From Cryomorphaceae bacterium (GTDB taxonomy: Bacteria > Bacteroidota > Bacteroidia > Flavobacteriales_D > Crocinitomicaceae): 52,540 nt of DNA. Below the pieces are notes generated by a model. The model made no database searches. It was not told the DNA's origin and saw only the letters and a program-made list of their open reading frames with translations. Shown here piece after piece: positions 1 to 52,540 of the stretch. The stretch lies in NCBI GenBank assembly GCA_021299335.1, contig JAJTGF010000013.1:1-52540 (forward strand), read 5' to 3'. Each line of letters opens with the position of its first letter. Position 1 is the stretch's first letter. The position numbers and the translations under genes are program-made.

Positions 1-243
1 ATGGAGGCCAAAGATGGGAGCTTTGGTTTTAACTTGAAAGCCACTTTCTTAGAAATTGAACCCGGCACTTTTATTGCCAGTGAATTAGAAGACGGCAGAA
101 AGGTGGAGGTCAGTTTTCGAAATGAGGTCAATCAAACGATTTTAGTTCAGCGCTTTGAACCTGAACAAGAAAACCCTCTCGATATGCAACAGGGTGGTTG
201 GCAAGCGATTCTCAACCAGTTCAAAAGTTATTGCGAACAATAA
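1..243 (+). CDS. SRPBCC / AHSA1-like domain protein, C-terminal part (5' end outside window)
   Basis: Open from window edge. Translation ...FIASELEDGRKVEVSFRNEVNQTILVQRFEPEQENPLDMQQGGWQAILNQFKSYCEQ resembles the C-terminus of the AHSA1/SRPBCC family. Confidence 0.7.
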   Translation: MEAKDGSFGFNLKATFLEIEPGTFIASELEDGRKVEVSFRNEVNQTILVQRFEPEQENPLDMQQGGWQAILNQFKSYCEQ

Positions 244-590
244 TGCATCCGGATATTGCAGCGAACATTGCGCGTTTTCCTGAACATGCGCAAGAGCAAC
301 TCAAAAAACTTCACTTTTTTATCGATTCAAAAGTTCCTAATTTGACCCAAAAGATGGGTTACGGAATCCCTACTTTTCAATTACACGGCAAAAATTTCAT
401 TCATTATGCCGGTTATTCCAAGCATTTAGGCTTGTATCCGGGAGCTAAAGCAATTGCTCATTTTGCAAATGAGTTTGAAGCCCGCGGATATAAATTTTCA
501 AAAGGAGCCGTGCAATTCCCCATCCAAGAGGCCTTACCTTTTGACCTCATTTTAGAGATCCTCACGTATTTACTGAACCGAAAGGCGTAA
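243..590 (+). CDS. DUF1801 domain-containing protein
   Basis: ATG at 243 overlaps the previous stop (TAATG). MHPDIAANIARFPEHAQEQLKKLHFFIDSKVPNLTQKMGYGIPTFQLHGKNFIHYAGYSKHLGLYPG is DUF1801-like. The listed start at 198 would overlap the upstream gene. Confidence 0.75.
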   Translation: MHPDIAANIARFPEHAQEQLKKLHFFIDSKVPNLTQKMGYGIPTFQLHGKNFIHYAGYSKHLGLYPGAKAIAHFANEFEARGYKFSKGAVQFPIQEALPFDLILEILTYLLNRKA

Positions 591-591
591 A

Positions 592-613
592 AAAAGCGCC
601 CGAAGGCGCTTGT
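592..613 (-). terminator. Rho-independent terminator, best oriented on the minus strand
   Basis: Minus-strand sequence AAGCGCC-TTCG-GGCGCTTTTTTT: 7-bp stem, UUCG tetraloop, T-tract. Confidence 0.75.
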
Positions 614-759
614 TAGTTTTTTCCTACCAGAATTGAAGCGGTTTTTCCTTTGATTACTTCTATTGATTGGCTGTACATTTTCAGAAACTGAAGAATACTT
701 GGGTCGGGTAGAAGTGAGGTGCTTGGGGTAGGTTGTGCTGAGTAAGTGTTTTTAATCAT
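613..759 (-). CDS. Small protein, 48 aa, not in supplied ORF track: MIKNTYSAQPTPSTSLLPDPSILQFLKMYSQSIEVIKGKTASILVGKN
   Basis: ATG..TAA on minus strand, immediately followed by an intrinsic terminator. The pattern P-S-x-L-x-F-x-x-x-Y-S-x-S-x-x-V resembles short Bacteroidota proteins (PSxxTLxFILxYSKSLxVVK type). Confidence 0.65.
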   Translation of the reverse strand: MIKNTYSAQPTPSTSLLPDPSILQFLKMYSQSIEVIKGKTASILVGKN

Positions 760-863
760 AGGCAATTTGAAAGGTTCTTCTTCATAACGTAGAAAATCTC
801 AAATTATTATATCGGAGATAATTTCTAATTTTGTCAGATCAATCAACAACAAAACAACCATTC

Positions 864-1925
864 ATGATCAAGCCAGGAGTCGCTACAGGCGATCAAGTTC
901 AAGCTATTTTTCAGCTGGCCAAACAAAAGGGTTTTGCCCTGCCCGCAGTTAACGTGACGAGCAGTAGTACAGTCAATGCCGTCATGGAAACAGCAGCCAA
1001 ACTCAACGCGCCCGTCATTATTCAATTTTCTAACGGTGGCGGTCAGTTTTTCGCGGGTAAAGGCTTGTCTAATCAAGATGAAAAAGCAGCTATTTTAGGT
1101 TCTATTTCAGGTGCGCGCCACGTGCATGCGTTGGCAGAGGCTTATGGTGCCACTGTCATTTTGCACACCGACCACTGCGCCAAAAAGTTATTGCCATGGA
1201 TAGACGCCTTGCTCGACGCCGGCGAAGCTTTTTACCAGGAAACAGGTAAACCGTTATACAGTTCACACATGATCGACCTCAGCGAAGAACCACTTGCCGA
1301 GAACCTCGAGATTTGTCAACATTATTTGCGGCGCATGTCCAAAATGGGCATGACCCTCGAAATAGAGTTGGGCATCACCGGAGGCGAAGAAGATGGTGTC
1401 GATAATTCAGATGTCGATAATGCCAAACTTTACACGCAACCAGAAGAAGTGGCAGCTGCTTACCAAGCGCTGATGCAAATTTCTCCGCGCTTTACGATTG
1501 CCGCTTCGTTTGGCAATGTTCACGGAGTTTACACGCCGGGCAACGTGCAACTGACGCCTATTATTCTCAAAAATTCTCAGGCCTATATCCAAGAGCAATT
1601 TCAAACGGGTCCGAATCCTGTAGACTTCGTATTTCATGGAGGTTCAGGTTCAAGTCTCGCAGAGATCAGAGAAGCGATTGGTTATGGTGTGGTCAAAATG
1701 AACATCGATACCGACCTACAATTTGCATTTACAGAAGGGGCTCGCGATTACATCGAAGCAAATTTGGAGTACCTTCGTACACAAATTGGCAACCCTAAGG
1801 GCGCCGATGAACCCAATAAAAAATACTACGACCCCCGCAAATGGTTGCGCGAAAGCGAACTTACTTTTAACAAACGCCTTGAGCAATCCTTTGCTGACTT
1901 AAACAATATCAATACACTGAATTAA
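864..1925 (+). CDS. fbaA: Class II fructose-bisphosphate aldolase
   Basis: [75 protein letters not shown] at 864 is preferred over the listed TTG at 831, because 831 lies within a TAATTTTG promoter-like element (826..833). Confidence 0.95.
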
Positions 1926-1929
1926 AATT

Positions 1930-2775
1930 ATGTCTTGGTTCAAAAGAAATAAAGAAGGAATCACGACCTCCACAAGCGATAAAATGGAGGTTCCTGAAGG
2001 CTTATGGGTGCGCTGCTCCAATTGCAAAACACTCTACACCAGCGATGATTTAATGCGCAACAACTATGTTTGTGAGCGTTGTTCGCATCACGAGCGCATC
2101 GGTGCAGCTGAGTATTTTTCGCTTCTTTTTGATGACCAGAAGTACGAAGAAATCAATGCCGATCTTCAGTCTGGAGATCCATTGGGTTTTGTCGACACTA
2201 AGAAATACACCGACCGCGTAGTGGCGACTCAAAAAGCAACGGGTTTAAAAGATGCCATCCGCACTGCCAAAGGTGAATTAGAAGGCCACCGCTTGGTGGT
2301 AGCCGCCATGGACTTCAATTTCATTGGAGGGTCAATGGGTTCGGTTATGGGTGAAAAAATTGCCAGAGCAATCGACGTAGCCATTGCCGAAAGAGCCGCC
2401 TTCATGATCATTTCTAAATCGGGTGGTGCCCGCATGATGGAAGCCGGATTTTCACTGATGCAGATGGCCAAAGTTTCGGGTAAGCTCGGTCAGTTAGCAG
2501 AGGCCAAACTTCCTTACATTTCATACCTTACGGACCCAACAACAGGCGGGGTAACTGCTTCATTTGCCATGCTCGGCGATATCAATATTGCCGAACCGGG
2601 TGCGCTGATCGGTTTTGCTGGGCCTCGTGTGGTCAAGGAAACCATCGGTCGAGACTTACCAGAAGGTTTTCAGACAAGTGAATTCTTGCTCGAACACGGC
2701 TTTTTGGATTACATCATCGAAAGAACGGAGCTGCGATCAACACTCGGGCTTTCGCTCAAATTGTTTTTCAATTAA
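1930..2775 (+). CDS. accD: Acetyl-CoA carboxylase carboxyltransferase subunit beta
   Basis: Zn ribbon CSNCKTLY...CERCSHHER, carboxyltransferase core [39 protein letters not shown]. Confidence 0.95.
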
Positions 2776-2795
2776 TTTCAAATAGTTTGTATTTT

Positions 2796-2817
2796 AGAGG
2801 ACTATAAACCGTCCTCT
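2796..2817 (+). repeat. Perfect 7-bp inverted repeat AGAGGAC-(8)-GTCCTCT directly before a start codon
   Basis: Read directly from the sequence. Ends 2 nt before ATG at 2820; no T-tract. Confidence 0.6.
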
Positions 2818-2819
2818 AC

Positions 2820-5800
2820 ATGAAATACCTATTTTTTGCCTACATTTTTGTTGTCAGTTTTGTGGCTGTTGCCCAAGACACCACTTGGGTTCAGACCTTT
2901 ACGTTTGACTCCATTACTACCCGTAGGGCCAATTTTCAGTTTCCTGCTTCTCTAGACACCGAGCGTTTTGAGAAGGTCCAAATGTTTTATAAACTCAAGT
3001 GTTCTCCACTCACTACCTGGGATCAATACGACTGCGGTGAGTGGGATTACCTCACTTACACGCGCGTTTTTGACCACACAGGCCAATTCGATTCTACCCA
3101 GCTCAATGGCATGCAATTTTTGTCTAATTGGGCAAGTCCGGCACAAATCAATTTCAAGCCACTGCCGTATCAAGAAGCAGATCAGTATCTTATTGAAGAA
3201 TTCAGTAGGCCAGCAGCAGGTCTGCCACATATTTCCTTGAACGCGGGGGGGCTTAGTTCCAATTTACCTTTTGTCACTTCTCAGCAAGGCAGCCGTTTTC
3301 AATTTTTAATCACTGCACAAGAACTTTCAGCAGCAGGAATCCAACCAGGAGCAATTAGTTCATTGCGCTTTAATATACCTGGCGGGGGCATTTTGATGCA
3401 TCCTAAAATATCCTTGGCACATACCCAGCAACAAGCACTTACAGCCTTTATAGAAACAACATTTACCGAAGTTTTCAATGCCTCATTTGCACCCGGCATG
3501 TCCAATGCACCATTACTTCCAGGGTTCAATACATTTGTTTTCTACCAGGATTTTATTTGGAACGGCAATGAAAATATTGCAGTTGAACTCACTCTTGACA
3601 ATGATTTCCCCCTGCCCCAGGACATCATCATGGCAATGGAAACAACAACAGCTCCGCTTGCTGTTGCTTATTCAGGTCGAAATGGAATGCTTGCATTCGA
3701 TGGTTCCAATCATACGATGTCTTCATTCGCTAATGAAGAAATTGGAGGCCAATTCACGATTGAATTTTGGGCCAAAGGAAATGGCAATGCAGGTCAGAAT
3801 ACCACCTTTATGGAGGCTCTCGATACCGCAGGGCGTCGCATTTTCAATATTCACATGCCTTGGAGCAATAACAACATCTATTTTGATGCTGGCGACGAAA
3901 CGGGCTATGACCGCATCAATCAAGCAGCCAGCGCTACAGAGATAGACGCAGAGTGGAACCATTGGGCTTTTGTCAAGGACCAAACAACAGGTCAGATGTT
4001 CATCTATAAAAATGGGCAACTTTGGTTGTCGGGCAATAACAAAAACCGAGAAATGGGTTATTTCCACCGTTTGGTTATTGGTGCTAATGGAAGTAACCAA
4101 AATCTTACTTGGAAAGGTAACTTAGATGAGCTTCGTATTTATAAAACGGCACTCAGCCCAGCTACAATTGCTTTGTATTACCAAAAGAAAATCGATAATA
4201 CCCACCCGAACTGGAATAGCTTAGTGCTTTATCACGATTTTGACAATGTAAAATACGCAAAAGATCTAGGTCCTAACAATCATACCCTGATGCCATCAGC
4301 GCTGGGCATGTTTAAGCCGAATACGAGTTTATTTGTTGGCAGTCAAGGGCTCAATCTACGACCGGTAGTTGAAATTGGTCAAGGTTCGCTATCTGCCAAC
4401 TTCAACACTTTATATATCCCGAAATTGAAACTCAAAGAACCAATTGTTATTTTTGAGCAAGTGCCTTTGCACCGTCATTTTGAGTTGGTTCAGACCTACA
4501 TTGGGGTACCTGAAGGCAGTACCAACACCTATGACTTAAATGGCCAAATGGTGGGCAGTACTCCAATTGTAACAACCCAAACATTTCAAAACCAAGCCAT
4601 CACCGTTTACAACCCACCTTATGAAATCATTCACGATGTCGAAATAGCGCGTTATATTACGCCATACGGCATTCAGTTTGACCTCGGCCCCAACGGCTTT
4701 ACCTGGATTTACGACGTCACTGATTACCAGCAATACTTGCATGGTTTGGTAGACCTCGCCGCCCACAACACCCAAGAACTCATCGACCTCAAATTTGCTT
4801 TCATCAAAGGAATTCCGCCGCGCGATGTCGTGAAGCGCGAACCCATTTGGTCTGAGTTCAAATCGTACAATTTTGGTCAGATGGCCGCCGATGCGGTATT
4901 GCAAGCCAAACCTGTGGTGCTCAGCGACACCGCAGATATGTTCAAAATCAAGACCCGAATGTCTGGCCACGGCCAAGTTGGCGACTATGCATGTTGCGAA
5001 TGGGTCAACAACAGCCATCAAATCAAGGTAGACGGCGTGCCGCGCTTCAATTGGAGCATCTGGGATGCCATGGTCTGTGGAGACAACCCTAATATCAGTC
5101 AGGGTGGAACATGGCCTTATGCCCGCGAAGGTTGGTGCCCTGGCGACATGGTCAAAGAATTTGAATTTGAGCTCACCCCTTATGTGACACCCGGCGACAC
5201 CGTCAGCTTAGATTACGCGATCAATGCGGTGCCTACCACAGACCCTGGCCAAGCCGGCGGAAACTACATCGCTGCCTACGACCTCATCTCTTATTCAGCA
5301 CCGAATTTCCAAAATGATGCCGCTATTGTAGATGTGCTCAACCCGAATAACTACGAATATTACTCCAAATGGAATCCTACTTGCCAGAATCCGCGCATTA
5401 TCATACAAAATACGGGTGCGCAGCCCCTCACATCTTGCCGTATTTTTTGCTGGCTAGATTACGGCTCTAATCTCGTTTTCGACTGGACGGGCAATTTAGG
5501 TTTCCTTGAAAAAGCGGTTGTAGAAATCCCTGTAAGCGACATGAATTGGTGGTACGAGCAAGACAGCTCTTATACTTTTACAGCTTGGGTAGCAGATATC
5601 AATGGCATTATTGGTCCTGATGAATACAATCAGAACAGCCTCAAGACCGTCAAATACGACGCTCCTGAACGCATAGATGGGCCTTTCTTCATTTGGCTCA
5701 CCACCAACAACAAAGCCTCTGAAAATAGCTATCAACTCCTCGATCACGCGGGAACGGTGCTTTTTGAACGCAACAACCTTCAAAATACAACTCAGTACAA

Positions 5801-6281
5801 GGATACCTTCGATTTAGCACCTGGCTGCTATTCCATCATCATCGAAGACACCGACCACGATGGCTTGGCATTTTGGTATTCTTCGCAAGTGGAAGGTGAA
5901 ACTTCTGGGCAAATGCGCTTGCGCCAAGTAGGAGGGAGCTACATCGAGTTTTTCCCTGGCGATTTCGGCCATTACCACCGTTATGATTTCACGGTAGGTT
6001 TCACCTTAGATGTGCCAGAGGTTACGCAGCAACAAGAGATTTCCGTGTTCCCTAATCCTGGTGCTGGAATGGTAACAATAGAAATGGAAGGAGAAATCCA
6101 GGGAGCTGCTCAATTGCGCATCCGCGACCTCACAGGAAGAGAATTATACCGAGAAAAAATGAACGCAACTGCCAACTTTGCTGAAAGTTTCATCGATTTT
6201 AGTGCTTATCCGGCCGGAACCTACCTGATTGAGATTGAAACTGCGAACGGCACCTATGCCCAAAAATTCATTCGCCAATAA
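2820..6281 (+). CDS. Secreted peptide-N-glycosidase F-related protein with internal LamG domain and T9SS C-terminal sorting domain
   Basis: Signal peptide. CGEWDYLTYTRVFD plus ITPYGIQFDLGPNGFTWIYDVTDY plus CCEWVNNSHQIKVDG plus GTWPYAREGWCPGDM match PNGase F segments. LamG at about 3690-4250. C-term SVFPNPGAGMVTIEM...GTYLIEIETANGTYAQKFIRQ. Confidence 0.8.
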   Translation: MKYLFFAYIFVVSFVAVAQDTTWVQTFTFDSITTRRANFQFPASLDTERFEKVQMFYKLKCSPLTTWDQYDCGEWDYLTYTRVFDHTGQFDSTQLNGMQFLSNWASPAQINFKPLPYQEADQYLIEEFSRPAAGLPHISLNAGGLSSNLPFVTSQQGSRFQFLITAQELSAAGIQPGAISSLRFNIPGGGILMHPKISLAHTQQQALTAFIETTFTEVFNASFAPGMSNAPLLPGFNTFVFYQDFIWNGNENIAVELTLDNDFPLPQDIIMAMETTTAPLAVAYSGRNGMLAFDGSNHTMSSFANEEIGGQFTIEFWAKGNGNAGQNTTFMEALDTAGRRIFNIHMPWSNNNIYFDAGDETGYDRINQAASATEIDAEWNHWAFVKDQTTGQMFIYKNGQLWLSGNNKNREMGYFHRLVIGANGSNQNLTWKGNLDELRIYKTALSPATIALYYQKKIDNTHPNWNSLVLYHDFDNVKYAKDLGPNNHTLMPSALGMFKPNTSLFVGSQGLNLRPVVEIGQGSLSANFNTLYIPKLKLKEPIVIFEQVPLHRHFELVQTYIGVPEGSTNTYDLNGQMVGSTPIVTTQTFQNQAITVYNPPYEIIHDVEIARYITPYGIQFDLGPNGFTWIYDVTDYQQYLHGLVDLAAHNTQELIDLKFAFIKGIPPRDVVKREPIWSEFKSYNFGQMAADAVLQAKPVVLSDTADMFKIKTRMSGHGQVGDYACCEWVNNSHQIKVDGVPRFNWSIWDAMVCGDNPNISQGGTWPYAREGWCPGDMVKEFEFELTPYVTPGDTVSLDYAINAVPTTDPGQAGGNYIAAYDLISYSAPNFQNDAAIVDVLNPNNYEYYSKWNPTCQNPRIIIQNTGAQPLTSCRIFCWLDYGSNLVFDWTGNLGFLEKAVVEIPVSDMNWWYEQDSSYTFTAWVADINGIIGPDEYNQNSLKTVKYDAPERIDGPFFIWLTTNNKASENSYQLLDHAGTVLFERNNLQNTTQYKDTFDLAPGCYSIIIEDTDHDGLAFWYSSQVEGETSGQMRLRQVGGSYIEFFPGDFGHYHRYDFTVGFTLDVPEVTQQQEISVFPNPGAGMVTIEMEGEIQGAAQLRIRDLTGRELYREKMNATANFAESFIDFSAYPAGTYLIEIETANGTYAQKFIRQ

Positions 6282-6305
6282 GCATTTGTATAAGCGCCAC
6301 GATTT

Positions 6306-8642
6306 ATGAAACAACTCTTCCTTTTACTTTTTACAATCGTTGGCAGTGCTGCCTTTGCTCAATTTTCTATCGATTCGCTTTCGCACATCGATTACCAAGC
6401 ATTGCACGGCGCCAACCTCAATGATGTCTGGGGTTACACCGATGAGCTCGGCAACGAATATGCTATTGTAGGCACATCAAAGGGTACCTCAATTGTAGAT
6501 ATCACCAATGGTAGCCAACCACAAGAAATCTTTTGGTTGGCTGGTTCTGAATCTATCTGGCGCGACCCGTGTGTATTTGGAAACTACGCTTACGTCACCA
6601 CAGAAGCCGAAGACGGTCTGTTGATCATCGACCTCAGCCCGCTCCCACAATCTACGAATCTACCTACCGCGCTTTACACAGGCCCTGCAGCCAATCCATG
6701 GCAAAGTGCGCACACGTGTTATACCTCAGCGAGTGGCTATGCGTATATTTTCGGAGCCAACCGCGGAAACGGGGGCGTAATTATCCTCGACCTCAACGCC
6801 AATCCGATGCAGCCCATCGAAGTTGGTGTCTACGATGCCTCATACGTGCACGACGGTTTTGAGCGAAATGATACGCTTTACACTGGCCATATTTACGAAG
6901 GTTTCTTTTCTATCATTGATGTCTCTGACCACGCCAATCCTGTTCTACTCGCTACGCACCCAACGCCAAATTTATTTACCCACAATATTTGGCCAAGTGC
7001 AGATGGTCAGACGGTCTTTACCACCGATGAAATTTCAGGTGCTTATGTTGCTGCCTACGACATTTCCAATTTACAGCAAATCCAAGAGCAGGACCGCGTG
7101 CAAAATACGCAAGGCACCGCTGTAATTCCGCACAACGTGCACGTCAAAGGAGACTACTTGATCACGAGCTATTACAGCGATGGTGTTGTGGTACACGACG
7201 CGCACGATCCAGAAAACCTCATCAAATTGGGAAGTTTTGATACCTATGTCGGGCAAACCCCAGGCTACGACGGCTGTTGGGGTGTCTTTCCATTTTTTGC
7301 ATCCAATAAAGCGGTTGCAGCAGACATTACCGAAGGGCTTTTTGTCTTGCAAATCAATTATGCTCCGGCCGCAAGTCTCAACGGTGTCGTCAAAGACCTC
7401 ACCACAGGCCAAGTGCTCGAACAAGTTAGCGTCGAACTGATCGGAGCCGCCATGATCGAAAAGACCAATGCACAGGGTACTTACAAAACCGGGATGCCAA
7501 ATAGCGGGACCTACGTTGTAAACGTCAACAAACCTGGGTATTATCCGCAAACAGTTCAGGTCAGTCTGACGCAAGGGCTCACCACGACCTTCAATTTCAA
7601 TTTGTTGCCTATACCGCCTTTTAATTTCCAAATTAAAGTGTTCGAAGAGGGTACCAACCTGACCATTTCCAATGCGCAAATTCGGCTTACTCATCCGCAA
7701 TTGCTGCACGAAGGTCAGACCAATGGCTTGGGTCAAGAAGATTTCACCCTTTTCTACCAAGATTCCTATGATTGTGTGGTGGGCAAATGGGGTTATCAAA
7801 CCACCTGCCTGACGCTTTTCATCAATGCGGCAACCGCAACGGACACTATTTATTTGAAAAAAGGCTTCTACGACGATTTCTCCTTCAACTTTGGTTGGTC
7901 GGTCTTGGGCGATGCCGAAACCGGAATGTGGGAGCGCGCAGAGCCAAACCCTACCACCGGAACCGTTTTCGATTTGGACGCGGCTTTGGATTGCAGTGAC
8001 AAATGTATGGTCACCGGAAATGGCAGCACGCCAAATACCGATCAGAACGATGTCGACAACGGCTTCACCACCCTGATTTCACCAGTTTTTGCACTCACAG
8101 ACTTGACCAATCCTCATTTGAATTATGCGCGTTCTTTTTATTGTTATCATGGCCCAGGGGCCTTCAATGACACCCTGCGCGTGGTACTGAGCAATGGTTT
8201 GGATCAAGTCGTTTTGGAAGAAATTGTAGCACCTCAAGGGCAAGCAATGGCATGGGAATACAAGAGCTTTGCACTTAACGGTCTGCTTCCGTTTACCAAC
8301 TCCATGCAATTATTTGTGCGCACCGCAGATGACCAAGACAATCCAAATATTACCGAGGCTGCTTTTGATCACTTCAGCATCAGTAATGCGCCTATTCTGG
8401 CCGACGATCAACTAGAAAAAGCCCCCATTTTATTGTTTCCGAATCCGGGTCAGGATGAACTGACAATTGGGGCGCTCAATGCGCCAACTACGGTTCAGTT
8501 CTTTCAATTGGATGGCAAGTTGTGTCTAACAGCTGAGCTTGGAACTTCCCCTACTCAAATTGATACCCACGCTTTGCCAAATGGTGCTTACATCATAGAA
8601 ATTGGCGCTGAGCGCCATTCCTGGATCAAATTAGGGCAATAA
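6306..8642 (+). CDS. Choice-of-anchor B family protein (LVIVD-type propeller) with carboxypeptidase-regulatory-like domain and T9SS tail
   Basis: DVWGYTDELGNEYAIVGTSKGTSIVDITNGSQPQEIFWLAGSESIWRDPCVFGNYAYVTTEAEDGLLIIDLS; C-term LFPNPGQDELTIGAL.... Confidence 0.8.
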   Translation: MKQLFLLLFTIVGSAAFAQFSIDSLSHIDYQALHGANLNDVWGYTDELGNEYAIVGTSKGTSIVDITNGSQPQEIFWLAGSESIWRDPCVFGNYAYVTTEAEDGLLIIDLSPLPQSTNLPTALYTGPAANPWQSAHTCYTSASGYAYIFGANRGNGGVIILDLNANPMQPIEVGVYDASYVHDGFERNDTLYTGHIYEGFFSIIDVSDHANPVLLATHPTPNLFTHNIWPSADGQTVFTTDEISGAYVAAYDISNLQQIQEQDRVQNTQGTAVIPHNVHVKGDYLITSYYSDGVVVHDAHDPENLIKLGSFDTYVGQTPGYDGCWGVFPFFASNKAVAADITEGLFVLQINYAPAASLNGVVKDLTTGQVLEQVSVELIGAAMIEKTNAQGTYKTGMPNSGTYVVNVNKPGYYPQTVQVSLTQGLTTTFNFNLLPIPPFNFQIKVFEEGTNLTISNAQIRLTHPQLLHEGQTNGLGQEDFTLFYQDSYDCVVGKWGYQTTCLTLFINAATATDTIYLKKGFYDDFSFNFGWSVLGDAETGMWERAEPNPTTGTVFDLDAALDCSDKCMVTGNGSTPNTDQNDVDNGFTTLISPVFALTDLTNPHLNYARSFYCYHGPGAFNDTLRVVLSNGLDQVVLEEIVAPQGQAMAWEYKSFALNGLLPFTNSMQLFVRTADDQDNPNITEAAFDHFSISNAPILADDQLEKAPILLFPNPGQDELTIGALNAPTTVQFFQLDGKLCLTAELGTSPTQIDTHALPNGAYIIEIGAERHSWIKLGQ

Positions 8643-8663
8643 AAATGTATCTTTGATATTCAG

Positions 8664-9617
8664 ATGAAGCCAATGCAACTATCAATTGTCGTCCCACTAT
8701 ACAACGAAGCTGAATCGCTACCAGAGCTCCACGACTGGATTGTTCGGATCCTCAATCAAGAGCAGTTGAGCTACGAAATCCTATTTATTGACGACGGCAG
8801 TAAAGACAATTCTTGGGAGGTCATTACGGCCCTAAGTAAGCACAACAACGCCGTCAAAGCACTGCGTTTTCAGCGCAATTACGGCAAATCTGCCGCGTTA
8901 CAAGTGGGTTTTGAAGCAGCAAAAGGCGCTGTGGTCATTACCATGGATGCAGACATGCAAGATTCCCCGGACGAAATCCCAGCACTTTACCGCATGATCA
9001 CCGAAGAAGACCTCGATGTGGTCTCGGGCTGGAAAAAAGTGCGCCACGACCCACTTTCAAAAACCATCCCAACCAAGCTCTACAATTGGGCAGCCCGTCG
9101 CATAACGGGTATCTATCTTCACGATTTCAATTGTGGCCTCAAAGCCTATAAGAGTGAGGTGGTCAAAAGCATCGAACTCTACGGCGATATGCATCGCTAC
9201 ATTCCAGCCTTGGCCAAGTATGCCGGTTTTCAAAAAATTGGCGAAAAAATAGTTGAGCACCGGGCGCGTCAATACGGTGTTACCAAATTCGGTCTCAATC
9301 GCTTTTTGAATGGCCCTCTCGACCTCATGACAGTTGCATTCATGGGTAAGTTTGGCAAAAAACCCATGCATTTCTTCGGTGCAATTGGTGGTTTCATGTT
9401 CTTGCTTGGTTTCATTCTTTTTGCATACATGGGTATCGACAAACTTTTCATTCACCCCATTGCCGAGCGCCTGTCTTCGCGCACTGAATTTTATGTCGCT
9501 TTGGTGGTCATGATCATCGGTGTACAGTTTTTTACAGCCGGTTTTATTGCCGAGCTCATCGGACGAAACTCGAGCACGCGCAACCACTACCTGATTTCGA
9601 GTCGCATCAGTGAATGA
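8664..9617 (+). CDS. Glycosyltransferase family 2 with C-terminal transmembrane segments
   Basis: LSIVVPLYNEAESLPELHDWI, FIDDGSKDNSWEVI, ALRFQRNYGKSAALQVGFEAAKG, MDADMQDSPDEIP; two C-terminal hydrophobic helices. Confidence 0.92.
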   Translation: MKPMQLSIVVPLYNEAESLPELHDWIVRILNQEQLSYEILFIDDGSKDNSWEVITALSKHNNAVKALRFQRNYGKSAALQVGFEAAKGAVVITMDADMQDSPDEIPALYRMITEEDLDVVSGWKKVRHDPLSKTIPTKLYNWAARRITGIYLHDFNCGLKAYKSEVVKSIELYGDMHRYIPALAKYAGFQKIGEKIVEHRARQYGVTKFGLNRFLNGPLDLMTVAFMGKFGKKPMHFFGAIGGFMFLLGFILFAYMGIDKLFIHPIAERLSSRTEFYVALVVMIIGVQFFTAGFIAELIGRNSSTRNHYLISSRISE

Positions 9618-10153
9618 CGAGCTTTCCTCAAATAGGACCCGGCTGGACGCTTTTTCTCGACCGTGATGGCGTGATCAACGAGCGTATTTTTGACAGTTAT
9701 ATCCTGGATTGGTCTGCTTTTCGATTCACAGAAGGTCTCCTTGAAAATGCAGCCCAAATTGGTGCAGCATTTGCTCATATTATAGTTGTAACCAATCAGC
9801 AATGTATTGCCAAAGGCTTGCTGCTTCCCGAACAATTAGAGGAGATTCACCAACGCATGTGTAACGAACTTCAAAAAGCGGGTTTAACGGTAGATTTCGT
9901 ATTGGTTGCAACAGAGTTTAAAAATGGGCTGCCTCAGCGCAGAAAGCCTCACACAACTATGGCTTTGGAAGCACAAGCCCTCTTTCCAAATATCGATTTT
10001 CAAAAGTCAATTATGGTCGGTGATACCAACACAGATATTCAATTCGGCAAAAAGCTCGGGATGTATACGGTTTTGATAGAGTCTGCTGAACGCGTAAAAG
10101 AAATCCCGGATTTACGCCTGTCACATTTAGCGCAACTAAGTCAGTTCTTATGA
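9614..10153 (+). CDS. HAD-IIIA family hydrolase (GmhB-like phosphatase)
   Basis: LFLDRDGVINERI, VVTNQQCIAKGLL, RRKPHTTMALEAQ, MVGDTNTDIQFGKKLGM. Confidence 0.88.
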   Translation: MTSFPQIGPGWTLFLDRDGVINERIFDSYILDWSAFRFTEGLLENAAQIGAAFAHIIVVTNQQCIAKGLLLPEQLEEIHQRMCNELQKAGLTVDFVLVATEFKNGLPQRRKPHTTMALEAQALFPNIDFQKSIMVGDTNTDIQFGKKLGMYTVLIESAERVKEIPDLRLSHLAQLSQFL

Positions 10154-10908
10154 GAGTTTATTTGCTTTTTTTCTATTTGCTTGTGCTCGGATCAGGTGTT
10201 TTTGCACAATTGAATCAAACCGATGCCAAAGGGCGCAAGCAGGGTCCTTGGCAAAAGAATTACCCAGGTACAACCATTCCACAATACAAAGGCACCTTCA
10301 AAGACGATCAACCTGTAGGTAAGTTTATTTACAATTTCGAGAATGGCCAAAAAATGGCAGAAATTGAGCACGGCTTGCCCGGAGGAAACTCCTCCGTGTT
10401 TTTATTCTACGAAAATGGGCAGTTATTGGCCGATGGTTTTTACAAATGCGAACTCAAAGATTCATTGTGGTATAATTATGCCGCTACTGGCGAGCTCGTC
10501 AGTGCAGAAAATTACAAATTAGGGCAACTCCAAGGCAAAAGTGTTTACTATTTTCAACAGGGCCAGCTTTACGAGCAAAAGCTGCAAACCCAAAAGATTG
10601 TCTACTACAAGAACGGTAAGTTAGATGGTGCTTACACCGAACTGCACTACAATGGGAAGCCCAAGTTGAAAGGCAGCTACCTCAATGGCGAAAAGACAGG
10701 GCAATGGACTGAATACCATTCAAATGGGGTGGTATTTGCCAAAATCTCATACCTCCACGACTTACCTCACGGCTGGACCACCATCTACGATCAATCTGGT
10801 CTGGTAAAAAAACGAACGATGTACCGCGACGGCTTCGCGCTTACCGATAAAGAACTCAAAGAATTCCTGGCGCGTTGCAAGGCACAAAATATCGATCCCA
10901 ACCAATGA
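10150..10908 (+). CDS. Secreted MORN-repeat (YwqK-like) protein
   Basis: Signal peptide and repeats such as YYKNGKLDGAYTELHYNGKPKLKGSYLNGEKTGQWTEYHSNG. Confidence 0.8.
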   Translation: MRVYLLFFYLLVLGSGVFAQLNQTDAKGRKQGPWQKNYPGTTIPQYKGTFKDDQPVGKFIYNFENGQKMAEIEHGLPGGNSSVFLFYENGQLLADGFYKCELKDSLWYNYAATGELVSAENYKLGQLQGKSVYYFQQGQLYEQKLQTQKIVYYKNGKLDGAYTELHYNGKPKLKGSYLNGEKTGQWTEYHSNGVVFAKISYLHDLPHGWTTIYDQSGLVKKRTMYRDGFALTDKELKEFLARCKAQNIDPNQ

Positions 10909-11943
10909 GTAGGTCGCAGCAGAAATGGCTCTTCTTTTCGGTCTTACCACCGTTCCGCGGCGGTATTTCTAAATTCAGCTTCAAGACCCTCGAAGCCTTA
11001 GCAAAGTTGCGGGAGGTAAAGGCCTTTACATTCAAAAAACAATATCCAGATTTTTTGTTTCCCGGCAGCACGCAATTCGATGAGCAGGCCAGCAAAACGA
11101 CATACGAACGCGTTGTTTCTACTTTTAATCCGCTGACTTACGTGAGCTCTGCCTTGCGTTTCAGGCGCGAACAACCCAGCGTGCTGATCACGAGCTACTG
11201 GATGACTTTCATGGCTCCGATGATGGTCTTTTGGACCTATTTGCTGCCGCGTCGGACCAAAAAGATCGCCATTATTCACAATTTGAATCCGCACGAAAAG
11301 CGATTTTTTGACCGTTGGTTCAATCGCCTGTTTTTGAACGCTTACGACAGCTTTGTGGTCTTGTCTGCAGCAGTTCAAAAAGAGGTATTGGAGTTAAAAC
11401 CAAGCGCCCACATTGCCCTCATTGCGCATCCACCTTACGAAGGGAACGCCAACAGTATTTCCAAGGAAGATGCACGCCTTCATTTAGGTTTAAATCCCGA
11501 TAAAAAAACCCTTTTATTTTTTGGACTGATACGTCCATACAAAGGGCTTTTGGAATTGATCAACGCTTTTGCTCATTTAGACGATACTTATCAATTAATT
11601 ATCGCCGGAGAGGTGTATGGCGACGATCAATCTTATCACGCTGCACTCGGGCAATTACCCTTTGCAAATTGGGTCTTCCACAATCGATATATTGCAGAAG
11701 CTGAGGTAGATTCCTACTTTGCGGCAGCTGATTTAGTTGTTCTGCCGTACCTGAGTGCGACCCAATCTGGGTTTTGAACTGGCTTCTACTTTGGCTCCGG
11801 AATTCGCTCAGCGCATACAACAGCTTTTTAATCAAGGAGATATCGAAGCATGTAATCGACATCTTTCACTTTTAAACTTGGATCTAGAACAAGCTTGGCT
11901 TTCGTTCGCTCAAGGAATCAGCGCCTTAGTGGAAGAGGGCTAG
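10905..11943 (+). pseudogene. Glycosyltransferase family 4-like gene, disrupted (frame change and apparent internal deletion near 11755-11777)
   Basis: ATG at 10905 overlaps upstream stop. Frame runs to TGA at 11777 right after DLVVLPYLSATQSG. A C-terminal-like segment (LAPEFAQRIQQLFNQGDIEACNRHLSLLNLDLEQAWLSFAQGISALVEEG) continues in another frame to 11943. Confidence 0.7.
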
Positions 11944-11951
11944 ATTTTTTA

Positions 11952-11983
11952 TTTGAATTTAAGGATCCAAAATCCTATATTTG
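11952..11983 (+). promoter_or_regulatory. Bacteroidota-type promoter TTTG-N20-TATATTTG upstream of secDF
   Basis: TTTG 11952-11955, TATATTTG 11976-11983, spacer 20 nt. Confidence 0.65.
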
Positions 11984-12014
11984 CAACCTTAATTCAAATT
12001 CAAATATTCAAGAA

Positions 12015-15005
12015 ATGCGTTTAAAAGGATTTTTTTGGTTCTTGTCCATTCTTCTCACAGCAGTTTGCGTTTACCAACTCTCATTCACATGGGTAGCCAG
12101 TAACGTCGAAAACAAAGCAGCTAAAGAAGCAGATCTTAAAGTGAAAATGCTTCGCGACGAAGCCAAGAACAACGGTGGAAAAGCAGTACTTCCAAACAAT
12201 ACGGAAGTCAATTTCAACGACCCAGAGGCAGTTGAGCTTGCCAGAGCAGCTTTTATCAATGAAATACTCCGCGAGAAAGGCGAGAAGCCGGTTTATCCTG
12301 TTTTAGGCTCTACTTTTGCTCAGGTGAAGAAAATGTCGCTTGCCTTTGGTCTTGACCTCGTTGGTGGCATGAGCGTAACCGTAGAAATTTCATACCCTGA
12401 CCTCATTCGCGGTCATGTTAAAAGTGTAACAGACCCCAAATTCACCAAACCTTTTAACCGTGCAGTTGCCACTTACAATAAAAACGGTGGCGATTTCATC
12501 GCAACGTTTATCTCCGCCTATAAAAAAGCAAATGGTGCTTTGCCTTTGAGCTACGTCATTAAAGGAGAGTCTATCGGTATCAAAACTTCTGACGCCGAAG
12601 TAGAAAACTACCTCCGTGACCTCGTTGCTTCTTCCATGAAAGGAATCGAAGACATCATCGGACGTCGCATCAACCAATTTGGTGTGGCGCAGCCCAATAT
12701 CCAGCGCGACCTCGCCACCAACCGTCTATACATCGAACTACCAGGCGTACAAGACGAAGAGACCGTTTCTCGCAAAATCCGCTCAACGGCCAACCTCGAA
12801 TTCTACGAAACATACATGCCAGAGCAAATTCAAATGCAATGGCAAGAGGCAGCGCGCCTGAGCAAACAAAACGAAGTTGTCGTAGATGAGCTCGCTCTCG
12901 AGACCGACACCACTGCAGACACCACTGCTGTTCAGCCAGATACTGCCAAGCCAGTTTCTACAAACACGACCACTATTTCCAACGCAGCCAAAAAGAGCTT
13001 AGCTGAATTAGTAACTCCTGTTGGTGGCTACGCTATCGGTTATGTCAATGCCAACGATAAAGCCACTGTGGACGCTATTTTGCGTCGCAAAGACGTACAA
13101 AATGCGTTCCCACAAGACCTCAAATTCATGTGGTCTGCGAAGCCCGAAAGCGTCGATAACAAATCCAAGAAAACAGCTTACTTCCTTTACGCTTGCCGCA
13201 TTCCTGATACAGGCAAAGCGCGCGTTCGCGGCGAACACGTAAGCAACGCCAAAGTAGACTACGACCAAACCGACGGCTCGATCATCGTGAGTCTCTCTAT
13301 GACAGACGAAGGTGCAGACGAATGGGGCCGCATGACTACCGAGAACAAAGACCGCATTATTGCTATCTCTATGGATAGCGTCGTTTACAGTGCTCCTCGC
13401 GTGATCAACGCCATTACCAATGGCAACACGCAAATTTCCGGAAGCTTTACTTTCCAAGAAGCCGAAGACCTCGCAGGCCTACTCAATGGTGGTGCCCTCC
13501 CGGTTCCTTGTGTCATCAAAGACCTTCAGAAAGTGGGGCCAACCATTGGTGCTGAAAACTCTAAAGCGGGTCTCATCTCTTTCGGTGTGGCTTTCCTTGC
13601 TGTACTTCTTTACATGATGTTCTATTATGGTAAAGCAGGTCAGGCTGCCAACATCGCACTCATCGTCAACGTTGTATTTATCTTTGGTTCCCTCGCTTCT
13701 TTTGGAGCGGTACTTACCTTAGCAGGTATTGCTGGTATCGTTCTTACTATTGGTACGGCTGTGGATGCCAACATCCTCATCTTTGAGCGCGTTCGAGAAG
13801 AACAAGCCATGGGTGCCGATACCGAAACGGCCATTAATACCGGTTTCCGCAAAGCACTTCCGTCGATCATCGATGCAAACGTGACGCACTTACTCGTTGC
13901 CATCATCCTTAAAATCTTCGGTACAGGTGAAATCGAATCTTTTGCCACTACACTCATCATCGGTATCTTTACCTCTATGTTCTCTGCTATGGTCATTGCA
14001 GAGCTTGCCATCCACACGTGGTTGTCAAAAGGCAAAACAGTTGGTTTCAATACCAAATACTCTGCAGGTCTTTTCCAAAACTTCAACTTTGACTGGATGG
14101 GCAAAAGAAAATACTTCTACATTTTCTCTATTGCCGTTACCATTGCAGGTGTCATTTCTTTGAGCACGCGCGGTTTAAAGCAAAGTGTTGAATTTACAGG
14201 TGGCCGTACATTTGCCGTTAAGTTTGAAAAGAAAGCAGACATCGAAGCAATTCGCAAAGAACTAGCTAAAGTATTTGTAGAAAGCGGCGAGCCAGCTTCA
14301 ATTGACCTCAAAACAAAATCCAACGACTACAACGTCGAAATCGTGACCAACTATTTGCTCAACAACGACGGCGCAACAGACCAAGTGAACAAACAACTTA
14401 AATTAGGTTTAGACGCTTGCAAAGACAAAATGGGCAACTACGACGTACTCGAGTCGCGTGCCATTTCTGCTTCTATCTCTTCTGAGCTCTGGACATCCTC
14501 AACTATCGCTATTACACTCGCTCTATTGGCCATCTTTGCCTACATCCTCATCCGCTTTGGACACTGGCAATACTCTTTGGGCGCAATTGTTGGTTTGGCA
14601 CACGATGCGTTCTTTGTGATTTCCATCTTCTCCTTGCTCCACGGTTACCTTCCTTTTACGCTAGACGTTAACCAAGCATTTATTGCAGCTATTCTTACCG
14701 TTATTGGTTACTCCATGAACGATACCGTTATTGTATTTGACCGCATCCGCGAGAACCTACGCAAAAGCAAGCCAGAAGACAACCACGGAGACATCATCAA
14801 TAGTTCATTGAACAGAACCCTTTCTCGTACCTTCAACACGTCCATGATCTTATTTGTGGTCGTCTTGATCATGTTCATCTTCGGAGGAACAGCCATCAAA
14901 GGTTTCTTATTTGCCTTGTTGGTTGGGGTACTCATTGGTACGTACTCTTCATTGTGTGTAGCCACACCAATTCTACTCGACTTCTCTAAGCGTTTACGCG
15001 CTTAA
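12015..15005 (+). CDS. secDF: Protein translocase subunit SecDF (fused SecD-SecF)
   Basis: LDLVGGMSVTVEIS, IGRRINQFGVAQPNIQR, GTAVDANILIFERVREE, and SecF-type TGGRTFAVKFEK ... GYSMNDTVIVFDRIRENLRK. ATG at 12015 follows the promoter; the listed start 11895 lies upstream of it. Confidence 0.95.
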   Translation: MRLKGFFWFLSILLTAVCVYQLSFTWVASNVENKAAKEADLKVKMLRDEAKNNGGKAVLPNNTEVNFNDPEAVELARAAFINEILREKGEKPVYPVLGSTFAQVKKMSLAFGLDLVGGMSVTVEISYPDLIRGHVKSVTDPKFTKPFNRAVATYNKNGGDFIATFISAYKKANGALPLSYVIKGESIGIKTSDAEVENYLRDLVASSMKGIEDIIGRRINQFGVAQPNIQRDLATNRLYIELPGVQDEETVSRKIRSTANLEFYETYMPEQIQMQWQEAARLSKQNEVVVDELALETDTTADTTAVQPDTAKPVSTNTTTISNAAKKSLAELVTPVGGYAIGYVNANDKATVDAILRRKDVQNAFPQDLKFMWSAKPESVDNKSKKTAYFLYACRIPDTGKARVRGEHVSNAKVDYDQTDGSIIVSLSMTDEGADEWGRMTTENKDRIIAISMDSVVYSAPRVINAITNGNTQISGSFTFQEAEDLAGLLNGGALPVPCVIKDLQKVGPTIGAENSKAGLISFGVAFLAVLLYMMFYYGKAGQAANIALIVNVVFIFGSLASFGAVLTLAGIAGIVLTIGTAVDANILIFERVREEQAMGADTETAINTGFRKALPSIIDANVTHLLVAIILKIFGTGEIESFATTLIIGIFTSMFSAMVIAELAIHTWLSKGKTVGFNTKYSAGLFQNFNFDWMGKRKYFYIFSIAVTIAGVISLSTRGLKQSVEFTGGRTFAVKFEKKADIEAIRKELAKVFVESGEPASIDLKTKSNDYNVEIVTNYLLNNDGATDQVNKQLKLGLDACKDKMGNYDVLESRAISASISSELWTSSTIAITLALLAIFAYILIRFGHWQYSLGAIVGLAHDAFFVISIFSLLHGYLPFTLDVNQAFIAAILTVIGYSMNDTVIVFDRIRENLRKSKPEDNHGDIINSSLNRTLSRTFNTSMILFVVVLIMFIFGGTAIKGFLFALLVGVLIGTYSSLCVATPILLDFSKRLRA

Positions 15006-15024
15006 GACGCCAACTTATTTTTTT

Positions 15025-15056
15025 AAAAAAAGCCGCTCCAAAAAAGCGGCTTTTTT
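15025..15056 (+). terminator. Rho-independent terminator after secDF
   Basis: AAAAAAGCCGCT...AGCGGCTTTTTT. Confidence 0.85.
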
Positions 15057-15082
15057 GTTGGGAATACGTCTTCTTTGCGTTA

Positions 15083-18000
15083 ATGAAGTTTTACGCGCTT
15101 ATGAAATACAGAATTTACTTTGTGCTGCTTTTTTTGGCAGTTATCGCTTTGGGTATTTATTGGACCATCCTCCCAAATAAAGTGGCAGCAGTAGATCCTT
15201 ACAAAGCTTTGATCCAAGACACTACCAATCAGCAACTGAACCAAGCGGGCTCGAGCCTTCAGAATCAAATGCCAACACTGCGGATCAAAGGCGGAACCCA
15301 AGAACAAGTTCAAATCAAAGCTGTTGCCATCAAGACCTATCTTGAGAACGGTTTTGCAAGAACGCGATACGACATCACATTTTTCAATCAATTTGATCGC
15401 CTACTCGAGGCAGAATTTGAGTTTCCTTTAGGTCGAGGTCAGACCATTACTCATTTTGAATTGGAAATGAATGGTGAATTGCGTCCAGCAGTGGCCGTTG
15501 AGAAGCACCAAGCGCGCGTGGCATATGAAGCAACCGTCAGAAAAGGTATTGATCCTGGATTGTTAGAAAAAGTCGCAGGAAACCTCTTTCAAATGCGCGT
15601 TTATCCGCTGCTGCCAAATCGTACCAAGCGACTTCGTTTCGAGGTTTGTTCCGTTTTGCCTCAAGATGCACAGAAAGCATATTTCCACATGCCGATTGAA
15701 TTAACAGAAAAGGTAGCCAGGTTTAATTTCCAGGCCATTGCATATGCCAATGGGCGTCCTGTCCTTTTAAAGTCGATCAAAAAGCGCAACAAAAGCGTAA
15801 ACGAGCACATCCGGCTGACGCAAAAACTCCCCAAAGTCCCAGCTATCTATGGAGATAAACAAGGCGGGTTTTACTACGTCAATACCAACATGTCGCTCCC
15901 TTGTAAATTCGCTCGAAAAAAAGCCCCTAAAGTAGTGACCGTTTGCTGGGATGTTTCCGCTTCAAGGTCAACTGCGCAACTCGATAAAGAACGCGAATTG
16001 TTAGAGGCATATCTTAAATGGATTAAAAATGGCAAATTAGAACTCGTGTTTTTTGCACACGAAATTTTAGCGCGTCACCGTTTGGTGATTCAAAATGGTC
16101 GCGTCAATACCTTGCGGACTTTACTCAAAGCACAACATTATGATGGCGCATCCTCGCTTTCTTGCCTGCATTTTGGTCGCTTTAAAGGCGATGAAATCCT
16201 GTTTTTTTCAGATGGTATTCAAACGCTTGGTGACCCCATCAAAAAGGTAGGAAAGGCCCCGATTTACCCAATTGTCTCAAGTCAAGTTACAGACCAAGGG
16301 CTCTTGTCTTTTTTAGCCAAGCAATCAAACGGAAGTGTCATCGATTTAAGTGCACAGCAAGTTCCGGCTGCGCTCAAGCGCTTGAAACGACAATACCTCC
16401 AATTTTTGGGTTTCAAAGAGTCTCATCCACAACTAGAGTATTACACTACCCAATTGGATCCTGCGAGCCAACGCTTACTCCTCAGCGTCAAAGTACCCCT
16501 AGCATTGAAAAGTCTGACTGCTCAATTTGGTCTTGATTCAAAGATGGTCCTGCATGCACAAGAAGTAAAACTAGATTCTCTGCACCTTGACCCTAACGGA
16601 ACTAGCCAACGCAAACGTTGGGCGATGGCGAAACTCGAAAGCTTAGAGGAACAGCCAAAAGTCAAACGAAAGGAAATCTGTGCCCTGGGCCTGAAGTACA
16701 ACCTCGTGAGTTCGGCAAGTTCCCTTTTGGTACTCGATTCGCTAGCAGATTACCTTGAATTTCGCATTGTACCACCCGCATCTCTGAGAAAGGCTTATTT
16801 CAAAGCGCTTCATAAGTTGGAGAAAACCGAGCTATTAGTTCAGAAAAATCATTTGGCGCGCATCAAAAAAGAGTGGAAAGCCTATCAAAAGTGGTATTGG
16901 AATAAACCCAAAAGAGTCGAGCAAAAAGAGGCTGCCAATTTCGCCATCCAAGCGCCAATGATCAACGGTGACGTACAAGAAGAAACTGTACCATCTACTC
17001 AACAGGAAGCAGCAAGCGTTACTGAAAATGATGCTGTACAATTGAGTCTTTCCACAACTGGCGGCGCCACTTATAATTGGTCGCCATCGAGCAGTGCTTC
17101 AAGACAAGACGCTAATGGTTGGGCAACAACCTTAGCAGGTACTTACAGCACGGTTGTTTCTGCGAATGCAACTACAACTATATCAGGTCAGGCAGCTGCT
17201 GCTCCGAGTACTACCATATCAGTTGCGGCCTGGAACCCCAAAGTCCCATACCTAAAGAGCCTTAGGGCGGTTAGTCTGACACAGGCCTATGATTGTTATT
17301 TACTGCTCTGTGAGAAATACAGTGATCAACCGTCTTTTTACATCGATATATGCGACTTTTTTGTGCAGAAGAAGCAGCCAAAGTTAGCGGTTCGGGTATT
17401 GACAAATTTGGCAGAAATGCAACTCAAAGATGCCGCGTTGCTTCGGATTTTGGCTCAAAAGCTCTTGCAACTCAAGGCTGAAAAGCTTGCAATTTCTCTA
17501 TTTAAATCCATTATAGAATTGAGGCCTGAGGAGCCGCAGTCTTACCGTGATTACGGCTTGGCACTCGCGCAAATTGGCAAGTACCAAGCAGCTATTGAAG
17601 CACTCTATAAAGTTGTCAAGGAGCCATATGACGGCCGTTTTGAAGGTATTCATTTGATTGCTCTCAATGAGATCAATCATTTGATTGCCAGGTATCCAAG
17701 AGAAATAGACACCAAAGGAATTCCGGATCATTTCTTGGTTCAACTCCCAATGGACATTCGTGTTGTGCTCAATTGGGATGCTGACAACACAGATGTGGAT
17801 CTTTGGGTGACGGAACCAAACGACGAAAAATGTATGTACAGTTACAAGCTCACCTCAAACGGTGGTCGAATTTCCAATGATTTTACGCAAGGTTATGGCC
17901 CCGAAGAATATTTGATCCGCAAGGCCCCTAAAGGCACTTACAGGATTCAGGCACATTATTACGGCAATCATCGGCCTACTTTGAGTGGCAAAGCGATTCT

Positions 18001-18115
18001 AACCGTTCAGCTCTTTAAAAACTATGGTACACCTTATGAAGTCAAGAGTGAATTTACGAGGCGTTTGCAAGTTGTCGACGAAGAACTCGATTTAGCGACC
18101 TTTGAAATCAATTAG
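15083..18115 (+). CDS. VIT-domain / VWA-like protein with TPR-like region and C-terminal DUF2135
   Basis: VIT: VQIKAVAIKTYLENGFARTRYDITFFNQFDRLLEAEFEFPLGRGQTITHFELEMNGELRPAVAVEK; C-term VVLNWDADNTDVDLWVTEPNDEKCMYSYKLTSNGGRISNDFTQGYGPEEYLIRKAPKGTYRIQAHYYG. Confidence 0.82.
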   Translation: MKFYALMKYRIYFVLLFLAVIALGIYWTILPNKVAAVDPYKALIQDTTNQQLNQAGSSLQNQMPTLRIKGGTQEQVQIKAVAIKTYLENGFARTRYDITFFNQFDRLLEAEFEFPLGRGQTITHFELEMNGELRPAVAVEKHQARVAYEATVRKGIDPGLLEKVAGNLFQMRVYPLLPNRTKRLRFEVCSVLPQDAQKAYFHMPIELTEKVARFNFQAIAYANGRPVLLKSIKKRNKSVNEHIRLTQKLPKVPAIYGDKQGGFYYVNTNMSLPCKFARKKAPKVVTVCWDVSASRSTAQLDKERELLEAYLKWIKNGKLELVFFAHEILARHRLVIQNGRVNTLRTLLKAQHYDGASSLSCLHFGRFKGDEILFFSDGIQTLGDPIKKVGKAPIYPIVSSQVTDQGLLSFLAKQSNGSVIDLSAQQVPAALKRLKRQYLQFLGFKESHPQLEYYTTQLDPASQRLLLSVKVPLALKSLTAQFGLDSKMVLHAQEVKLDSLHLDPNGTSQRKRWAMAKLESLEEQPKVKRKEICALGLKYNLVSSASSLLVLDSLADYLEFRIVPPASLRKAYFKALHKLEKTELLVQKNHLARIKKEWKAYQKWYWNKPKRVEQKEAANFAIQAPMINGDVQEETVPSTQQEAASVTENDAVQLSLSTTGGATYNWSPSSSASRQDANGWATTLAGTYSTVVSANATTTISGQAAAAPSTTISVAAWNPKVPYLKSLRAVSLTQAYDCYLLLCEKYSDQPSFYIDICDFFVQKKQPKLAVRVLTNLAEMQLKDAALLRILAQKLLQLKAEKLAISLFKSIIELRPEEPQSYRDYGLALAQIGKYQAAIEALYKVVKEPYDGRFEGIHLIALNEINHLIARYPREIDTKGIPDHFLVQLPMDIRVVLNWDADNTDVDLWVTEPNDEKCMYSYKLTSNGGRISNDFTQGYGPEEYLIRKAPKGTYRIQAHYYGNHRPTLSGKAILTVQLFKNYGTPYEVKSEFTRRLQVVDEELDLATFEIN

Positions 18116-18116
18116 C

Positions 18117-21100
18117 TTATTGCTTGATAAATTGCAATAAGCCGCTTTGTCCTTCTTCGTAGATTCCTAAATAATAGCTTCCGGCAGCAATTTTAGGGCT
18201 CAGTTCGATGGTTTGCTTCACTTTACCGTTGGAGGCTTTCAAAGCAAAACTCGCAATGTGTTGGCCCTTTAAATTGAAAAGTTTGGCTTCTAATCCAGCG
18301 CTCTTAATGCCTTCAATTTGGAGTTCAAAAATGCCGTTATTCGGATTTGGATACAGCTGCATCACTTGAAAGTTCAATTCGGATAGGCTAGAGCTATTGA
18401 CCACCACCTCAATGGCCGTAACGCAGCCATTGTTGTCTTTTACATAACAAGTGTAAGTACCTATAGCCAAACCAGAGAAGAAAGAACCGGAATAGTAATT
18501 CTGACCATCCATGGAATAGGTGTAAGGCGAGTTCCCGCCGCTTGCAGCGAGTGCAATGGTGCCGTCGTTTCCGTTAGAAACTGTTGTATTTGCAGTTAGC
18601 ATAAGTGCAGCGGGCTCGGTAATTGTACTGGTGAAGTCTTGCTGACACCCGTTGGCATCGGTAGCCGTTAGTGTGTAGGTTCCTGCTGGCAAACTTGAAA
18701 ATACAGGACTCGTAGATGCAGCACCACCATTGAGGGCATAGGTGTACGGGCTCGTTCCTCCGCTCACTTGGCAATTGAGCGAACCGTCGTTGGCACCATT
18801 GCAACTGATCATTGTCGGAATCATGTTAACGCTCAGTGGGGTAGGCTCAGTTACGATATAGGTGAGGGATGTGCTGCAGCCATTGGCATCGATGACTCCG
18901 ATGGTGTAGGTGCCAGCACCCAAATTATTAAAGGTGTTGCTCGCTTGATCAGCACCATTGTTGATAGAGAAATTGTAGGGTGCTGTTCCACCATTTGGCG
19001 TCACGACAATATTCGCGGTTTGTGAGCCTGCACAAGCAATCGTGGTAGTCTGGACAACGCTCGCATTGATCGAGGCTGTGGCGGCAATTGTAAATGTTCC
19101 GGAGACAGCACATCCTTGGTTATCTGTAACAGTATAGGTGTAGTTGCCTGCGCTGAGGTTGTTGAAGGTATTCGAAGTTTGAGCAGGAGCGTTATCGAGG
19201 GCATAGGTGTAAGGACTGTTATTGCCTGTCGCTTGTAACACAACCACACCATTGCTGGCATTGCAACTTGGTTGCTGACTCACAACGGCATTGACGGTTA
19301 CATTAGATGCGCCAATGACATTGATGTTCAGGTTAAATTGATCATTACAGGTATTTTCGTCGTTACCCAAGCCATTGATATTGGCCAGCTGCAAAAGAAC
19401 GTTGTTTGAACCAGCCTGGAGCCCAGAAACAGTAAAGAAAATGGTATCGATGGCTTGATACCCACCAAGACTGGAGCTCGTAAAGGCCTGACTCGTTGGA
19501 TTAGCTGTTCCTATTTGACTAGAAACGGTAAACGTATTGACAGCGTTAACGCCGCGGTTTTCAACGATGATCGCAATTTGAGTGCTGGCTCCGCAAATAC
19601 CGCCTGTTTGGGTGGTGTAGGCATCAAGAATAGCTAAGTCTAGGCTATCAGGATTCATTTTAAAGGCAGATACATTGGTGACGATATTGTTGTTGGAATT
19701 CATGACCACGCCGGTGTAATAGAAGGTAAGACCGTCGAAATCGTCGATGCACATATGGTGGTAATCACCCCAGCGCGTGTTGGAAGTACGTGCAGACAAG
19801 CCCTGCTTGATCATGGTTTCGGGTAGCGTCATTTGCCCAAGTGGATCACAAGCTTTGCGGCCAGTCATTTGGATGGAGGGGTAGTCTGGCGCGGTGCTGC
19901 CCGAAGTGGAATAGGCCAACATGATATTTCCGTACTTATCAATATTAATGGCGGGCATCCAGCGATTGAGCGTGGTTCCTGGCGCATAGGTTCCTTCTTG
20001 ATAGAGTGTCCAGGCACCAGTGCTGCCTGTTGGTCTGCGCAATTCTAGCCAACGTACACCCGCTCGGTTGTTACCGTTGACATCTGTTGCCAAGCAAAGC
20101 GCCATCGCTTGATGGTCTTGGAATACACGCATAGGTGCTTTGTACATAACGCATTCTCTGAGCGGATCTAGTTTCACGGTGGTGCCTGGCTGTGCAATAC
20201 AAGAAAAACTGGTGAGGCCACAGAGGTCGGAGTCAATTTCGGTAATTGGCACATCTTGAATTTTGGCAACGCTACCGGTGTTGTTGGTCCAGTTGATGGT
20301 CATTTCCCAAATTTCGATCCAGTCGTTGGTAGGGCTATCCGGAGATCCGTTGCTGTGCTTTTCGTCGTCGCGGTGGCGCACAAATAGTGGTTTTTGACCA
20401 GCGGGTCCGGCGAGGTCTCCTTCTAGATCTACGGGTGTTATGGATTGAAAACCAAAGCCATTGAGCGTATAGCCGATGGCCACGCCTATAAATGGAGAAG
20501 TGGCACCACTGACTAGTGCGCTGAGTTTCATCGCATAAACGCGCGGAGGCCCACCTTCATTGGTGGAGGCCAACAAAGCATCTGAGGTTTCGCATATGCT
20601 CCATTTTGGATAATCAGGGAAATTTGGACAAGTAAATTGATAAAAATAATAGGCACCTTGGGGATTGCTCGTTTGGGATACGTATACGAGAAGCTTCTTT
20701 TGAGCTTGTGTGGAAAATTGGGTGATGATCCAGCGTTTGGCTGTTTTGTAATAAAGGATCACGGGGTCTCCAAGACCGGTAACCGTTGGACTCCCAAGGG
20801 TGGCCATCACTAAAGTACCGCTGACGCTTGCCCCGGTTGTTTTGTTAAAAATTTTGTAAGAGCCGCCGCTTCCAGAATTGGTTCCCTGAATGTAAACCGT
20901 TGAATCTGACTCTCCTGAAGGGTCTGGCGGCGAAATTCCATTGCCAATACCCTGTACTTGCCATAACAAACTGGCAGAGGTTGTTTTTTGTTGATTATTG
21001 TTGCCATGCTGTTGCCAAACCCAATCGGGCTGGTGTGCATTGAAACCCATTTGAACGGGAACCTCGCGTCCTTTGAAATTGGGAATCACGATGTCTTTTT

Positions 21101-21230
21101 TGGGATCTGCTTGGTTAGGAGCTGCAACCAATTGTGCTGTGGTTGGCGTTACATAGCCGTAAAATTCGGCGTTTTGAGCAAAAATAGAGCTGCAGCAACA
21201 GAGCAGGACGGAGAGTAAGCGTAGTTTCAT
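18117..21230 (-). CDS. Secreted T9SS-sorted protein with SprB repeats
   Basis: Signal peptide, repeated GG(T/N)SPYTYALNGG...F..L.AGTYT.T..DANGC units, C-term LYPNPNNGIFELQIEGIK...GSYYLGIYEEGQSGLLQFIKQ. Confidence 0.85.
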   Translation of the reverse strand: MKLRLLSVLLCCCSSIFAQNAEFYGYVTPTTAQLVAAPNQADPKKDIVIPNFKGREVPVQMGFNAHQPDWVWQQHGNNNQQKTTSASLLWQVQGIGNGISPPDPSGESDSTVYIQGTNSGSGGSYKIFNKTTGASVSGTLVMATLGSPTVTGLGDPVILYYKTAKRWIITQFSTQAQKKLLVYVSQTSNPQGAYYFYQFTCPNFPDYPKWSICETSDALLASTNEGGPPRVYAMKLSALVSGATSPFIGVAIGYTLNGFGFQSITPVDLEGDLAGPAGQKPLFVRHRDDEKHSNGSPDSPTNDWIEIWEMTINWTNNTGSVAKIQDVPITEIDSDLCGLTSFSCIAQPGTTVKLDPLRECVMYKAPMRVFQDHQAMALCLATDVNGNNRAGVRWLELRRPTGSTGAWTLYQEGTYAPGTTLNRWMPAINIDKYGNIMLAYSTSGSTAPDYPSIQMTGRKACDPLGQMTLPETMIKQGLSARTSNTRWGDYHHMCIDDFDGLTFYYTGVVMNSNNNIVTNVSAFKMNPDSLDLAILDAYTTQTGGICGASTQIAIIVENRGVNAVNTFTVSSQIGTANPTSQAFTSSSLGGYQAIDTIFFTVSGLQAGSNNVLLQLANINGLGNDENTCNDQFNLNINVIGASNVTVNAVVSQQPSCNASNGVVVLQATGNNSPYTYALDNAPAQTSNTFNNLSAGNYTYTVTDNQGCAVSGTFTIAATASINASVVQTTTIACAGSQTANIVVTPNGGTAPYNFSINNGADQASNTFNNLGAGTYTIGVIDANGCSTSLTYIVTEPTPLSVNMIPTMISCNGANDGSLNCQVSGGTSPYTYALNGGAASTSPVFSSLPAGTYTLTATDANGCQQDFTSTITEPAALMLTANTTVSNGNDGTIALAASGGNSPYTYSMDGQNYYSGSFFSGLAIGTYTCYVKDNNGCVTAIEVVVNSSSLSELNFQVMQLYPNPNNGIFELQIEGIKSAGLEAKLFNLKGQHIASFALKASNGKVKQTIELSPKIAAGSYYLGIYEEGQSGLLQFIKQ
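18400..19290 (-). repeat. About four tandem SprB-type protein repeats
   Basis: Four SPYTYALD / APYNFSIN / SPYTYALN / SPYTYSMD units, each followed by AGTY/IGTY and a D.(Q/A/N)GC motif. Confidence 0.8.
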
Positions 21231-21307
21231 AGTTTAGGGTTGAGTTTAGCACGTTGAAATTATGAAATTTTATCCAAAAATTAGCCTTCTAATACTATTT
21301 TTATGGC

Positions 21308-22057
21308 ATGAAAATCATTCTATCTCCAGCTAAGCTCATGCGGCCTTATTTCAGCCCTCCATCGGGTAAATTGCTCTTTAAAAAGCAAGCCCAGCAGCTC
21401 ATGAGTGAACTAAAGCGTTGGAGCGTCACGGATTTGATGCGGCAAATGAAATTATCAGAAGAAAAAGGGAATGAAACCTTTCACATGATTCAGCAATGGG
21501 GGGCCAAGAAAAATCAAATAAATAGCGCACCAGCGCTCTTTGCTTACATCGGCGAAGCCTTCAAAGCGCTAGATGCCGATCATTTGAAAGAGGAGGAAGT
21601 CGCCTATTTGAATAAGCATCTATTTATTTTATCTGGCTTGTATGGTTTACTGCGTGCAAATGATCTAATAGAGCCTTATCGTTTGGAAATGGCACAGCGC
21701 GGTGTGGCACCCGAGGAGCAGTCGTTGTATCATTTTTGGAGAGCAGACGTCCAAAAAAACATGCTGAAGCAACTCACAAAAGGGGAGAGCCTGCTCAATT
21801 TAGCAAGTTCAGAATACAGCGACCTTTTGCAAGCCCCTAAATTGAGGTCAATCATGTACACGCCTCATTTTTATGAAAAGAAAAATGGGGAACTCAAGTC
21901 AGTATCGGTTTTTTCGAAACAAGCCCGCGGCACGATGGCCAGGTGGTGTGCCGTATACAACATAGTTCAGCCTTTAGATATCAAGTCGTTTGATGAGCTT
22001 GGCTACCAATTCAGTTCTGAAAATTCTGATGGGAACGAACTGGTTTTTATCCGTTAA
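21308..22057 (+). CDS. yaaA: Peroxide stress protein YaaA (DUF328 family)
   Basis: MKIILSPAKLM, FILSGLYGLLRANDLIEPYRLEM, LLNLASSEYSDLL, KQARGTMARWC. Confidence 0.92.
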   Translation: MKIILSPAKLMRPYFSPPSGKLLFKKQAQQLMSELKRWSVTDLMRQMKLSEEKGNETFHMIQQWGAKKNQINSAPALFAYIGEAFKALDADHLKEEEVAYLNKHLFILSGLYGLLRANDLIEPYRLEMAQRGVAPEEQSLYHFWRADVQKNMLKQLTKGESLLNLASSEYSDLLQAPKLRSIMYTPHFYEKKNGELKSVSVFSKQARGTMARWCAVYNIVQPLDIKSFDELGYQFSSENSDGNELVFIR

Positions 22058-22523
22058 AATCAAAGTCAGGAGCTTGCTCAATGATTTCCCAGGTGTGGTC
22101 TGCAAGTAATTTGACACTGGCTAGGTAGGTGAGCTTGTCGCCAGATTTACCCCAAGAAAGCGGGCCAATGAGCGAAAGCATGAGTTTTTCATCCGCTTTG
22201 CGGTACAAGTGATAGACATGATTGATCAGCGGCTCGAAGCGCAATTCGGTTTGATAGATGTAATCCGAAATGGTTTTTCTGGCTTGAATTTTTTGGGCTT
22301 GAGCGGCTAGTAACTGCATTTGTTCGTATATCTGAGACAGCTGCATATCCGTTTGTTGGTTCATAGCGCTCAGTGCGCGACCTTTGAGTTTGCCGGTATC
22401 TTCGGGCTTGATCACGGCGCCACCAACAGTATGAGCATAAGGAAGCAAATGCGGATTGCTCGCAATTTTGTCAGGGTCAATCGGGTTGACAAACGCTTTT
22501 TTTGACTTTTTATCTTGCTTCAT
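22047..22523 (-). CDS. DUF2452 domain-containing protein
   Basis: NPIDPDKIASNPHLLPYAHTVGGAVIKPEDTGKLKGRALSAM...LRFEPLINHVYHLY. Convergent 11-bp overlap with yaaA. Confidence 0.75.
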   Translation of the reverse strand: MKQDKKSKKAFVNPIDPDKIASNPHLLPYAHTVGGAVIKPEDTGKLKGRALSAMNQQTDMQLSQIYEQMQLLAAQAQKIQARKTISDYIYQTELRFEPLINHVYHLYRKADEKLMLSLIGPLSWGKSGDKLTYLASVKLLADHTWEIIEQAPDFDFNG

Positions 22524-22524
22524 T

Positions 22525-23646
22525 CTAGACCAATTTACTCAGGGCAGCACCAACGGCAGTTCCAATTGCTACACCCATGCCTCCCATTCGAACACCTGCA
22601 TGTACGTTTTTGTTCAGCGACCTAATAATTGGTTTTTTTTCAGGACCCACACACATGATCCCCGACCATTCTTGGTCAATTTCAAAAGCTTGTCCGGGTA
22701 AAATCTCAGTGCTCAGTTTGTTTAAGAGCGCAGCACGTATGCGTTCATTTTTGTCAAATGTTGTCGTCGTTTCAGTTTCAAAATCAAGGTGCCTTCCGCC
22801 ACCTAATAAGATGCGATTCCCGATATCTCTAAAGTAGTAATAGCCCTTGTCGCTGTGAAATGTACCTTTGATGCGGTGTTTCATGGGTTTGGTAAGCAAA
22901 ACTTGCGCCCGAGCAGGTCTGAGCTCATTCTGAAAATAGGTTTGCGCAAAACCATTTGTACACAAGAAAAGATGTTGGGCCGAGAGTTCACCATGTGTAG
23001 TAGCAATCAAAACGTCATCATCGCTCGATTCCCATTTGATTACTTCAGTTGCAAATAAAAATTGAATGCCTTGCGCACTGCATTGTTGGTGAAGTTGATG
23101 GATCAATAATCCGGTGTCTAGAGCGCCTTCAAAAGCATTGAAGTAGGCCACTTGGAATCCTTGGAAGCCAAATTTGCTTTCATAGGTCGTATCTTTTTGG
23201 TAAACATGAGCGTAACCAAAACGCTTTTGAAATTGCTCATTTAAAAAGGGTATAAATTCAGGATCCAAGTCTTTTTCGCTGGCGCTGATTAAGTCCCAAG
23301 AGCCACAATTTTGGTAGCGCATGGCTGCAGCGGGCACTCTTTTTTGAAGCTGCTCCAAGCCTTTGAGCCTCAGCTCAATGGTTTCCCAAACTTTATCTTC
23401 GGGCATGTGGCAGAGGTCGTCTTGGATTTCTGTTGGACTACCAAAGCAGGCAAAACCTGCATTTTTTGTACTAGCGCCTGTTGGTAAATAACCTCGTTCA
23501 AGGATCAATATTTTTTCTGTCGGGAAGCGCTCGCGCAAGGAGAGCGCAGTAGACATGCCGATGAGCCCAGCGCCCACAATAACGAAGGTATTGCCGACAA
23601 TATATTGTTCGCGTTCCCAGTAACTCAATTGATCAAAGCGCAGCAT
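22525..23646 (-). CDS. FAD-dependent oxidoreductase (DAO family)
   Basis: FVIVGAGLIGMSTALSLRERFPTEKILILERGYLPTGASTKNAGFACFGSPTE; C-term GIMCVGPEKKPIIRSLNKNVHAGVRMGGMGVAIGTAVGAALSKL. Start placed at ATG 23646 (MLRFDQLSYWE). Confidence 0.88.
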   Translation of the reverse strand: MLRFDQLSYWEREQYIVGNTFVIVGAGLIGMSTALSLRERFPTEKILILERGYLPTGASTKNAGFACFGSPTEIQDDLCHMPEDKVWETIELRLKGLEQLQKRVPAAAMRYQNCGSWDLISASEKDLDPEFIPFLNEQFQKRFGYAHVYQKDTTYESKFGFQGFQVAYFNAFEGALDTGLLIHQLHQQCSAQGIQFLFATEVIKWESSDDDVLIATTHGELSAQHLFLCTNGFAQTYFQNELRPARAQVLLTKPMKHRIKGTFHSDKGYYYFRDIGNRILLGGGRHLDFETETTTTFDKNERIRAALLNKLSTEILPGQAFEIDQEWSGIMCVGPEKKPIIRSLNKNVHAGVRMGGMGVAIGTAVGAALSKLV

Positions 23647-23737
23647 TTTTTTTACTCGTTGATTTTTAGCAAATTTGTGTTTGAAACAAATGTACCAAAT
23701 TGCGTTGAATAGGTCATTTGACAAACCATAGATTGAC

Positions 23738-25939
23738 ATGATCAAATTACTCTATTTTGTATTGTTGCTAATTCCTGCTGGGCTCTTTGCACAGCGTGAT
23801 TTTCTCGTTGTGATCGAAGGAAGCACGACGAACTTACTCGATCAGCGCGCTGTCGTCGGCGTGACCATCGATATCATGCAGCAAGATGCCGTCCTGACTA
23901 AAGTACTGAGCAACCAAAGCGGCCAATTTTATGCATCGGCCAAGATATCGCAAGGGCAGCCCATTCAAGTGCGCCTGACTAAAGGTGGTTTTTTGACCAA
24001 GCAGGTCTTACTCGACCTCACCACACTTCAAAGTCAGTCGAGTAGTCCAGGCGGTCTGCAACTGACCCGTAACTTGAATTGCGAACTCTATGAGCTCCGA
24101 CCTGACGTCGATCTATCTTTTGCCAAAAACGCAGTGACCGATAAATACGTTTGGTCAAACGGTGCTTTAGTTCATGTTCCGTTGGTCAAAACAGACGCAG
24201 ATCAAAAAGCAAAAGCGGCATATCAATTGGCAATAGACCAGAAAGCATATCAGCGTCATATGCTTGCTGCCGAGAAAGCGAATGCAGCCCAAAACCAAGA
24301 TCAGGCGGTTGTTTACCTCGATTCTGCCCTGCTCGTTATCCCAAACGATGCCCCCGCCAAACTCAAAAAAGAACAGATCTTAAGCGCACAAGCTGCTGAA
24401 CGCAAACGCATCCAAGACGAAGCGCTTCAGGCCAGCCTCCTCCGTGAAGCCATTGCCGCTCGCCAAGCCGGTGACCTCAACTTGGCAAGCCAAAAAATCA
24501 AAGAGGCCGCTGCTGTATTGCCCAATAATTCTGCAGTGGTTCAAGAGCAAACAAACATCGATAAAATGCGCACTGAAGCAGCAGATGCCCAAGCCAAAAC
24601 CATGGCTTTTCAAAAGGCTATGCAAGCAGCTGCCGCATTAGTAAACGCTAAAAAATACGACGAGGCCGAGACCAAATACAAAGAGGCACAACAAATCAAA
24701 CCAACAGAAAAAGAAGCCGTCAATGCCCAATTGCTCCTGCTCAAAGAATTGAAATTTGACATCCAGAACGAGGCAGAGCTCAAACGCACCATGAAGTTGG
24801 CCAATGACCAATACCTCCAAAAGAAATATGACCTTGCTCTTGAGACTTACAAAAAAGCGGATCAACAAATTGCGCTTTTTCACAAGCAAAGCCTCATCGA
24901 TAGCTATTCCAAAGAATTACAGGCGGGTATCAAACGCGTGACCGAAGGGATCAACTCGATGTCTCAGGTCTATCAAAATCAATTAGCGAAGGCCAACGAG
25001 AATTTCAACAAAGGCCCACAATTCTACGGCACAGCCAAATCAATTCTGAATTCAGACCCCATGAAAAGCCGCCAAAACGAGCCTGAGGTCATTGAACTCA
25101 AAAACAAAATCAGTGCCATGGAGGCGTACTATGAGGCGCGCAAAACGGCCTACCAGTTGGTGAAGGCCAAAGACAACCCAGGTGCACTCAAAGCGCTTGA
25201 AAAACTTCATGCGTCCGGTTTGGCTCAGCAGCAATACCTCAATCAAAATGAGCTTCCAGGTATTCAAAAAAGCATGGACTCCTTGCGCATCATTTTGACG
25301 CCGGCACCCGTTGTAAAAGTGAAAGAAGATGCTGTGGTAGAGCCCGCAGGTATCCGCTTAACAGCTCCTGGTGAAGCAGTAAATGGAGAAAACTCAATGG
25401 TATTCAATGACCTACAAAGCAATCGCGAAGCCAAGCAAGAAAGTCCGTACCGTACACAGCAACAAATCAGAACCGAAGTCGAATACCAAAATTACTTCTC
25501 TCAACAAAATGCGGCTGTGGGCTCCTACGAAACGACTGCTCAATTTGAAATGACGCGTTCACAAAGAGAACTACAAAGCAGGCAAAACGAAGCAACCCAG
25601 CAAACACTCCAATCCGATCGCGCTCAAAAAACACAAGAATACGAGGTGGCTGTCCAGAACCGAGAGGCGCTTAGCGCACAGCATCAGCAAGACAACGTCA
25701 CCAATCTCAATGCCTGGAAAGACGCCAAAGACCACCAAAACCAAACCGAACAGAAAGCAGCAGACGGGCGTCAACAAAGCGAGCTCGATCGTTTGAATGT
25801 CATTCAAAACCAAAAAGACCTACAGGTTCAAAAAAGCCGCGCCGAAGATGAAAAAAATGTGACAGAACTCAACCAACGCACACAGGCGGTTACCTATACC
25901 AAACAAGTTCAGCAAGATGCCGCCGACATATCAAATTAA
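23738..25939 (+). CDS. Secreted coiled-coil / TPR-like protein with CarboxypepD_reg-like N-terminus (3' end probably frameshifted)
   Basis: Signal peptide, repeated alpha-helical AxxAxxxxNxxxYDxAxxxYKxAxxIxP units, Q/E-rich C-terminus. Confidence 0.75.
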   Translation: MIKLLYFVLLLIPAGLFAQRDFLVVIEGSTTNLLDQRAVVGVTIDIMQQDAVLTKVLSNQSGQFYASAKISQGQPIQVRLTKGGFLTKQVLLDLTTLQSQSSSPGGLQLTRNLNCELYELRPDVDLSFAKNAVTDKYVWSNGALVHVPLVKTDADQKAKAAYQLAIDQKAYQRHMLAAEKANAAQNQDQAVVYLDSALLVIPNDAPAKLKKEQILSAQAAERKRIQDEALQASLLREAIAARQAGDLNLASQKIKEAAAVLPNNSAVVQEQTNIDKMRTEAADAQAKTMAFQKAMQAAAALVNAKKYDEAETKYKEAQQIKPTEKEAVNAQLLLLKELKFDIQNEAELKRTMKLANDQYLQKKYDLALETYKKADQQIALFHKQSLIDSYSKELQAGIKRVTEGINSMSQVYQNQLAKANENFNKGPQFYGTAKSILNSDPMKSRQNEPEVIELKNKISAMEAYYEARKTAYQLVKAKDNPGALKALEKLHASGLAQQQYLNQNELPGIQKSMDSLRIILTPAPVVKVKEDAVVEPAGIRLTAPGEAVNGENSMVFNDLQSNREAKQESPYRTQQQIRTEVEYQNYFSQQNAAVGSYETTAQFEMTRSQRELQSRQNEATQQTLQSDRAQKTQEYEVAVQNREALSAQHQQDNVTNLNAWKDAKDHQNQTEQKAADGRQQSELDRLNVIQNQKDLQVQKSRAEDEKNVTELNQRTQAVTYTKQVQQDAADISN

Positions 25940-26126
25940 AAACAAAGAAGGCTACGTGACCAAAGTGATCATCAGAAGGGTGGTTGTAGATCCGAACGGA
26001 CACGGCGTGGTCTATGAACAAACAACCGACGAAAACGGCAAAACTTATTTTACAAGAGACGGACAGGTGAGCACAGAATACATTTGGTTCAATGAATCTA
26101 CTGGTGCCAATGTCCTGACTAAATAA
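25917..26126 (+). pseudogene. Probable out-of-frame C-terminus of the 23738 gene
   Basis: MPPTYQIKNKEGYVTKVIIRRVVVDPNGHGVVYEQTTDENGKTYFTRDGQVSTEYIWFNESTG resembles the C-terminal module commonly ending this type of Bacteroidota protein; overlaps the 3' end in another frame. Confidence 0.6.
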
Positions 26127-26132
26127 GTTGAC

Positions 26133-27491
26133 ATGCAAGTACATTTTATTGCAATAGGAGGCAGCGCAATGCATAACCTTGCTATTGCCCTCTCTAGAAA
26201 AGGTTTTCAAGTATCTGGTTCGGACGACGAAATTTTCGAACCTTCGCTGTCCAGGCTTCAAAAGCAAGGAATCTTACCTCAGCAACTAGGTTGGGATGCC
26301 ACCCGCATTCATGCTGGGCTTTCAGCAGTTATTCTTGGCATGCATGCCCGAGCTGATAATCCAGAACTAGAAGCAGCTAAAAAGCTCGGCATTCCTATTT
26401 TTAGTTATCCGGAATACCTCTATGAACAGAGCAAGGATAAAATTCGCGTGGTCATAGGCGGGAGTCATGGAAAAACAACCATAACCTCTATGCTTTTGCA
26501 TGCGGTAGCCAAACTCCAAATCGACGTCGACTACATGGTTGGCGCCCAACTCGAAGGTTACGACTGCATGGTCAGACTGACCCAAGAGGCCAAATACATG
26601 ATCTTAGAAGGCGATGAATACTTGAGTTCACCAATAGACCGCCGCCCAAAGTTTCACTTATATAAGCCGCATATTGCGTTGCTTTCCGGAATTGCCTGGG
26701 ATCACATCAATGTGTTTCCTACATTTGAAAACTACGTCGAGCAATTTGAAAAATTTATTGCTATAATTGAGCCCGACGGAGCTTTGGTCTACAACCAAGA
26801 AGATGCCGAAATTGAGCGTTTGGCTTCCAAAACGGCCAATCTGAAATTGATGCCGTACCGAACGCCTGAATTTTCTCCAACTCCCTCAGGTACCGACCTT
26901 CATTTTGAAGGCCGCACCTATCCTTTACAAGTTTTTGGAGCCCATAATCTTCAGAACTTAATGGGTGCAATGTACTTGGCCCAGCAAATGGGAATAAGCG
27001 CTTCTGATTTCTTCACCGCTATGTCGGATTTCACTGGCGCAGGTAAGCGACTTCAAAAAGTTGTTGCCGCCCCCGATTTCGTACTTTATAAAGATTTTGC
27101 ACATTCACCATCCAAGTTAAAAGCCACCACGAGTGCTGTTAAACAGCAGTATCCGGATCGCGAAGTGATCGCCTGCATGGAATTACACACTTTCAGCTCT
27201 CTACAAAAGTCCTTTTTACCACAATACGACGGCGCCATGAACGCTGCCGACCAAGCACTTGTTTATTTTAGTCCGGAAGTGGTTGCTCATAAAAAGTTAC
27301 CTGCTTTGGATGTTGCTGAGGTTGCAGCTGGTTTTGGTGGTGTGGTCAAAATATGCACCCAAACTCAAGAGGTCTTGGATTTCATTCGGTCTCAAAATTG
27401 GCACAATAAAGTGCTTCTGATGATGTCTAGTGGGAATTTCGACGGGATTGACTACGACGCACTTGGCGAAGAGCTCTGTGCTAGTCTCTAA
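26133..27491 (+). CDS. mpl: Mur ligase family protein, Mpl-like (UDP-MurNAc:L-Ala-gamma-D-Glu-meso-DAP ligase)
   Basis: FIAIGGSAMHNLAIALSRKGFQVSGSDDEIFEPSLSRL, GGSHGKTTITSMLLH, EGDEYLSSPIDRRPKF, YKDFAHSPSKLKATTSAV. Confidence 0.88.
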   Translation: MQVHFIAIGGSAMHNLAIALSRKGFQVSGSDDEIFEPSLSRLQKQGILPQQLGWDATRIHAGLSAVILGMHARADNPELEAAKKLGIPIFSYPEYLYEQSKDKIRVVIGGSHGKTTITSMLLHAVAKLQIDVDYMVGAQLEGYDCMVRLTQEAKYMILEGDEYLSSPIDRRPKFHLYKPHIALLSGIAWDHINVFPTFENYVEQFEKFIAIIEPDGALVYNQEDAEIERLASKTANLKLMPYRTPEFSPTPSGTDLHFEGRTYPLQVFGAHNLQNLMGAMYLAQQMGISASDFFTAMSDFTGAGKRLQKVVAAPDFVLYKDFAHSPSKLKATTSAVKQQYPDREVIACMELHTFSSLQKSFLPQYDGAMNAADQALVYFSPEVVAHKKLPALDVAEVAAGFGGVVKICTQTQEVLDFIRSQNWHNKVLLMMSSGNFDGIDYDALGEELCASL

Positions 27492-28023
27492 AAACAACCC
27501 GGCGATAAATGACCGCAATGAGCAAGCTGTTGAGGGTGCCATAGACCAACAACGCCAATAAACTCACGCTCAAGGTAAACTGAGGGTCATACATCATGGC
27601 CGTATTTTTACGTGCCATTTCAACTATTTCGGCATCGCTTTTATTTTCTAGTGCGCTATTGCCTTTTCTAATGGCGGCAATTTCAGCGGGGCTGTCCATT
27701 TTTTGTTCGTAAGCCGCTCTTTTCTTTTGATTGAATTCAGGATAGATATCTCTGTAGTAGAAAAACAGAAAGAAACTGACAATAAGCGTGTAGGGTAGCC
27801 CGACGCTCAGGCCTGCTTTGATGTCGGTGAGTATGTTGCTTTCACTGGTGCCATTTCTTTTTTTGCGGTACATAAATAAAGCGATAGCAGCAGTTAGAAA
27901 TGCCATATTGAGCAGTACGAAAATTTGGATTTCATCAAGCTTCCAATTGAGAGCGAACGCGAGCATTTTGATTGCTATCCATATGCTCCCGAAGACTAGA
28001 CCGTAAAGCCAACCGTTTTTCAT
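27481..28023 (-). CDS. DUF4199 family membrane protein
   Basis: Four hydrophobic helices, IKAGLSVGLPYTLIVSFFLFFYYRDIYPEF; start overlaps rho stop. Confidence 0.7.
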   Translation of the reverse strand: MKNGWLYGLVFGSIWIAIKMLAFALNWKLDEIQIFVLLNMAFLTAAIALFMYRKKRNGTSESNILTDIKAGLSVGLPYTLIVSFFLFFYYRDIYPEFNQKKRAAYEQKMDSPAEIAAIRKGNSALENKSDAEIVEMARKNTAMMYDPQFTLSVSLLALLVYGTLNSLLIAVIYRRVVFRD

Positions 28024-29561
28024 TAGCTATTCATTGATACCAAAAACTCTTCGTTGGAGAGCGTGTTTTCCATGTGGGATTTCATGAATTCCATAGCTTC
28101 TACTGGGTTCATGTCTGCGATGAATTTACGGATGAGCCAAACGCGCTGTAAGACGTCTTTACCCACGAGTAAATCTTCTCTTCGCGTACCAGAAGCCGTG
28201 ATGTCGATTGCAGGATAAATGCGGCGATTCGATATTTTGCGATCGAGTTGGAGTTCCATGTTGCCGGTTCCTTTGAATTCTTCAAAGATGACTTCGTCCA
28301 TTTTTGAACCTGTTTCTGTAAGGGCAGTTGCGAGTATCGATAAAGAACCTCCGTTTTCGATTTTACGCGCAGAACCAAAGAATCTTTTGGGTTTGTGAAG
28401 TGCGTTGGCGTCTACACCACCGGAGAGTACCTTGCCAGAGGCAGGAGAAACGGTATTGTACGCGCGCGCAAGACGGGTAATGGAATCGAGGAGGATGCAG
28501 ACATCGTGGCCACACTCCACCATGCGCTTGGCTTTTTCGAGGACCATGTTGGCAACTTTTACGTGGCGATCAGCGGGTTCATCGAAGGTAGACGCAATGA
28601 CTTCTGCTTTGACCGAGCGCGCCATGTCGGTGACTTCTTCTGGGCGTTCGTCGATGAGCAGAACAATGAGGTAAGTTTCAGGATGATTGGCGGCAATTGC
28701 GTTTGCTACATCTTTGAGGAGCATGGTTTTACCCGTTTTCGGTTGCGCGACGATCATGCCGCGCTGACCTTTTCCAATTGGGGCAAAGAGGTCCATGACG
28801 CGCGTAGAAAGGGTTTCTTGGGCGTGACCTGTGAGCTTAAATTTTTCGGAAGGAAAAAGCGGAGTAAGGTATTGAAAAGGAACGCGGTCTCTGATGTAAG
28901 AGGGGTCGCGACCGTTGATGGATTCTACTTTTACAAGCGGAAAGAATTTTTCACCTTCTCGAGGTGGGCGAATGGTTCCTTTGATGGTGTCGCCTGTTTT
29001 GATGCCAAAGAGCTTGATTTGGTTCTGAGATACGTAGATATCATCGGGAGAAGGAAGATAGTTGTAGTCTGAGGAACGCAAAAAACCATAGCCATCTTGA
29101 ATGACTTCCAATACGCCTTCTGCGGAAACAATACCGACCAAATCAAAGTTTTCTTCTTTATTGACTTCTTCGGGTTTGTCTTGGTTTTCGCGTGGTGGAC
29201 GTTGGTTGCGGTTCTCGAAGCGCTGTTGGTGCTGACGCTGACGCTGTTCGTTTGGTTTATCTGATTCTGGCGCTTTTTCAGCGACAGCTTGTGGAGTAGC
29301 GTCTTCGGTCGGAGGCGCAACTTCTGTTTGTGGTTGTGGCTCTAATTCGGTGCGGGGCTTGCGGCCGCGCTTGCGCACATTCGGGTTTGCTTCAGTTGGC
29401 GCTACTTCACTCGTTGCTGCTGCCGGAGCAGCAGGTTGGTCTTGGCCAGTTATGGCGGCAATGAGTTCGTTCTTTTTGAGACTACCGGCATCAATGCCAA
29501 GGCTTTGCGCAATAACGCGAAGGTCCGAGATTTTTTTACTCTCTAAGGTCTTTAAATCCAT
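28023..29561 (-). CDS. rho: Transcription termination factor Rho
   Basis: [102 protein letters not shown]. Start at ATG 29561 ([10 protein letters not shown]). Confidence 0.96.
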
Positions 29562-29670
29562 CAATGGTAAGTTATAAGCTGAATTTTGGAGAAGGCCCTG
29601 AAATGGGCAATTGGAAATTCGTTGCAAGTTTAAGCAAAAAAACGCGAAAAAGAACGAATAATGTTAAAAA

Positions 29671-30945
29671 CTATGTCTTGCGTTTTTGTTTTTTGGCCGC
29701 AGGAAATAATATGTTGTTCAAAATCAAGCGATAGCCTGGGCTATTTGGATGTAGATTGAGGTCTGTTGGTGGGTCGCCAACGAGGTGTTGGTAGTCCTCT
29801 GGGTCATGACCGCCGTAGAAGGTCCAGGTACCTTGCCCGAATTCGCCGTGGACGTATTTGGCCGTGTTGGCGGCTTTGTTCTCCCCGAGAATGAGCACAT
29901 TGGGCTTGATGAATTCTTTGTGGAAGTCGGTTGTTTGCCCCATAAAACCATTGATCACATCTACGTGGCACTGCGTAAGCATGGTGGGCACGACATCCCA
30001 TTTGGCTGAAAAATCGAATAGGGTAAACTGATCGGATTTTTCTGTGATTTGGCGTTGAGTGCGCAAATCGGTGCCGTCGATATCGCTGTATTCGTAGACC
30101 ATAGGGTCTTTAATGATGTGAAAATCTCGGAAAGCAAAAGTTTGGTTGAAGTCAAGTTTGTCTTGAGCACGCGGGTCTGAAGGCGTACCGTCAAAGACGG
30201 CTTCTTGTATATCCACGCTTTGTGCGGCGAGCGCAATATCGAAAGAATCGGTTCCAGAGCACATCGTGAATAGAAATCCGCCGCCGATCACAAAATTGCG
30301 TATGTTGAGCGCAACTGCTCTTTTGAGCGCAGCGGTAGAGGCAAAACCCAATTTGGCAGCATCTGCTTCCGAGCGCTGTACCTCTTGTTGGTACCAACTT
30401 TGCATGCGCGCCGAGCTGTAAAATTTACCGTATTGGCCCGTGAAGTCTTCGTGGTGCAGGTGCAGCCAATCGTATTTGGGTAAGATGCCATTGACAATAG
30501 CGGAGTCGTAGATTTTGTCATAGCTGATTTCTGCGTAGGTCAAGACGAGTGTAACGGCGTCGTCCCAGGGGAGTTTGTTGGGTGGGGTATAGACGGCGAT
30601 TTTAGGAGCTTTTTCGAGCTGAACCACCTCCATATTGACCTCCGGATCTGCAATTTCGCTTTTGATTTTGTTGACTTGTCCATCGGCCAAAACTTGGTAG
30701 CTGATGTTGCGCAGCAGTAGTTCTTCTTCGATGCGCTGCAAATGTGGAATCAAAAAACTGCCCCCGCGGTAATTGAGCAACCATTCAATAATGATTTGGT
30801 TTTCGAGTGTCCAGTAGGCGAGGCCATAGGCCTTGAGGTGATCGCGTTGTGCTTCGTCCATGGGGACTAGAATTTGAGAGCTTCTGCCCTGAAAACTCAG
30901 TAAGACGGCGAAAAATAGAAGGAGAATTTTAGAAGGGATCTTCAT
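29671..30945 (-). CDS. Secreted conserved Bacteroidota protein (family often auto-labelled 'asparagine synthetase B'; no such catalytic domain visible)
   Basis: Signal peptide MKIPSKILLLFFAVLLSFQG, then ILVPMDEAQRDHLKAYGLAYWTLE...NYRGGSFLIP...GGGFLFTMCSGTDSFDIALAAQSVDI...WTFYGGHDPEDYQHLVGDPPTDLNLHPNSPGYRLILNNILFPAAKKQKRKT. Confidence 0.7.
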   Translation of the reverse strand: MKIPSKILLLFFAVLLSFQGRSSQILVPMDEAQRDHLKAYGLAYWTLENQIIIEWLLNYRGGSFLIPHLQRIEEELLLRNISYQVLADGQVNKIKSEIADPEVNMEVVQLEKAPKIAVYTPPNKLPWDDAVTLVLTYAEISYDKIYDSAIVNGILPKYDWLHLHHEDFTGQYGKFYSSARMQSWYQQEVQRSEADAAKLGFASTAALKRAVALNIRNFVIGGGFLFTMCSGTDSFDIALAAQSVDIQEAVFDGTPSDPRAQDKLDFNQTFAFRDFHIIKDPMVYEYSDIDGTDLRTQRQITEKSDQFTLFDFSAKWDVVPTMLTQCHVDVINGFMGQTTDFHKEFIKPNVLILGENKAANTAKYVHGEFGQGTWTFYGGHDPEDYQHLVGDPPTDLNLHPNSPGYRLILNNILFPAAKKQKRKT

Positions 30946-32479
30946 CACTGTTGTCTTTGCTGAAAATATCTTCGCTGCTGTCATCCATTTTACTTTTGAT
31001 CGTGTAGGTCGAGAATTCTTGATTGAATTGATTGAGCCCAGCGTTGTTAGTGCCAGGGAGGTCGAGTGCTTCGACTTCATCGAGGTTCTCAAAGCGCGCA
31101 AATTCAGGCACAAAGCGCAGGCGGACATTTTTAAGCGCGCCGTTTCTGTGTTTGGCAATGATAATTTCGCCAATACCTAGGGTGGAGTTTCCGTCGGCAT
31201 CTTGAGTGAGGTCGTAGTATTCTGGACGGTAGATAAACGAGACGATATCGGCATCTTGTTCGATAGCGCCGGATTCGCGCAAGTCGGAGAGCATGGGTCG
31301 TTTGTCGCCACCTCGGGTCTCTACAGAACGACTGAGCTGTGAAAGAGCAATAATCGGCACGTTGAGTTCTTTGGCAATCTCTTTAATCGATCTAGAGATA
31401 GTGGAGATTTCTTGTTCGCGGTTACCACCACTTTTGGAGTCTTTGGCGCTCATTAGCTGCAAGTAATCGATGATGATGAGGTCGATGTTGTGTTGAGCTT
31501 TGAGACGGCGACATTTGGCCCGGAAATCGAAGATGTTGATACCGGGAGTGTCGTCTATAAAAATGGGCGCTTCGGCAAGCTTACCAATGCGCGAATGGAG
31601 TTGTTGAAATTCGTGTTCTTTGAGGTCGCCTCTTCTGAGTTTCTCTGCGGAGAGTCTAGACTCGCTGGCAATAAGACGCTTGACTAATTGGACAGACGAC
31701 ATCTCGAGTGAAAATACGGCAACGCCTTTTCCGTAGTCTACGGCGGTGTTGCGAGCCATAGAAAGTACGAAAGCAGTTTTACCCATACCTGGGCGCGCTG
31801 CCAGGACAATCATGTCCGAACGTTGCCAGCCAGAGGTTACTTTGTCGAGGTCGTGGAAGCCAGTCGGGATTCCGGAGACGCCATCGGTATTTTTAGAAGC
31901 AAGTTCGATTTCGTGAATGGCCTCTTGTACGATGTAGGACATAGAACCGACTTGCTTTGACATGTTGTTTTCGGCGATGCTAAATAAGTCAGATTCGGCG
32001 TCGTTGAGTAAATCAAAGACGTCTCGGGTGTCGTCGTAGGCATCGCGGATGATTTTGGAGCTGACGCTGATGAGCTCGCGCTTGATGAATTTTTCTGCCA
32101 AGATGCGGGCGTGGTGCTGCACGTGTGCTGCGCTGGCTACGCGGGTAGTGAGCGAGCTCACGTAGGCTGCGCCTCCGGCAAGTTCGAGCTCGCCACTTTT
32201 TTGTAATTGAGTCGTGACGGTTACGAGGTCTATGGGATTTGTGGCTGCAAAAAGTGCGCGAATGGCTTTGAAGATGTGTTGATGCCGCACATCGTAAAAT
32301 GTCTTTTCGGATAAAATATCAATGGTATCGTTGATGGCTCTGCTTTCAAGCATCATGGCGCCGAGAACAACCTGTTCGATATCAAGTGCTTGTGGAGGTA
32401 TGCGGCCAAGTTCAGCAAAGGGCTGAGCTGGTGTTTTCATGCGGGCAATAGGTTTGCGATTGTTATCGGGTGCGTCCAT
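30929..32479 (-). CDS. dnaB: Replicative DNA helicase DnaB
   Basis: PPQALDIEQVVLGAMMLES, IVLAARPGMGKTAFVLSMARN, FSLEMSSVQLVKRLIASES, IIIDYLQLM, LSQLSRSVETRGGDKRPMLSDLRESGAIEQDADIVSFIYR. Confidence 0.97.
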   Translation of the reverse strand: MDAPDNNRKPIARMKTPAQPFAELGRIPPQALDIEQVVLGAMMLESRAINDTIDILSEKTFYDVRHQHIFKAIRALFAATNPIDLVTVTTQLQKSGELELAGGAAYVSSLTTRVASAAHVQHHARILAEKFIKRELISVSSKIIRDAYDDTRDVFDLLNDAESDLFSIAENNMSKQVGSMSYIVQEAIHEIELASKNTDGVSGIPTGFHDLDKVTSGWQRSDMIVLAARPGMGKTAFVLSMARNTAVDYGKGVAVFSLEMSSVQLVKRLIASESRLSAEKLRRGDLKEHEFQQLHSRIGKLAEAPIFIDDTPGINIFDFRAKCRRLKAQHNIDLIIIDYLQLMSAKDSKSGGNREQEISTISRSIKEIAKELNVPIIALSQLSRSVETRGGDKRPMLSDLRESGAIEQDADIVSFIYRPEYYDLTQDADGNSTLGIGEIIIAKHRNGALKNVRLRFVPEFARFENLDEVEALDLPGTNNAGLNQFNQEFSTYTIKSKMDDSSEDIFSKDNSDEDPF

Positions 32480-32483
32480 TTAA

Positions 32484-32491
32484 CAAATATA
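32484..32491 (-). promoter_or_regulatory. -7 element TATATTTG 4 nt before the dnaB ATG
   Basis: Minus strand TATATTTG-TTAA-ATG. Confidence 0.5.
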
Positions 32492-32574
32492 GCTAAAGGC
32501 TACTTTACAGCGAAAATCTTCAGCTGCTTAGTTATTAAAAAGTTGTAAAGGGAGGTTATGAACAATTGTTGAAA

Positions 32575-33219
32575 TCAGCACAGCTCCTTTAAGGCCTTGG
32601 CAGTGCCAATTTTTAGCGTGATCATGTCTTTGTCGCGCTTCGGGGACCGCGCAGGTGAAAATTCTCGGCCGTAAAAAATGATTTGCAAGTGTAGTTTATT
32701 CCATAAAACCTCAGGAAAGAGTTTTTTGGCATCGCGTTCGGTCTCGTCAACATTTTTACCGGATGTGAGCCCCCAGCGCGTCAGCAAGCGATGGATGTGG
32801 GTGTCTACAGGAAATGCGGCAAAGCCAAAGGCCTGCGACATCACCACAGATGCGGTTTTGTGCCCCACCCCAGGCAGTGCTTCCAGTGCATCAAAGCTTT
32901 GTGGCACAGCTCCGTTGTATTTTTCTACTAAAATTTGAGAGAGCTGTGCAATGGCAGCTGCTTTTTTAGGAGAAAGCCCACAAGGCCTAATGATTTGCTG
33001 GATTTTTTCGACTGGTTGCTTCGCCATGTCAAAAGGATTATCGGCGAGTGCGAAAAGCGTCGGGGTAACGGTATTGACGCGCGCGTCGGTGCATTGCGCA
33101 GAGAGCAAAACAGCCACTAAAAGGGTGTAAGGATCTTTGTGGTCCAGCGGAATGGGTGTTTCAGGGTAGAGCGCTTCGAGCGTTTCGACGACGAATTTTG
33201 CTTTTTCTTTTTTGGTCAT
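32575..33219 (-). CDS. nth: Endonuclease III-like DNA glycosylase without the C-terminal Fe-S cysteine motif
   Basis: [62 protein letters not shown]-term [24 protein letters not shown] lacks CX6CX2CX5C. ATG at 33219. Confidence 0.9.
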
Positions 33220-34082
33220 AGTTGTCCGAGTGTAAAAAGATGAACAAAGCGGTTTTCCGAAATTAAAAACCACAAAAGGAGGGCTAAAATAGCGTATCTC
33301 GAGATAAACGAACCCGCTACAAAAATAATGTCTGCACTCGCAAAATACCAAGCCAAAAAGGGCAAGAGCAGCAGCAAACTTATGCCAATTTGAGCCCAAT
33401 AAAAACCAAAATGTACAGGTATCGTTTGTTCATAAAGTCCATCGTGGAAACGAAGGGCCTTTACTTGATGGAGCCATGGTGTCTCGACGCTATGCAATTG
33501 CTGAACCTTTTGAAGATTTTGACTCAAGTAATCTGCAACCCAAAAAGTGCGTCCATCAGTGCTTTCGAATAGTTGAACCAGGTGGTTGTCTACACTTCCG
33601 TAGGTTCGGATACTGTAGCTATTGGCCAAAATAGGCTGTTGACGTTCAGGTAGGAAAAAATCGAGCCAAATAACGAATGTTAACAGCAAGCCAAGGTAAG
33701 CAAGCAAGCGATGCCAAAGACCAATTCGGCCACTTTTGAGTTGTTGCAGGTAAGCCATTTTGTAGGCTTCTTCTTGTTGCTTTTGTTGCCTTATTTTTTC
33801 GCGTGCGGCAGCGCGTTTTTGTCGATAAGCCTCGAGATCTTGATCGTATTGTTGTTGGCGCGCTTTGTATTTTTGCGCTACGGCAGCTTGGTCTAGCGAA
33901 GGTTCAGAATGAAGTAATTGTTCGTAGGCGGCTTGAATAGCCATGAATTGATTGGCGGCTGTGGGCGCAGGATTGCGGTCAGGGTGGTATTTTTTGACGA
34001 GTAGGCGATAAGCACGTCTGATTTCGGCTTGGCTTGCACCGGGCTGAACACCGAGTATTTTATAGGGATCTCCAGTCTTCAT
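33216..34082 (-). CDS. J-domain (DnaJ) membrane protein
   Basis: [52 protein letters not shown], then hydrophobic helices. Confidence 0.9.
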
Positions 34083-35073
34083 GGTCGAGGGCTTGAAGGA
34101 TGGCTTGGCGTTGGATTTTTTGAGTGTTGGTGCGCAAGAATGAGTTCACCAGCGCATATTTTTTAGGAATTTCGGCAGGCTTAAGTGGGAGTGTTCGAAA
34201 GTCGGGAAGCGTTGGTTGCTGTGCTGATTCAATGACAATAGCGACTACTTGCCCCCACTTTTGATCGGGCACGGCGGTGATAAAAAAAGCGCAGTCCAGG
34301 TATTTTTCGAGCTGGACCTCTAAGATTTCGGGAATAATTTTGATGCCTCCGGAGTTGATGGCGTTGTCTGTGCGCCCTAGCCAAGTAAAGTGAGTTGCGT
34401 CGTGGAGCTCAACGATGTCTTTGGTTGCAATTGGTTCTTTTTGCAATTGCGGATAGTGAATCGTCAAGCAATCATTTTTGCAAGAAAATTGGATGCCAGG
34501 CAAGGCCTTGAACGCAGGTTCTTCTATCGGGCTCACTTCGCGCAAGGCAACATGGGAAAGTGTTTCGGTCATGCCATAACTTTGCCAAACAAGAAGTCCG
34601 GCATCCTGACATGCGGCAATATGAGCAGCTGAAAGTGCACCCCCACCCACCAATATCTGGCCACAGCGCTTCAGTTGCGTGAGGTCGTGTTCGAGGCTTT
34701 GTTGCAGTTGAGTGGGTACCATTGCGACGAAATCGAAAGCGCCGAGGTGGTGTTGTAATGGTCTTGAACTGGGTTTTTCGATGGTGAGCGCAAAAGACCC
34801 TACAATTGATCTTGCAAGTAGCATCAGGCCTCCGACGCTGTTGAGCGGTAAGCAAAGAAGCGCATGGGTGTCTGCCCTGAGCTGTAATGCCTGAATACTC
34901 GCTAAGGCGGAATGGGCGAGTTGCTCTTTGGTGAAGCGTTGGATCTGTGGGACCCCGGTTGTTCCTGAACTTTGGATTTCAAATATGCCGTTTTGCTTCC
35001 ACCTTTCATAAAAGTGGGCGGTTTGTTGCTGAAGTTCGGGGTCAGGCTGCGAGAAAACCCAATTCTGTTGCAT
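34060..35073 (-). CDS. menE: AMP-binding protein, o-succinylbenzoate-CoA ligase-like
   Basis: [62 protein letters not shown]. Confidence 0.82.
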
Positions 35074-36802
35074 CAGTACTCGATATCTAAATTGAAGCGG
35101 TTTTTAAGCGTATGTAAATTAGGATTTTTACGCGCCAAAGCGGCAAATTTATCTTTTCCCGTCAAAAACTTGATTTCTTCTTCATCCGCTGAGGCCTGCA
35201 CCAAAACAATATCTAAGTAGAAATTTTGGAGTTGCTTGCGCATGAATTCTTTGAAGGTCAACAAATGGGTTTGGATATAGTTGTATTGAACGAGGTTGTC
35301 TACAGTGAGCTCGAGGATTTCATCGTTTTTGAGCACGGGATCGCGTTTGATGAGCGCATTGTAGAAGGTCTCCATGCCATCTTCTTTGACTTGAAATGCA
35401 AACTGCTTCCAGTACATTTTGACGTGGTCTAGGTGAATGCCTTCGCGCGGAAGGTCTTCTTGACGCACTTGTTGACTGCTCGCTTTGTCTTTGTCGAGGG
35501 TTTCTCGAATAGAAATAATGTTTGCTTTTACATTGCCTTGAGGTATGCTGAGTTGTGCCGCCGGTTCTTTGACTGGAACTGATGGTGGACTAGCAGTAAT
35601 TTCGGAATTTGGAGCTACAATCGGTTTATTGCTGTTGGCTTTGCGTAGACTTTGTTTGGGGAAGGGTAGGATATCGACCCGCTCAGTCAGGCCTTTTTTT
35701 TTTCTTGCTCTTGCTTGAGTGAGCAGAGCTGCATCAGGGCTACCTCGATGAGCAGACGCTGGTTTTTGGATGCTTTGTAATCGACGTCTGTCTTGGAGAG
35801 CACTTGCAAGCCGCGCAATAAACGCTGCGCTTCTATTTCATTGGCTTGTTGGATGAAGCGCTGCTTAATACTGTCTGGCGCCTCAAGTAAGCTGGCCGTT
35901 TTGGGGTCTTTGCAAACGAGGATGTTGCGGAGGTGTTCGGCGAGCCCAATGACGAAGTGGTGCCCATCAAAGCCTTTTTCGTAGATGTCGTTGAGGATGA
36001 GCAAAGCAGACGAGATGTCTTCTTTTTCGCTCGCGTCTACGACCTTGAAATAGTATTCGTAGTCGAGGATGTGGAGGTTTTCGAGGACATCTTTGTAGGT
36101 GAGGGTGTTGCCTGCAAAAGTGACCAATTGGTCAAAAATAGAGAGTGCGTCCCGAAGAGCGCCATCTGCCTTGAGTGCAATTTGATGCAAGGCCTCTGGG
36201 TCGGCGGATACTTCTTCTTTGGTGGCAATTTTGCTCAGGTGATCGGCGATGTCTTTGACGCGGATTCTTTGAAAATCGAAAATTTGGCACCTCGATAAGA
36301 TCGTGGGGATGATTTTGTGCTTTTCGGTGGTGGCCAAGATAAAAATGGCGTGTTTGGGTGGTTCTTCAAGCGTCTTGAGAAATGCATTGAAGGCCGACGC
36401 CGAAAGCATGTGGACCTCGTCGATGATGTAGACTTTATGACTGCCCAATTGAGGAGCGATGCGCACTTGGTCGATGAGATTGCGGATGTCGTCAACGGAA
36501 TTATTCGAGGCGGCGTCGAGCTCGTAGATGTTGAGGGAGTTGCCCGTGTGAAAAGACAGGCATGAATCGCATTGGTCGCAAGCTTCAATTTCTGGCGTGG
36601 GATTGAAGCAATTGATGGTTTTGGCTAGAATGCGGGCGGTGGTGGTTTTGCCCACACCTCTGGAACCGCAAAATAAAAAAGCTTGGGCGAGGTGCTGACT
36701 TTTAATGGCGTTTTTGAGCGTATTGGTAATGGACTGCTGCCCCACAACCGTATCAAAGGTTTGCGGACGGTATTTGCGTGCCGATACTACAAAATCACTC
36801 AT
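35073..36802 (-). CDS. dnaX: DNA polymerase III tau subunit, full-length product requiring -1 frameshift / transcript slippage on A10 (about 576 aa)
   Basis: Frame -1 from the A10 run reads GLTERVDILPFPKQSLRKANSNKPIVAPNSEITASPPSVPVKEPAAQLSIPQGNVKANIISIRETLDKDKASSQQVRQEDLPREG... with no stop, into a DnaX-type C-terminal region ending at 35073. Confidence 0.8.
35687..36802 (-). CDS. dnaX: DNA polymerase III gamma-like (short) product, frame 0, 371 aa
   Basis: KYRPQTFDTVVGQQSITNTLKNAI, FCGSRGVGKTTTARILAKTINC, CDQCDSC, IIDEVHMLSASAFNAFLKTLEEPP. Ends ...QEKKKA* directly after the A10 run. Confidence 0.93.
   Translation of the reverse strand: MSDFVVSARKYRPQTFDTVVGQQSITNTLKNAIKSQHLAQAFLFCGSRGVGKTTTARILAKTINCFNPTPEIEACDQCDSCLSFHTGNSLNIYELDAASNNSVDDIRNLIDQVRIAPQLGSHKVYIIDEVHMLSASAFNAFLKTLEEPPKHAIFILATTEKHKIIPTILSRCQIFDFQRIRVKDIADHLSKIATKEEVSADPEALHQIALKADGALRDALSIFDQLVTFAGNTLTYKDVLENLHILDYEYYFKVVDASEKEDISSALLILNDIYEKGFDGHHFVIGLAEHLRNILVCKDPKTASLLEAPDSIKQRFIQQANEIEAQRLLRGLQVLSKTDVDYKASKNQRLLIEVALMQLCSLKQEQEKKKA
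35694..35703 (-). promoter_or_regulatory. dnaX: A10 homopolymer slippery site in dnaX (contains heptamer A_AAA_AAG in frame 0)
   Basis: Coding strand ...CAA GAA AAA AAA AAG GCC TGA; plus strand T10 at 35694..35703. Confidence 0.75.
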
Positions 36803-36806
36803 GTCT

Positions 36807-36814
36807 CAAAGATA
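36807..36814 (-). promoter_or_regulatory. -7 element TATCTTTG 4 nt before the dnaX ATG
   Basis: Minus strand TATCTTTG-AGAC-ATG. Confidence 0.55.
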
Positions 36815-36859
36815 CCGCTAATTTTTAAATTTCCTTGTTGAAGATATCAACACTTCGCG

Positions 36860-38371
36860 CTAATTTTTGACGAGGGAAAAATGAAATTGTTCAACCTTTA
36901 GGGTGTAGGTCCCCGCTTCGTAAAACGATAGGTCAATTTGTTCTTCTAGTTGGGCCATTTTCATGCATTGTCCTTCTATTGAATACAAAGCATACTGCAA
37001 TCCTACAAGTTCGTGGGGTATCTTGAAAATACCATTGCTCGGATTTGGGAATATTGGGTCAAAGGTGGGAATGGGGTAGGTGCTACTCGAATTACTCAGC
37101 TGATCAAAATGATTCAAAAAGATTTTTAAGCTGCCTTGGCGCACATCGCCCCAAATCGCATAAAGTTGATTGTTCGTAAATTGGATATTTAAAAAATCAT
37201 TGCCATTCTCAAGTAAAATTGAATCGTGGTCGACTAATGGGCTGATCGTGATTTCACTACCCCAAATTTGGTTGCTTTGGATGCGGCAAATAATTTCGCT
37301 CGGGCTTTGGTAAGTGCCGGGTACGCCATTGCGGCGATCTCTCCAACAAACCGCGAGGTCTCCGTCGGTATCGTAATCTGACCAAACTAAATCTTGGATT
37401 ACACCGTTGCCTTGTGCGTCTTGGTTGATACGTGTAGGAGTACTCCAACTTACGTTGTCTTTTTCAATTATTGCAATATCGGGATCCCCAAATACTTCGG
37501 TGAGAAAAACATAACTTGCTCGCGTAGAATTGACCTGATTCAAAGCTAAGTGTGCGCCTCGTTTGAGGGTGTCATTTTGGGTGCCAAAACCTACGCCTTG
37601 AAAAGCTACTTGATAGCTGAAAAATGATGCGGGTGCGGTTTTACTCACTTCAACAATTCTTGGCAGGATGCTTTGGGCTGGGTCATAGCTTGGGTACAGT
37701 GCCATAAAGGTGCCGTCGTTGGCAAAGGCAGGTGAGGGCATGGGCTGTGTAATGGCATTTCCAGCTAAATACGGTGCGCTGTCGAGTTCCTGCAAACTGA
37801 AACTGACTCCTTGATCAGAGGAGGTCGCCATATACGGATGAAACGGGGCCTGAACCGTTCCGGGTTGATTCGCGTTGGTACTCGTGATCACCACACTTCC
37901 GGTGAGTGGGTCCACAGCAATCCAAGGGCGGTCGATACAAAGTTTGTTGGGACAGGAAGCTATTGACCTCGCCACCACTGCTGGCCCCCAAGTAAGCCCG
38001 CCATCTGTCGATTTTCTGCAGACGACTGCGCCGTTGGTGAAACCGACGTTGTCGTAGTCGATGTAAGCCATGTAGCAATTGCCGTTGCCGTCAAAACCCA
38101 GGGATACATCGGCACTGTTGTTACCCGCTTGCTGGTGCGCTTGCCAAATAGGGGCTGTCCAAGAGCTGCCACCGTCTGTGGACACAGCACTTTTGATGAC
38201 AATTTTTTGATTTGGTTCAAAGCCCATCCATGCGGCAACCAAATGATTGCTATTTTGAGGGTGAACAGCCAAGTAGGGTTCTCCTTCAAAGATGTCATCG
38301 CTCGACACGAGGGTGTTTTGGGCCAAAACACCAAAAGAGAGCGCACACCAGAAAAAGAAAAAGACTTTCAT
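36860..38371 (-). CDS. Secreted sialidase/BNR-like propeller protein with T9SS tail
   Basis: SDDIFEGEPYLAVHPQNSNHLVAAWMGF, AVSTDGGSSWTAP, CRKSTDGGLTWGP; C-term IFPNPSNGIFKIP...GTYTLKVEQFHFSLVKN. Confidence 0.82.
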   Translation of the reverse strand: MKVFFFFWCALSFGVLAQNTLVSSDDIFEGEPYLAVHPQNSNHLVAAWMGFEPNQKIVIKSAVSTDGGSSWTAPIWQAHQQAGNNSADVSLGFDGNGNCYMAYIDYDNVGFTNGAVVCRKSTDGGLTWGPAVVARSIASCPNKLCIDRPWIAVDPLTGSVVITSTNANQPGTVQAPFHPYMATSSDQGVSFSLQELDSAPYLAGNAITQPMPSPAFANDGTFMALYPSYDPAQSILPRIVEVSKTAPASFFSYQVAFQGVGFGTQNDTLKRGAHLALNQVNSTRASYVFLTEVFGDPDIAIIEKDNVSWSTPTRINQDAQGNGVIQDLVWSDYDTDGDLAVCWRDRRNGVPGTYQSPSEIICRIQSNQIWGSEITISPLVDHDSILLENGNDFLNIQFTNNQLYAIWGDVRQGSLKIFLNHFDQLSNSSSTYPIPTFDPIFPNPSNGIFKIPHELVGLQYALYSIEGQCMKMAQLEEQIDLSFYEAGTYTLKVEQFHFSLVKN

Positions 38372-38387
38372 GTTTTAAAATTATAAA

Positions 38388-38411
38388 AAAAGCCACTCGA
38401 AAGTGGCTTTT
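38388..38411 (-). terminator. Rho-independent terminator of the downstream M16 peptidase gene
   Basis: AAAAGCCACT-CGAA-AGTGGCTTTT; minus strand followed by a T-tract. Confidence 0.8.
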
Positions 38412-38431
38412 GATTAAAAGTTTCGCTGTGC

Positions 38432-40513
38432 TTAAAAGTCTTCGGTCATCACTAATTTCGGATTGACCTCTATACTTTTGACAACGCCGTTAAGGCTCAT
38501 TTTACCCACCGTCATGCTAAAGGCGTGAGCAAACTTGAAGCCAGACACTTCCTTGAAATCACTGTAGTTGGTCGTTGTTTCCATCGTTTCTTCACCGATT
38601 TTACGGATACTCGTTGAACGCAACTTCATCAATGATTGTGCAGAAAAATAATCGTAGTTTTCAGCCAAACCGTCGGTAGTGTAAAGGACATAACAGTCTT
38701 GGCCATTGATGTTTTCCATACCTTTTAATTCGTAAGTCATGCCGTTTGCTTTGTAATTGAGCTCGGGGATAAAACCACTTGCTTTTTGCTTGGCAGCGAT
38801 TTCTTCGGCTTTGAGGTCTTCGCGTCCACCTTGCATGCTGAAGGTAAAGCCTGCTTTGCCGTCGTAATATGATTTTTGTAAAACCATTCCAGGCATTTCC
38901 ATTTTACTCGCTTCCTTTCCGCCGTCCCAAAAATAGTCTGTGGAGGTCAAAACAAATGGGATTTGCTCTGAACTCATTTCGGAAATCCTTGTGTATGATT
39001 TTACGGTTTTCAATTTTTTTAAGGCAGCTTTCTTGGAGCTCGTTCCGCTGACGGCAAGCACGTATTTTTCGATGAGTTCATCGGCGCTGATGTCGGCAGT
39101 TTTAACTTCTTTGATCGGTGCACCGAAAGCATCTAGTTTTTCTATCTGTCCGTCGGTGTCAAAAACCAAAAGTTTGGGCAAGATTTCTTCGTTACCAACC
39201 ACAATGATATGGCAATTTTTGGCCGTAAAGTATTGTTGGGCCACGCGCAATACATCTTCTTTAGTAATGGCCTCAAGCTGTTGAAGGTAGTTTTGGTAGT
39301 AGTCTGGCGCTAGTTTTTGCTTGATGGTGTTGAGTGCAAAACGCGCTACGGTTTGTGGTCGCTCGAGTGAGCGTGCAAAACCACCCGCCATGTTGTTTTT
39401 GGTGAGGCTGAGTTCTTCGTCTGTTACTTGCGCTTCAATAATTCCAGCGAATTCTTTGAGAATTTCGGTGATTGCGGAGTCAGTGACGGCATTTTTGAAA
39501 TTCCCGCCCGCCGACATCCAAGAGCCGTTTTCGGTGATATTGAGCGAAGAATAACAACCATAAGTAAAGGCTTTGTCTTCGCGGAGGTTTTGCATCAGAC
39601 GTGTGCCAAAACCGCCGCCACCCAAAATGCCATTCAAGACAGTGAGGGCCAATTGATCTTTGTGCCCTGAGCGGATATCGATTGGAAAGGTAACGTAAAC
39701 GACAGATTGTACGGCCCCAGGTTTTTTGACGAAAATAACGCGATTCCCTTTATCGAATTGACCTTTGCCCAGTTCGGTTTGGTATACAGGGCCACCCTGC
39801 CAAGTAGCAAAATAGCGGTTCACCATTGCTTCGGTTTGGGCTCTGTTGATGTCGCCAACCACCACTAAATAGCTTCCTTGTGGCGTAAAAGTTGATTTAT
39901 AGTATTGGATGAGGTCTTCGCGTGCAATATTTTGGAGCGTTGCTTCGGTCATGATTTCGCCGAGCGGATGCCCTGGAAAGTTAACAGCTCTTGTGGCGTT
40001 GCCCGCCATTTCTCCGGCATCTGCTTTGGTGGATTGCAAACCCGACAAATTTTGTTTGCGAATGCGCTCCACTTCACTTTCTGGGAAACTCGCGTTGTAC
40101 AAAACGTCGGTCATGAGTTCGAGACCTTTGTCGAGGTGTTTGGTGAGACAGCTCAAACTCATGCTTGTGGCGCCTGCCGATAAATTGGCACCGATAAAGT
40201 CGATTTCGCGATCGAGTTGGTCTTTGCTGCGGGTTTGAGTGCCCGACATCAGTAAAGAACCCGCGAAGTCGGCAAGCCCTGCTTTGTTGCCCTCGAGTTT
40301 TGGGCTGTTGCCCATACTTAGGTCGATAGAAACTTTCGGTATTTTGTGGTTTTCAGACAAAATAACCGTGATGCCGTTAGCAGTAGTGAATACCTGCGAG
40401 GCAGGGATATTGATTTTTTGAGCCGCAGCCGCAGCTGGTCTTTGCGATCGATCTAACTGTGCAAAAACACCGTTAGTCAGGATCAATATCAGGAGGAGAT
40501 ATAGACTTTTCAT
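38432..40513 (-). CDS. M16-family protein lacking HXXEH, with extra C-terminal domain (probable non-catalytic partner)
   Basis: GITVILSENHKIPKVSIDLSMGNSPKLEGNKAGLADFAGSLLMSGTQTRS (no HXXEH); M16 C-terminal lobes; extra domain after about residue 520. Confidence 0.85.
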   Translation of the reverse strand: MKSLYLLLILILTNGVFAQLDRSQRPAAAAAQKINIPASQVFTTANGITVILSENHKIPKVSIDLSMGNSPKLEGNKAGLADFAGSLLMSGTQTRSKDQLDREIDFIGANLSAGATSMSLSCLTKHLDKGLELMTDVLYNASFPESEVERIRKQNLSGLQSTKADAGEMAGNATRAVNFPGHPLGEIMTEATLQNIAREDLIQYYKSTFTPQGSYLVVVGDINRAQTEAMVNRYFATWQGGPVYQTELGKGQFDKGNRVIFVKKPGAVQSVVYVTFPIDIRSGHKDQLALTVLNGILGGGGFGTRLMQNLREDKAFTYGCYSSLNITENGSWMSAGGNFKNAVTDSAITEILKEFAGIIEAQVTDEELSLTKNNMAGGFARSLERPQTVARFALNTIKQKLAPDYYQNYLQQLEAITKEDVLRVAQQYFTAKNCHIIVVGNEEILPKLLVFDTDGQIEKLDAFGAPIKEVKTADISADELIEKYVLAVSGTSSKKAALKKLKTVKSYTRISEMSSEQIPFVLTSTDYFWDGGKEASKMEMPGMVLQKSYYDGKAGFTFSMQGGREDLKAEEIAAKQKASGFIPELNYKANGMTYELKGMENINGQDCYVLYTTDGLAENYDYFSAQSLMKLRSTSIRKIGEETMETTTNYSDFKEVSGFKFAHAFSMTVGKMSLNGVVKSIEVNPKLVMTEDF

Positions 40514-40518
40514 GAGGC

Positions 40519-41991
40519 TTATTTTTCTTTAGGTAAATAATAAAGGATCACGCGCGCATCTTGCGTTAGGTAGGTGTTGGCGACGCGAAGGATGTCTTCT
40601 CTGGTCACTTTTTGGTAGTTAGAGAGCAAGGTGTTGACGCGGTTGGCATCGCCGTAGTAAACGTGGTTGTCTGCTAAGTTTTCTGCTATACCTGCAATAC
40701 TTGAATTACTTGAAGCAATGTCGTTTTCAAATTTGTTGCGCACCTTCTGAAATTCTTCTTCGCTGATCAGACTGCTCTTGATCGCTGCAATTTGTTGGTC
40801 AAACGCTGCTAAAAGCGTATCTAAAGACACCTCTTTGGGTGCAATTGCCGCCATGATACCAATTCCAGCGTCTTCGAGGCCGTAATTGAAAGAGAAGGCA
40901 TATTGCGCTAATTGGCGCTTTTCGACAATTTCTTTGTTGATGCGCGAAGAACTACCACTTGACAGCACTTCGTTCAAAAATTCAAGTGCATAAGTATCAG
41001 GATGCGTTTGGGATGGCATTTTGTAACCCATGAAAAGTGCGGGCAACTGAATGTTGTCATAGATGGTATCGGAAATAATACCAGTTATAGGCGCTGTATC
41101 TTTTTGAGTGCGAACGATTTCACATTCTTGTGACATGAAGTATTTAATTAATTTTTGAGCCGCCGGGTTTTGGGAATTCATGAAATTTTTCTGATCAAAC
41201 TCACTTTTTTCCACGCTATATTTAGTGAGAAAAGCATTGTCGTCAAGATTGATGAAATCTCGGTATAAATTAATAGCTTGACCTTGTGGGATCGAACCGA
41301 AATATTTCGCAATCCATTTCTTCGTTTGCTCGATGTTGATGTCGCCAGCAATAGAGAGCGTTGCGTTGGAGGGCACATAGAATGTTTTGTAGAAGTTCAC
41401 GTAGTCTTCTTCTTGTGCTGCATCAAGGTGCTCCATGCTGCCAATTGGTGCCCAGTTGTAGGGGTGGCTTGTAAACACGCGCTTGAATATTTCCGTGAAG
41501 AAAGAACCATAAGGTTGGTTGTCTACGCGCTGTCTTTTTTCTTCTTTGACTACACTGCGTTGGGTCTCAATGCCTTTGATGTCAACTTTGGCATGCAACA
41601 TGCGCTCGCTTTCGAGCCAAAGTCCGAGCTCGAGCTGATTGGAGGGCAATACTTCGTAGTAATAAGTGCGGTCTTGAGAGGTGTTGGCATTGAGTGTACC
41701 GCCGTTTTTTTCGACGAGTTCGCTGTATTCGCCTCGGCCAATGTTCGCCGAACCTTCGAAAAGTAAGTGTTCAAAGAAATGCGCAAAGCCCGTTCTGTTC
41801 GGGTTTTCGTTTTTTGACCCTACATGATAGAGTACAGATACCGCTACAATTGGTGTGGCGTGTTCTTCGTGCAAAATGACGTGCAGCCCATTCGGGAGGT
41901 CATAAGCTTCGTAGGTGATTTTTTGTTGTGCCCAAAAAGAGGTGCTGCCAAGCAAAAAAAGACCGCATAAAATAGTTTTTTTCATAGTCAA
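40519..41991 (-). CDS. M16-family zinc peptidase (catalytic)
   Basis: HVILHEEHATPIVAVSVLYHVGSKNENPNRTGFAHFFEHLLFEGS contains HFFEH; second-lobe motifs. Confidence 0.92.
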   Translation of the reverse strand: MTMKKTILCGLFLLGSTSFWAQQKITYEAYDLPNGLHVILHEEHATPIVAVSVLYHVGSKNENPNRTGFAHFFEHLLFEGSANIGRGEYSELVEKNGGTLNANTSQDRTYYYEVLPSNQLELGLWLESERMLHAKVDIKGIETQRSVVKEEKRQRVDNQPYGSFFTEIFKRVFTSHPYNWAPIGSMEHLDAAQEEDYVNFYKTFYVPSNATLSIAGDINIEQTKKWIAKYFGSIPQGQAINLYRDFINLDDNAFLTKYSVEKSEFDQKNFMNSQNPAAQKLIKYFMSQECEIVRTQKDTAPITGIISDTIYDNIQLPALFMGYKMPSQTHPDTYALEFLNEVLSSGSSSRINKEIVEKRQLAQYAFSFNYGLEDAGIGIMAAIAPKEVSLDTLLAAFDQQIAAIKSSLISEEEFQKVRNKFENDIASSNSSIAGIAENLADNHVYYGDANRVNTLLSNYQKVTREDILRVANTYLTQDARVILYYLPKEK

Positions 41992-42035
41992 TTGGATAAG
42001 CGCTACGAAGATACATTTATTGGTCTAAATTTTGA

Positions 42036-42043
42036 TAACTTTG
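42036..42043 (+). promoter_or_regulatory. -7 element TAACTTTG 4 nt before ATG 42048
   Basis: TAACTTTG-GGAG-ATG. Confidence 0.5.
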
Positions 42044-42047
42044 GGAG

Positions 42048-43139
42048 ATGTCATTGAAAAGATCGATCCTCTTTTTTTGTTTTGCAATTTTAGCCTTCAT
42101 TTCAAGAGCGCAAGGAATTGTCCCCACCTTAGATTTTAATAATTTCTTTGTCTCCTTTCAAGACGGTTTTTTCAGACCAATAGAAATTCAACCCATCGTG
42201 AGTTACAAAGCAGGCGACGAAATCGTTGCTTACATCGATACGCGCGGCAATCTCAAGATTTACGATGGCAAAGAGCGCATTGACGTCACTACCCTCAATG
42301 TCGATTACCAAGTATCGGACCACCTCATGGCATATCGCATCGCACAAGGCTTGCGAATGTGGGACGCCGGTAAATTCACAGTACTCACCAACTTTGGTCG
42401 CGAGTTTGTAGTCAAAGACAGCCTCATTGTTTTTGAAGACACCCGCTATCAAGCACTCAATGTCTACTGGAACCAAAAAGTTGAGAGTTTGGTCACGATC
42501 ACCAATGGGCTTTCGATGAACGCCCGCGTCGGCGAAAACTTGGTGGTATACAAAGACAACAGCAACACCTATTTTGTATACTGGCACGGGCAAAAGTTTG
42601 AAATTGGCACCTACAACGAAGAAGTACTCGATTTTCAGCTCGGCACTGATGTCATGTGCTTCAAAGACCCCTACACCCAATCTTTTTATGTTTTTGACCA
42701 AGGTGATTTCATCGAGCTTGAATCTTTTCCGATTAAAAAATACAAAGCGGGCAGGGGCTTCGTGGTCTACGAAGACATGAACGGCAATCTTTGGCATTAC
42801 CAAAATGGTCATAAAACGGCCCTATCCAATTTTTCTTCTGAGCACTGGGATGTCAAAGACGACATCTGCGTCTGGATGGAAAATTCTTATTTTTTCGCAT
42901 ACTCAAACGGTCAGCGCATCCAAGTGGCTACTTATCAGCCACAGGCCTATCTACTTAAAAATAACGTGTTGGTGTTTCGCAACATCATCGGAGGTGTGAG
43001 CGCTTTAGTGGATGGCACCCTGCAAGACATCACCACCTTCCAAAATGCCGATTTTGAAATTTATGGAAATAAAGTTTTGGTCAAATTACCGAACCAAACC
43101 TCAGTTGTCTTCATGAATGGAAAACTCTATGCCAATTAA
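42048..43139 (+). CDS. Secreted protein of unknown function, repetitive beta-propeller-like
   Basis: Signal peptide. Recurring 'V(V/M)(Y/C)(E/K)D..........(Y/F)......(F/L)' units about 45-50 aa long; no family recognised. Confidence 0.7.
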   Translation: MSLKRSILFFCFAILAFISRAQGIVPTLDFNNFFVSFQDGFFRPIEIQPIVSYKAGDEIVAYIDTRGNLKIYDGKERIDVTTLNVDYQVSDHLMAYRIAQGLRMWDAGKFTVLTNFGREFVVKDSLIVFEDTRYQALNVYWNQKVESLVTITNGLSMNARVGENLVVYKDNSNTYFVYWHGQKFEIGTYNEEVLDFQLGTDVMCFKDPYTQSFYVFDQGDFIELESFPIKKYKAGRGFVVYEDMNGNLWHYQNGHKTALSNFSSEHWDVKDDICVWMENSYFFAYSNGQRIQVATYQPQAYLLKNNVLVFRNIIGGVSALVDGTLQDITTFQNADFEIYGNKVLVKLPNQTSVVFMNGKLYAN

Positions 43140-43833
43140 GAAGATCTTCATCGCTTTCTTGTTTATTTTGGGGAGTATCAATGCTACTTTTTCCCAAAAA
43201 TCAATGGAGCAAAAACTAGAATTGTTGTTTGCTCAGGGTCATTATAAATTGGTTTATCGCAAAGCGGGTAGGCTACTCATGAATCCTTCCTACGACCAAG
43301 AAACTTACCCAACAAAATTGAGGCAGTTGGCTGCCCAAGAGCTGGCCAAAGATCCGCTTTGGGCCAAACGCCATGCTTTGGAATTGGAATGGATGCCACG
43401 TTCAACAGAAAATACTGCAGTAAATTCGCGGGTCAATCGAGGAACACAAAATTCTTTAAGGACACAGCAGCTACTCAATGAAGCACAAAAACATCTTGGT
43501 GTCCCCTATAAAGAAGCGGGTATGGATCCTTCGGGCTTCGACTGCAGCGGCTTCACTTGCTATGTATTTGCGGCAAATGGAGTCAGTTTGCCTCGTCGGG
43601 CAGCAGATCAATACACGCATTGTCAAAAAATTGAACCTGAAGAGGCCCTTGCCGGCGATTTAGTTTTTTTTACCAATGGTACGCAAATCAATCATGTGGG
43701 CATTCTCATCTCGGACAAGGGCGCTCCCAAGCAAATGATCCACTCGAGTTCGTCAATTGGCATTTCTGTCGTAGTAATCGATGATTCAGCGTATTGGAGC
43801 GCTAGAGTTGCGGGTTACGGCCGGATCAAGTGA
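43129..43833 (+). CDS. C40 family (NlpC/P60) peptidase
   Basis: LGVPYKEAGMDPSGFDCSGFTCYVFAANGVSLPRRAADQ, AGDLVFFTNGTQINHVGILIS. ATG 43129 (MPIKKIFIAFLF) or 43117. Confidence 0.92.
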   Translation: MPIKKIFIAFLFILGSINATFSQKSMEQKLELLFAQGHYKLVYRKAGRLLMNPSYDQETYPTKLRQLAAQELAKDPLWAKRHALELEWMPRSTENTAVNSRVNRGTQNSLRTQQLLNEAQKHLGVPYKEAGMDPSGFDCSGFTCYVFAANGVSLPRRAADQYTHCQKIEPEEALAGDLVFFTNGTQINHVGILISDKGAPKQMIHSSSSIGISVVVIDDSAYWSARVAGYGRIK

Positions 43834-44354
43834 TAGAAAAAAATCGCGAGCCCCCAAAGTTCGCAAATAATCCCAGGAAGGATGAGGTCGGCCCATTGAA
43901 AAACACCCATACACAGATAAAATAAGGCTGAAATGATTAAGAATCCCTTGCTCTGATTTTGAAACACAAGCACCTTACCTTGTATGTTCGTTTTTTGAAT
44001 AAAACTCGTTTTTTGGAGGTTGTGTACTTTGGCAAAAATCAAAACAACACTCGCAAAAAGCATGGGAAGCAATAAGGACAATAAGTTAGGGGCGTGCGGA
44101 TCCTGAAAATTGAAAACCCAAAGATAGAGTAATGTGTGTAAGCCGAGTAGACCTAATTGGAGGCGCACAAACAGTTTTGGTTTTTCGGGCGTTAATTTGG
44201 CCAGAAAGCTAATGACCGCCAAAAAAGGAAACAAGAAAAGTTTGGTGCCCCAACCTAGGATATCCCAGTTGTAGACATTCCATATACTAAATAAGCTGAG
44301 CAGGCCAAAAAAAATGGCGAGTCCGGATATTGCTTGATTGAGTTTTATTTTCAT
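43815..44354 (-). CDS. Hypothetical integral membrane protein
   Basis: About five hydrophobic helices; overlaps neighbour start. Confidence 0.55.
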   Translation of the reverse strand: MKIKLNQAISGLAIFFGLLSLFSIWNVYNWDILGWGTKLFLFPFLAVISFLAKLTPEKPKLFVRLQLGLLGLHTLLYLWVFNFQDPHAPNLLSLLLPMLFASVVLIFAKVHNLQKTSFIQKTNIQGKVLVFQNQSKGFLIISALFYLCMGVFQWADLILPGIICELWGLAIFFYHLIRP

Positions 44355-45394
44355 GCGTTTTTTCTGCGGCTAAGTTCGGTGGCACATACCAAATGCCATA
44401 GTGCTCTTGCGCCTACATTGGCGTCCCAGTCGCCATCGGGGCCAGGAGCAACTTCATTGAGGTCAAAACCAATAATTTGACGTCCAGAGTGCACGAGTTC
44501 AATCAATAAGTACGCGATTTGTTGCAGTTCAAAACCTCCTGCTACTGGCGTACCAGTGTTCGGACACAAACTAGGGAGTAATCCGTCGATGTCAAAGGAA
44601 ATATACACCTTCTGGGGCAGCGTAGCGATGATTTGTTGTACTTGTTCTGCCCATGTACGGCCTTTATATTGCTCATTTTTGAGCTGCCAATCATAGAATG
44701 TATGGATTCTTGGGTCGGTGTCGGCCAGTTCAATTTCTCTTTCGGATACGTCTCTGATACCCACTTGAGTGAGCTGTTGGAGGTTTTTGAGCTCTTTGAG
44801 TGCATTAAACATGATGCTCGCATGCGATTGCTCAAAACCTTCGTAGGCCTCCCGCAAATCGGCATGCGCATCAATTTGCAAGATGCCAAAGCCGTCGTGA
44901 TGCGTATCGAGCGCTTGGAGTAAGCCAAGTGGCGTAGAATGTTCGCCACCCAACACGCAAGGCATTTTGCCCGCTTGCAACAATTGCAAGCAGCGCTCTT
45001 TGAGGTTGGCGCGCAAGGCGTTGTGCGCTTCATTGATTTCTTTGAGTGTTGTGCCGTATAGTCGCTGTGCTTCTGCTTCACCTGAAATCTCGATTTGCGC
45101 AATGTATTGCATGCCAGCTTCGCAAAGGCGGTCATTGATGGCTTTCCATTCGCTAGAGACGGGTGACATGTAGATTTTGGTTTCGTAAGCGCGTTCTAGG
45201 TCAGGATGATAAAAATCGAGTTGTGTAGACGCGTCTAAGATGGCTTGAGGGCCATTGCTGGTGCCTTTGCCGTAAGAAGCGGTGGCATCCCAAGGCACTG
45301 GAATGAGGATGAAGTCAGCCTCTGCTTCAGTGTAGGGAAAGCCAAAAATATTGCCGTTGGCGATTCCTACGCCATTTGGATCAAAAGTACTCAT
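44351..45394 (-). CDS. Arginase/agmatinase-family ureohydrolase
   Basis: LGGEHSTPLGLLQAL, ILQIDAHADLREAYEGFEQSHASIMFNAL, YISFDIDGLLPSLCPNTGTPVAGGFELQQ, GFDLNEVAPG. Start at ATG 45394. Confidence 0.88.
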   Translation of the reverse strand: MSTFDPNGVGIANGNIFGFPYTEAEADFILIPVPWDATASYGKGTSNGPQAILDASTQLDFYHPDLERAYETKIYMSPVSSEWKAINDRLCEAGMQYIAQIEISGEAEAQRLYGTTLKEINEAHNALRANLKERCLQLLQAGKMPCVLGGEHSTPLGLLQALDTHHDGFGILQIDAHADLREAYEGFEQSHASIMFNALKELKNLQQLTQVGIRDVSEREIELADTDPRIHTFYDWQLKNEQYKGRTWAEQVQQIIATLPQKVYISFDIDGLLPSLCPNTGTPVAGGFELQQIAYLLIELVHSGRQIIGFDLNEVAPGPDGDWDANVGARALWHLVCATELSRRKNA

Positions 45395-46209
45395 GAAGGT
45401 TGTTGATTTTGATAGGCCTCGACAGCTTTGCGTACCGAGCCATGTTGGAGCAGCCACTGTTGTGCCACTTCGAGATCAATATTTAATTCGGCCGCTACCA
45501 TTTTGGCACCGCGGTCTACTAATTTGTCATTGGAGAGCTGCATGTCTACCATGCGATTGCCTTTGACATGTCCAAGCTTGATCATAAGGCTCGTAGAAAT
45601 CATGTTCAAGACCAATTTTTGAGCAGTGCCGGATTTCATGCGTGTGCTTCCGGTAACAAACTCGGGGCCTACAACAGGAGTGAGGGCGTGTTGTGCGAGA
45701 GCAGACAAAGGAGAATTGGGGTTGCAGGACAAACCTGCGGTGAGCAGGCCGCTGGCGTTAGCAGATGCAATGGCGCCCAAAACGTAGGGTGTGGTACCTG
45801 ACGCAGCAATTCCCACAATGGTGTCTAGCGCTGTTGGTTGGTGCGCAAGGATGTCCTTCCATCCTTGTTGGCGGTCATCTTCGGCAAATTCTACGGCTTT
45901 TCGAATGGCGCTGTCTCCGCCGGCGATGAGCCCAATGACACGACCTTGTTCAACGCCGAAGGTGGGCGGGCATTCGCTGGCATCGACGATGCCCAAGCGG
46001 CCGCTGGTACCAGCGCCAATGTAAAAGAGCCTTCCGCCTTGCTGCATGCGCTCAAAGCAAGCATCAATAAATACTTCGAGTTCTTTTTTGATTTGTGCAA
46101 CGGCCAATGGCACGAGTTGATCCTGAGAGTTGATCCCTTCTAAAAGTTCAAGGGTGCTCATTTGGTCCAAATGCTGAAAATTGGAGCTGGCTTCTGTTAT
46201 TTTTTCCAT
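45391..46209 (-). CDS. murQ: N-acetylmuramic acid 6-phosphate etherase
   Basis: RLFYIGAGTSGRLGIVDASECPPTFG, IAGGDSAIRKAVEFAEDD, VVGPEFVTGSTRMKSGTAQKLVLNMISTS. Confidence 0.95.
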   Translation of the reverse strand: MEKITEASSNFQHLDQMSTLELLEGINSQDQLVPLAVAQIKKELEVFIDACFERMQQGGRLFYIGAGTSGRLGIVDASECPPTFGVEQGRVIGLIAGGDSAIRKAVEFAEDDRQQGWKDILAHQPTALDTIVGIAASGTTPYVLGAIASANASGLLTAGLSCNPNSPLSALAQHALTPVVGPEFVTGSTRMKSGTAQKLVLNMISTSLMIKLGHVKGNRMVDMQLSNDKLVDRGAKMVAAELNIDLEVAQQWLLQHGSVRKAVEAYQNQQPS

Positions 46210-46703
46210 TAGTATAGAAATACTTTTGCATTGGATTTATTGAAGTCGACCTCGACATGATTTTTAAGGGTTGTCGATAGACTTAGGCCTGCAAAATCGG
46301 TCTTGATCGGGTAGCGGCGGTGTTGGCGGTCAATGAGCGCAACCGTTTTGATGGCTTTGGTGGCTTGCTCCAAGAATTTGAGCAAAGCGTATTGCATGGT
46401 TTTACCGCTATTCACGACGTCGTCTATCAAGACAATGTAGGAGTTTTTCAGGTCTTTCTGATCGATGGAGAAGGTGATGGCTTCACTCCATGGCTCGTCT
46501 TTGTTCAGTTTGATTTCAAAGCAAACAACCCGAAGCGCGCTATTTTGCGCAATGACGTCGGCAAGTAATTGTGCCAGTACGTAGCCATTTCCGACAATGC
46601 CACCTAAGTAGATGACCTCTTGGTCAAAGGCAACTTCGATGAGTTGGTGCCCTAAACGCGTTATTTTTTGTTGGATTTGCTGTTGGTCGAGAATGGTTTG
46701 CAT
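46209..46703 (-). CDS. Phosphoribosyltransferase, PyrR-like
   Basis: YIVLIDDVVNSGKTMQYAL, TVALIDRQHRRYPIKTDFAGLSLSTTL. ATG at 46703. Confidence 0.82.
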   Translation of the reverse strand: MQTILDQQQIQQKITRLGHQLIEVAFDQEVIYLGGIVGNGYVLAQLLADVIAQNSALRVVCFEIKLNKDEPWSEAITFSIDQKDLKNSYIVLIDDVVNSGKTMQYALLKFLEQATKAIKTVALIDRQHRRYPIKTDFAGLSLSTTLKNHVEVDFNKSNAKVFLY

Positions 46704-46707
46704 AGAA

Positions 46708-46715
46708 CAAAGATA
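46708..46715 (-). promoter_or_regulatory. -7 element TATCTTTG 4 nt before the PRTase ATG
   Basis: Minus strand TATCTTTG-TTCT-ATG. Confidence 0.55.
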
Positions 46716-46724
46716 AACAAACAC

Positions 46725-46756
46725 AAAAAAGGCCGCTCAAACGAACGGCCTTTTTT
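46725..46756 (-). terminator. Rho-independent terminator downstream of the riboswitch-controlled propeller gene
   Basis: Minus strand AAAAAAGGCCGTTC-GTTT-GAGCGGCCTTTTTT. Confidence 0.85.
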
Positions 46757-46772
46757 AAGTGTTTGAAAAGAA

Positions 46773-48026
46773 TTATTGCTTCATGAGCTTGATGCTACTT
46801 TTTTCTGTTTTCAAAAAGTAGATACCGTTCTCAAAATTGCCGAGGTCAATTTGGTTACCCTGACCCAACGCAATGATTTGACCAGTGGTATTGATAATTT
46901 GGTAAGTTTGGTTAGAACCAAGTCCAAATATTTGAAAAATGCCTTTGGAAGGATTTGGCGAAACACTAATGTTCTCCATGTTTTCAGAGAGACCAACATT
47001 AGATCGGAGGTCGAAAACGATGGTACCTGGAGAAACACCAACATTGAATTGGTGGATATTGGCATTTGCTTGATCAAAGATTTGAATGCTTCCACTGGAG
47101 AAAAAATCAGTAGAAGAGGCATACAAAAAGCCATTGACGGGATCTTGTGCGAGTTCGTAGAAGTTGTTGGTGATTCCGGCTACCGGGCCAACATAAGACA
47201 TATTGAGCAAGTTGTAGTCGTTGAGGGTATTCTCCATGGAGATTTGATACACCAATTTGTCGTCGCGCAGGGCAGAGGTGCCGCAGCCAGTAACTGCATT
47301 TGCGATGTTTTGTGTATTTACAACGCCATTGAGGCTCACCTTGGACACTGATGCGCCCGACCAATCTTTGTTGTTGACGGTGTAGAGTTCGTTGTTGTAC
47401 AAGAACATATTGTCGGGGTTCTTGCCTTCAGCTCCGAGGTCGATTTCAGCACCATAAGTAAGGGTATTGAGGTCGAGCTGCCCGATGAGGCCTTTTTCGT
47501 TGCCCCACTCGTATGCGTTATTGACAGCAACATAGGCCATGTTATTGACGACCACTATGTTTTGAGTCGCCCATTTGGGACCGTTGATGGTATCGAGTGC
47601 TGCAATTAACTGGAGAGTGTTTTTATCGAAAACTTGTAAATAAGAATCAAAGGTTTGGAGGTATTCACCGCGCGTGGCGATGAGTTTATCGCCAGCAATA
47701 GCGAGGTTGCGGACACCTGGAAGCACAATGCTACCCAACTCTTGGTGTGTATTGAGGTTGTATTTGAAGATTTTGGTATCTGCGGCTACAAAATAGAAGT
47801 CGCCGTCGATGATGACATCTGAGCTGAATCGCTGGCCGTCGAGGGTGTCTACAACTACATAGGTTTGAGTAGCCGGATTGTAAGAACCAATGGTGGCGGG
47901 TTCTACAATGGCATTGGTTTGAAAGTCGAAATAACCTTCGTTGGCAACGAGCACCTGATGCACATATTGTTGGGCATACAGGCTTGCGCTGGTAAGCGCG
48001 GCAAAAAATAGCAATCCTTTTTTCAT
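46773..48026 (-). CDS. YncE/DUF5074-type beta-propeller, BtuG-like, with T9SS C-terminal sorting domain
   Basis: Signal peptide MKKGLLFFAALTSASLYAQ; QVLVANEGYFDFQTNAIVEPATIGSYNPATQTYVVVDTLDGQRFSSDVIIDGDFYFVAADTKIFKYNLNT; C-term SVSPNPSKGIFQIFGL...GIYFLKTEKSSIKLMKQ. Preceded by a cobalamin riboswitch. Confidence 0.8.
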   Translation of the reverse strand: MKKGLLFFAALTSASLYAQQYVHQVLVANEGYFDFQTNAIVEPATIGSYNPATQTYVVVDTLDGQRFSSDVIIDGDFYFVAADTKIFKYNLNTHQELGSIVLPGVRNLAIAGDKLIATRGEYLQTFDSYLQVFDKNTLQLIAALDTINGPKWATQNIVVVNNMAYVAVNNAYEWGNEKGLIGQLDLNTLTYGAEIDLGAEGKNPDNMFLYNNELYTVNNKDWSGASVSKVSLNGVVNTQNIANAVTGCGTSALRDDKLVYQISMENTLNDYNLLNMSYVGPVAGITNNFYELAQDPVNGFLYASSTDFFSSGSIQIFDQANANIHQFNVGVSPGTIVFDLRSNVGLSENMENISVSPNPSKGIFQIFGLGSNQTYQIINTTGQIIALGQGNQIDLGNFENGIYFLKTEKSSIKLMKQ

Positions 48027-48109
48027 GTTTTGAAAATTTAAAAAAAATTAAACAATGACACCGAAAAAAAGTGGAGCGGCAAGGGTATAGGTAGCCCTTG
48101 GCGATACCG

Positions 48110-48297
48110 ACTTTGATCTGAAGTCTTCACGCTGTTCGAGGGCAAGTCTTCTGGCTCGTGCCTCTTGCTGCTTTGCCTTCCCGCTTGCGCAGTGGCGTTG
48201 TGAAAGCAACTTTTTAGACACTTACAGCTGCAGATACAGCTCCGGGTTCTAACCGGATTCCTTATTAAGGCCGACAAGCGGACACCCAAGAACGCAG
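48110..48297 (-). ncRNA. Cobalamin riboswitch
   Basis: Minus strand AATAAGGAATCCGGTTAGAACCCGGAGCTGTATCTGCAGCTGTAAGTGTC...CGCCACTGCGCAAGCGGGAAGGCAAAGCAGCAAGAGGCACGAGCCAGAAGACTTGCC, with the GCCACTG core and AGCCAGAAGAC-TGCC B12 box. Confidence 0.93.
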
Positions 48298-48445
48298 CAA
48301 AGGTAGAGATAATATTTAGGCATATACCATGATTGCCTTATCAACATGTTAAAATGATTTTGTTCATAAGTTAAATGGCTGATATTTAAATTTCTACGAA
48401 TAAATATTTATCTTTCATGCACTAACCCTTTAAACCTTTTTTACT

Positions 48446-49216
48446 ATGGAACAGAATTTACCTTATGTTTCCGTTGGATTGATCGATGATCAATACAACA
48501 ATCGTGTTTTACCTTTTTTAGGTAAAATCGATAGTGGCCACCTATTCAAATGGTTCATTGTATTATTTTGGAAATTGGCATCTTATGTCTTTTTACTCGG
48601 AGGTCTTTTTATAACAATTAAAAGTATGACCGGAGATGACGGCTACATCAAAACTACGCTTGATTTAGAAGGCATCACCGGGGCTCAAAAGGCTGGCGGT
48701 ATAGTGGGTCTGATAATAGGAATTATACTCAGTATTGTCTGCGCATGGTTTTTGTATAGCATCACCAAGAAAAGAGCTGAGCAGTTGAATGATGAAGATT
48801 ATCATGGGGTACTTCATTTTTTAAGTCATTCATTACTTCCTCGTGCAATTACTCTTGGTGGGGAGTTAGCTTTTACGCTTATTTTTTATGTCAGTTTGCT
48901 ACAATTAGTTGCTAGCCTTGACGGATATGCGGCATATGCCCCACTGATGGATTACATGAGCGTATTTCTTTCTATACCAGTTCCTGGAATGGAAATGGTG
49001 GCTGGCTTGGTCCCTACTGCTATTCACGGCGATTACGACACCATGGATGTCACCCTTCGCCTTGCGATTGGTGGTATGGCTGCAGCTTTTGTTGTTCTCA
49101 TCACTTACTATGCAATCCGTGAGATATACATGTATGGATTAAAAATAACTATGAACTTACTTGCGTTCATACCAAAGTTTGCGATTCCTTTTGCTATCCG
49201 CAATCGTCAAGAATAA
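48446..49216 (+). CDS. Integral membrane protein of unknown function
   Basis: Multiple TM helices (WFIVLFWKLASYVFLLGGLFI, AGGIVGLIIGIILSIVCAWFLY, LAIGGMAAAFVVLITYYAI); no family assigned. Confidence 0.7.
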   Translation: MEQNLPYVSVGLIDDQYNNRVLPFLGKIDSGHLFKWFIVLFWKLASYVFLLGGLFITIKSMTGDDGYIKTTLDLEGITGAQKAGGIVGLIIGIILSIVCAWFLYSITKKRAEQLNDEDYHGVLHFLSHSLLPRAITLGGELAFTLIFYVSLLQLVASLDGYAAYAPLMDYMSVFLSIPVPGMEMVAGLVPTAIHGDYDTMDVTLRLAIGGMAAAFVVLITYYAIREIYMYGLKITMNLLAFIPKFAIPFAIRNRQE

Positions 49217-49236
49217 ATATTTTTGTTTTGATTTAG

Positions 49237-49266
49237 AGCCGCTTCGTTTTGGAGCGGCTTTTTTTT
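49237..49266 (+). terminator. Rho-independent terminator
   Basis: AGCCGCT-tcgttttgg-AGCGGCTTTTTTTT. Confidence 0.85.
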
Positions 49267-49295
49267 GCTCGTTTCGAAAAGAGTACCTATCTTTG
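49264..49295 (+). promoter_or_regulatory. rpsO promoter TTTG-N20-TATCTTTG
   Basis: TTTG 49264-49267, TATCTTTG 49288-49295, spacer 20 nt. Confidence 0.65.
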
Positions 49296-49352
49296 CAGCC
49301 GTATTGACCAAGGTGGTCAGTCTACATAATAATCATTTACACAAATATTAGC

Positions 49353-49622
49353 ATGTATTTAGATTCAGCAAAGAAGAAAGAAATCTTCGCCCAACACGGT
49401 GGTTCAGAAACCAATACCGGTTCTACAGAAGGCCAAATTGCCTTGTTTACTTTTCGCATCAGTCACCTTACTGAGCACTTGAAAAAGAACCGCAAAGATT
49501 ACGGTACCCAACGCGCACTTCAGTTGTTAGTTGGAAAGCGTCGTAGTCTTCTTGATTACTTAAAGGCGAAAGACATCGAGAAATACCGCGCCTTGATCAA
49601 AGAATTAGGACTACGTCGTTAA
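49353..49622 (+). CDS. rpsO: 30S ribosomal protein S15
   Basis: FAQHGGSETNTGSTEGQIALFTFRISHLTEHLKKNRKDYGTQRALQLLVGKRRSLLDYLKAKDIEKYRALIKELGLRR. Confidence 0.98.
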   Translation: MYLDSAKKKEIFAQHGGSETNTGSTEGQIALFTFRISHLTEHLKKNRKDYGTQRALQLLVGKRRSLLDYLKAKDIEKYRALIKELGLRR

Positions 49623-49656
49623 TTCTGAGATCTGCTCGGAAAATTTTATGGGAGAG

Positions 49657-49689
49657 GGGGCTTCGATAACATCGATAGCCCCTTCTTTT
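49657..49689 (+). terminator. Intrinsic terminator/attenuator-like hairpin between rpsO and pnp
   Basis: GGGGCTTCGAT-AAC-ATCGATAGCCCC (one bulge) then TTCTTTTG. Confidence 0.6.
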
Positions 49690-49715
49690 GTTTTAAAAGT
49701 TGTAAATAAATAAAG

Positions 49716-51866
49716 ATGAATATAGGAACAAGAAAGTCAATCAAAACCGGCGGCAAGGAAATCCTTGTAGAGACCGGGAAGTTGGCAAAACAGGCAGATG
49801 GTTCTGTTGTGGTGCGCATGGGCGACACCATGTTGCTCGCTACTGTTGTGGCGGCACAAGACGCAAAGGAAGGCGTCGATTTTCTTCCATTAACGGTAGA
49901 TTACCGCGAAAAATACGCGGCAGCTGGTCGTTTTCCAGGCGGGTTCTTCCGTCGCGAGGCACGCCCTTCTGAAACCGAAATTTTGGTCATGCGTTTGGTA
50001 GACCGCGCTTTGCGTCCGCTCTTCCCAGACGATTACCACGCAGAAGTTCAAGTCATGATACAACTCATGTCTTACGACGGCGTTCACAACCCAGACGCAT
50101 TATGTGGTTTGGCTGCTTCTGCAGCAATTGCCGTTTCTGACATTCCGTTTAACGGCCCAATGTCTGAAGTACGCGTAGGTCGCGTGAATGGCGAGTTCAT
50201 CATCAACCCAACGATGGCAGAAATCGCAATTTCTGATATCGATGTCATGGTTGCTGGTACCGCTAAAGATGTCAACATGGTAGAAGGCGAGATGCAAGAA
50301 ATCTCAGAAGCTGAATTGGTTGAGGTCATTAAATTGGCCCACGCCGCAATTATCGAACAATGTAACTTCCAATTGGAACTCGCTGCAGAAATCCCTACTG
50401 CCAATCCAAAACGCGAATACTCCCACGAGTCTCACGATGCTGACGTTCGCGCAAAGGTATTCGAATTGGCGATGGAAAAATGCAAAGACGTAGCACGTCA
50501 AGGTTTGGCCAATAAGGCAAAACGCACAGAGTTATTCGATGCCATTAAAGCAGAAGTGAAAGCAGGTTTTTCTGAAGAAGAACTTGAGCATGCAGGCAAA
50601 TTCATCTCGACTTACTTTTCAGAGGTCAAGAAAAAAGCGGTTCGTTGGGTCATGCTCAATGAGCGCAAGCGCTTAGATGGCCGTCAGTTCGACGAAATCC
50701 GTCCAATTTGGGCCGAGGTAGATTACCTTCCAATGGTTCACGGTTCGGCGGTATTTACCCGCGGAGAAACGCAGTCACTCACCACACTTACCCTAGGTGG
50801 TAAAATGGACGAGCAAATGATCGACGGCGCTACTTTTCAAGGCACCGAAAAATTCTTATTACACTACAACTTCCCACCATTCTCAACCGGTGAGGCTAAG
50901 CCACTTCGCGGTACGTCTCGTCGCGAAATTGGTCACGGTAACTTGGCGCTTCGCGCGCTCAAGCCAGTGATGCCAGACGACTATCCATATGCGGTTCGCA
51001 TCGTTTCTGATATTTTAGAATCAAACGGTTCGTCTTCAATGGCCACGGTTTGTGCCGGAACACTCGCCCTCATGGACGGTGGTGTACCTATCAAATCTCC
51101 AGTTTCTGGTATCGCAATGGGCTTGGTTGCCGACGAAGGTAAATTCGCTGTATTGTCTGATATCCTCGGCGATGAAGACCACCTCGGTGACATGGACTTC
51201 AAAGTAACCGGAACTGCCAATGGCATCACCGCATGTCAGATGGACATCAAAGTAGATGGTTTGCCATACGAAGTCTTGACGCAAGCACTCGAGCAATCGC
51301 GCGCAGGTCGCTTGCACATCCTCGGCAAAATCACCGAAACCATGCCAGCACCGCGTCCAGAGCTCAAGCCGCAAACACCTCGTCTAGAGGCATTCAACGT
51401 GCCGAACGAAATGATCGGTGCCATCATCGGACCTGGCGGAAAAATCATCCAAGGTTTACAGAAAGAAACCAAAACGACCATTACCATTGAAGAATTACCA
51501 AATGGTGAAGGACGTGTTCAGGTACTTTCTAACAACGGTAACGACATGGCAGAAGCCATTCGTCTCATCCGTCAAATTGCATTTCCACCGCAAGTTGACG
51601 AAGGTGCTACTTACGAAGGAAAAGTGAAGTCTGTCAAAGAATTCGGTTGCTTCGTTGAAATCGTGCCTGGTACCGACGGCCTGATCCACATCTCTGAATT
51701 TGCCTGGGAAAAAACAGCAAAAATGGAAGATGTCGTTAAGGAAGGTGAAATGCTCACGTTCAAGGTCATCGGAAAAGATCCAAAGACTAAAAAATGGAAA
51801 TTATCTCGCAAAGTTTTGTTGCCACGTCCTGAGCGTCCGGCACCAGAACAACCAACTGCAGAGTAA
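49716..51866 (+). CDS. pnp: Polyribonucleotide nucleotidyltransferase
   Basis: [51 protein letters not shown] domain [20 protein letters not shown]1 domain [28 protein letters not shown]. Confidence 0.98.
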
Positions 51867-51887
51867 GCGCTGTTTCATTTACTGATC

Positions 51888-51913
51888 AAAGGCGAGGGCA
51901 ACCTCGCCTTTTT
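51888..51913 (+). terminator. Rho-independent terminator after pnp
   Basis: AAAGGCGAGG-GCAA-CCTCGCCTTTTT (GNRA loop). Confidence 0.85.
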
Positions 51914-51980
51914 AATGGAGTATTCATCTTAATTTCCAGTAAATTAACTTACAAGGTTGTAATTTTACCTATCTAAAAAT

Positions 51981-52540
51981 ATGTTTATGAAAAAAGGTTT
52001 ACTTTTTGTTTTAACTATTCTAAGTCTAAATGCATTTGCACAGGCCTTTGAATCTTTTAATTTTACAGGCTTGGCTAACGCCAATGGCTGGACCACCCAC
52101 AGCGGAACCGCAGGGCAAATTTTAGCGGTAACAACACCATCTGGATCGGGTAACAGCCTTTCTTATCCTGGTTTAGCAGCTTCTGTAGGCAATCGCATTG
52201 AACTCAACTCAACTTGGTCGGAAGACATCAATAAGCCTATCGCCATACCAGGAACCACGGGTTACTTTTCTTTTTTGTTGAATGTACTTAATACTACCGG
52301 TCTTACAGCTGCTGGTAATTATTTCATTGGTTTTGCAGCTTCGGCCGGCGCTACAAATGTGACTATCTTTTTCCCTCGTTTACACATCAAACTGGGAACG
52401 ACCCCAAATACTTTTCAGTTGGGCATCCTCAATACCTCAGGAGGCACCGTTAGTATTTCCTATGCTCCAACAGAATACCCTTTAAATTCGACCCTTTTCG
52501 TGGTTGCCAAAGCAACGGCCACTGCTCCGGGTTCGCCGAT
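51981..52540 (+). CDS. Secreted protein, N-terminal part (3' end beyond window; absent from ORF track)
   Basis: ATG 51981 (or 51987) then MFMKKGLLFVLTILSLNAFAQAFESFNFTGLANANGWTTHSGTAGQILAVTTPSGSGNSLSYPGLAASVGNRIELNSTWSED..., open to 52540. Confidence 0.8.
   Translation, partial: MFMKKGLLFVLTILSLNAFAQAFESFNFTGLANANGWTTHSGTAGQILAVTTPSGSGNSLSYPGLAASVGNRIELNSTWSEDINKPIAIPGTTGYFSFLLNVLNTTGLTAAGNYFIGFAASAGATNVTIFFPRLHIKLGTTPNTFQLGILNTSGGTVSISYAPTEYPLNSTLFVVAKATATAPGSP

What the first reader, a model, noticed from the sequence alone, without database searches (positions are those of the whole stretch)
2820..6281. PNGase F-like enzyme split by a LamG domain and exported by T9SS
Segments matching PNGase F (remembered Elizabethkingia sequence) occur in order. 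CGEWDYLTYTRVF aligns with CDEWDRYANVYV, which holds the catalytic Asp. ITPYG...YDVTDY aligns with ITPYW...DVTDF. CCEWVNNSHQIKVDG aligns with CAEWCFRTHTIAIN, which holds a catalytic Glu. GTWPYAREGWCPGD aligns with NWAPDRAGWCPGM. A LamG/concanavalin-like module (about 3690-4250) separates the first segment from the rest. The active-site Glu expected in the YTETW region is not obvious (DLKFAFIKG). This may be a deglycosylase with an added carbohydrate-binding module, or a non-catalytic glycan binder.
Basis: partly seen in the sequence, partly recalled or inferred. Interest (0 to 1): 0.6.

Follow-up and report, generated by a model that had tools for sequence, protein, structure and literature searches.

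The report
Deglycosylating enzyme with inserted lectin-like domain
A secreted bacterial enzyme of the PNGase F family, which cuts sugar chains off proteins, carries a lectin-like LamG domain spliced into the middle of its catalytic fold; this layout seems to have arisen once and is widespread among Bacteroidota, but its activity and substrate are untested.

Summary
ORF 2820-6281 (1153 aa) is a PNGase F-superfamily protein: N-glycanase_C is over its cut-off, the nearest solved structure by sequence is PNGase F, and the predicted fold matches it. About 500 residues, including a LamG domain, split the first jelly roll. With the insert left out, profile alignment puts Asp76 on Asp60 and Glu727 on Glu206. 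Both are invariant in 66 homologs of the same architecture, as are His717, Arg769 and Trp772. The missing 'YTETW Glu' is real: the Glu118/Trp120 loop is deleted in this clade, with an invariant Glu653 beside the gap. Active PNGases without that Glu are known.

LamG is in 20/20 long forms and 0/16 insert-free relatives; on the tree the long form is one clade next to insert-free forms, so one acquisition is the simplest reading. T9SS-tailed, multi-module, active PNGases are already published; I found no paper on the LamG-insert form. Phylum-wide, compact PNGases co-occur with GH92 mannosidases (24/26 genomes) and long forms do not (4/21), so the substrate may differ. Verdict: new variant of a known family, probably active, substrate open.

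The parts
2820..6281 (+). ORF, 1153 aa, PNGase F-superfamily protein with LamG insert and T9SS tail
   Evidence: all 79 homologous ORFs extracted from named genome records are open over at least 1098 codons
2820..2876 (+). N-terminal signal peptide (residues 1-19, MKYLFFAYIFVVSFVAVAQ)
   Evidence: sequence; hydrophobic stretch read by eye, no signal-peptide program run; modelled as a helix
2877..3095 (+). first part of jelly roll 1 (residues 20-92)
   Evidence: profile alignment to PNGase F and short relatives
3033..3050 (+). CGEWDY motif: Cys72, Trp75 (=Trp59), catalytic Asp76 (=Asp60), Tyr77 (=Arg61)
   Evidence: invariant in 66 homologs; aligned to PNGase F
3096..4604 (+). insert of about 500 residues (93-595) within jelly roll 1
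   Evidence: gap between motifs 541 residues here, about 130 in mid forms, about 20-30 in short forms; exact ends uncertain by some residues
3096..3719 (+). insert module A (residues 93-300): beta-sandwich about 145-285, no Pfam family
   Evidence: AlphaFold2 pLDDT 84, pTM 0.79; no significant PDB fold match
3741..4172 (+). LamG / concanavalin A-like domain (residues 308-451)
   Evidence: PF13385 E 2e-17; in 20/20 long homologs
4605..4889 (+). rest of jelly roll 1 (residues 596-690), includes EIARYITPYG and DVTDY
4764..4787 (+). shortened Glu118/Trp120 loop, HNTQELID (residues 649-656), invariant Glu653
4890..5309 (+). jelly roll 2 (residues 691-830); PF09113 match at 4914-5255
4968..5000 (+). 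His717 (=Trp191) to catalytic Glu727 (=Glu206)
5109..5144 (+). TWPYAREGWCPG (residues 764-775): Arg769 (=Arg248), Trp772 (=Trp251), Cys773 (=Cys252)
5310..6005 (+). two C-terminal beta modules (residues about 831-960 and 961-1062), Ig-like and galactose-binding-like
   Evidence: secondary structure of the model; PF23623 only weakly, below cut-off; the Ig-like label is inference
6045..6272 (+). type A T9SS C-terminal sorting domain (residues 1076-1151)
   Evidence: PF18962 E 6e-15; TIGR04183 E 3e-15; T9SS translocon SprA_N in the same genome

Best explanation
The gene encodes a T9SS-exported peptide:N-glycanase-type amidase. Two jelly rolls form the catalytic body; Asp76 and Glu727 sit at the positions of the catalytic pair Asp60/Glu206 of PNGase F and, by analogy, hydrolyse the glycosylamide bond between an N-linked glycan and asparagine. 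A block holding a beta-sandwich and a LamG lectin-like domain was inserted, apparently once, into the hairpin after the catalytic Asp, probably in an ancestor that had already lost the Glu118/Trp120 loop. I infer that the insert holds or orients the glycoprotein substrate, taking over part of the lost glycan platform. Shown by computation: the fold match, conserved catalytic positions, insert, loop deletion, one clade, T9SS tail. Inferred: activity, substrate, LamG role, cell-surface location.
For: PF09113 over cut-off; PNGase F top sequence match; Foldseek match to 1pgs E 2e-8, TM 0.54 of the target; insert-less profile aligns over 250 columns at 29% identity with Asp76 on Asp60; Asp76, Glu727, Trp75, His717, Arg769, Trp772 and Cys61/72/753/773 invariant in 66 homologs; the catalytic-fold parts are the most conserved. 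The consensus His+Glu loop and an open space near C3 of the core GlcNAc occur in PNGases shown to be active (PMC12381499); Glu118 is Asp or Gly in active enzymes (PMC9522356); alanine mutants of both catalytic residues in zebrafish Ngly2 lose activity (PMC12753239). The genome has two GH92 and one GH20 and no GH18 match, and the SprA_N T9SS family.
Against: No activity data. The Trp/Tyr platform for the second GlcNAc is lost. The long form does not co-occur with GH92 phylum-wide (4/21 against 136/375, P 0.16) nor inside its own family (51/58 against 6/8, P 0.30), and its neighbours are housekeeping genes. Active-site loops at 617-619 and 759-775 have low confidence. The fold match covers 245 columns and does not show whether the Asp strand lies in it.
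Confidence: 0.65

Rival explanations
1. A PNGase-fold amidase with changed specificity: the glycan-platform loop was deleted and the LamG block now selects a different substrate, such as another amide-linked glycan or a whole glycoprotein or mucilage polymer.
For: Clade-specific deletion of the Glu118/Trp120 loop with invariant Glu653, whereas most other relatives shown keep Trp or Tyr there; no phylum-wide link with GH92 for the long form, unlike compact PNGases (24/26, P 6e-10); LamG is retained in every long form scanned.
Against: All other contact residues are conserved; loop-altered PNGases still cut N-glycans (PMC12381499, PMC9522356); in the window's order the two families do co-occur (134/157 against 22/42, P 2e-5), though this is uncorrected for relatedness and genome completeness.
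Confidence: 0.2
2. A non-catalytic glycan-binding adhesin built on a PNGase fold.
For: Several lectin-like or beta-sandwich modules and a T9SS tail; loss of the glycan platform.
Against: Asp76 and Glu727 invariant in 66 homologs with 33-83% identity to the window protein; over 20 diverse long forms Asp is 20/20 and Glu 19/20 with one alignment gap; catalytic-fold parts more conserved than the LamG.
Confidence: 0.1
3. The motif similarity is chance or an assembly artefact.
For: Single-sequence similarity of the Asp segment alone is not significant (1.3 bits).
Against: 79 open homologous ORFs in independent genome records; profile E-values.
Confidence: 0.01

Closest known systems
PNGase F, Elizabethkingia meningoseptica (1PGS, 1PNF)
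   Same: double jelly roll; Asp60, Glu206, Trp59, Arg248, Trp251 and the 51-56 and 231-252 cysteines have counterparts
   Different: no insert; has the Glu118/Trp120 loop and Trp191, where this clade has a deletion and His; the solved chain has no T9SS tail
PNGaseL (Flavobacterium akiainvivens) and PNGaseDo (Draconibacterium orientale), PMC12381499
   Same: T9SS tails, extra beta modules, active, His+Glu loop
   Different: modules described N- or C-terminal to the catalytic domain; no LamG insert inside the jelly roll described
PNGase F-II and Bacteroides group 2 PNGases, PMC9522356
   Same: Glu118 replaced, still active
   Different: Gly plus compensating Glu, N-terminal bowl domain, no LamG insert described
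Zebrafish Ngly2 acid PNGase, PMC12753239
   Same: catalytic Asp and Glu shown essential by mutation; accessory domain lies next to the active site
   Different: accessory domains N-terminal; acidic pH optimum; no LamG
Insert-free Bacteroidota relatives (L026, L054-L056 and others)
   Same: same catalytic motifs, mostly T9SS-tailed; L026 and L056 share the loop deletion
   Different: no LamG; about 130 residues between the two motifs, against 541

Membership tests
PNGase F superfamily | N-glycanase_C domain above curated cut-off | tested here: met
   45.1 bits against 25; matched in 20/20 homologs
PNGase F superfamily | N-glycanase_N domain | tested here: inconclusive
   no PF09112 match; the model's region is interrupted by the insert. 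With the insert left out the profile aligns across it; 6/16 insert-free relatives match PF09112 weakly
PNGase F superfamily | double jelly-roll fold | tested here: met
   Foldseek to 1pgs E 2e-8, TM 0.54 of target, 245 columns; packing of the N-terminal strands not examined, coordinates not available
PNGase F superfamily | catalytic Asp60 and Glu206 | tested here: met
   Asp76 and Glu727, invariant in 66
PNGase F superfamily | peptide:N-glycanase activity | not testable with these tools
   needs an assay
PNGase F type I subgroup | Glu or Asp at position 118 | tested here: not met
   loop deleted; therefore not filed as type I
T9SS cargo | type A C-terminal sorting domain | tested here: met
T9SS cargo | T9SS machinery in the genome | tested here: met
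   SprA_N, E 1e-133
LamG domain family | Laminin_G_3 above cut-off, lectin-like fold | tested here: met
   64 bits against 27.6; fold neighbours pentraxins and PAPP-A
LamG domain family | carbohydrate binding | not testable with these tools
   needs a binding assay

The most novel reading that the evidence does not exclude
The LamG-insert clade is a functionally distinct branch of the PNGase F superfamily: an ancestor lost the Glu118/Trp120 glycan platform, then a lectin-like block was inserted beside the catalytic Asp and re-targeted the enzyme to a substrate other than the chitobiose-core N-glycans that compact PNGases and GH92 enzymes process.
Probability: 0.2. Interest if true: 0.6.

Novelty: new variant of a known kind. 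Interest (0 to 1): 0.42.

Why it matters
PNGases are standard tools for removing N-glycans, and recent work looks for new specificities among environmental enzymes. This clade is widespread in Bacteroidota (PF09113 in any form: 157 of 199 genomes of the window's order), has a predicted active site altered at one defined loop, and carries a domain inside the catalytic fold rather than at its ends. It offers a direct test of whether an inserted lectin-like module can replace a lost substrate-binding loop.

Tried and rejected
PF09112 search of the own genome found nothing, but the control genomes were empty too. GH92 as a functional partner: no phylum-wide link for the long form, a link inside the order that is not seen inside the family; not used as support. 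Adjacency to the LVIVD-repeat gene was rejected as a functional clue: both sit in a housekeeping block conserved among close relatives. Insert module A gave no significant PDB sequence or fold match. Literature searches found no description of a LamG-insert PNGase; only open-licence PMC papers were searched. Measuring the Asp76-Glu727 distance was not possible: the model's coordinates are not exposed.

Full report
The ORF. Window 2820-6281 (+) encodes 1153 aa in one open frame. Pfam finds LamG at 308-451, N-glycanase_C at 699-812 and a T9SS type A tail at 1076-1151. phmmer against the PDB gives PNGase F at E 4e-11, and a 66-sequence profile gives E 2e-23 and also a 687-residue zebrafish chain at E 2e-5 (labelled Si:dkey-256h2.1; equating it with Ngly2 is my reading).

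Host and spread. By its homologs the window is from Crocinitomicaceae (record titles of metagenome assemblies are often unreliable). N-glycanase_C is in 61 of 396 sampled Bacteroidota genomes and 157 of 199 of the window's order. In the window's own family I count 58 of 66 from the rows. These counts are for PF09113 in any form. All 79 homologous ORFs taken from named records are open over at least 1098 codons, some ending at contig edges.

Architecture. Between the Asp motif and the ITPY motif PNGase F has about 20 residues, mid-size relatives about 130, and this protein 541. LamG is in 20 of 20 long forms and 0 of 16 insert-free relatives; the T9SS tail is in 15 of 20 and 14 of 16. On a maximum-likelihood tree of the catalytic C-terminal region, 33 long forms are one side of a branch (SH-aLRT 97) and four mid forms (L026, L054, L055, L056) are next to them. 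This was the quick method without bootstrap, and some short rows have long branches. One gain is the simplest reading.

Fold. AlphaFold2 on A2 gives mean pLDDT 85, pTM 0.53. Foldseek matches 1pgs with E 2e-8 and TM 0.54 of the target; the LamG finds PAPP-A and pentraxins (which part of the query each hit covers is not printed, so this assignment is by hit identity). I left the insert columns out of the alignment and compared the profile with PNGase F: probability 99.8%, 250 columns, 29% identity, Asp76 on Asp60. PNGase F residues 63-75 were set to X, because I had only the letters of 27-62 and 76-291.

Active site. Asp76, Glu727, Trp75, Tyr77, His717, Arg769, Trp772 and the cysteines 61, 72, 753 and 773 are the same in all 66 rows of A2. 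In the more diverse A1, Asp76 and His717 are 20/20 and Glu727 is 19/20 with one alignment gap. His plus Glu is the usual pair in PNGases, and PNGase F with Trp191 is the exception (PMC12381499). The loop that carries Glu118 and Trp120 in PNGase F is deleted in the long forms, and an invariant Glu653 follows the gap. L026 and L056, without LamG, share the deletion; L054 and L055 keep a longer loop with Trp. Most other relatives shown keep Trp or Tyr; two (L068, L071) have neither in the aligned place. Glu118 is Asp or Gly in active enzymes (PMC9522356), so its loss alone does not argue for inactivity.

Conservation by module in A1, as mean frequency of the commonest residue: jelly-roll parts 0.67, 0.66 and 0.56, LamG 0.51, module A 0.37. 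This fits an enzyme whose catalytic body is under the strongest constraint.

Genome context. Upstream are fructose-bisphosphate aldolase and a carboxyl-transferase-domain gene (accD-like, my reading), downstream an LVIVD-repeat T9SS protein and a glycosyltransferase; the block is conserved among close relatives only. The genome (82% complete) has two GH92, one GH20, no GH18 match, and SprA. None of the three glycosidase genes is on the window's contig.

Co-occurrence. Phylum-wide, GH92 is in 24 of 26 genomes with only compact PNGases, 4 of 21 with long forms and 0 of 14 with mid forms. I assigned the three classes by hand from open-frame length and BLAST. In the order, GH92 goes with PF09113 of any form (134/157 against 22/42), but in the family it does not (51/58 against 6/8, counts made by hand). 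None of these tests corrects for relatedness. I read them as showing that the long form can exist without GH92 processing, not as showing a different substrate.

Literature. T9SS-tailed, multi-module PNGases are known and active (PMC12381499). I found no description of the LamG-insert form in the open-access library.

Verdict. A real and widespread new variant of a known enzyme family; activity and substrate untested.

Noticed in passing
L125: The record titled Glaciecola amylolytica (CP034120) carries a 50% identical homolog whose flanking genes are 58-80% identical to those of Fluviicola locus L123 and of L124; the record is probably a mislabelled Crocinitomicaceae genome.
   Followed up: partly
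6306-8642 (+): Neighbouring LVIVD-repeat protein with a carboxypeptidase-regulatory-like domain and a T9SS tail, next to the PNGase gene in close relatives.
   Followed up: partly
18117-21230 (-): Large protein with SprB repeats and a T9SS tail.
   Followed up: no
L155, L156, L157: Own genome holds two GH92, one GH20, an S8 and an S9 peptidase on three separate contigs.
   Followed up: partly
L073, L086, L098, L099, L109: Several metagenome-assembly titles (Chryseobacterium gleum, Polynucleobacter, Chitinophaga pinensis) do not fit the close match to Crocinitomicaceae proteins.
   Followed up: no
genomes G017, G128, G136 (loci L024, L039, L064; L038, L059; L045, L046): Some genomes hold two or three PNGase F-family genes, in part of different size classes.
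   Followed up: no
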